DNA from: an uncultured Bacteroidota bacterium
GTDB lineage: Bacteria; Bacteroidota; Bacteroidia; JABEUT01
Length of the DNA: 34,059 nucleotides
NCBI GenBank assembly: GCA_903916255.1
Contig: CAIWVW010000053.1
Location: 1 to 34,059, forward strand
Direction: 5' to 3'
In this document: one piece after another, positions 1-34,059 of the stretch
Layout of the letters: each line of letters opens with the position of its first letter
How positions within the stretch are numbered: position 1 is the stretch's first letter
Made by a program: the position numbers and the translations under genes
The notes under the pieces: generated by a model
The model's database searches: none
What the model was told of the DNA's origin: nothing
Seen by the model: the letters and a program-made list of their open reading frames with translations, nothing else

Positions 1-480
1 CCTATAACTGGACACCGAATGTAAGCAGCACATCAACTGCAAGCGGACTTTCAGCAGGTACTTATTCTGTAAATATTACAGATGCTAATGGATGCTCCGG
101 TACATCAGTAAGTGTAACCATTACCCAGCCAAATATTATAGATGACAGTATTGTAACTGCGTCTGTTGTAAATGTAACCTGTAATGGGCTAAGCAACGGA
201 AGTGCAACAGTAGGCGTAATTGGAGGAACTACTCCATATACCTATAACTGGACACCGAATGTAAGCAGCACATCAACTGCAAGCGGACTTTCAGCAGGTA
301 CTTATTCTGTAAATATTACAGATGCTAATGGATGTTCGGGTACATCAGTAAGTGTAACCATTACACAGCCAGGTGTATTGAATGACAGTATTGTTACAGC
401 TTCAACTATTAATGTAATATGTAAAGGTGATTCTACAGGAAGTATTACCGTAGGCGTAATTGGAGGAACTACTCCATATA
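1..480 (+). repeat. Near-identical 240-bp tandem repeat in the SprB array
   Basis: Bases 1-120 and 241-360 differ at only two positions, and about 200-240 repeats at about 440-480. The period is 240 bp, or 80 codons. Units further downstream share the protein pattern but differ widely in DNA. This indicates a recent duplication or gene conversion at the 5' edge of the visible array. Confidence 0.9.
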
Positions 481-2975
481 CCTATAACTGGACACCAAAT
501 GTAAGCACCTCTGCGGTTGCTACTGGTTTATCAGCAGGTACTTATTCTGTAGATGTTACTGATGCCAATGGTTGTGTGGGTCAATTAGAAAGAGTTACTA
601 TTACCCAACCGGTATACAGGTTAATCGATAGTGTTGATTTTGTATATAATGTAGGATGTTACCAAGGTAACCAAGGTGAAATATCCATCGGTACCAGAGG
701 TGGAGTTCCTCCTTACACATATGTATGGACTCCGAATGTAAGTACTATATATTATGCAACAGGACTTTCAGCCGGAACGTATACTATCAGTATTACAGAT
801 AATATTGGTTGTAACCATATGTTAGCCGTAACAGTTACCCAACCTTCAGCTACGCTTATTGATACTGTAACCAGTGCCGTAAGCCCACTCTGTAGCGGTG
901 GTTTTGGAACAGCAACGATTGGTGTAACAGGCGGAACTGCTCCATATACATACTTATGGACTCCGAATGGGTATACAACAGCAACTGTTTCAACTTTACC
1001 TGCAGGTACATATACTGTTATTGTAAATGATAACCATGGATGTATGGCCACTTGTTCAGTTACTATTACACAAACACCAGCCTTGAGGGATAGTGTTGCT
1101 TCAGTAACTGAAGTGTCTTGTTACGCAGGCTCTAATGGTAGCGCAACGGTAGGTGTATCCGGAGGACTATCTCCTTATACCTATACATGGTCGCCAAATG
1201 TAAGTACAACTGCCACCGCTACAGGCCTGAGTGCAGGCACTTATTCGGTAACAGTTACAGATATGAATGGATGTTCCAGTTCAACTACTGTTATAAACAT
1301 TATGCAACCACTTGCTCTAACGGATAATATTAACGTATTGTCCAATGTAGGATGTAATGGCGGAAATGGCGGTAGTGCAACTGCTACTGTAAGCGGTGGC
1401 ACCTCTCCATATACTTACTTATGGAGCCCGGGCGGTCAAACCACTTATTCTGTATCTGGATTAGCAGCCGGAACTTATACTGTTTCAGTCACAGATAATA
1501 ATGGATGCAATAACACCACTTCTGTTACAATTTCTCAACCTACTGTATTAAAGGATACTGTTACCAGTATTACAAACTTAGTATGTAGCGGATTGGGCAG
1601 CAGTGCAACAGTAGGAACAACAGGCGGAACACAGCCATATACATATTCCTGGAACCCGAATGTAAGTACTACTGCTTCCTGCTCAAGTTTAGGTGTAGGC
1701 GTGTATACAGTTACTGTAACCGATGCTAACGGATGTATGGCTTCATGTACAGTAGATATTTCGCAACCTTCGCCTATTTATGACAGTATTGTTTCAGCCC
1801 TTACAATTGAAGTTTCCTGTCAGGGAGGCAGCAACGGAAGTGCAACAGTTGGTGTATTGGGTGGTTTCTCACCATATACATATACATGGATGCCTAACGT
1901 AAGTTCTACTGCTACAGCTACAGGACTTTCGGCCGGAACTTATTCCGTAATAGTGAATGACAGCCATGGCTGTTCAGGAAACATTGCAACAGTAACCATT
2001 ACACAACCTGCAAACGGCATTAAAGACAGTGCAGCCACAGTTGTTAATGTTGGTTGCTATGGAGGCGATGGTGGAAGTATTTCCATTGGAACCAGAGGCG
2101 GTGCAGCACCATATACATATCAATGGAGCCCGAACGTTAGTTCTGGTTATACAGCCACCGGACTTTCTGCCGGAACCTATTCTGTAACCGTAACCGACAA
2201 AAATGGTTGCAGTAATAGCCTTACTGTAACTATTACTCAACCAGCTTCTGCCCTGTCAGAAACAGTTGCATCTACCACTGACCCTATATGTTATGGTGGA
2301 ACTGGAACGGCATCGGTTAATGTTGTTGGTGGAACCTCACCATATAATTATCAGTGGGGATATGGCTTAAGTACTACTTCATCAGCTTCAGGAATACCTG
2401 CCGGTACGTATACTGTTGTAGTTATTGATGCACATGGTTGCCGCGATACTACATCTGTAACAATTACACAACCAGCTCAAATAATTGTTAATATGGTTTA
2501 TGATAACGTAACATCTCATGCAGGAGGCGGATGTAACGGTATTGCGGGTGTAACGTCTATTGTAGGCGGAACCCCACCATACACATACTTGTGGGCACCT
2601 GGCGGTCAAACAACAGACTCTATTACAAAACAATGTGCCGGAGAGTATTGTGTAACCGTTACCGATGCTAAAGGCTGTTCTGTGAATGGTTGTATAGTAG
2701 TGGGTACCACAGTAGGCATCCCAACCATTTCAGGAAGTTCTTCTATAAGTGTTTATCCTGACCCAACTAATGGTATGTTCACAGTTTCGGGCGTAACCAT
2801 CGGTCAGATAGTAGAAGTGTATAACGCTATAGGACAACAAATAAGCAGTGCGGTTGCAGACGACACCACTATGCACTTTAACATCTCTGATAAAGCAGAT
2901 GGTATTTATCTAGTAAGAATACTTTACAAAGATGGAACCGTTGCCGGACAAACAAAGATGATTAAAACGAAATAA
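1..2975 (+). CDS. SprB-repeat cell-surface protein, T9SS type A sorting domain (5' partial)
   Basis: The reading frame is open from the first complete codon at position 3, so the start lies outside the window; an ATG at 378 is only internal. The visible part has about eleven complete SprB-type repeats of roughly 76-80 residues plus one partial one. Each carries the pattern GG(T)xPYTYxWxPN, then GLSAGTYxVxVTDxNGC, then VTITQP, with one conserved Cys early and one late in the unit. The last 75 or so residues (SVYPDPTNGMFTV to the terminal KMIKTK) match a Por-secretion type A C-terminal sorting domain, so the protein should leave through the type IX secretion system and attach to the surface. 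SprB-like repeats are known from gliding-motility adhesins; motility or adhesion is inferred from that. Many Thr, Ser and Asn and almost no Lys or Arg in the repeats fit an extracellular protein. Confidence 0.9.
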   Translation, partial: YNWTPNVSSTSTASGLSAGTYSVNITDANGCSGTSVSVTITQPNIIDDSIVTASVVNVTCNGLSNGSATVGVIGGTTPYTYNWTPNVSSTSTASGLSAGTYSVNITDANGCSGTSVSVTITQPGVLNDSIVTASTINVICKGDSTGSITVGVIGGTTPYTYNWTPNVSTSAVATGLSAGTYSVDVTDANGCVGQLERVTITQPVYRLIDSVDFVYNVGCYQGNQGEISIGTRGGVPPYTYVWTPNVSTIYYATGLSAGTYTISITDNIGCNHMLAVTVTQPSATLIDTVTSAVSPLCSGGFGTATIGVTGGTAPYTYLWTPNGYTTATVSTLPAGTYTVIVNDNHGCMATCSVTITQTPALRDSVASVTEVSCYAGSNGSATVGVSGGLSPYTYTWSPNVSTTATATGLSAGTYSVTVTDMNGCSSSTTVINIMQPLALTDNINVLSNVGCNGGNGGSATATVSGGTSPYTYLWSPGGQTTYSVSGLAAGTYTVSVTDNNGCNNTTSVTISQPTVLKDTVTSITNLVCSGLGSSATVGTTGGTQPYTYSWNPNVSTTASCSSLGVGVYTVTVTDANGCMASCTVDISQPSPIYDSIVSALTIEVSCQGGSNGSATVGVLGGFSPYTYTWMPNVSSTATATGLSAGTYSVIVNDSHGCSGNIATVTITQPANGIKDSAATVVNVGCYGGDGGSISIGTRGGAAPYTYQWSPNVSSGYTATGLSAGTYSVTVTDKNGCSNSLTVTITQPASALSETVASTTDPICYGGTGTASVNVVGGTSPYNYQWGYGLSTTSSASGIPAGTYTVVVIDAHGCRDTTSVTITQPAQIIVNMVYDNVTSHAGGGCNGIAGVTSIVGGTPPYTYLWAPGGQTTDSITKQCAGEYCVTVTDAKGCSVNGCIVVGTTVGIPTISGSSSISVYPDPTNGMFTVSGVTIGQIVEVYNAIGQQISSAVADDTTMHFNISDKADGIYLVRILYKDGTVAGQTKMIKTK

Positions 2976-2994
2976 GTTTTAATTGTACAGACAG

Positions 2995-3025
2995 AAAAGG
3001 AGGGTTTTTTAACCCTCCTTTTTTT
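2995..3025 (+). terminator. Rho-independent terminator after the SprB gene
   Basis: A perfect 12-bp stem (2995-3006 with 3011-3022) has a TTTT loop and runs into a T tract ending at 3025. It lies 20 bp after the stop codon. It should separate the partial SprB gene from the downstream genes. Confidence 0.93.
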
Positions 3026-3278
3026 GTGCCGCATTTTCGTTAATTTAGAAATGCCAATAGCTGAAACTCCATAGTTTGTATATGCTTTAAGAAGTTATTT
3101 CCTATTGTGAATCATTGTTTTTTCGAGTGGTTGAAAAATAATAATTGAAATATGGTATGTATTCCCTGAGTAGTATACAATTTTTTTTAAATTTGTGAGT
3201 TAATGATATTACCAAATACCACTAATTAAATTACCAATAATTCTTTTAATCTGAACCCCCTATTTATAGAAGAAAAAT
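3026..3278 (+). other. Intergenic region with a possible promoter
   Basis: AT-rich DNA between the terminator and the next gene. A perfect Bacteroidota -7 element, TAAATTTG, lies at 3188-3195, about 80 bp before the ATG at 3279. I found no TTG at the usual 19-21 bp upstream of it, so the promoter is weakly supported. No other gene, RNA or clear repeat is seen. Confidence 0.4.
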
Positions 3279-3710
3279 ATGAAAAAATTATACTTTATTT
3301 TTATTCTTGCACTTTTGCCTTTATCCGGGATTTTAAAGGCGCAGATTACCGAAAATTGGACACCCTGTTCTGAGAATCCTGTCGATGGAACATTTGGTAT
3401 TAATGGAGTTAGAGCCTATTACCAATTGAGTACATGCAATAATCTTGAAACGGTTTTACTTAAAGTGGAGAACCTGAACGGATATGCCGTGAAGGTAGGT
3501 TGGAACGATGTTGTTTATACCAATGACGATAAGAAGCTGCAATTAAGCGGCCCTCAGGATTCGCTTACCATTGCTCCCAACAGTTCTGCAATTGGTGAAT
3601 GTAACAACATGAACAGTAAGTTGGCAATAAAATTAAATGATTTTGGAACAGATAAGTATAATTTTTTAACCTTCCGGGTTATAAACTTTGACTTTGTTCC
3701 GGTTCATTAA
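3279..3710 (+). CDS. Small exported protein of unknown function
   Basis: 143 residues. The N-terminus (MKKLYFIFILALLPLSGILKAQ, here described as residues 1-22) is a typical signal peptide with two Lys, a hydrophobic core and an AQ junction common in Bacteroidota. The mature part is short and rich in beta-prone and Asn residues, with three Cys at about mature positions 9, 33 and 87. No sorting domain or lipobox is seen, so the periplasm is the likely place, or export by a route not visible here. I do not recognise the family. It sits 60 bp before the large adhesin gene with no terminator between, so the two may share a transcript and the small protein may help adhesin folding or surface display. 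That role is only inferred from position. Confidence 0.75.
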   Translation: MKKLYFIFILALLPLSGILKAQITENWTPCSENPVDGTFGINGVRAYYQLSTCNNLETVLLKVENLNGYAVKVGWNDVVYTNDDKKLQLSGPQDSLTIAPNSSAIGECNNMNSKLAIKLNDFGTDKYNFLTFRVINFDFVPVH

Positions 3711-3770
3711 TCATCGTTTTCTTGATACTAATAAATGTAAAAATAGTGCGCGTATAAAATAAAATTTCAA

Positions 3771-6700
3771 ATGAAAAAAAAATACTTAACCCTTGTAGCC
3801 CTTGTATTTTTAAGCTATAGTTTCGTTTTTTCCCAGGCTGTTACTTTCAGCTATACCGGTGCTGCGCAAACTTATACTGTGCCATGTGGTGTTACAACCC
3901 TTTCTGTTACCGTTTATGGCGCAGAGGGAATGGGGAATACCAATAATGTTTTAGCAGGTGGACTGGGTGGGGAAGTTGTTGGGACCATTACAGTAGTCCC
4001 CTGCGAAGTTCTTCAAATTAATGTTGGCGGCGGCGGGGTTAATAATACAACTGCAGGCGGCTGGAATGGGGGTGGTTCCGGAGGTATTGCCGGATGTGCT
4101 TCGGCCAGTGGCGGCGGCGGCGGCGGCGCTTCAGATATACGTGTTTCTCCGTATGCATTGGCAAATCGTTTAGTAGTAGCCGGTGGCGGTGGCGGAACAA
4201 GTGGTGACAGAAGAGTAGGTTGCGGCCCCGGTGCGGGTAGCGGCGGCGGCGGCGGTTATTATGGCGGCGGCGGCGGCGGCGGATATAGTGGACATCCTGG
4301 TGCTGGTGGTTCGCAAGTGGCTGGCGGAGTAGGTGGGTTAGGTGGTAATTCATGCCCCCCCCCTGCAGCTGCAGGAACAAATGGCGCTTTAGGAGTTGGT
4401 GGCAATGGCGGAGCTGCTGTTGCAAATAACCAATTTGGAAGTGCAACGGGCTGCACAGGTGGTGCAGGCGGAGCTGCTACCGGAGCAACAGGTGTTATTT
4501 GTGGCGGTATGGATTGCTTGGGTACAGGTACGTGGAGAGGCGGAGCCGGCGGCGGTGGCAGTAACTATACGGGAGGACTGACCATTGTTACTTCCGATTT
4601 ACAAGGCATACAATCCGGTAATGGACAAATAATTATTACACCTTCAGGCGCTTGTATTCCGTTGGCGGTAACTACTACAGTTACAAACCCAACCTGCGGC
4701 AATTGCAATGGCAGTATTATTGCTAACGTGGTTGGCGGAAGTTCACCATATACATACTTATGGACTCCTGGGAACCAAACAAATTCTACAATAACCGGTC
4801 TTTGTGCAAATACCTATACAGTAGTAGTAAATGATGCCTGTGGTAATTCTGTAACTTCAACTGTTACATTAACCTCCACAGCTCTTACACTATCGTTAAA
4901 TGCAACAGGAAATGAACCATGCAACGGAAACTGTGTAGGCAGTGCAGCTACAGTTATTACGGGCGGAACCGCTCCATTTACATACAACTGGACACCAACA
5001 GGTGGAACCAATTCCACTGCTAATGGTTTGTGTGCCGGAACATATACCTGTGTAGTATCAGACATAAACGGATGTACCGGTACGGCAACAGTAACTATTA
5101 CTGAACCGGCCTTGCTTACTGCAAACATAACCCCGGTAAACGAAAGTTGCTTCGGTGGAAATAATGCCACGGCTACCGTTACGGCGGCTGGTGGAACTAT
5201 TCCATATACCTATTCATGGACACCAACTGCGCAAACAAATGCCACTGCTACGGGACTTAGTATTGGTTCATATACGGTCACGGTAACTGATAATAACGGT
5301 TGTACAACTACGGCCTCGGTAACCATTACCCAGCCTACACCTGTAACAGCAACAATGGGCATACCTACCAATGTGTCGTGTAACGCAGGCGCTAATGGAA
5401 GCGCTACCGTCACTCCCGGAGGCGGAACACCCAATTATACCTATTTATGGACACCTACTGGACAAACGAATGCAACAGCTACCGGATTATCTGCCGGTAA
5501 TTATACCGTAACGGTAACTGATGCAAATGGATGTACGGCTACAACTTCGGTCACAATTACACAACCAACTCCACTGACTGCTACTATGGGTGTGCCCACA
5601 AATGTATTATGCAGCGGTGGAAATAATGGCAGTGTTACTGTAACAGCAGGAGGTGGTACACCCAACTATACCTATTTATGGACTCCAACAGGAGAGACTA
5701 ATGCTACTGCAACAGGGTTAACAGCCGGGACATATACGGTAACTGTAACCGATGCCAACGGATGTACAGCAACAGCCACTGCTACAATAACAGAGCCAAA
5801 CCCTATAAATACTACTATTACTTTTACCCAGGCTACATGTAATCAGCCCAATGGAACCTCAACGGTAGTTGTAACCGGCGGAACTCCTGCATACGCATAT
5901 TTATGGAACCCGTCTGGGGAAACCACAGCTACAGCCACCGGATTATCTGCGGGTACTTATTCGGTTGTTATAACCGACAATAACGGGTGTACAGCTACCG
6001 CTACTGTTAACGTAACAGAACCTATTGCAGTTAATGCATCCATTACAGCCATTACCAATGTAAGTTGTTTCGGAGGCAGTAATGCAAGCCTTACTGTAAC
6101 TGCAACTCCGGGTGCTCCACCGTATACATATTTATGGGCACCTACAGGGCAAACAAACGCAACAGCAACGGGATTATCTGCCGGAGTTTATACGGTAACT
6201 GTTACAGATAATAACGGATGTGTAGTAACTATTATACAAACAGTAACCCAGCCAACAGGTTTAACAGCCACTATAGGTGGGCCGACAAATGTGTTATGCT
6301 TTGGAGGAAATAATGGCAGCGCTACAGTAACAGGCAGTGGCGGTACACCTAGTTATACCTATTTATGGACACCTACAGGACAAACAAATGCAACCGCTAC
6401 AGGATTAACGGCAGGGGCATATACAGTTATGGTTACAGATTCGAATGGGTGTTCGGCGACGGCTTCAGTAAGAATTACCGAGCCAACTCTTTTAACTGCC
6501 ACATTGGGAAATCCAACCAATGTTTTATGCAATGGCGGAAATAATGGCTCCATTACTGTTACAGGTGGAGGCGGTACACCTAATTATACTTATTTATGGA
6601 CTCCTTCGGCGCAAACAAATGCAACCGCTACAGGATTAATTGCAGGTTCATATACAGTTACCGTTACAGATAATAATGGGTGCACAGCCACGGCCTCCGT

Positions 6701-9125
6701 CACTATTACACAACCAACTGTTTTAACTGCTACCACAAGCTTTACACAGGCCAGTTGCAATTTAAGTAATGGAAGTGCTACTGTAGTGCCAGTTGGTGGG
6801 ACTGGTCCGTATACGTATTCATGGAACCCAAGTGGCAATACGAATGCCACAGCCACTGGTTTAGCAGCGGGTAACTATACCGTTACCGTAACAGATAATG
6901 ACGGGTGCGGTGTTACTGCGGCAGTTACAGTGACGCAGCCTTCAGCGGTTACTGCGACTATTACGTCCAGCACAAATATTTTATGTAACGGGGGAAATAA
7001 TGGTTCTGCTACTGTAACAGCCGCCGGTGGAACAATGCCTTATGTATACTCATGGGCTCCAGGTGGACAGACAAACGCCATAGCCACCGGGCTTACTGCG
7101 GGCATTTATGTTGTAACGGTTACAGATGCTAATGGGTGTATAATTACAGCTTCTGTTACTATAACACAACCGTTGGCGTTAACAGCCACTATGGGTGCTC
7201 CGACACAAGTTCTTTGCAATGGCGGAAATAATGGAGCCGCTACTGTAACAGTAAGCGGCGGAACACTGAATTATTCTTACCTATGGACACCTGCCGGTGG
7301 AAATGGCGCGACAGGTACCGGGCTTACGGCGGGTTCATATACTGTTACAGTAACAGACGCAAATGGCTGCACAGCCACGGCATCTGTAGTAATAACTCAA
7401 CCGACGCTGTTAACCGCTACAATGGGGACTATTGTTAATGTGAAATGCAGCGGACAAGCAGATGGAAGCGCCACTGTAAATGTTACAGGAGGTACTCCAA
7501 TTTATGCCTATGTATGGACCCCGTCCGGAGGTTCAACTGCTACAGGAACCGGATTGTCAGCAGGTTCATACACAGTAACGGTGACCGATTTTGACGGATG
7601 CACCGCTACTGCTACAGCAACCATAAATCAACCGAACGTATTGGTAACCTCTGCCACATCTACCAATGTAAGTTGTTTTGGAGGAAATAACGGTACTGCC
7701 ACCTCTACCACAACAGGCGGAACTACACCGTATGCGTATTTATGGAGTAATGGTAATATAACTGCCAATGCATCTAATCTTACCGCAGGTTCGTATACCC
7801 TTACTGTTACCGATGCCAATAATTGTACGGCTACAGCCTCAGTAACCATTACGGAGCCTACAAGGCTTACAGTTACAGCAACCGGACCTCAAATGGTATG
7901 CTCAGGTGCCCCTGCATTCTTAAGTGCCACAGCAACCGGCGGCACTCCTCCATATTTATACAATTGGACACCTGCCGGGGGAACGAGTTCATCAACTACG
8001 GTTAACCCCGTTTCTACAACTACGTATACCATTACCATAACCGATGCTAACGGATGCACGGCCCAGGCAACCGTATTAGTGGTTACAGGAGCACCGCTTG
8101 TATTAAATGTTTCCGGTAATGCCTCAGTATGCCCGGGTGCATCTATTACTTTAACAGCAACTGCTTCGGGAGGTGATGGAGCTTATAACTTTGTTTGGCT
8201 GCCAAGCAATCAAACCACGCAGTCTGTAACATTTACCCCTACGAAAGATTCCTCCGTTACCATAGAATTAACGGATGGATGTAAATCTGCTCTGCAGAGC
8301 ATAACCATTCCGATAGCGGTTAATCCATTGCCAAGTATATCATTCAGTTCAGATGTTTATTCCGGATGTAAACCGCTCTGCATACAGTTCCATGATTTAT
8401 CCACTATTGCATCGGGCAGTATTGCGCAATGGAAATGGGGTTTTGGTAATGGTGACAGCCTTAGCCAGAAAAACCCTATCTATTGTTATAATGATACGGG
8501 AAATTTTTCTGTGAGTTTAACTGAAATATCAGACAGTGGTTGCAGCAGTACCCTCAAGGTATTAAATTTGATTAACGTATATCCTACGCCAAATGCCGCC
8601 TTTAGCTATACTCCTCAATCAATCAGTATCATAAATCCGCAGGTTCAGTTTACCGATTTAAGTACTTCGAAATACCCTTTACAGCAATGGTATTGGAGGT
8701 TCTATCAAGGTTCTGATTCACTTGATTTGCAAGAAAACCCGCAACACACCTATACCGATACCGGCACTTTCTGCGCTACATTAGTGGTAGTTGATTTGCA
8801 CGGTTGTTTAGATAGTGTTACCAATTGCCTCGTGATAAACCCGGCGTATGCATTATACATACCTTCCGGATTCTCTCCGAATGGAGATGGAATTAATGAT
8901 GTGTTTATGCCGAAAGGTTCTTATGTTAAAACCTATGAAATGTACATTTTCGACAGGTGGGGAATGCAATTGTTCCACAGTACTGATATGAATAATGGTT
9001 GGGACGGAACCACAAAAGGCGGTTCGACACTTTGCCAGGAAGATACATATGTATATCTTATAAATGTTACAGATACACAGGGAAACAACCACTCTTATAC
9101 AGGTGCTGTCAGCCTGATTAAGTAA
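3771..9125 (+). CDS. Large SprB-repeat adhesin with Gly-rich domain, PKD domains and CHU_C C-terminus
   Basis: 1784 residues. Order: signal peptide (1 to about 21); Gly-rich domain (about 25-293) with many GGGG runs, resembling the ALK-type glycine-rich fold; about fourteen SprB units (about 296-1365) of 74-78 residues with CxGGNNGSATV, YTYLWTPxGQTNATATGL and YTVTVTDxNGCTATASVTITQP; two more divergent Ig-like units; two PKD-like domains (about 1522-1690) with WKWGFGNGDS and HTYTDTGTF; and a gliding-motility-associated C-terminal domain (about 1697-1784) with FSPNGDGINDVF, FDRWG and WDG. CHU_C ends are T9SS type B sorting signals, so this is a secreted surface adhesin, plausibly for gliding or attachment. 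Gly codons in the Gly-rich part are mostly GGC, a local GC-rich island in AT-rich DNA. A nine-C run at 4355-4363 lies in frame. The next gene is convergent behind a shared terminator. Confidence 0.93.
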   Translation: MKKKYLTLVALVFLSYSFVFSQAVTFSYTGAAQTYTVPCGVTTLSVTVYGAEGMGNTNNVLAGGLGGEVVGTITVVPCEVLQINVGGGGVNNTTAGGWNGGGSGGIAGCASASGGGGGGASDIRVSPYALANRLVVAGGGGGTSGDRRVGCGPGAGSGGGGGYYGGGGGGGYSGHPGAGGSQVAGGVGGLGGNSCPPPAAAGTNGALGVGGNGGAAVANNQFGSATGCTGGAGGAATGATGVICGGMDCLGTGTWRGGAGGGGSNYTGGLTIVTSDLQGIQSGNGQIIITPSGACIPLAVTTTVTNPTCGNCNGSIIANVVGGSSPYTYLWTPGNQTNSTITGLCANTYTVVVNDACGNSVTSTVTLTSTALTLSLNATGNEPCNGNCVGSAATVITGGTAPFTYNWTPTGGTNSTANGLCAGTYTCVVSDINGCTGTATVTITEPALLTANITPVNESCFGGNNATATVTAAGGTIPYTYSWTPTAQTNATATGLSIGSYTVTVTDNNGCTTTASVTITQPTPVTATMGIPTNVSCNAGANGSATVTPGGGTPNYTYLWTPTGQTNATATGLSAGNYTVTVTDANGCTATTSVTITQPTPLTATMGVPTNVLCSGGNNGSVTVTAGGGTPNYTYLWTPTGETNATATGLTAGTYTVTVTDANGCTATATATITEPNPINTTITFTQATCNQPNGTSTVVVTGGTPAYAYLWNPSGETTATATGLSAGTYSVVITDNNGCTATATVNVTEPIAVNASITAITNVSCFGGSNASLTVTATPGAPPYTYLWAPTGQTNATATGLSAGVYTVTVTDNNGCVVTIIQTVTQPTGLTATIGGPTNVLCFGGNNGSATVTGSGGTPSYTYLWTPTGQTNATATGLTAGAYTVMVTDSNGCSATASVRITEPTLLTATLGNPTNVLCNGGNNGSITVTGGGGTPNYTYLWTPSAQTNATATGLIAGSYTVTVTDNNGCTATASVTITQPTVLTATTSFTQASCNLSNGSATVVPVGGTGPYTYSWNPSGNTNATATGLAAGNYTVTVTDNDGCGVTAAVTVTQPSAVTATITSSTNILCNGGNNGSATVTAAGGTMPYVYSWAPGGQTNAIATGLTAGIYVVTVTDANGCIITASVTITQPLALTATMGAPTQVLCNGGNNGAATVTVSGGTLNYSYLWTPAGGNGATGTGLTAGSYTVTVTDANGCTATASVVITQPTLLTATMGTIVNVKCSGQADGSATVNVTGGTPIYAYVWTPSGGSTATGTGLSAGSYTVTVTDFDGCTATATATINQPNVLVTSATSTNVSCFGGNNGTATSTTTGGTTPYAYLWSNGNITANASNLTAGSYTLTVTDANNCTATASVTITEPTRLTVTATGPQMVCSGAPAFLSATATGGTPPYLYNWTPAGGTSSSTTVNPVSTTTYTITITDANGCTAQATVLVVTGAPLVLNVSGNASVCPGASITLTATASGGDGAYNFVWLPSNQTTQSVTFTPTKDSSVTIELTDGCKSALQSITIPIAVNPLPSISFSSDVYSGCKPLCIQFHDLSTIASGSIAQWKWGFGNGDSLSQKNPIYCYNDTGNFSVSLTEISDSGCSSTLKVLNLINVYPTPNAAFSYTPQSISIINPQVQFTDLSTSKYPLQQWYWRFYQGSDSLDLQENPQHTYTDTGTFCATLVVVDLHGCLDSVTNCLVINPAYALYIPSGFSPNGDGINDVFMPKGSYVKTYEMYIFDRWGMQLFHSTDMNNGWDGTTKGGSTLCQEDTYVYLINVTDTQGNNHSYTGAVSLIK
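4110..4280 (+). repeat. (GGC)n trinucleotide runs in the Gly-rich domain
   Basis: Six uninterrupted GGC units lie at 4110-4127 and six at 4263-4280, with a shorter run just before the second. All are in frame as poly-Gly. Slippage here would change the number of Gly residues without breaking the frame. Confidence 0.85.
4355..4363 (+). repeat. Nine-C homopolymer inside the adhesin gene
   Basis: Nine consecutive C at 4355-4363 encode part of a Cys-Pro-Pro-Pro-Ala stretch. The tract is in frame in this sequence. Gain or loss of one C would end translation before the SprB repeats and sorting domain. Confidence 0.9.
4656..7865 (+). repeat. Array of about 14 SprB-type protein repeats
   Basis: Units of about 222-234 bp encode one SprB repeat each. 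They are similar in protein but diverged in DNA, unlike the near-identical copies at 1-360. Units 4, 5, 8, 9, 11 and 12 of this array share the opening TAT(M/I/L)G or TATIT and the CxGGNNG block and are the most alike; units 6 and 10 share a different opening with FTQA(T/S)CN, suggesting block-wise duplication. Confidence 0.85.
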
Positions 9126-9140
9126 GATTCAAATTAATTG

Positions 9141-9178
9141 AAAAGCCTCTCCTAATATAGACTCGGAGGGGCTTTTTT
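9141..9178. terminator. Bidirectional terminator between the adhesin gene and hemN
   Basis: AAAAGCCTCTCC (9141-9152) pairs with GGAGGGGCTTTT (9165-9176) with one G-T position. There are A residues on one side and T residues on the other. It lies between two convergent stop codons (9125 and 9181) and can serve both strands. Confidence 0.9.
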
Positions 9179-9180
9179 AT

Positions 9181-10539
9181 TCATATTACTTTACTGAATA
9201 CTTCCTTTTGCGGAGTATTTTTCCACAGGCGGGCATCAAATGCCATGCAGATATTCCGGATAAATTTTTTACCTTCTTCCGTAACAAGGAGTTTATAAGG
9301 GAGCCGTTCAATAAGGCCGTCCAGTTCCATTTCTTTTATCCTGTGTAATGCAGTATAAAGCCCGGGTGCTTGTTCTTCCTTATCCAGCCAGGATGTTTCG
9401 AACTTGCACATAATATTAAGAATATGCCTCCTTAAAATAAGGTCTTCACCCGTAAGCACATGCCCGCGAAAAACAGGCAATTCGTTTTTATTTAGAAGGT
9501 CATAATATTCTTCCACCACTTTTACATTTTGTGCAAATGCATACCATGTATCGCTTATTGAGGATACACCCAATCCCAACATGAACTCTGTATAATTATG
9601 GGTATACCCCATGAAATTACGGTGTAGCTTTTGTTGTTGTGACGCCTTGTAAAGTGAATCGGTTTTAAGCGCAAAATGGTCCATGCCTATTTCAACATAT
9701 CCGGCTTCTTCCAGCATGGCACGGCCGATTTCGTATAGTTCCCGCTTTTCTTCGTCTTTGGGTAAATCCAGCTCTGTAAATTTTCGTTGCCCGGGTTTTA
9801 TCCATGGAACATGCGCATAACTGTATAAAGCAATACGGTCGGGTTTCAGGAAATTAACTTTCGTAATAGTGTTGACCACGCTTGATTTCTTTTGAAGCGG
9901 TAATCCATAAATCAAATCAAAGTTAATAGATGTATATCCCAATTCCCGGGCTTCATTGGTTACCCTTTCAACATTTACAAATGGTTGAATGCGGTTTACA
10001 ATTTCCTGTACAGTTGGGTCGAAATCCTGTATACCTAAACTTAACCTTGTGAACCCGATTTCACGCAACGTTTTAAGGTGTTCGTAAGAGGTATTGTTAG
10101 GGTGTGCTTCAAAACTGAATTCATGGTTTTCGCATACTTCAGCTTTTGATAGGATTCCATTTAGCAGTTCCTTCAAATGTTCAGGGCTGAAGAAAGTGGG
10201 AGTTCCTCCTCCCAAATGAATTTCTTTTATTCTCGGCACCCCTTGAAATAAAGTAACGTACATTTCCCATTCTTTTAAAACTGCATTTAAATAAGGCTGT
10301 TCAACTGCATGGTTCGTTGTAATTCGGGTTGTGCAACCGCAATAGGTGCAAAGACTTTGACAAAAAGGCAAATGCAAATACAGGCTTATTCCATCATTCG
10401 AATTTGTTTTATCGAATGACTTTTTTACCTCCAGTTTCCATTGGTCAATGGTCAGGTTATTTTCCCAATAAGGGACAGTCGGGAAGCTGGTGTATCTTGG
10501 CGCTTGTACGTTATATTTTTTAATTAAATTTTCGTTCAT
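9181..10539 (-). CDS. hemN: Oxygen-independent coproporphyrinogen III oxidase (radical SAM)
   Basis: 452 residues from the ATG at 10539, close to the usual length of about 455. It converts coproporphyrinogen III to protoporphyrinogen IX without O2 by radical SAM chemistry, giving heme under low oxygen. Seen: APRYTSFPTVPYW near the N-terminus; the cluster motif C60-x3-C64-x2-C67-x-C69 typical of true HemN; GGGTPTF for SAM binding; and a full C-terminal domain, which argues against HemW. I prefer the ATG at 10539 to one 11 codons upstream: it follows the stop of the PTPS gene as TGATATG, one base apart, so translation is probably coupled. The operon promoter (11022-11064) carries a Crp/Fnr-type palindrome, and hemN is a classic FNR-family target in other bacteria. 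Confidence 0.95.
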   Translation of the reverse strand: MNENLIKKYNVQAPRYTSFPTVPYWENNLTIDQWKLEVKKSFDKTNSNDGISLYLHLPFCQSLCTYCGCTTRITTNHAVEQPYLNAVLKEWEMYVTLFQGVPRIKEIHLGGGTPTFFSPEHLKELLNGILSKAEVCENHEFSFEAHPNNTSYEHLKTLREIGFTRLSLGIQDFDPTVQEIVNRIQPFVNVERVTNEARELGYTSINFDLIYGLPLQKKSSVVNTITKVNFLKPDRIALYSYAHVPWIKPGQRKFTELDLPKDEEKRELYEIGRAMLEEAGYVEIGMDHFALKTDSLYKASQQQKLHRNFMGYTHNYTEFMLGLGVSSISDTWYAFAQNVKVVEEYYDLLNKNELPVFRGHVLTGEDLILRRHILNIMCKFETSWLDKEEQAPGLYTALHRIKEMELDGLIERLPYKLLVTEEGKKFIRNICMAFDARLWKNTPQKEVFSKVI

Positions 10540-10540
10540 A

Positions 10541-10990
10541 TCAAATATTGTCTTTAGAAAACCATTCCGCATAAGAGGTGGCAGTTTCCCGGAGTTTGAG
10601 GTGATGCAGGTTTATATTTTCAGGTAAATTATTTTGAATTCTTTTTACGAATTCAATAAGCAGGTTCTCGCAGGTAGGCTGGAATTCCACAAGCAATAGC
10701 CTGCCGGAAATTGAATTCAATCCTTCCAGTTTGCCTTGCTCCACTTCTTTATTCAAAACCAGCGCATGGTCGAAATGCTCAATGATGCAGGTTTTTATAA
10801 TATTTTTTAAAATGGAAAAATCAATAACCATTCCTAAAACGGGTGAATTTTTATCTCTGACAGGAACTCCGCTGGCGGTAACCGATAGCTTGTAGGAGTG
10901 CCCGTGAATATCTTTGCACGGACCGTCATAGCCTAGCAATGCATGAGCCATTTCAAAATTAAATTCTTTCGTTACTCTGATAATACTCAT
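10541..10990 (-). CDS. 6-pyruvoyl-tetrahydropterin synthase / QueD family protein
   Basis: 149 residues, normal for the family. Zinc ligands H16 (EMAHA), H29 and H31 (DIHGHSY) are present, with C25 four residues before H29 as the catalytic Cys. D74-H75 (HFDHAL) and E135 (LRETATSY) match the rest of the active site. The family makes 6-pyruvoyl-tetrahydropterin or, as QueD, 6-carboxy-tetrahydropterin for queuosine; which reaction applies cannot be told from sequence alone, and no other queuosine gene is in the window. It is the first gene of a two-gene operon with hemN, one base apart. Why a pterin enzyme is paired with hemN is not clear from the sequence. Confidence 0.88.
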   Translation of the reverse strand: MSIIRVTKEFNFEMAHALLGYDGPCKDIHGHSYKLSVTASGVPVRDKNSPVLGMVIDFSILKNIIKTCIIEHFDHALVLNKEVEQGKLEGLNSISGRLLLVEFQPTCENLLIEFVKRIQNNLPENINLHHLKLRETATSYAEWFSKDNI

Positions 10991-11021
10991 TGAACAATGG
11001 GGTAGGGCGGGATATTAATGG

Positions 11022-11064
11022 CAAAAATAAATGCAGTTGAACAGGTGAAATATGACTATTCTCA
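11022..11064 (-). promoter_or_regulatory. Crp/Fnr-type box and -7 element for the PTPS-hemN operon
   Basis: On the minus strand the palindrome TGA-GAATAG-TCA (11053-11064, extended proximal half TCATA) lies upstream of a perfect TATTTTTG (11022-11029). The centres are 33 bp apart, which places the box about 41 bp before the expected start of transcription, the class II activator position. The predicted leader is about 28 nt before the ATG at 10990. Confidence 0.7.
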
Positions 11065-11112
11065 TTATGAATAGCATACATTTATCATACAGAAAGAAAC
11101 CCGTTTGGTTGT

Positions 11113-11943
11113 TTAAAACCAATCTTTGGTAACCGGCCGTAGTTTATGGTAAAGTTTGGTTTTACTGTCTTTTGTTTTCGGAATAAATTTTCCGCAAATG
11201 GCAGGTATGTACATAACGCGCCGCCTGCTTTTTTCTCCTATATAGGGCGATTCGGCCACGCGGTGCCATAAATGTCCGTGGTGAACTACCACATCACCTG
11301 CTTTGGCCACAACCAACTTTTCATTTTTATCTGCTTTTCCATTAAGGAAATAAGCTTTTTTAAATAATAACTGAAATAATTTTTGATTGTGTGTGCCCGG
11401 TAATACGCGCAGCCCGCCGTTGGTTTCCGAAGAGTCATCTAAATAGACGCCTATATTAAGCATAGGCAGAACTTTGCCATCATAAAACAAATCGCGGATG
11501 CTGTCTGTATGCCAACCCATCTGTTTAAATTTACTTCCGGGTGTGTTTACGTAATGATTAAAAACAACACCATCTTTTTCGTTTTCTACAATCCTGGGTT
11601 TATAGCTGCCTAAAAGAGACAGCAGGGGTTTCAGTTTGCCACTCGTAATAAATTCGTGCATTGGTTTGCTATGCAATGAAAAGAAAGGGAAACGGTGAAT
11701 TATTTTGCTTCCGTCAATATCTTTCCCTAAAAAAAGCGGAACGCCATTTATTTGGGTGGCGCCTTCCGCCATAAGTTTGTTAGTGGCTTCGTAATAAGAA
11801 TCTATGATTGCTTTTACTCCTTCCGGAGATAATACGCCCGGAAAGTGCAGGAATCCGTATTTATTAAAAAAAGCCACCTGCTCCTCCGTTAACTTATCAC
11901 CCAAATGAAATTTCCGATATTGAAAATTTACATTATACCCCAT
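11113..11943 (-). CDS. Phytanoyl-CoA dioxygenase (PhyH) family protein
   Basis: 276 residues. Seen: a cupin-type Fe(II)/2-oxoglutarate oxygenase core with the HxD pair H145-x-D147 (GWHTDS), the stretch GGLRVLPGTHNQ typical of PhyH proteins, and a distal His in VHHGHLWHRVAESP followed by an Arg-rich strand (RRRVMYIP) suited to bind 2-oxoglutarate. The enzyme would hydroxylate an unknown substrate using O2; PhyH members act on many small molecules, so phytanoyl-CoA should not be assumed. It follows the cytochrome c gene by 39 bp on the same strand and may share its promoter at 12608-12650. Confidence 0.85.
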   Translation of the reverse strand: MGYNVNFQYRKFHLGDKLTEEQVAFFNKYGFLHFPGVLSPEGVKAIIDSYYEATNKLMAEGATQINGVPLFLGKDIDGSKIIHRFPFFSLHSKPMHEFITSGKLKPLLSLLGSYKPRIVENEKDGVVFNHYVNTPGSKFKQMGWHTDSIRDLFYDGKVLPMLNIGVYLDDSSETNGGLRVLPGTHNQKLFQLLFKKAYFLNGKADKNEKLVVAKAGDVVVHHGHLWHRVAESPYIGEKSRRRVMYIPAICGKFIPKTKDSKTKLYHKLRPVTKDWF

Positions 11944-11982
11944 GAAAAAGTGATTAGATTTTAGATTTACAGGTGACTTTTT

Positions 11983-12573
11983 TTAATTATTGGATTTATT
12001 TATTTTTACTTGTTCAGTAAGTGTTTTTACGGCAAGCGCCAATACCCAGATTACTATTAAAAGTATACCAATAAGGAATAATACCAAATAATTGGCAAAT
12101 CCAAGTGAAGCAATAAAGGATGGTCCGGCTTTTTCATCGTCGGCTACTTTTTGAGTAGCTACGGTAATGTTATCCGGTCCGTTGGATGTCGAAGCAACTG
12201 TCGTGTTGGCTACAGGTGCAGCAGCAACTACAGGCTCACCTCCGGTCTTTACGAAAGCCAAAATGGTTTTAATATCATTGTCAGATAAAGCCTGGTCAGG
12301 CATTGGAATTTGATTGTTGTCGTTAAATAACTTCACGGCATCTTTATCGCCTGCTTTTACCAAAGTTTGCGAACTGTGAACCCATTTCAATATCCATTCT
12401 TCGGAATGCCTGTCCTGAACTCCTTTCAAATCAGGGCCCACCAATTTACCTTTACCAACGGTATGGCAAGCTCCGCAATTGGTGCGGAACATTTGAGCGC
12501 CATCTTGGGAATATGTTTTAGAAAAAGGAATTGCAACGACGGCAATTATTGCGATTATAAGTTTTGTTTTCAT
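11983..12573 (-). CDS. Membrane-anchored monoheme cytochrome c
   Basis: 196 residues from the ATG at 12573; an upstream in-frame start would add 26 residues without signal-peptide character, so I reject it. Order: signal peptide (1 to about 22, MKTKLIIAIIAVVAIPFSKT); heme-binding C33-G-A-C36-H37; the distal Met in QIPMPDQALSD; an Ala/Val/Thr-rich linker; and a C-terminal membrane helix (about 157-180, NYLVLFLIGILLIVIWVLAL) with a short basic tail. It is a class I cytochrome c on the outer face of the inner membrane, probably an electron carrier to the oxidase encoded nearby. It has its own Crp/Fnr-type promoter region upstream, which links it to the oxidase and hemN promoters. Confidence 0.9.
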   Translation of the reverse strand: MKTKLIIAIIAVVAIPFSKTYSQDGAQMFRTNCGACHTVGKGKLVGPDLKGVQDRHSEEWILKWVHSSQTLVKAGDKDAVKLFNDNNQIPMPDQALSDNDIKTILAFVKTGGEPVVAAAPVANTTVASTSNGPDNITVATQKVADDEKAGPSFIASLGFANYLVLFLIGILLIVIWVLALAVKTLTEQVKINKSNN

Positions 12574-12607
12574 GGTTATAGTATGAAAGTATGAGGTTAT
12601 TTTTTTG

Positions 12608-12650
12608 TAAAAGTATTTTGAACTTGTAGCCTGCGTTATGATAATTGTCA
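12608..12650 (-). promoter_or_regulatory. Crp/Fnr-type box and -7 element for cytochrome c
   Basis: Minus strand: TGTGA-CAATTA-TCATA (core TGA/TCA 12639-12650), with TACTTTTA (12608-12615, one mismatch to TAnnTTTG) exactly 33 bp downstream, centre to centre. The predicted leader is about 32 nt before the ATG at 12573. The geometry is the same as at the PTPS-hemN promoter. Confidence 0.68.
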
Positions 12651-12709
12651 CATTACTTTTTGATTCTTCTCATGTATGTGGGGTGAAGCTCTGTAATGTG
12701 CTGTGAATA

Positions 12710-13471
12710 CTACCATTTCGTACCGGGATAAGCCCGTGGTAAAAACTGCATTTCTGCTAAAATATGTCCCAGATGTTCGGAATGTTTTCCTTTTTTTATT
12801 CCTTGCACCAGATAATGATTTGACGGTAAAGGGAAACTTATTTTATCCAGATGCGCTTTTATGGTTTCCAGCCAGAGCGGATGTATGGTTTTCATATCAA
12901 CGGCAATTCCTTTTTTTACCAATAAATCATCTGATTCATCTGTATCGAATAGTTCTGCTGTGTACATCCATAAATCTTCAAATGCATTGAAAAGCCTTCT
13001 TTTGCTTTCTTCGGTCCCGTCTCCCATGCGTAAAATCCATTCTCCGGAATGCCTTACGTGATAGGTGCATTCTTTAAGTGATTTTACTGCAATAGCGGCA
13101 AGGGTACTGTCTTTGCCCTTACCTAATTCAGTTAGCAAATGATAATTGAAAACAGAGAATAAGTATTGCCTTACGATAGTATGCGCAAAGTCGCCATTGG
13201 GTTGCTCCACTAATAATGCATTGCGGAATTCGTTCGCATCGCGCAAAAATGCCAGGTCATCTTCTGCGCGGCCTTTCTTTTCAATTTCGCCTGCATAGGT
13301 TAAAAACTCCCGCGCTTGCCCAATCAGGTCAAGCGCCAGATTTGCCAATGCAATATCTTCTTCCAGAATTGGCGCATGTGAACACCATTCGGTGATGCGT
13401 TGCCCAAGTATAAGGCTGTTATCGCCTAAGCGGAGGCAATAATTAAATAAAGCATGTTGATTCTTATCCAT
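12710..13471 (-). CDS. paaC: Phenylacetyl-CoA epoxidase subunit PaaC
   Basis: 253 residues, full length for PaaC. It is a ferritin-like four-helix protein that forms the structural partner of PaaA in the multicomponent epoxidase turning phenylacetyl-CoA into its 1,2-epoxide. Seen: LGDNSLILGQRITEWCSHAP near the N-terminus, LANLALDLIGQAREFLTYAG, and the C-terminal HLGHILAEMQFLPRAYPGTKW, all characteristic. It starts 5 bp after paaB ends. It is the last gene of the operon: no paaD, paaE or later paa gene follows; the next gene is a cytochrome c with its own promoter. Confidence 0.95.
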   Translation of the reverse strand: MDKNQHALFNYCLRLGDNSLILGQRITEWCSHAPILEEDIALANLALDLIGQAREFLTYAGEIEKKGRAEDDLAFLRDANEFRNALLVEQPNGDFAHTIVRQYLFSVFNYHLLTELGKGKDSTLAAIAVKSLKECTYHVRHSGEWILRMGDGTEESKRRLFNAFEDLWMYTAELFDTDESDDLLVKKGIAVDMKTIHPLWLETIKAHLDKISFPLPSNHYLVQGIKKGKHSEHLGHILAEMQFLPRAYPGTKW

Positions 13472-13476
13472 ACTAC

Positions 13477-13776
13477 TTACATGTGTATTCCTTTCGGAAA
13501 TTTATAAAATTGGGGGTGCCTGTAAATTTTGTCATCTGCCGGGTCAAACAATGATGCCGCTTCTGTGGGTTGGGTAGCTACAATATCCTCCGCCGGAAGA
13601 ACCCAGATACTGCGGCCTTCGCTGCGGCGGGTGTATAAATCGCGGGCATATTGAGTTGCCATTTCCTTGTCAGGTGCGTGAACACTGCCGCAATGGGTAA
13701 ATGAGGCACCGGTTTTCGACTGCACAAAAACCTCCCATACTTTCCATTGCGAATCTTTTTTTTGATTTGTTTCCAT
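13477..13776 (-). CDS. paaB: Phenylacetyl-CoA epoxidase subunit PaaB
   Basis: 99 residues, normal for PaaB, the small subunit that bridges PaaAC dimers. Seen: WKVWEVFVQSKTGASFTHCGSVHA in two blocks, the DLYTRRSEGRSIWV segment and a PADDKIYRHPQFYKFPKGI C-terminus, all typical. It lies 11 bp after paaA and 5 bp before paaC, which indicates translation from one transcript. Confidence 0.95.
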   Translation of the reverse strand: METNQKKDSQWKVWEVFVQSKTGASFTHCGSVHAPDKEMATQYARDLYTRRSEGRSIWVLPAEDIVATQPTEAASLFDPADDKIYRHPQFYKFPKGIHM

Positions 13777-13787
13777 TATATAAATAA

Positions 13788-14744
13788 TTACAATTGTTTG
13801 TGTTTGGATGCGTATGCTTCAGCAGCTTCCCTTACCCATTTGCCTTCTTCATGCGCCTGGATATGGTTATGCATCCTTTGTTTATTGCAAGGGCCTTTAC
13901 CACGGATTACATTAAAGAACTCGTCCCAGTTAATATCACTTGTTTCATAATGCCCTGTTTCTTTATTGAATTTGAGGTTTGGGTCAGGTATGGTTAATCC
14001 AATAATTTCCGCCTGTGGAATGGTGCGGTCAATAAACTGCTGGCGCAAATCGTCGTTGCTTTCCAGTTTTATTCTGTACTTCATAAGTTCAATCGTATTG
14101 GAAGAGTTTTTATCATGCGGGCCGAACATCATAAGGGCGGGCCACCACCAACGGTTCATGGCATCCTGTGCCATTTCTTGCTGCTCTTTAGTTCCGCGCA
14201 TCATGGCAATCATCAGGTCATAGCCCTGGCGGTTATGGAAACCTTCTTCTTTGCAAATGCGAAGCATTGCGCGGGAATAAGGGCCGTAAGATGTTTTTGC
14301 AAGCATGGTTTGGTTTACAATAGCGGCACCATCCACCAGCCAACCAATAGCTCCAATATCGGCCCAGTTAAGTGTAGGATAATTGAATACACTCGAATAT
14401 TTTGCTTTGCCCTCATGCAATTGCTCAATCAATTCACTGCGGTCGGTGCCGAGTGTTTCAGTACTGCCATAAAGATAGAGGCCATGTCCGCCTTCATCCT
14501 GAATTTTGGCAAGCAAAATTACTTTTCTCAACAGGCTTGGGGCACGGGTAATCCAGTTTGCCTCCGGTTGCATTCCTATCACTTCCGAATGTGCATGCTG
14601 CGACATCATACGGGTTAATTGTTTGCGGTAATTTTCAGGCATCCATTCTTTAGGCTCAATTTTTTCGCCATTCAAAAGCCTTGTCATAAAGGCTTCTTCT
14701 AGAATGGGGTCTTCCGCAACTGATTTTTTTTCTAATGTTTCCAT
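13788..14744 (-). CDS. paaA: Phenylacetyl-CoA epoxidase catalytic subunit PaaA
   Basis: 318 residues. PaaA carries the diiron site that epoxidises the ring of phenylacetyl-CoA with O2. Seen: the ferritin-like helices with the ExxH-type metal motifs in [15 protein letters not shown] and [14 protein letters not shown], and [13 protein letters not shown]. The start at 14744 opens with METLEKK, the same ATGGAAA opening seen in several genes here. It lies 18 bp after hppD. The complex normally takes electrons from the reductase PaaE, which is not encoded in the window. Confidence 0.96.
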
Positions 14745-14762
14745 TATTAAAATATTAATATG

Positions 14763-15896
14763 TTATAACGTACCTCTCTTCGCCTGTTCAGCTTCTATTG
14801 ATTCAAACAGTGCCTGGAAGTTTCCTTTGCCAAATGACTTTGCGCCTACGCGTTCTATTATTTCGAAGAAGAGTGTCGGCCTGTCTTCAACAGGCTTGGT
14901 GAATATTTGCAGCAGGTAACCTTCATCGTCACGGTCAACCATTATGCCCAGGCTTTTTAAAACATTCAAGTCTTCTTTTATTTTTCCTACCCTTTCGGTA
15001 ACGGTATCATAATAAGTTCCGGGTACGAAAAGGAATTCAACTCCGCGCTTGTGCATTTCGCTAACCGTGAAAACTATATCATCCGTAGCCACTGCTATAT
15101 GCTGACAGCCGGGGCTGTGGTAAAAATCAAGGAACTCCTCTATCTGCGATTTTTTCTTTCCCTTGGCAGGCTCATTTATCGGGAATTTAATCCGCATGTT
15201 TCCATTCGCCATCACTTTACTCATAAGGGCGGTATATTCTGTGGAGATGTCTTTATCATCAAAGGTGATAAGGTTTTTAAAGCCTAAAACATCTTCGTAA
15301 AACTTGGCGTATTTATTCATTTCACCCACATTCACATTCCCTACGCAATGGTCAACGTATTCCAATCCGGTAGAAGTTGGGTTGTAGTTCGATTCCCATT
15401 TCACAAACCCCGGCAGGAACACACCTTCATAGTTTTTGCGCTCTACAAACATGTGTATGGTTTCACCATAGGTATGGATACCTGCCATTTTTACTGAGCC
15501 ATTTGCATCAGTTTCGCTGATAGGTTTCAAGTATGATTTTGCGCCTCTTTTTACGGTTTCATTGTATGATTTTTCTGCATCATCCACCCAAAAGGCAATT
15601 ACCTTAACGCCGTCTCCATGTTGTTTGATGTGCTCTGCAATGGGGGAATCGGGGTGCAATGGTGTCGTTAATACCAACTTGATTTTCCCTTGCTGGATAA
15701 CATACGACGAGCGGTCCTTCAAGCCTGTTTCCAACCCTGCATAGGCAAGCGATTGAAAGCCGAAAGCAGTTTTATAATAATGCGCTGCTTGTTTTGCATT
15801 TCCTACATACAGTTCAATATAATCTGTACCATTGATGGGAAGGAATTCTTCGTTTTTTTGTTTTTGTTCGGGCAATACTTCGAGTTGTGTTTCCAT
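14763..15896 (-). CDS. hppD: 4-hydroxyphenylpyruvate dioxygenase
   Basis: 377 residues. It converts 4-hydroxyphenylpyruvate to homogentisate using Fe(II) and O2, the step before HmgA in tyrosine breakdown. Two VOC domains are seen. The 2-His-1-Glu iron site is visible as the His in YVDHCVGNV, the His in GCQHIAVATDDI and the Glu in FFEIIERVGA, with GYLLQIFTKP in the C-terminal part. I choose the ATG at 15896 (METQLEV): a longer frame would have to begin with a TTG at 15920, which lies inside the small gene just upstream. The ATG lies one base after the stop of that 36-codon gene (TAAAATG), so translation is probably coupled. Confidence 0.95.
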   Translation of the reverse strand: METQLEVLPEQKQKNEEFLPINGTDYIELYVGNAKQAAHYYKTAFGFQSLAYAGLETGLKDRSSYVIQQGKIKLVLTTPLHPDSPIAEHIKQHGDGVKVIAFWVDDAEKSYNETVKRGAKSYLKPISETDANGSVKMAGIHTYGETIHMFVERKNYEGVFLPGFVKWESNYNPTSTGLEYVDHCVGNVNVGEMNKYAKFYEDVLGFKNLITFDDKDISTEYTALMSKVMANGNMRIKFPINEPAKGKKKSQIEEFLDFYHSPGCQHIAVATDDIVFTVSEMHKRGVEFLFVPGTYYDTVTERVGKIKEDLNVLKSLGIMVDRDDEGYLLQIFTKPVEDRPTLFFEIIERVGAKSFGKGNFQALFESIEAEQAKRGTL

Positions 15897-15897
15897 T

Positions 15898-16008
15898 TTA
15901 TTTTTTTGTGAATTGTTCAAATACTACAAGAATTAAACATGCGCCGGATGCTATCCATAAAAGGTTTTCAAGCAGCAAAAGTGGGATTGGTTTTTTATCG
16001 CGTGCCAT
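15898..16008 (-). CDS. 36-residue single-pass membrane peptide between hmgA and hppD
   Basis: The minus-strand ATG at 16008 opens a frame of 36 codons with TAA at 15898-15900. It overlaps the 3' end of hmgA by 14 bp in another frame and ends one base before the hppD ATG, so it fills the gap between the two genes exactly. The peptide starts MARDKKPIP, continues with a hydrophobic stretch (LLLLENLLWIASGACLILVV) and ends FEQFTKK: basic ends around one helix long enough to span the membrane. I know no family for it. Without it, the 98-bp gap would be the longest inside an otherwise tight operon. It might anchor or regulate one of the dioxygenases, but that is a guess from position. Confidence 0.6.
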   Translation of the reverse strand: MARDKKPIPLLLLENLLWIASGACLILVVFEQFTKK

Positions 16009-17182
16009 TTTCAAGAATTGTTTCAGGGTTAGTGATCCATGATTTATAGTAATCCTTAATTTCCAGTTTCAATGCTTCTTCCGTTAACATCAATGGTTTG
16101 AAAGGGTCTATCATAACCGCCAGTTCGTTGGTTTCTTTTTTACCGATGCTGCGTTCAATTGCACCCGGATGTGGCCCGTGTGGTATTCCGCCCGGGTGGA
16201 GTGTGATTTGGCCCTTTTCAATATTGTTGCGGCTCATGAAGTCACCGTCTACGTAATAGAGTATTTCATCCGAATCTATATTGCTATGGTGATAAGGCGC
16301 AGGAATTGCCTGTGGGTGGTAGTCATACATTCGTGGAACAAAGGAACAAACTACAAATCCCGCCCCTTCAAATGTTTGGTGGATAGGGGGTGGCATGTGC
16401 AGCCTTCCGGTGATAGGTTCGAAGTTGTGGATGTTGAAGGCGTACGGATACTGGTACCCATCCCAACCCACAGCATCAAAAGGATGTGTGCCGTAAACAT
16501 AATGATAAAGTATACCTTGTTTTTTTATCATCACCTCAAATTCTCCACGTTCATCATGGGTTTCAAGGTCGGTTGGAATTTTAAAATCGCGTTCGCAAAA
16601 AGGGGAGTGTTCCAATAATTGCCCATAATCATTCCTGTACCTGCGCGGCAGCGCAATGGGGCTGAATGATTCCATTACCAAATGCTTATTGTCTTCAGTG
16701 TCAAAATCCATTTGGTAAATGGTCCCCCTTGGAATAATAAGGTAGTCGCCATATTCAAAAGGAATGTTTCCATAAAGCGTTTTAAGCGAACCTGAACCTT
16801 TATGAATAAAAATCATTTCATCCGCATCGGCATTTTTATAAAAGTAACTTGTTGATTTTTGCGGAGCAGCAATACTTATGTATAAATCACTGTTTACCAA
16901 AAGTGTTTTCCTGCTTTTAATATAGTCAGGATGCCCTTCTACATTAAAGGTTTTGAAACTACGGGCCTTCAGTCCTTTTTTTACCGCAATTTTCGGTTCC
17001 ATGGATACGGAACTTTCTATGCGTGTTACAATGGTAGGGGGGTAAAGGTGATATACTAATGAAGAATTGCCGGCAAATCCCTGCGTGCCCACCAACTCTT
17101 CCTGATACAGAGAATTATCTTTTTTGCGGAAGACTACGTGCCTTTTACTGGGTATTTTTCCGGCTTTTGAGTAGTATGGCAT
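15995..17182 (-). CDS. hmgA: Homogentisate 1,2-dioxygenase
   Basis: 395 residues. It opens the ring of homogentisate with O2 to give maleylacetoacetate. Seen: the family signature APYHHSNIDSDEILYYVDG and GGIPHGPHPGA, which contain the His, Glu and His iron ligands known in the human enzyme, and an N-terminal double-cupin region with YLIIPRGTIYQMDF. At 395 residues it is a shorter bacterial type than the human form. It is the first gene of the operon hmgA, 36-residue peptide, hppD, paaA, paaB, paaC. The following enzymes (maleylacetoacetate isomerase, fumarylacetoacetase) are not in the window. A Crp/Fnr-type promoter region lies upstream. Confidence 0.96.
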   Translation of the reverse strand: MPYYSKAGKIPSKRHVVFRKKDNSLYQEELVGTQGFAGNSSLVYHLYPPTIVTRIESSVSMEPKIAVKKGLKARSFKTFNVEGHPDYIKSRKTLLVNSDLYISIAAPQKSTSYFYKNADADEMIFIHKGSGSLKTLYGNIPFEYGDYLIIPRGTIYQMDFDTEDNKHLVMESFSPIALPRRYRNDYGQLLEHSPFCERDFKIPTDLETHDERGEFEVMIKKQGILYHYVYGTHPFDAVGWDGYQYPYAFNIHNFEPITGRLHMPPPIHQTFEGAGFVVCSFVPRMYDYHPQAIPAPYHHSNIDSDEILYYVDGDFMSRNNIEKGQITLHPGGIPHGPHPGAIERSIGKKETNELAVMIDPFKPLMLTEEALKLEIKDYYKSWITNPETILENGTR

Positions 17183-17230
17183 TTTGGATATTTTTTATTG
17201 AATTCTTATATATTGTCACTATCAGTTTCG

Positions 17231-17273
17231 CAATAATAGACACGGATACAGCCTTATTCTATGACTTTCATCA
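17231..17273 (-). promoter_or_regulatory. Crp/Fnr-type box and -7 element for the hmgA-paa operon
   Basis: Minus strand: TGTGA-TGAAAG-TCATA (core 17262-17273), then TATTATTG (17231-17238, one mismatch to TAnnTTTG) at exactly 33 bp between centres. The box core is identical to that before ctaC. The predicted leader is about 45 nt before the ATG at 17182. Confidence 0.68.
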
Positions 17274-17286
17274 CAGACTAAAAATG

Positions 17287-17994
17287 CTAGTCAAATATGT
17301 TGGCGAGTCTTAGTAGCTTTCCCTGGTCCACAATTTTTATTTTCTTTCCATCGAGGTGAATTACCCCTTCCCGGTCGAGTTCAAAAAGCAGACGGATAAC
17401 TGTTTCCCTTGCCGTTCCTACAATATTGGCAATATCTTCACGCGTCATGGCGACATTTAAGGTTGCATTGTCGCTTTCAAAACCATAGCTCTCCTTTAAT
17501 AGTAACAAACCTTGTGCAAGCCTTTCTTTTACGGATTTTTGTGCGATATCTGTAATGCCTCTTTCAGCCACTTTCAATTCATTCGATAGTAAGTGGATAA
17601 TTTTAAATGCCAGCTTCGGGTCCTTCTCTACCATACTTACAAATACTTTGGTAGGAATAAAACATACCGATGAATTTTCAAGCGCCACAGCAGAACAGGA
17701 ATACTTATCTCCGCTAAGGACAGCACGGTAGCCCATCACATCGCCATCTTTGCTGAGGTGAACTATATGTTCACGGCCATCAGACCCTGTTTGTGTAACC
17801 TTTACTTTTCCGTTGCTTATACAATATAAGCCATGCGGATAGGTGCCTTCTTCAAATATGGTTTCACCTTTTTTAAATTGCTGGCAGGTTTTTGCCGAGT
17901 CCATTACTTCTAAATCCATGGAGCCTACACTATCAAAAATGGAGCGCATCCGGGAATTGCATTGAAGGCAGGAAATATGTGCTGTTTGATTCAT
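17287..17994 (-). CDS. Crp/Fnr-family transcription regulator, possible Fe-S or redox sensor
   Basis: 235 residues from the ATG at 17994; a longer frame exists, but its extra 54 residues have no family character and would cover the promoter palindrome. Order: N-terminal ISCLQCNSRMRSIF; cyclic-nucleotide-binding-like beta-roll (about 35-130); dimer helix; winged helix (about 150-220). C9 and C12 match C20 and C23 of E. coli FNR, and C111 (SSVCFIP) matches C122. The residue in the place of C29 is S18; C37, C58 and C100 are further candidates. The recognition helix GTARETVIRLL has R196, E197 and R201 in the same spacing as the CRP residues that read TGTGA, and TGTGA-type boxes are found nearby. 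I infer an oxygen- or NO-responsive activator of the boxes in this window; ligand and direction are unproven. Confidence 0.88.
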   Translation of the reverse strand: MNQTAHISCLQCNSRMRSIFDSVGSMDLEVMDSAKTCQQFKKGETIFEEGTYPHGLYCISNGKVKVTQTGSDGREHIVHLSKDGDVMGYRAVLSGDKYSCSAVALENSSVCFIPTKVFVSMVEKDPKLAFKIIHLLSNELKVAERGITDIAQKSVKERLAQGLLLLKESYGFESDNATLNVAMTREDIANIVGTARETVIRLLFELDREGVIHLDGKKIKIVDQGKLLRLANIFD

Positions 17995-18039
17995 GGGGTG
18001 TGTTTTTTCTGTTACAAAGTTGGAACTGATGCAGGTTTC

Positions 18040-18107
18040 CAAACATGAGCGATGTATGTAAAAGATTGTGAGAAAAATCATATTTCGAGTGTGACCGGAG
18101 TCACACT
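18040..18107 (-). promoter_or_regulatory. Possible promoter of the Crp/Fnr gene
   Basis: Minus strand: CATGTTTG (18040-18047, one mismatch to TAnnTTTG) lies 54 bp, centre to centre, from the palindrome at 18088-18107. That would put the box about 61 bp before the start of transcription, the class I position, so the regulator could control its own gene. The support is weak because only one poor element is seen. Confidence 0.35.
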
Positions 18108-18134
18108 TTTTTGCCGTTTGCAGGCACAATTTTG
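18088..18134 (+). promoter_or_regulatory. Perfect CRP-like palindrome with plus-strand -7 element
   Basis: AGTGTGAC-CGGA-GTCACACT (18088-18107) is a perfect 8+8 palindrome and contains TGTGA-N6-TCACA, the classical CRP consensus. On the plus strand CAATTTTG (18127-18134, one mismatch to TAnnTTTG) follows at exactly 33 bp between centres, the same as at four minus-strand promoters in this window. It points to the small ORF at 18155. Confidence 0.65.
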
Positions 18135-18154
18135 CAGCATAAAATTTATACCAC

Positions 18155-18283
18155 ATGGAAACATTAACTCATTCGAAACACAAAGGCAGCAATACCTTGA
18201 TGTACTATTGCCAAATGTACACTGTACTATTTACCATCCTTGGAATTATAGTAGTCATCTGCGAAAAGACTTTTATAAAGTAG
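18155..18283 (+). CDS. 42-residue single-pass membrane peptide divergent from the Crp/Fnr gene
   Basis: ATG at 18155 to TAG at 18281-18283. The peptide begins METLTHSKHKG (the ATGGAAAC opening common in this window), then has a membrane-length hydrophobic part (MYTVLFTILGIIVVIC) and ends with EKTFIK. It is basic at both ends. The only sequence signals that make it a gene are this composition and the promoter arrangement at 18088-18134, which predicts a leader of about 17 nt. A longer frame on the same strand (18052-18363) starts upstream of the predicted transcript and has no protein-like features. I do not recognise a family. Small membrane peptides often serve as subunits or assembly helpers of terminal oxidases in other bacteria; applying that here is a guess. 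Confidence 0.5.
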   Translation: METLTHSKHKGSNTLMYYCQMYTVLFTILGIIVVICEKTFIK

Positions 18284-18312
18284 TTTTTTTCCGAGGTTTT
18301 TCTGAAACTGAA

Positions 18313-18440
18313 ATGTCACGGTTTTATACGTATTTGAAAATGGAAAAACGTCCCGTATCCTAATATGGGTATGGCTTTGAAACATGTCACGATTTTTTAA
18401 TATTTTGTGACATATTTCTTATCTGGCAAATGCGTGACAC
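18313..18440. repeat. Cluster of four GTGACA-type elements
   Basis: ATGTCACG at 18313-18320 and 18384-18391, TGTGACAT at 18406-18413 and CGTGACAC at 18433-18440. The second and third form an inverted repeat with 7-bp arms (18384-18390, 18407-18413). The first two are followed by a similar AT-rich tail (G or A, then TTTT). TGA-AACATG-TCA (18378-18389) also fits the palindrome found at the promoters. Confidence 0.6.
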
Positions 18441-18592
18441 AGAAGACTCTTATTATGTGTTGATTATAATACGGTTATGGGGTTATTTTTAATAACTTCC
18501 TGATTTTCTTTGTTTGCTTGTATTGTTGTTAAAGCAATACTCTAATTGAGTATTTCGGAACATGATAAATAAACGATATAGGGAAATGCAGG

Positions 18593-18647
18593 GCTCGCAA
18601 AGACGCTAATAATTTGTTTCTTGCAATAAGACACAAAAGGCACTAAG
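18593..18647. repeat. Degenerate CGCAAAGACGC / CACAAAAGGCACTAAG repeat
   Basis: TCGCAAAGACGCTAA is followed 20 bp on by AAGACACAAAAGGCACTAAG. The two parts look like diverged copies of a common (C)RCAAAGRCRC unit. Sequences of this kind are common between genes in Bacteroidota. No function is visible. Confidence 0.45.
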
Positions 18648-18717
18648 AAAATAAATTTCATTTTAAATTGCGGCCTGAAGTCATCCCCATCTTTTATATT
18701 AGCCAGTCTGGCTCGGA

Positions 18718-18933
18718 CTACTCTCCTTTCCCGTATTTGCCTTTCAGCCAGAAGAAAAGTATTCCGCCGCTGATGATAGGCACGGACATTAGGAGAACGG
18801 TTGTGTTCAGATAAGCAGATTGGGTGCGTTTAGTGGCACCGGCTTGGCAGAGAGGGCAAGCAGCAACTTTATAGCTGATGGCTAATAGCTGATAGCTAAG
18901 AACTGCGAGAAATAGTAATACCTTAGTTTTCAT
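18718..18933 (-). CDS. Small exported membrane protein with CxxC motif
   Basis: 71 residues from the ATG at 18933; an upstream in-frame start 8 codons earlier would lie inside ctaB. Seen: a signal-peptide-like start (MKTKVLLFLAVLSYQLLAI), then AACPLCQAGATKRTQSAY with a C-x2-C pair near the predicted cleavage site, then one membrane helix (TTVLLMSVPIISGGILFFWL) and a basic C-terminus. It follows ctaB by one base, so it is the last gene of the oxidase operon. The CPLC pair outside the membrane could bind copper or heme or do thiol exchange during oxidase assembly; this is inference from place and motif. DNA coding for the signal region (18870-18897) is a 14-bp tandem repeat. Confidence 0.7.
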   Translation of the reverse strand: MKTKVLLFLAVLSYQLLAISYKVAACPLCQAGATKRTQSAYLNTTVLLMSVPIISGGILFFWLKGKYGKGE

Positions 18934-18934
18934 G

Positions 18935-19834
18935 TTACAAAAATTTAGCGAGCACAAGCACCATCAGCACAAAGGGCAGATAGGCAAAAGAACTGAACAT
19001 TAAACGCAGGGCGTTTTTATTGGTGCGGTCGGTATATAATTTATATGCGAAGCCTGAAAACCCTACACCTGCCAATACAAGCAGCCAGGTTACATTCACT
19101 CCGGCAGATTGGTACATGTAAAGCAATAATCCGGCAGGGATAATGAGGAACGTGGAAAGTAAAATAATGATGGCAGACGCTTTATTTCTTCCTCCTGCTG
19201 TCGGCAACATGCGGATACCTGCTTTGTGGTATTCATCATCCAACAACCATGCAATGGACCATGTGTGCGGAAACTGCCAAATAAACTGTATGGCAAAAAG
19301 TATTACGGCTCCAACGGTAATGCTGCCTGTTGCGGCAACACAACCAATCACCACCGGTAAAGAACCTGCCACTGCTCCGGGGACAATGGTTAGCGGGGTA
19401 ACTTTTTTCAAGGGAGTATAAATGAATGCGTATATCAGCATGGCAGAAAGGCCAAGCAATCCGCAAAGCATGTTTATTTTGAAAAGGCACAATGCGCCTG
19501 CACTACCAATTACTATTCCAAAAATGAGGGCTTCGGTAACACCCATTCGTCCGTCAGGCAAAGGGCGGGTAAGTGTGCGTTTCATCAGTTTGTCGGAATC
19601 TTTTTCAATCACCTGGTTAAAGGTATTGGCCGCGCCTGTAATCAGGAAGCCTCCGATAGATAAAAGCCAGATAGTGAGCGGGTCGACATGGCGCTGGGTT
19701 GCCCACAGGTAAGCCATAGAGGCAGAAAACACCACGAGGAAGGATAACCTCAACTTAATGAGCTGGGTATAATCGGCTAAGCGAGATTGGATCGTTTTCA
19801 CGGGGTGCAAAGATATACTACTTAACGAATCCAC
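18935..19834 (-). CDS. ctaB: Protoheme IX farnesyltransferase (heme O synthase)
   Basis: 299 residues. It adds a farnesyl group to heme b to make heme O, the precursor of heme A for the oxidase encoded upstream. It is a UbiA-type membrane enzyme with about nine helices. Seen: the polyprenyl-diphosphate motif in AANTFNQVIEKDSDKLMKRT, the RPLPDGRM segment, the cytoplasmic loop WSIAWLLDDEYHKAGIRMLP and the VTPLTIVPGAVAGSLPVVIG stretch. The frame begins with GTG at 19834, one base after the stop of the second cox3 gene, with AAGG just before; no ATG precedes the first helix. No ctaA (heme A synthase) lies in the window. Confidence 0.93.
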   Translation of the reverse strand: MDSLSSISLHPVKTIQSRLADYTQLIKLRLSFLVVFSASMAYLWATQRHVDPLTIWLLSIGGFLITGAANTFNQVIEKDSDKLMKRTLTRPLPDGRMGVTEALIFGIVIGSAGALCLFKINMLCGLLGLSAMLIYAFIYTPLKKVTPLTIVPGAVAGSLPVVIGCVAATGSITVGAVILFAIQFIWQFPHTWSIAWLLDDEYHKAGIRMLPTAGGRNKASAIIILLSTFLIIPAGLLLYMYQSAGVNVTWLLVLAGVGFSGFAYKLYTDRTNKNALRLMFSSFAYLPFVLMVLVLAKFL

Positions 19835-19835
19835 C

Positions 19836-20432
19836 TTAATTAAAATAAACTAAACGGTAAAGAATGGGCCAAATTGCTACAACAAAGTACCAATACAATA
19901 TGCAGGCGGCAATTTTGTTTTTGGCTATTTCAAAGTTGGCGGCCTTTTTCACTGCAAAATAGAGATAGAGCAAAATGCTTAATCCAACCATTACGTGCAA
20001 TCCGTGAGCACCAATAAGGGTGTAGAAAAATGCCCCGTAAATGCTGGAATGGGTAGTTAAACCATACCCAATTAACCTTGCCCATTCTGTACCTTGAACT
20101 GTAACAAATGTTACACCTAACAAAATAGTAACAAGCAACAGGTTGGTCGATTTGGCATCAATTGCCATTGTGTTCTTAACTCTTCTTGTAAAGAGATAAA
20201 GCACTACGGCACTTGATATAAGGATAAGGGTATTAATACCTGTAACTTCAACAGGCAGCCTGGGCTGGTCGGCAGGAGGCCAAACCATGGCCCCGGCACG
20301 GTTAACGATATAAGCACTTATGAGTCCGGCGAATAACATACCCTCGGTAAAGAGTATGAATATCATTGCCAGCACTCCGTCAGGCACTGCCTTGCTTATG
20401 TTGGGTTTTGATGTTGTTAAGGTTGCGTCCAT
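19836..20432 (-). CDS. Heme-copper oxidase subunit III family protein (second copy)
   Basis: 198 residues, five to six membrane helices, COX3-like. Seen: FTEGMLFAGLISAYIV near the N-terminus, TVQGTEWARLIGYGL in the middle, and the family core FFYTLIGAHGLHVMVGLSILLY followed by CILYWYFVVAIWPILYRLVY. It resembles the other subunit III gene at 21024 but is clearly diverged. Two cox3-type genes in one operon are common in Bacteroidota. It is one base before ctaB. A hairpin repeat lies in the 149-bp gap upstream. Confidence 0.88.
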   Translation of the reverse strand: MDATLTTSKPNISKAVPDGVLAMIFILFTEGMLFAGLISAYIVNRAGAMVWPPADQPRLPVEVTGINTLILISSAVVLYLFTRRVKNTMAIDAKSTNLLLVTILLGVTFVTVQGTEWARLIGYGLTTHSSIYGAFFYTLIGAHGLHVMVGLSILLYLYFAVKKAANFEIAKNKIAACILYWYFVVAIWPILYRLVYFN

Positions 20433-20473
20433 GGGATTTGTTATAATTAGTAATTAAAAATTAGAAAGTTGTT

Positions 20474-20550
20474 CGTCACTGCGAGGAACGAAGCAGTCTC
20501 TGTCAAAAAACTGCTATATAATTGAGATTGCTTCGTTCCTCGCAATGACG
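20474..20550. repeat. 77-bp inverted repeat between cox4 and the second cox3
   Basis: The 27-bp arms at 20474-20500 and 20524-20550 match at 25 of 27 positions, with a 23-nt loop. The ends read CGTCA(C/T)TGCGAGGAACG and its complement. Palindromes of the form 'TGCGAGGAACGAAGCAATCTC' are seen across unrelated bacterial genomes between genes. It interrupts an otherwise compact operon. Confidence 0.88.
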
Positions 20551-20581
20551 TAGGTTACTTAAAACGCCATTCATTCTTTAA

Positions 20582-20998
20582 TTAATGTGGAAAAGTTACG
20601 TCTCTTGGCACAGCGGTAATATCAGGATATACGCCGAAAAAGAAAGCGTAGATGATAAGCGCTACGGCTGCTATTGCAATATAGATGAAAAGTGGTTCAT
20701 ACTTCAGGTGCATGAAATTCCGCACAACCAATGTTACTTTCCATAAGGCTGTTAAAAATATTAATGCGATTGCAATGCCTGGGGAGAAAACATACCCCAC
20801 CGTTAAACTTACGCCTAATAATAAAAGCAAGGTGATCAGAACACGGCCGTAGTGCGGGTGCCCGTGGTAGTCGGTTGCTTCATTCGGGTATACCACATTA
20901 TCATGGTCGGGGCTGCTATGAATTGGTTGGAAAGATACCGGTCCGTGAGAATCTTCAAGACCAACGTGAATGCCTGGGGTTACAATTGTTGATGTCAT
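20582..20998 (-). CDS. Cytochrome c oxidase subunit IV family protein
   Basis: 138 residues. The N-terminal 45 residues are hydrophilic and His-rich (HSSPDHDNVV, DYHGHPHYGR); three membrane helices follow, with the family part ALWKVTLVVRNFMHLKYEPLF in the second half. These small subunits stabilise bacterial heme-copper oxidases. It lies 25 bp after the first cox3 gene. The His-rich extension is of note but has no assigned role. Family assignment rests on topology, the VRNFMHLKYE motif and operon position. Confidence 0.85.
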   Translation of the reverse strand: MTSTIVTPGIHVGLEDSHGPVSFQPIHSSPDHDNVVYPNEATDYHGHPHYGRVLITLLLLLGVSLTVGYVFSPGIAIALIFLTALWKVTLVVRNFMHLKYEPLFIYIAIAAVALIIYAFFFGVYPDITAVPRDVTFPH

Positions 20999-21023
20999 AA
21001 TTTTTAGTTTTAAAGAAATTAAA

Positions 21024-21632
21024 TTACTTAGCGATATATAATAATGGGAACAAGAAAATCCAGATTAAATCGACCATGTGCCAGTACATACCGACCAACT
21101 CCACACGATGTAGGTTATTGCCTTTGCGAATCTGCATCATTACGATAAAAATGGCGGTCATACCTGCCAGAACGTGCGCTCCGTGCAGTCCTGTCATAAT
21201 GTAATAGAAGGACCAGAAAAGTGAACCAACATGGTCTCCGGCTGCCACCAGCTTAGGGCTGGTAAATGTGAACCCTTCCGAAATTTCATGGGCATACTCA
21301 ATGCTTTTATCTACAAGGAACATTACACCACCAAGCAGCGTGCAGGTCATCCATAAACGGGCTTTTGCAACGTCCAGTTTTACGGCTGCCCCGTGAGCCC
21401 TTACAATGGTATAACTGCTCAAAAGCAAAACCACTGTATTAAGCGCGCCAATAAAGGTATTGGTGTGTGCCGCCATTGCGCCCCAATGCGGGTAACGGAT
21501 GCGGAATAGCAGGTAACAGCATATCAATCCGCCGAAGATTACTAATTCACCGGCTATCAGTACCCACGTTCCAAGCCTGCCTTGCGGGATTTTAATGATT
21601 GGGATGGTGAGGTGGTTTTGTTTTGTTTCCAT
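21024..21632 (-). CDS. ctaE: Cytochrome c oxidase subunit III
   Basis: 202 residues, with five membrane helices in a COX3 fold. Seen: PQGRLGTWVLIAGELVIFGG near the N-terminus, the conserved Glu in KSIEYAHEI, SLFWSFYYIMTGLHGAHVLAG and YWHMVDLIWIFLFPLLYI at the C-terminus. Subunit III binds lipid and keeps the catalytic subunit stable. It starts 34 bp after the ctaD stop. Confidence 0.92.
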   Translation of the reverse strand: METKQNHLTIPIIKIPQGRLGTWVLIAGELVIFGGLICCYLLFRIRYPHWGAMAAHTNTFIGALNTVVLLLSSYTIVRAHGAAVKLDVAKARLWMTCTLLGGVMFLVDKSIEYAHEISEGFTFTSPKLVAAGDHVGSLFWSFYYIMTGLHGAHVLAGMTAIFIVMMQIRKGNNLHRVELVGMYWHMVDLIWIFLFPLLYIAK

Positions 21633-21666
21633 TTTTCTTTATTTTTATTTTTTACTATTTGACCAC

Positions 21667-23361
21667 TTAGGCTTTTGGTGTATTTTGAGGGGTAAAATCA
21701 ACTTCCGCGTCAGGAAGGCTATAATCATAGGCGCCTCTGAACACTTCAGGGTATGGATTGAAGTTTCCGTGCGGTGGAGGGGAATCAGAAACCCATTCCA
21801 GCGTGGTGGCTTCCCAAGGATTCTTAACCCCAGTCTTCACTTTCCGCAAACTCTTCACCACATTGAAGATGAAAATGAATTGTGTCAGCATAAGCCCGAT
21901 GGCACATATTGTTGCAATCTGTTCAAAGGTTTGGTAAGGCTCCCTTGAAATAAGGCTGAAAGAAGAGTAATCGTTTATCCTCCTGTGCTGTCCGGCAAGG
22001 CCGTTGAAGAACAATAAGAAGAACACGCCATTGAAGAATATAAAAGTCAGCCAAAAATGCCATTTACCCATAGATGAATTCAATTGCTTGCCGCTGAATT
22101 TTGGAAACCAATAATAGAAAGCTGCAAAGAACCCGAAGAAGATATCAGGGAACAAGGTGTAGTGGAAGTGGGCAACTACAAAGTAAGTATCGTGCGCATA
22201 AATATCGAATGTGTTAGAACCGAGGAACAAGCCTGTCAGTCCACCAACCAGGAATAAGCCGATAAACCCGATGGCCCACATCATAGGCACTTTCATGCGG
22301 ATTGCACCACCCCATAAAGTTGCCATGAATGCGAGGAAAATACCTGCAAAGGGAATGGATATTAATATGGTTCCAATACTGAAGAAGGTAGCCATACGTG
22401 GGTCGATACCTGCTACAAATTGGTGGTGGGCCCACACTAATACCGATAAGAAAGCGGAAGCCAATGCGAGGTAGATAATGGTTTTATAGGCAAACAATGG
22501 TTTGCGTGAGAATACCGGAAGGATTTCTGCCAATACACCAAGAGAAGGCAAGAGCAACACATATACTTCAGGGTGGCCGAAGAACCAGAACAAGTGTTCC
22601 CAAAGCATTGGGTCGCCACCGCGGTGCGGGTCATAGAAGCCGGTGCCAAGTACATTATCAAAGAGAAGCATGAATGCACCTGCCACCAGCGGACCTACCG
22701 AGAACATGAATATTACTGCGGCAATATTCAAAAACCAAACAATAATTGGGATCCTCCATGCGGTCATTCCTTTTGCACGTTTGTTAATAGTTGTTACCAG
22801 GAAGTTGATACCACCCATTAACATGGCTACTAATTCAAGTGCTACTGCTAATATCAATAGACTGGTACCGGAAAAAAGCGCTTTGAAGAAATTAGGGTTA
22901 GGGTCGAGGTAGCCGCCTGCTGAAAATGGAGGGTACATTGTCCAACCACCGCCGAAAGCGCCGCCCGGAACAAAAAAAGATGCGATCAGCACCAATGCGC
23001 TAACAGCGAAAATCCAAAACGACATCATGTTTACCGTAGGGAATGCCATATCGTCAGAACCTATCATTAAAGGGATTAGGTAATTGCCGAACGCGGAAAG
23101 AAGGACAGGCATACCAACCCAAAACACCATAATCATTCCGTGGATGGTTACAAATGCGTTATAGGCTTGTGGGCCAAGCATGCCATAAAACGGAATGCTT
23201 TTGCCGGGGAAGGCTAAATTATACCTGAATACGTAAGCGAGGTAACCGCCTACTCCGGCCATTATCATACCCATAATCATGTATTGGGTACCGATGGTTT
23301 TATGGTCGGTGGAGAAAACGTATTTACTCCAGAAGCTTTGTTTGTGATGCGTGTTTTCCAT
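21667..23361 (-). CDS. ctaD: Cytochrome c oxidase subunit I
   Basis: 564 residues, the catalytic subunit that reduces O2 to water at the heme-CuB site and pumps protons. About twelve helices. Seen: FWFFGHPEVYVLLLP (CuB His, the pumping Glu and the Tyr linked to His), WAHHQFVAGID (the CuB His pair), and DTYFVVAHFHYTLF (the two distal heme His). The Glu in GHPEVY is typical of A1-type aa3 oxidases. WTMYPPFSAGGYLDPNPN is the usual loop. It starts 29 bp after ctaC ends. Confidence 0.97.
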   Translation of the reverse strand: MENTHHKQSFWSKYVFSTDHKTIGTQYMIMGMIMAGVGGYLAYVFRYNLAFPGKSIPFYGMLGPQAYNAFVTIHGMIMVFWVGMPVLLSAFGNYLIPLMIGSDDMAFPTVNMMSFWIFAVSALVLIASFFVPGGAFGGGWTMYPPFSAGGYLDPNPNFFKALFSGTSLLILAVALELVAMLMGGINFLVTTINKRAKGMTAWRIPIIVWFLNIAAVIFMFSVGPLVAGAFMLLFDNVLGTGFYDPHRGGDPMLWEHLFWFFGHPEVYVLLLPSLGVLAEILPVFSRKPLFAYKTIIYLALASAFLSVLVWAHHQFVAGIDPRMATFFSIGTILISIPFAGIFLAFMATLWGGAIRMKVPMMWAIGFIGLFLVGGLTGLFLGSNTFDIYAHDTYFVVAHFHYTLFPDIFFGFFAAFYYWFPKFSGKQLNSSMGKWHFWLTFIFFNGVFFLLFFNGLAGQHRRINDYSSFSLISREPYQTFEQIATICAIGLMLTQFIFIFNVVKSLRKVKTGVKNPWEATTLEWVSDSPPPHGNFNPYPEVFRGAYDYSLPDAEVDFTPQNTPKA

Positions 23362-23390
23362 ATCTTATAATTGTTTATTGCGTGACGAAC

Positions 23391-24119
23391 TTATTTTTTA
23401 GTGGTATCTGCTGCTGCCGCTGCTACCGGAGCAGGTTTGTTGGCGGCATATAATGAATCGGTGAAATGCTTGTATTGTTCAGGCGTTTCAGCCAAAACAA
23501 AGTTTCTCATTTTAGAGTGCAGTATGCCGCAAATTTGCGTGCAGGATATATCATACTTGCCCGGTTTGGTAATATTGAACCAGCGCATAACCGTTCTGCC
23601 CGGCAACGCATCTTGTTTCAAACGCGCATTGGCAAGGAAGAAACTATGGATAACGTCTTGCGAGCGCAATTCAAAAATCACATTTGCATTAACAGGCACA
23701 TGCAGTGAACTGTTCATTTCATCTACATATACATCATCACTGGTGCCCAACACACCATCAGGGCCGGGATAAACAAATATCCAGTTCCACTGGCGGGCGA
23801 TGATGCCTACATGCACATCATTTTTTGAAATAGCCGGAACGCTTTCTATATTTCCCCATGTGTCGTGTTCCACATAAAGAATTACAAAATCGCTTAATAG
23901 CAGAGCTACCAATGCATACGTAACCCATTTGAAGTGTTTCTTCTTCTCTCCGGTAATATAATCCGCTCTCCGGCCATTGCCGGCGCGGTATTTTACTAAA
24001 GGATAAAGTAGGACAAAGAGGCTAATCACGAAGGCTATTGCTGCAAACACCAGAATTAGCCAAAAGAGATTGTCAATGTCTTGTCCGTAAGTGCTGACGT
24101 TTTCAGGGAATATTGTCAT
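23391..24119 (-). CDS. ctaC: Cytochrome c oxidase subunit II
   Basis: 242 residues from the ATG at 24119 (MTIFPENV); an upstream in-frame ATG at 24143 would cover the -7 element and is rejected. Order: two N-terminal membrane helices (about 20-45 and 65-85); the cupredoxin domain with RQWNWIFVYPG, DVIHSFF (first CuA His), and CTQICGILHSKM (CuA Cys pair, His, Met). The residue between the two Cys of CuA is Gln where many family members have Glu. A loop with GPDGVLGTSDDV is inserted after WIFVYPG. The C-terminus is an Ala/Pro linker that ends without a fused cytochrome c, so a separate cytochrome must give electrons. First gene of the oxidase operon. No SCO copper chaperone is encoded in the window. 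Confidence 0.96.
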   Translation of the reverse strand: MTIFPENVSTYGQDIDNLFWLILVFAAIAFVISLFVLLYPLVKYRAGNGRRADYITGEKKKHFKWVTYALVALLLSDFVILYVEHDTWGNIESVPAISKNDVHVGIIARQWNWIFVYPGPDGVLGTSDDVYVDEMNSSLHVPVNANVIFELRSQDVIHSFFLANARLKQDALPGRTVMRWFNITKPGKYDISCTQICGILHSKMRNFVLAETPEQYKHFTDSLYAANKPAPVAAAAADTTKK

Positions 24120-24140
24120 GTGTTTTTTAATTTGATAATG

Positions 24141-24183
24141 CAAAATAACAGCCTATCAAAAAGAGCCGTTATGACTTTCATCA
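24141..24183 (-). promoter_or_regulatory. Crp/Fnr-type box and -7 element for the oxidase operon
   Basis: Minus strand: TGTGA-TGAAAG-TCATA (core 24172-24183), then TTATTTTG (24141-24148, one mismatch to TAnnTTTG) with centres exactly 33 bp apart. The predicted leader is about 18 nt before the ATG at 24119. Confidence 0.68.
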
Positions 24184-24420
24184 CATTAAATTTTGCTTTT
24201 TATCATGTTTCGGAAAGCACTCTTGCTCACATTGTTTAAAAATCGCATAACACATTGATATTAAACAAAAATCACAATTTAAACTACACTACTGTGTCAA
24301 AGAAATCACACCGAAAATAATTTACAAAAAAGAATTAAGGTGAGACTAAAGTCACAGAATTTAGAACGCTTATTCTTTATAAGCAAACACCCAAATCCGG
24401 AGAAAATAGAAATTCTTATT
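24184..24420. other. Rest of the region upstream of ctaC
   Basis: AT-rich DNA with one more palindromic stretch, GTGA-GACTAAAG-TCAC (24340-24355), with a longer spacer (TGA-N8-TCA), and CGAAAATA (24312-24319) as a poor -7 candidate 32 bp away. This might be a second, distal promoter. Short frames of 20-24 codons exist on the minus strand without protein-like character. I see no other feature. Confidence 0.4.
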
Positions 24421-25353
24421 TTACCGTTCCGACAAAATATTCTGAACCGCATCCTTCATATCAGGAAGAATAAATTGATATCCGGCTTTACTAATTCTTT
24501 CAGGCAAAACCCAGCGGCTTTTTAAAATCAATTCTGTTTCGGTTCCAATAAGGAATGCGCCCAGTTCAAGAACCGCAACCGGAGCAGGTAATCCAAAGGG
24601 CATACTCATGACTTTGCGGATAATCCGCATCATTTCCTTGTTTGTAATGGGGAATGGCGAAGTGCAATTGAATGCACCTTCCAATTCAGGGTGTTCCATA
24701 ATCCATTCCACAATGCCCGCCACATCCTTTTCATGAATCCAGCTTACCATTTGCCGGCCATTACCCTGTTTGCCTCCAAGCCCGAATTTTACAAGATTCC
24801 GCAGCCGCGGGAATACGCCCTCTTTCGACCCCATTACCAAACTTATGCGCAATATCGCTTTGCGCATTCCGGTGAATTGTTTTGTTTTTTCCAAAAATGA
24901 GCCTTCCCATTTCTTGCAAACTTCCACCGAGAAACCGTCGCCTATTTCTTTGTCTTGCTCGGTCATAGGCCTGTCCTCCGCATGGCGGTATATAGTGGCA
25001 GATGCACTTTGTATGTAGAGTTCCGGTGGGGTTGTACATTGTGCAATTGCATCTGCCAAGGCATTAATCGAGTTTACCCTCGAATTAATTATCCCTTCCT
25101 TATTTTTTTCATTATAGCGACAGTTAACATTTTTTCCGGCAAGATTAATAAGCATATCTGCGCCATCCAATTCTTTTGCCCAAGTACCGACTGTTTTTCC
25201 ATCCCAATTTAAAACATGCACATTCCCGTCATATTTTTCCGGTGCACGGCTTAAAATAATTATGCTTTCTGCTTTGTCTTTAAAATGTGTAACAAGGGCA
25301 GTTCCAATTTGTCCGCTACCGCCCGCCAATACTATTTTAGAATATCTCTTCAT
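24421..25353 (-). CDS. TIGR01777 / SDR39U1-type epimerase-like protein
   Basis: 310 residues from the ATG at 25353 (MKRYSKIVLAGG); a longer frame would overlap the previous gene. It is an atypical extended SDR with the nucleotide-binding GGSGQIGTAL at about residues 10-20, INLAGKNVNCRY, QSASATIYRH and WIHEKDVAGIVEWIM, and the C-terminal DUF1731-like tail LKSRWVLPERISKAGYQF. The reaction is unknown for this family. It starts two bases after the DCC gene (TAATCATG) and is the third gene of the gbsR operon. Confidence 0.9.
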   Translation of the reverse strand: MKRYSKIVLAGGSGQIGTALVTHFKDKAESIIILSRAPEKYDGNVHVLNWDGKTVGTWAKELDGADMLINLAGKNVNCRYNEKNKEGIINSRVNSINALADAIAQCTTPPELYIQSASATIYRHAEDRPMTEQDKEIGDGFSVEVCKKWEGSFLEKTKQFTGMRKAILRISLVMGSKEGVFPRLRNLVKFGLGGKQGNGRQMVSWIHEKDVAGIVEWIMEHPELEGAFNCTSPFPITNKEMMRIIRKVMSMPFGLPAPVAVLELGAFLIGTETELILKSRWVLPERISKAGYQFILPDMKDAVQNILSER

Positions 25354-25355
25354 GA

Positions 25356-26168
25356 TTATATGATTATCCACAATACAATTAAACGGTAAATTACCCATCC
25401 GGCAGATGCGCCCCAATGGATACCCAGCAGTTTTACCCGGCGTAAATGCTCGAGCAGCATTAAGCCGACAACGAACATAAACGCTCCTGCATATATATAT
25501 GGGTTATGTATCCCGATAATTTTTCCGGCTAAAAGAAACATGGATAAGAAGATTGCCCCGGCAAATGAAATGGTCATCATGTTGCCTAAATAGTCCAGTA
25601 TCTTATTTTTGGCAAGCAAATAAATTACCCCCGACTGGAAAATAATTTGCCCCCCGCAGATGATAAACTCCCTGAAAAACCTGCTGGGTGGCAGCAACCC
25701 GATTAAATGAAAAGAGAAATGGGTAAGTACAAGTGAAGTGCAAAGCCATGTAAATACTATATATATCCAGCGGTATTTCAAGTTCACATCCGGTACGCAA
25801 GTGTCCATTTTATCATTTCCTGGAACGATAACTTTGCGGTTGTATGCAATAAATGAATACACCTTTTTCATGAACCAATGAAAAGGCTTGAAATTAAAGA
25901 TGGGTGCAAAAACGGGGAACGCGTTTGCCAGTAATTTAAAAATACTGTCGATGCCGTAAACCACTTCTCCGGTTGTGTTATTTACCAACGCAATTTCATT
26001 GCGCGCCCTGTCAGTATCAATATTAGCCGCTGTTTCAGCACTCATCTGCTGGTAGGCCTCCCGTCCTTTTTCATCCAGAATTTTAGCTTTTACAAACGCT
26101 CCGCTATATGCCCTGCACATGGGGCAGGCATTATCGAAAAGGAGCTTATAATTTTTCAGCGTTTTCAT
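25356..26168 (-). CDS. DCC-family (DUF393) thiol protein fused to a membrane domain
   Basis: 270 residues. Residues 1 to about 120 form the DCC domain: LLFDNACPMCRAYSG with C15-x2-C18, VYGIDSIFKLLA and the end region near YNRKVIVPG. Five or so membrane helices follow from about 133. DCC proteins are thioredoxin-fold-like with a CxxC pair; substrates are unknown. The fused membrane part is not one I recognise. It starts one base after gbsR ends. Control by that regulator and work with the epimerase downstream are inferred from the arrangement. Confidence 0.85.
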   Translation of the reverse strand: MKTLKNYKLLFDNACPMCRAYSGAFVKAKILDEKGREAYQQMSAETAANIDTDRARNEIALVNNTTGEVVYGIDSIFKLLANAFPVFAPIFNFKPFHWFMKKVYSFIAYNRKVIVPGNDKMDTCVPDVNLKYRWIYIVFTWLCTSLVLTHFSFHLIGLLPPSRFFREFIICGGQIIFQSGVIYLLAKNKILDYLGNMMTISFAGAIFLSMFLLAGKIIGIHNPYIYAGAFMFVVGLMLLEHLRRVKLLGIHWGASAGWVIYRLIVLWIII

Positions 26169-26169
26169 T

Positions 26170-26673
26170 TTACATAATTTTAATGAGCGTTCCGAAGAAC
26201 CAGTTTTCCTCGGCTTTCATCATTGCATCCACTGTTTTATCCATCTTATTTATAAAGTTGCTAAGCTGCCCCATCATTTTAATAAATTCCTTCACTTCTG
26301 CATTTTTACTGTCGGCTTCTGTTTCTTTTAATTTTAACAATGCTTGTTTGGCCGGTTCTATTTCCCTTTTCTTGCGTTCGCCGGCTATGCGGCGCGCCAC
26401 CTCCCAAATATTTTTTTCGGCTACGAAATATTCCATCCGGTCGCCGGGCACCAGTTCTTTTGAAACCAAGGCCCAGTTGATGAGTTCGCGCAAATTCATA
26501 TTCGCATTACCCCTCGATATTTGGAGTTCCTGCATGATATCCTCGGTAGATAATGGTTTCGGCGCGATTAATAAAAGTGCGTGAACCTGCGCCATAGTGC
26601 GGTTTATGCCCCATTCGCCGCCAAGCTTCCCCCAGGTCTGGATAAATTGTTGTTTTGCTTCTTTGTATTTCAT
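26170..26673 (-). CDS. GbsR/MarR-type transcription regulator
   Basis: 167 residues. Seen: GKLGGEWGINRTMAQVHALL then LSTEDIMQELQISRGNANMNLRELINW, a winged-helix reader, and GDRMEYFVAEKNIWEVARRI as the wing and dimer part, all typical of GbsR-like MarR proteins. The C-terminal part is a helical dimer arm. It heads the operon with the DCC and epimerase genes. A perfect TAnnTTTG element lies so close to the ATG that the transcript may have almost no leader, and an inverted repeat lies over the promoter, as expected for self-repression. Confidence 0.9.
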   Translation of the reverse strand: MKYKEAKQQFIQTWGKLGGEWGINRTMAQVHALLLIAPKPLSTEDIMQELQISRGNANMNLRELINWALVSKELVPGDRMEYFVAEKNIWEVARRIAGERKKREIEPAKQALLKLKETEADSKNAEVKEFIKMMGQLSNFINKMDKTVDAMMKAEENWFFGTLIKIM

Positions 26674-26677
26674 GGCA

Positions 26678-26720
26678 CAAAGATATATATAATTATTGAA
26701 CTTTCAGTAATTATTGAAAG
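26678..26720 (-). promoter_or_regulatory. Promoter and likely operator of the gbsR operon
   Basis: Minus strand: perfect TATCTTTG (26678-26685), four bases before the ATG at 26673. Upstream lies CTTTCA-N8-TGAAAG (26701-26720), and TAATTATT recurs at 26690, 26709 and 26734. I infer a regulator site overlapping the -33 region. Confidence 0.6.
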
Positions 26721-26785
26721 ATAAAATTATAAGTAATTATTAAACAGGTTAATAGGCTGAATAATAAATTATGAACAGGGCTTAA

Positions 26786-27838
26786 TCAGGAGAACTTTAC
26801 CACCTTTTCCAGCCCTTTAGGGTCATGGATAACAATTTCCCTTCCTTCAATATCGATAATCTTATCTGCTTTGAAGTCGGACAGTGTGCGGATGAGCGAT
26901 TCGGTGGAGGTACCTACCATTCCGGCTAAATCTTCACGCGAGGTGCGGATATTTTCACCGGGCTTTGCTTTCTTTTGTAAATCAAGAAGAACGTTTGCCG
27001 TGCGTGCCTTAACTGAATTGTAGGCCAGGCTGAGCAGGCGTTTTTCGTTTTCATTAATATTATTGGCGAGCATTTTAATAAAACGTGCCGATATTTCATG
27101 TTCGGAATAAACGAGCGAGAGAAAATCATTTTGCGGCATAAGCGCTAATTCGCATTCTTCCATAACTGCAGCCGAGTCGTTGTAATTGCCACCTTCCAAT
27201 ACAGGCAAATGCCCGAAGAAATCACCTTTTTCATAGGTTCCGGTAATAAATTCTTTTCCATCCAGATTTATCCGCCATGTTTTTACTTTTCCTTTATTTA
27301 TAAAGTAAACAAAGTTGGGGGAATCACCCTCGTGGTAAACGGAATCTTTTTTCTTGTAGGTGCGAACTTTGTATTCGGATGTGATTTTATCAGGTAAGCT
27401 GAATTCCTTAGCTTCATTAATAAATGAAATAAGGCCGCTCAAATCGCGGGTATAATTCTTTTTAAAAAAATCATTTCGTTTAAGGCGCATTTCCACTGCG
27501 TTCAGCAGTTCGGTATCATCGAAAGGTTTGGTTAAATAATCATCGGCACCCATATTCATTCCTTTGCGCATATCGCTTTTTTCAGCTTTTGCTGTAAGAA
27601 AGATGAATGGTATTCCGGCGGTTTCTATATCCTTGCTTAAAATGTGCAGGACACCATAGCCGTCCAAATCGGGCATCATAATATCGCAAATTATAAGGTC
27701 TGGTTTTTCTTTTTTAGCATAATCGACACCTACTTTTCCATTTTCGGCGGTAATTACGGCATAGTTGGCAAGGCTTAGAATTTCTGAGGTGTTTTCCCTC
27801 ATTTCGTTGTTGTCTTCTATTAAAAGTATTTTTTTCAT
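26786..27838 (-). CDS. Response regulator with CRP-type output (REC, cNMP-like, winged helix)
   Basis: 350 residues. Order: receiver (1 to about 120) with D52 in ICDIMMPDLDG, the Thr in FLTAK and the Lys in YLTKPF; a cyclic-nucleotide-binding-like beta-roll (about 145-255) with KKKDSVYHEGD and YEKGDFFGHLPVLEGG; and a Crp-type winged helix (about 285-345) with TSREDLAGMVGTSTESLIRTLSDF. It lacks the Cys pair of the other Crp-type protein in the window, so it seems to be controlled by phosphorylation rather than by a metal cluster. The recognition helix (TESLIR) is unlike the RETVIR of that protein, so target sites should differ. It lies 17 bp after the histidine kinase gene. Confidence 0.9.
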   Translation of the reverse strand: MKKILLIEDNNEMRENTSEILSLANYAVITAENGKVGVDYAKKEKPDLIICDIMMPDLDGYGVLHILSKDIETAGIPFIFLTAKAEKSDMRKGMNMGADDYLTKPFDDTELLNAVEMRLKRNDFFKKNYTRDLSGLISFINEAKEFSLPDKITSEYKVRTYKKKDSVYHEGDSPNFVYFINKGKVKTWRINLDGKEFITGTYEKGDFFGHLPVLEGGNYNDSAAVMEECELALMPQNDFLSLVYSEHEISARFIKMLANNINENEKRLLSLAYNSVKARTANVLLDLQKKAKPGENIRTSREDLAGMVGTSTESLIRTLSDFKADKIIDIEGREIVIHDPKGLEKVVKFS

Positions 27839-27855
27839 GGGTAGGTGGGTTACTT

Positions 27856-29421
27856 TTATACTATTTTAGGTTCTGAAATATGCTCTTTACTGATATGTAA
27901 AATAAAGGTGGTGCCTTTACTTTCGGCACTGCTGAATGAGATGGTTCCATTCAACAGGTCGGTGTATCGTTTTACTATGTTAAGGCCAAGGCCGGTTCCT
28001 TGTATGTTTGTGACATTCTTGGCCCTGAAAAACCTTTCGAACATGTGCGCCTGGTCAGTATCGGGTATTCCCATTCCGTGGTCTGTAACCACAAGGCTCA
28101 GGCCGGTTTTATCGATATTGCTGGTAAATTCGATAAGCGAATCTTCATCGGAGTATTTACTGGCATTTGAGATAAGATTATAAACTATATTTTTCAGCAT
28201 TTGCTTGTCCAGATATATGCTTGTTTCTCCTGTATGCTTATAATCGATTTTTTGGTTCCGTTTCAAGGTTCCTTGTATTTCCTCTACAAGTTCTTCTGCA
28301 AACTTGTCGATATATATATGGCTTGGCTTAATTTCCACTTTGCCTTGTTCCAATTTATCGAGCGACAGAAAATCATTCAGTATGCTGGTAAGGTTTCCAA
28401 CCGATGATTTAATCCTTTTAATATGTCGGGTAGTATTTTCTTTTACCGATGCAGGGTCGTCGACATCTGCTTTTGCCAGATATTTTTCCACCAGTGAGGA
28501 GGAGGATAGAATAGTGCTTAACGGTGTCCTGAATTCGTGCGATGCCATGGAAACGAATCGTGATTTTAATTCATTCAGCTGTTTTTCTTTTTCCAGGGCC
28601 CTTTTCATATCTTCCTCGGCTTTCTTTTTCCGGGTTATGTTTTGTTCCACCATTAATATCTGGTCTGTTTTGCCCTCTGTATCCGGAAGGGCAACCACAC
28701 TGATAAGGTATATATTATTGCGGACCTGCAATTCAAAAGTTGTATTGGTTCCTTTAAATACGGCCAGTAGTTTTTCACGCACTTCATCGCGTACTTCTGC
28801 CGGAAGGCGGGTAATGTAATCAGTACCGACCAGTTTTTCGCTGGTAATTCCATATTTGAATAATTCCGAACCTTCTGCAAAGACATATTTTAAATCCTTA
28901 TCGAAAACATTAATTGTTCCATCCGGAAAATTACGGGCCACAATCTGGTACAGGCGCCTGCTTTCTTCCAGTTCTTTGGTACGTTCTTCCACAAGGTTTT
29001 CGAGGTCCTCATTCATTTTCCTTATTTGCTGTTCGGCTTTGTACCTGTCTGTAATGTCGGTTACAAGGCCCATTACAAATGTTTTACCTTCCGTTTTAAA
29101 ATAGTTCAGGCTCACTTCTACTGGGAACTCTGTCATGTCTTTTCGTTGGGCCCACAAATCCATGCCAATTCCCATAGAGCGTTGTTTGGGCGAATGATTA
29201 TAGTCTTCCCTGTGTTTAACGTGCTCTTTGCGGTATTTTTGCGGGAGTAAAATTTCCAACTTTTGCCCTACCAGCTCATTGGTGGTATATCCAAACATTT
29301 CATTTGTTCTTGCATTAACAAGAACTATAGAGCCTTTTTCATCCGTTACAACCAAACTTTCGGCTGCGGTTTCAAATAATACTTTGTAAACAGGGCTTAG
29401 ATTCTCTTCCTTAGTGAACAT
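27856..29421 (-). CDS. PAS-domain sensor histidine kinase
   Basis: 521 residues from the ATG at 29421; a TTG at 29478 would add 19 residues and cannot be excluded. Order: first PAS (about 10-125) with TDEKGSIVLVNARTNEMFGY; coiled coil (about 127-155); second PAS (about 160-270); HisKA with MASHEFRTPLSTILSSSS (His about 295); HATPase with NLISNASKYS, DHGMGIPDTD and GTGLGLNIVKR. No membrane segment, so the kinase is cytosolic. It probably phosphorylates the REC-CRP regulator just downstream. The PAS ligand is unknown; I see no clear heme or flavin motif. It comes after usp, whose gene carries a Crp/Fnr-type box. Confidence 0.92.
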   Translation of the reverse strand: MFTKEENLSPVYKVLFETAAESLVVTDEKGSIVLVNARTNEMFGYTTNELVGQKLEILLPQKYRKEHVKHREDYNHSPKQRSMGIGMDLWAQRKDMTEFPVEVSLNYFKTEGKTFVMGLVTDITDRYKAEQQIRKMNEDLENLVEERTKELEESRRLYQIVARNFPDGTINVFDKDLKYVFAEGSELFKYGITSEKLVGTDYITRLPAEVRDEVREKLLAVFKGTNTTFELQVRNNIYLISVVALPDTEGKTDQILMVEQNITRKKKAEEDMKRALEKEKQLNELKSRFVSMASHEFRTPLSTILSSSSLVEKYLAKADVDDPASVKENTTRHIKRIKSSVGNLTSILNDFLSLDKLEQGKVEIKPSHIYIDKFAEELVEEIQGTLKRNQKIDYKHTGETSIYLDKQMLKNIVYNLISNASKYSDEDSLIEFTSNIDKTGLSLVVTDHGMGIPDTDQAHMFERFFRAKNVTNIQGTGLGLNIVKRYTDLLNGTISFSSAESKGTTFILHISKEHISEPKIV

Positions 29422-29514
29422 GAAGTGACTTATTAAGTCAGGGGAGGCCAAAGGTATATTATTTATTTTATTATCCAAATGATTTAAGTTTTTTATTTAG
29501 ATTTGAATAGAAAA

Positions 29515-30324
29515 TCAATAACTTAAAATATTTGAAACAATATCGCATAGTTCCTGAAACTGGCAATCAAGCAGCGCTTTGTCTAGTTTATCGCCAGCAG
29601 AAGGAATAAAGATAATAATGTCTTTTTTAGCGGATGATATTTTACTTTCAATGGATGCGACCGTAGCTTTATCCTGTTTCTTTTCATTTATCTGAATAAC
29701 CTGGCTTGTAATATGGTCATGATTAAAAATTTTTTCTAATTTTTTATCTACTGCCGGCAACTGAGCGTTCAAGTTTAGAATGAGTATATTCTTAAGGGTT
29801 TTTGGTTTGCTGTTTTCAGGTACAAGAAGAACGGGGTACTTGCTTTGACCCATAAACAAAAGGGGCGTATTTTCCAAATGGGTTACAGGTTTTTTAGCAG
29901 GTACAATACCGGCAACAATTAAATTTATACTGTTGGCTTGTGAAATGGAGGGTATTGCCTTTTTTAGGTTGCCTGCCACTCCATAGGTAGAAATATTGGC
30001 AGTGTTTTTTAAAGCCTCTGCTAATTCTTCCGATTGCTTTTTTAATCCGGTTTCTGAATCTTTTGCCAGAATATCTTCTACGGATATTAGTAGCGGGGCT
30101 TTGTCCGAAGGGTTTTCAAATACGTTAACAAGTTTAAGTTCCAGGCTTGTATCTTTAAATAAATGCGTGGCATATAATGCGGCATTTGTCGAGCTTTTAG
30201 TAAAGTCGGTAATTGCCAAAATGGTTCGCTCTTCTCTAATATTTGCCTTTTTAGCTTGCACAGGTAACAGGAATAATTTGCAAAAAAGCACTTTGTTGGC
30301 ATTTTGCAGCAGAATAGTTGTCAT
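29515..30324 (-). CDS. Universal stress protein family (two UspA-like halves)
   Basis: 269 residues as an ATG-started frame. The first UspA domain begins at about residue 34 with RTILAITDFTKSS and runs through SINLIVAGIVP to about 175; the second (about 178-269, KTLKNILILNLN) is short and diverged. The first 30 or so residues look unlike a Usp start. A box at 30334-30345 lies so near the ATG that a class II start of transcription would fall inside the frame; a GTG at 30261, just before the domain, is a possible true start. The G-x2-G-x9-G(S/T) ATP motif is not evident, so nucleotide binding is uncertain. It heads the operon with the kinase and REC-CRP regulator. Confidence 0.8.
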   Translation of the reverse strand: MTTILLQNANKVLFCKLFLLPVQAKKANIREERTILAITDFTKSSTNAALYATHLFKDTSLELKLVNVFENPSDKAPLLISVEDILAKDSETGLKKQSEELAEALKNTANISTYGVAGNLKKAIPSISQANSINLIVAGIVPAKKPVTHLENTPLLFMGQSKYPVLLVPENSKPKTLKNILILNLNAQLPAVDKKLEKIFNHDHITSQVIQINEKKQDKATVASIESKISSAKKDIIIFIPSAGDKLDKALLDCQFQELCDIVSNILSY

Positions 30325-30333
30325 AAAATAGTA

Positions 30334-30345
30334 TGACTTTTATCA
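30334..30345 (-). promoter_or_regulatory. Crp/Fnr-type box upstream of usp
   Basis: Minus strand: TATGA-TAAAAG-TCATA (core 30334-30345), very like the boxes of hmgA and ctaC. No TAnnTTTG-like element lies at 33 bp, where the bases are GCTGCAAA. The box lies 10 bp before the ATG. Confidence 0.5.
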
Positions 30346-30455
30346 TATAGCGCTTCTTTATAAATCCATTAGTTTTATTTAAGTGAGAAACTGAGCATTT
30401 TTAAGAGGAGTAGTAGTGGAAAAGAGACTTTATCATAAAGTAAGTAAGTCTTTTC

Positions 30456-30485
30456 TTGTTGCAGTTAATATTTTTCTTACTTTTG
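30456..30485 (+). promoter_or_regulatory. Promoter of tRNA-Glu
   Basis: TTG at 30456-30458, 19 bases, then a perfect TACTTTTG at 30478-30485. This is the textbook -33/-7 arrangement for the Bacteroidota main sigma factor and ends 17 bp before the tRNA. Confidence 0.85.
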
Positions 30486-30502
30486 CGCCTCCTAAAAAAT
30501 TA

Positions 30503-30574
30503 GGCCCGTTCGTCTAGGGGTTAGGACGTCAGGTTTTCATCCTGGAAACAGGGGTTCGATTCCCCTACGGGCTA
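30503..30574 (+). tRNA. tRNA-Glu (anticodon TTC)
   Basis: 72 nt. Acceptor arms GGCCCGT and ACGGGCT pair (one G-T), the D arm is GTCTAGGGGTTAGGAC, the anticodon stem TCAGG/CCTGG encloses TTTTCAT with TTC at 34-36, and the T arm is AGGGGTTCGATTCCCCT. The discriminator is A and no CCA is encoded. Its own promoter lies upstream and a terminator follows. Confidence 0.97.
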
Positions 30575-30587
30575 CTAATTGATTATC

Positions 30588-30622
30588 AAATGCTTGCCTT
30601 TTAATTGAGGCAGGCATTTTTT
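30588..30622 (+). terminator. Terminator after tRNA-Glu
   Basis: AAATGCTTGCCT (30588-30599) pairs with AGGCAGGCATTT (30608-30619) with one G-T position and an 8-nt loop, followed by T residues. It lies 14 bp after the tRNA. Confidence 0.88.
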
Positions 30623-30686
30623 GTTTGTCGGAGGTGTATTTTGCACAATACTATGCTTGCTTTATGATTTATGTTGCAAAACTTTC

Positions 30687-30694
30687 TATCTTTG
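30687..30694 (+). promoter_or_regulatory. -7 element before the small lipoprotein-like gene
   Basis: Perfect TATCTTTG, 23 bp before the ATG at 30718. No TTG at the usual distance was found. Confidence 0.5.
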
Positions 30695-30717
30695 AATAAT
30701 ATTAAAACCTTCCCGTT

Positions 30718-30975
30718 ATGAAAAGGAATATGAAATCTTATCAAAGAATAGCAGCTAAAGTATTATCGGCCGGATTCATAGCTTTTGTGTTACTGTGGGG
30801 TGCAGGTTGCGGTAAGGATGAGTGCTGCAGGCCAAGGTGTGACCATCACAATGGCGGACAAAACAACCAAAATAATCCGGCACCGACCAATTCCACCACC
30901 ACCACCACTGCGACTACCAATACCAATACTGTTAGCGGTACTGCTACCAATCCCGATAACGGAGTTCAGAAATAA
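30718..30975 (+). CDS. Small lipoprotein-like protein with Asn/Thr-rich tail
   Basis: 85 residues. The N-terminus has Lys and Arg, a hydrophobic core (VLSAGFIAFVLLWGAG) and a Cys at residue 31 in GAGCGKDECC. The lipobox is imperfect (Gly at -3 where Leu is usual). After the Cys come G-K-D-E, which resembles the K-(D/E)-rich surface-export signal described for Bacteroidota lipoproteins. The rest is low complexity: Cys/His (ECCRPRCDHH), then Asn- and Thr-rich runs. No family is recognised. Cys and His near the lipid anchor could bind metal; this is a guess. A second start at codon 5 is possible. Confidence 0.65.
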   Translation: MKRNMKSYQRIAAKVLSAGFIAFVLLWGAGCGKDECCRPRCDHHNGGQNNQNNPAPTNSTTTTTATTNTNTVSGTATNPDNGVQK

Positions 30976-31004
30976 GGTAAAGGGGAATTGCCTTTCGTAC
31001 AGTA

Positions 31005-31667
31005 TTAAATGTTCGCTATTTCTACAATATCCTTCACTTCCAGAATTTGTTTTTCATAGCCTACCGTAACGGTGTGGATCATGGCTACACCCAATTCTTT
31101 CAGGGTGCATACATGTCCCGGAAAAGCAAAACGCAATACAGGATAGAGCCAGCTTATGTACTTGTAAGGTTTCAGTGTATTCTTTAATCCGGGTGTTGGT
31201 TGCATGTAGCCGGGCCGGAACATATAGGCTTTTTTAAAGGGCAATTTCATCAAATCGTTTTCTGTTTTCCCTTTCACCCTTGCCCACATCATCCGTCCTT
31301 TCTCCGTACTGTCGGTACTTCCACCTGAAACATATGTGAATACCATGCCCTGGTTTTGTTCTGAAAGTGTTTGCGCCACATGCATGGTCAATTCGTATGT
31401 GAGGTGATAATATTCAGGTTCTTTCATCCCAACGGAAGATACGCCCAAACAGAAAAAACAAGCATTATAATTTATTAAGTATTCTTTGATAGGGGAGAGG
31501 TCAAAGAAGTTATCGTGGATAATTTCGTGCAGTTTTGGGTGTGAAACCCCGCAGGGCTTGCGGTTTATAACAAGCACATGTTCCACATCGGGGTGCATAA
31601 GGCATTCATGCAATACGCCTTCTCCTACCATCCCGGTGCTGCCGGTAATTATTACTCTTGCTTTCAT
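31005..31667 (-). CDS. TIP30/HTATIP2-like atypical SDR oxidoreductase
   Basis: 220 residues. The NAD(P)-binding motif T8-G-x2-G12-x2-G15 opens the protein, followed by the basic NRKPCG. CFFCLGVSS and YVSGGSTDSTEKG are typical of TIP30-like proteins. The position of the usual catalytic Y-x3-K reads W-A-R-V-K, so the Tyr is replaced by Trp; Lys is kept. The substrate is unknown. No operon partner is evident: the gene upstream on the same strand is separated by a hairpin repeat, and the lipoprotein-like gene is convergent. Confidence 0.85.
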   Translation of the reverse strand: MKARVIITGSTGMVGEGVLHECLMHPDVEHVLVINRKPCGVSHPKLHEIIHDNFFDLSPIKEYLINYNACFFCLGVSSVGMKEPEYYHLTYELTMHVAQTLSEQNQGMVFTYVSGGSTDSTEKGRMMWARVKGKTENDLMKLPFKKAYMFRPGYMQPTPGLKNTLKPYKYISWLYPVLRFAFPGHVCTLKELGVAMIHTVTVGYEKQILEVKDIVEIANI

Positions 31668-31702
31668 AGTTAGCGCAAGGTACTATTTTCTAATTAAATA
31701 GC

Positions 31703-31781
31703 CATGCCACAGATTTCACACATTATGATTATTGAAGGTGCTTTAAATAAAGCATTTTCAATCTGTGGAATCTGTGGCATG
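31703..31781. repeat. Hairpin repeat with 13-bp perfect ends
   Basis: CATGCCACAGATT (31703-31715) and AATCTGTGGCATG (31769-31781) are perfect complements. Inside are ATTGAA/TTCAAT and TGCTTT-AAAT-AAAGCA. The right arm has AATCTGTGG twice in a row (31760-31777). The two ends are followed by AT-rich DNA and no T tract in the direction of the neighbouring genes, so it is not a standard terminator. Confidence 0.8.
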
Positions 31782-31804
31782 TTTTTTAAAATGACTGCCT
31801 CCCC

Positions 31805-32500
31805 CTATTTCACATTGTCATTATCCGCGCTAAAGCGGAATCCCAATCGCTTGCCTGTTTGGAATTGCATACGGTTAGTTTCCTCTTCCATAGCCGAAAC
31901 ACTTACTTCTTTAACATTATCGAACGGGGGGACATAGAGATTAAATGCGAGGGTATAAATGATAGCCGAATTGATTATTTCAGTTATGGCTTTTTTATCT
32001 AAAATGGAGTTTGCAAAATCATTATAAAGGAAACCCAATTGGCGCTTCCCTTCCAAAAAGTAATGCATCTCGTGGTTCACAAAAATGCGTGCTATAAGGT
32101 AGCCGGCATCATTGGCACGGTTGTATGTGAATGAATCGGACAGGAAATTATAAATACTGATCATTCCGCAATACGCGTTGCCCTCATTGTTTTTTACATA
32201 TGAATTCATCCAAACCTGGTGGCTCTGGTCAAACAGATATACATTGCTTTGCATATAAAACACCAGCACATCTTCAGCAATTGTCAGGTTAGCCTCAAAC
32301 TCACCTTTGTCTTTATAACTTACATTAATGCGCTTATCCACAGAACCGGCTTTTTGTGAAAGCGATTTTGCAATATCTGAAAGGGTTTCTTTCATCAGTG
32401 CAAATGCGTCGGTCATGTTTTTGCGCACATTCAACTGGAGGCTGGTCTTCTCCTTGAGCAGCTTTAGTATCAGTTCTTCCGGTGTAAGCTTGTCCGCCAT
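31805..32500 (-). CDS. Unknown cytosolic protein downstream of proS
   Basis: 231 residues from the ATG at 32500 (MADKLTPEEL); a longer frame would overlap proS. I do not recognise a family. No signal peptide or membrane segment is seen. The first 65 or so residues are helical and charged, then a mixed region with SYKDKGEFEANLTIAEDVLVFYMQSNVYLF, YCGMISIYNFLSDSFTYNR and NHEMHYFLEGKRQLGFLY. It starts 28 bp after the proS stop, so the two are probably co-transcribed. Confidence 0.75.
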   Translation of the reverse strand: MADKLTPEELILKLLKEKTSLQLNVRKNMTDAFALMKETLSDIAKSLSQKAGSVDKRINVSYKDKGEFEANLTIAEDVLVFYMQSNVYLFDQSHQVWMNSYVKNNEGNAYCGMISIYNFLSDSFTYNRANDAGYLIARIFVNHEMHYFLEGKRQLGFLYNDFANSILDKKAITEIINSAIIYTLAFNLYVPPFDNVKEVSVSAMEEETNRMQFQTGKRLGFRFSADNDNVK

Positions 32501-32528
32501 GATTTTTAGTTTACAAACTTTCAGCTTA

Positions 32529-33998
32529 TCAGTACGCTCTCGCAAATATAACCCTTTGTTTGGAAGGTTTGCCGGAATAAATGCATTTCCCTTCTTCCAT
32601 TTCCCCGTTCATTGGTATACAACGAATAGTGGCTTTGGTTTCTTCTTTTATTTTTTCTTCAGTTTCCGAAGTGCCATCCCAATGGGCTAAAATAAACCCG
32701 CTTTTTTTATCCAGAATTTCTTTAAAAGTGGCGTAGTCATCCACTTTATGTGTATTCTCTGCACGGAATGAAATAGCTTTTTCGTAAAGGCTTTTTTGCA
32801 CTTCAGCCAACAGGTTTTTTATATAGTTTGTGATACCGTCAATAGGTACAAATTCTTTTTTCTTTAAATCACGGCGATACACTTCCACCGTCCCTTTTTC
32901 CAAATCTTTAGGGCCTATTGCCAAACGGACCGGCACACCTTTTAATTCATATTCGGCAAACTTCCAGCCGGGGCTGCGGTTGTCCGCTTCGTCATATAAA
33001 ACACGGATACCTTCTGCTTTAAATTCCTTTTTCAGTTTAGACACAACTTCGTTAATTTTTTGGTGTTGCTCTTCATCCCTGTATATAGGAATAATCACCA
33101 CTTGGTGTGGTGCAAGCATAGGTGGAAGCACCAGCCCGTCATCATCGGAATGGGTCATTACCAAAGCACCCATCAGCCTTGTGGATACACCCCATGAGGT
33201 GGCCCACACAAAATCGGATTTACCTTCTTTATTCAAAAATTTCACATCGAAAGCTTTTGCGAAATTTTGACCGAGGAAGTGCGAAGTGCCCGATTGCAGT
33301 GCCTTTCCATCCTGCATCATCGATTCGATGCAATAGGTATCTACTGCTCCGGCAAAACGCTCATTGGCGGTTTTAACACCTTTTATCACGGGCATCGACA
33401 TCCATTTTTCGGCAAACTCTGCATACACATTCAGCATTTGCAAGGTTTCTGCAATGGCTTCTTCGGCCGTCGCATGTGCCGTATGGCCTTCCTGCCACAA
33501 AAATTCGGTGGTGCGTAAAAGCAGGCGGGTACGCATTTCCCAGCGCACCACGTTGGCCCATTGGTTTATTAGCAATGGCAAATCGCGGTACGATTGAATC
33601 CAGCCTTTGTATGTGTTCCAGATAATAGTTTCGGATGTAGGGCGGATTATCAGTTCTTCTTCCAGTTTGGCGGTTTCATCCACCACAATCCCTTCCGGGG
33701 AGTTTTTCAGGCGGTAATGGGTAACCACAGCGCATTCTTTTGCAAAGCCTTCCACGTGTGATGCTTCCTTGGAGAAAAAAGATTTTGGAATTAATAACGG
33801 AAAATAGGCATTAGAGTGCCCTGTTTCTTTAAACATGTCGTCTAATGCTCTTTGCATGCGCTCCCAAATGGCATAACCATAGGGTTTGATTACCATGCAG
33901 CCCTTCACTGCAGAGTAATCGGCCAGTCCGGCCTTAATGACGATTTCGTTATACCATTGGGAATAATCCTGCTCTTTTGATACTATTGCTTTGCTCAT
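32529..33998 (-). CDS. proS: Prolyl-tRNA synthetase, archaeal/eukaryotic-like type
   Basis: 489 residues. It charges tRNA-Pro. Class II aminoacyl-tRNA synthetase motifs are seen: motif 1 around [22 protein letters not shown], motif 2 with [29 protein letters not shown], and motif 3 with [21 protein letters not shown]; then the anticodon-binding domain (about 290-390) and a C-terminal domain with Cys residues ending in RVIFARAY. The lack of the editing insertion between motifs 2 and 3 and the C-terminal domain place it with the short, archaeal/eukaryotic-like form that is usual in Bacteroidota. The promoter lies at or beyond the window edge; 33999-34059 holds no clear element. Confidence 0.96.
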
Positions 33999-34059
33999 AA
34001 TGATTAGAAAATGTTAAAATCAAATTGCCTCCTGTATTCTTCACCTTAAATTCATTTTA

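Follow-up and report, generated by a model that had tools for sequence, protein, structure and literature searches.

Comparison with related genomes indicates that the 42-codon ATG frame at 18155-18283 of the window (the whole stretch of 34,059 nucleotides that was analysed) is a real, previously unannotated gene for a small membrane protein. The operator in front of it occupies the position of a class II Crp/Fnr activator, predicted at -41.5 upstream of a Bacteroidota sigma-A promoter, and this assignment is well supported by the sequence. We suggest, tentatively and with confidence just short of even, that the product is an accessory, non-obligatory small protein of the respiratory module under the same activator. 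The partner, the signal and the accessory role given below are those which we infer to be the most likely. Coordinates of the features are collected in Table 1.

Table 1. Features of the peptide locus and of the peptide copies with an FNR-type box.
Feature	Position	Strand	Remarks
Gene of 42-aa single-helix membrane protein, METLTHSKHKGSNTLMYYCQMYTVLFTILGIIVVICEKTFIK	18155..18283	+	From the ORF list of the window; kept in G002, G003 and G001, more distantly in G004 and G008
Crp/Fnr-family regulator, 235 aa, divergent	17287..17994	-	Pfam cNMP_binding and HTH_Crp_2
Crp operator, AGTGTGAC-CGGA-GTCACACT	18088..18107	.	Core TGTGA-N6-TCACA at 18090-18105; exact core and same spacing at five peptide loci
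-7 box, CAATTTTG	18127..18134	+	Consensus TAnnTTTG; fixed 36.5 bp from operator centre
Second Crp-like site, TGTGAGAAAAATCATA	18067..18082	.	One mismatch
Peptide copies with FNR-type box	L111 8038-8160 and L112 4703-4816		G004 and G001 (C4)

The first-pass annotation had proposed a gene of a 42-residue membrane peptide here, and the proposal is borne out: the frame is kept in relatives, running without stops or frameshifts in G002, G003 and G001, and its substitutions are coding-like. The closest relative is G002, with 88% protein identity, dS of 1.38 and dN of 0.12. Third codon positions hold 18 of the 27 base differences from it, and when the same substitutions were placed at random 10,000 times, the number of amino-acid changes was never so low. 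The DNA alignment to G002 spans 18155-18277 and is confined to the frame, the flanks being unmatched. Hence, the frame is taken as real because it is kept in relatives, dN is far below dS and the DNA match is limited to it. A 103-aa frame (18052-18363), which lies over the operator and is open in the window, was rejected as the product since it contains stops in G002, G003 and G001. Annotation routinely misses proteins of fewer than 50 residues, and Shine-Dalgarno signals are absent in Bacteroidota.

Two further elements lie nearby. Directly downstream of the gene lies an intergenic repeat (18306-18440) of roughly 110-150 bp that is dispersed in the genome, BLAST matching about ten more copies, and its predicted hairpins are strong (z -3.5); it has no Rfam match, the only Rfam match in the window being a tRNA, and it is outside the region of the peptide matched in G002. 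Between ctaB and crp, the gene of the divergent regulator, a small membrane ORF with a CPLCQAG motif (18718-18957, minus strand) is kept in G002, G001, G006 and G010.

The search of 60 related genomes gives peptide identities of 88% in G002, 58% in G003, 42% in G001 and 52% in G007, whose copy is degraded by a stop close to the N-terminus. A weak match in G004 was confirmed by a profile search, which also added a copy in G008 and a second one in G001 (C4). The peptide is thus present in 7 of the 11 genomes of the same uncultured Bacteroidota genus, one copy being degraded. As the completeness of several of these genomes is only 50-70%, the absence of a gene is weak evidence. Outside the genus, profile scans of class and phylum samples (395 genomes each, with some overlap) yielded no convincing match, only weak, stop-containing or embedded ones, and a scan of an 84,980-species collection with a single short pattern, which is insensitive, returned three genus members. 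No relative of the peptide was found in Pfam, NCBIfam or PDB, the Pfam and PDB tests being made with a profile of seven members at E up to 10. On these searches we class the peptide as a new family of small proteins, of a known kind and with a narrow range.

The exact site TGTGACCGGAGTCACA at the operator core, of the TGTGA-N6-TCACA form claimed upstream of the frame, is one of only five exact sites in the 3.74 Mb genome. The window as a whole has seven Crp-like sites with at most one mismatch against 1.0 expected, a number reached in none of 100 shuffles. The operator had been described as a perfect 20-bp palindrome; AGTGTGACCGGAGTCACACT indeed has two arms of 8 bp, but its central CGGA is asymmetric, so the palindrome is not perfect. 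The second site of Table 1, overlooked earlier, has a similar counterpart in G002 and none in G001 or G003, and could possibly serve crp on the opposite strand.

Five peptide loci (G000, G002, G003, G001 and G008) carry the exact CRP-type dyad, each time with its centre 36.5 bp upstream of the G that ends the -7 box. The box itself may be imperfect with respect to TAnnTTTG, reading TAACATTG in G008 and CTTCTTTG in G002. The 21 bp between site and box show only 1-11 identities per pair, which is near-random, so the site and the spacing are kept against a drifted background. In Flavobacterium the G of TAnnTTTG lies at -5 (PMC6847099), which places the operator centre at the predicted -41.5, the location of a class II dyad, and the start at 18139. 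The start at about 18138, 17 nt before the ATG, proposed in the first-pass annotation is therefore corrected by one position, to 16 nt before the ATG. Two further peptide copies, those of the last row of Table 1, have an FNR-type TGAT-N4-ATCA box instead of the CRP-type one. The distance to the -7 box is 58.5 bp in both, which puts the FNR-type box at about -63.5, some two helical turns upstream of the CRP-type position.

The same arrangement, which had been said to occur at other genes, is found there with identical spacing. In the own genome TGTGA-N6-TCAYA-N22-28-TTTG matches nine times; five of the matches have exactly the spacing of the peptide gene, and each of these five has a start codon shortly downstream. 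The genes are a pair of cytochromes c (C24), a response regulator (C34), the peptide, coxB and a tryptophanase- or tyrosine phenol-lyase-like gene on C62, named from its sequence and not by family search. With seven spacings possible, the chance that five of nine matches share one of them is about 0.03, the choice of spacing being allowed for. Matches at C42, C90 and C109 were discarded, as they lie inside longer frames and at other spacings. Two genes of the window, hmgA and that of a cytochrome c at 11983-12651, show the same spacing with one-mismatch boxes, as read by eye. The pattern thus indicates that the promoter geometry at coxB and at cytochrome c genes is that of the peptide gene. 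The hmgA and coxB promoters also carry an identical Crp-like site, TATGACTTTCATCACA, at 17260-17275 and 24170-24185; this shared site would make tyrosine breakdown and respiration parts of the same putative regulon.

The divergent Crp/Fnr-family regulator has a CRP-like recognition helix, GTARETVIR, and its other close homologues in the genome have the FNR-like (T/P)ESLIR. CRP with such a recognition helix reads TGTGA. We suggest that this regulator likely activates the peptide gene by binding the operator. Six orthologues all keep its cysteines C9, C12, C37, C58 and C111, of which C9, C12 and C111 align with cysteines of FNR, which makes redox or Fe-S sensing possible. Elsewhere in the window, a response regulator carries a fused Crp-type domain with the FNR-like helix STESLIR (26786-29478, minus strand) and adjoins a PAS histidine kinase; the fused protein is a candidate second regulator, for FNR-type boxes.

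The position beside a Crp/Fnr gene holds in relatives as well. The peptide gene is divergent to crp in G000, G002 and G001, divergent to a broken crp copy in G003 and directly downstream of crp in G008; the G004 copy and the second G001 copy are not beside crp, and the latter is without respiratory neighbours. Peptide and operator co-occur at the five CRP-type loci, and the crp loci in G006 and G010 have neither. The crp copy of G003 (L114 8165-8690) is missing its N-terminal part and is interrupted by an internal stop, with the adjoining peptide gene and operator intact. Since G003 keeps both despite its broken crp, the operator serves the peptide, and another regulator may act on it in this genome.

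The single hydrophobic stretch claimed for the peptide is evident, the best 19-residue Kyte-Doolittle mean being 2.15. Structure prediction from seven sequences gives a single helix over residues 7-41 (mean pLDDT 78); prediction of the peptide identified no partner. After Met1, four residues are invariant in the seven members, Y22, F26, E37 and F40, and they lie within a 60-degree arc, which is matched by 1.4% of random quartets. As the invariant residues, including a Glu, share one helix face, a specific protein contact is suggested, as would be expected for packing against a membrane partner.

The peptide gene is on the same contig as the haem-copper oxidase of the type found in the window in four genomes (G000, G002, G001 and G004). 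In G004 it is the first gene of a peptide-dps-coxB-coxA run, with dnaJ and a hibernation-factor-like gene opposite (names read from sequence). Linkage to or co-regulation with cox genes, as expected of an oxidase accessory subunit, is thus found both in the contigs of these four genomes and in the geometry of the coxB promoter. However, the crp and oxidase region is present in G006 and G010 with the peptide absent at that place, and in G003 and G008 the peptide is present and the window-type oxidase was not found, several genomes of the genus being incomplete. These mismatches speak against a fixed subunit of the window-type oxidase. Homology to a known haem-copper oxidase small subunit was found in neither Pfam nor PDB.

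We propose the following sequence of events for the accessory role.

Step 1: An activator of the Crp/Fnr family, most likely the regulator encoded divergently, would bind at -41.5. Its signal would be low oxygen, or a redox or nutrient shift, and with this signal the peptide would be made.

Step 2: The product, presumably one membrane helix with a polar N-terminus, would be inserted in the membrane. The face of Tyr22, Phe26, Glu37 and Phe40 probably packs there against a larger membrane protein.

Step 3: The partner would most likely belong to the respiratory module under the same activator, that is, the window-type haem-copper oxidase and its helpers. The peptide would act on it as an accessory, non-obligatory small subunit or stabiliser.

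Further points against the accessory role are the lack of sequence relation to any known oxidase subunit and the intact peptide and operator beside the broken crp of G003. The main rival explanation, possible if unlikely, is a stress or dormancy peptide made at low oxygen or starvation, which would lower the membrane potential or protect the membrane as a YohP-like protein without binding an oxidase. Peptides of this sort, such as YohP (PMC12719787), are typically of this size and have a single helix, the peptide persists where the window-type oxidase was not found, and the G004 neighbours, encoding Dps, DnaJ and a hibernation-factor-like protein, fit a stress role equally well. But the invariant face with its Glu suggests a specific protein contact, and the promoter type is common to coxB and cytochrome c genes. 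We regard it as unlikely that the peptide represents a new Crp/Fnr-controlled respiratory small-protein family whose different members have two operator types (CRP-type at -41.5 and FNR-type at about -63.5), acting as a removable modulator of the haem-copper oxidase rather than as a fixed subunit.

The arrangement with crp, divergent in three genomes and directly downstream in G008, could also point to regulatory feedback, in which the peptide would bind a membrane sensor, such as the PAS histidine kinase of the module, or sequester the Crp protein. This is improbable, as G003 retains the peptide with a broken crp and two copies, in G004 and G001, are away from it. That the peptide is an accessory of a membrane protein outside respiration, a transporter or other, is still harder to credit in view of the repeated linkage to crp and cox genes, even though many known small membrane proteins bind transporters and the second G001 copy is without respiratory neighbours. 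Finally, it is highly improbable that there is no gene at all, with the palindrome serving only crp, upstream of which it also lies, and the frame being either one of the common short chance frames or a shadow of the 103-aa frame that is open in the window, given the low dN, the stops of the longer frame in three relatives and the persistence of operator and peptide together, even in G003.

The accessory role in respiration is the reading that we prefer. The spacing of the promoter alone predicted the peptide and the comparative data agree, a result in favour of letting promoters guide gene discovery in Bacteroidota. Members of the Crp regulon in these uncultured bacteria could be sought by a simple rule, the constant 36.5-bp geometry. 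Should the peptide modulate an oxidase, the haem-copper oxidases would gain a regulated small protein.

Subunit IV of aa3 oxidases and CcoM/CcoQ of cbb3 oxidases have a short polar N-terminus, one membrane helix and cox-linked or co-regulated genes. The peptide shares all these features, however, it is without Pfam or PDB match and in some genomes occurs where the window-type oxidase was not found. CydX, the cytochrome bd small subunit (Pfam YbgT_YccB), is similar in its length of about 40 residues, its one membrane helix, its tie to respiration and a conserved acidic residue at one helix end. Unlike CydX, whose motif is YxxWxxGx15E/D (PMC4325964), the peptide lacks this motif, with no conserved W or G at its spacing, and has no Pfam match. 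Cytochrome bd (PF01654) is absent from all 11 genomes of the genus, the control genomes being positive, and membership in CydX was rejected on the missing motif and the missing oxidase. YohP of E. coli, a stress-induced single-helix small membrane protein of 27 aa (PMC12719787), resembles the peptide in being very short, with a single helix and presumed conditional expression; no sequence relation was found, and the peptide differs in its conserved face with an invariant Glu and in its class II Crp promoter. Last, the promoter is similar to class II CRP/FNR promoters in having TGTGA-N6-TCACA at a predicted -41.5 and a regulator with a CRP-type recognition helix, and it differs from them in the Bacteroidota TAnnTTTG -7 box and in a regulator whose cysteines align with those of FNR.
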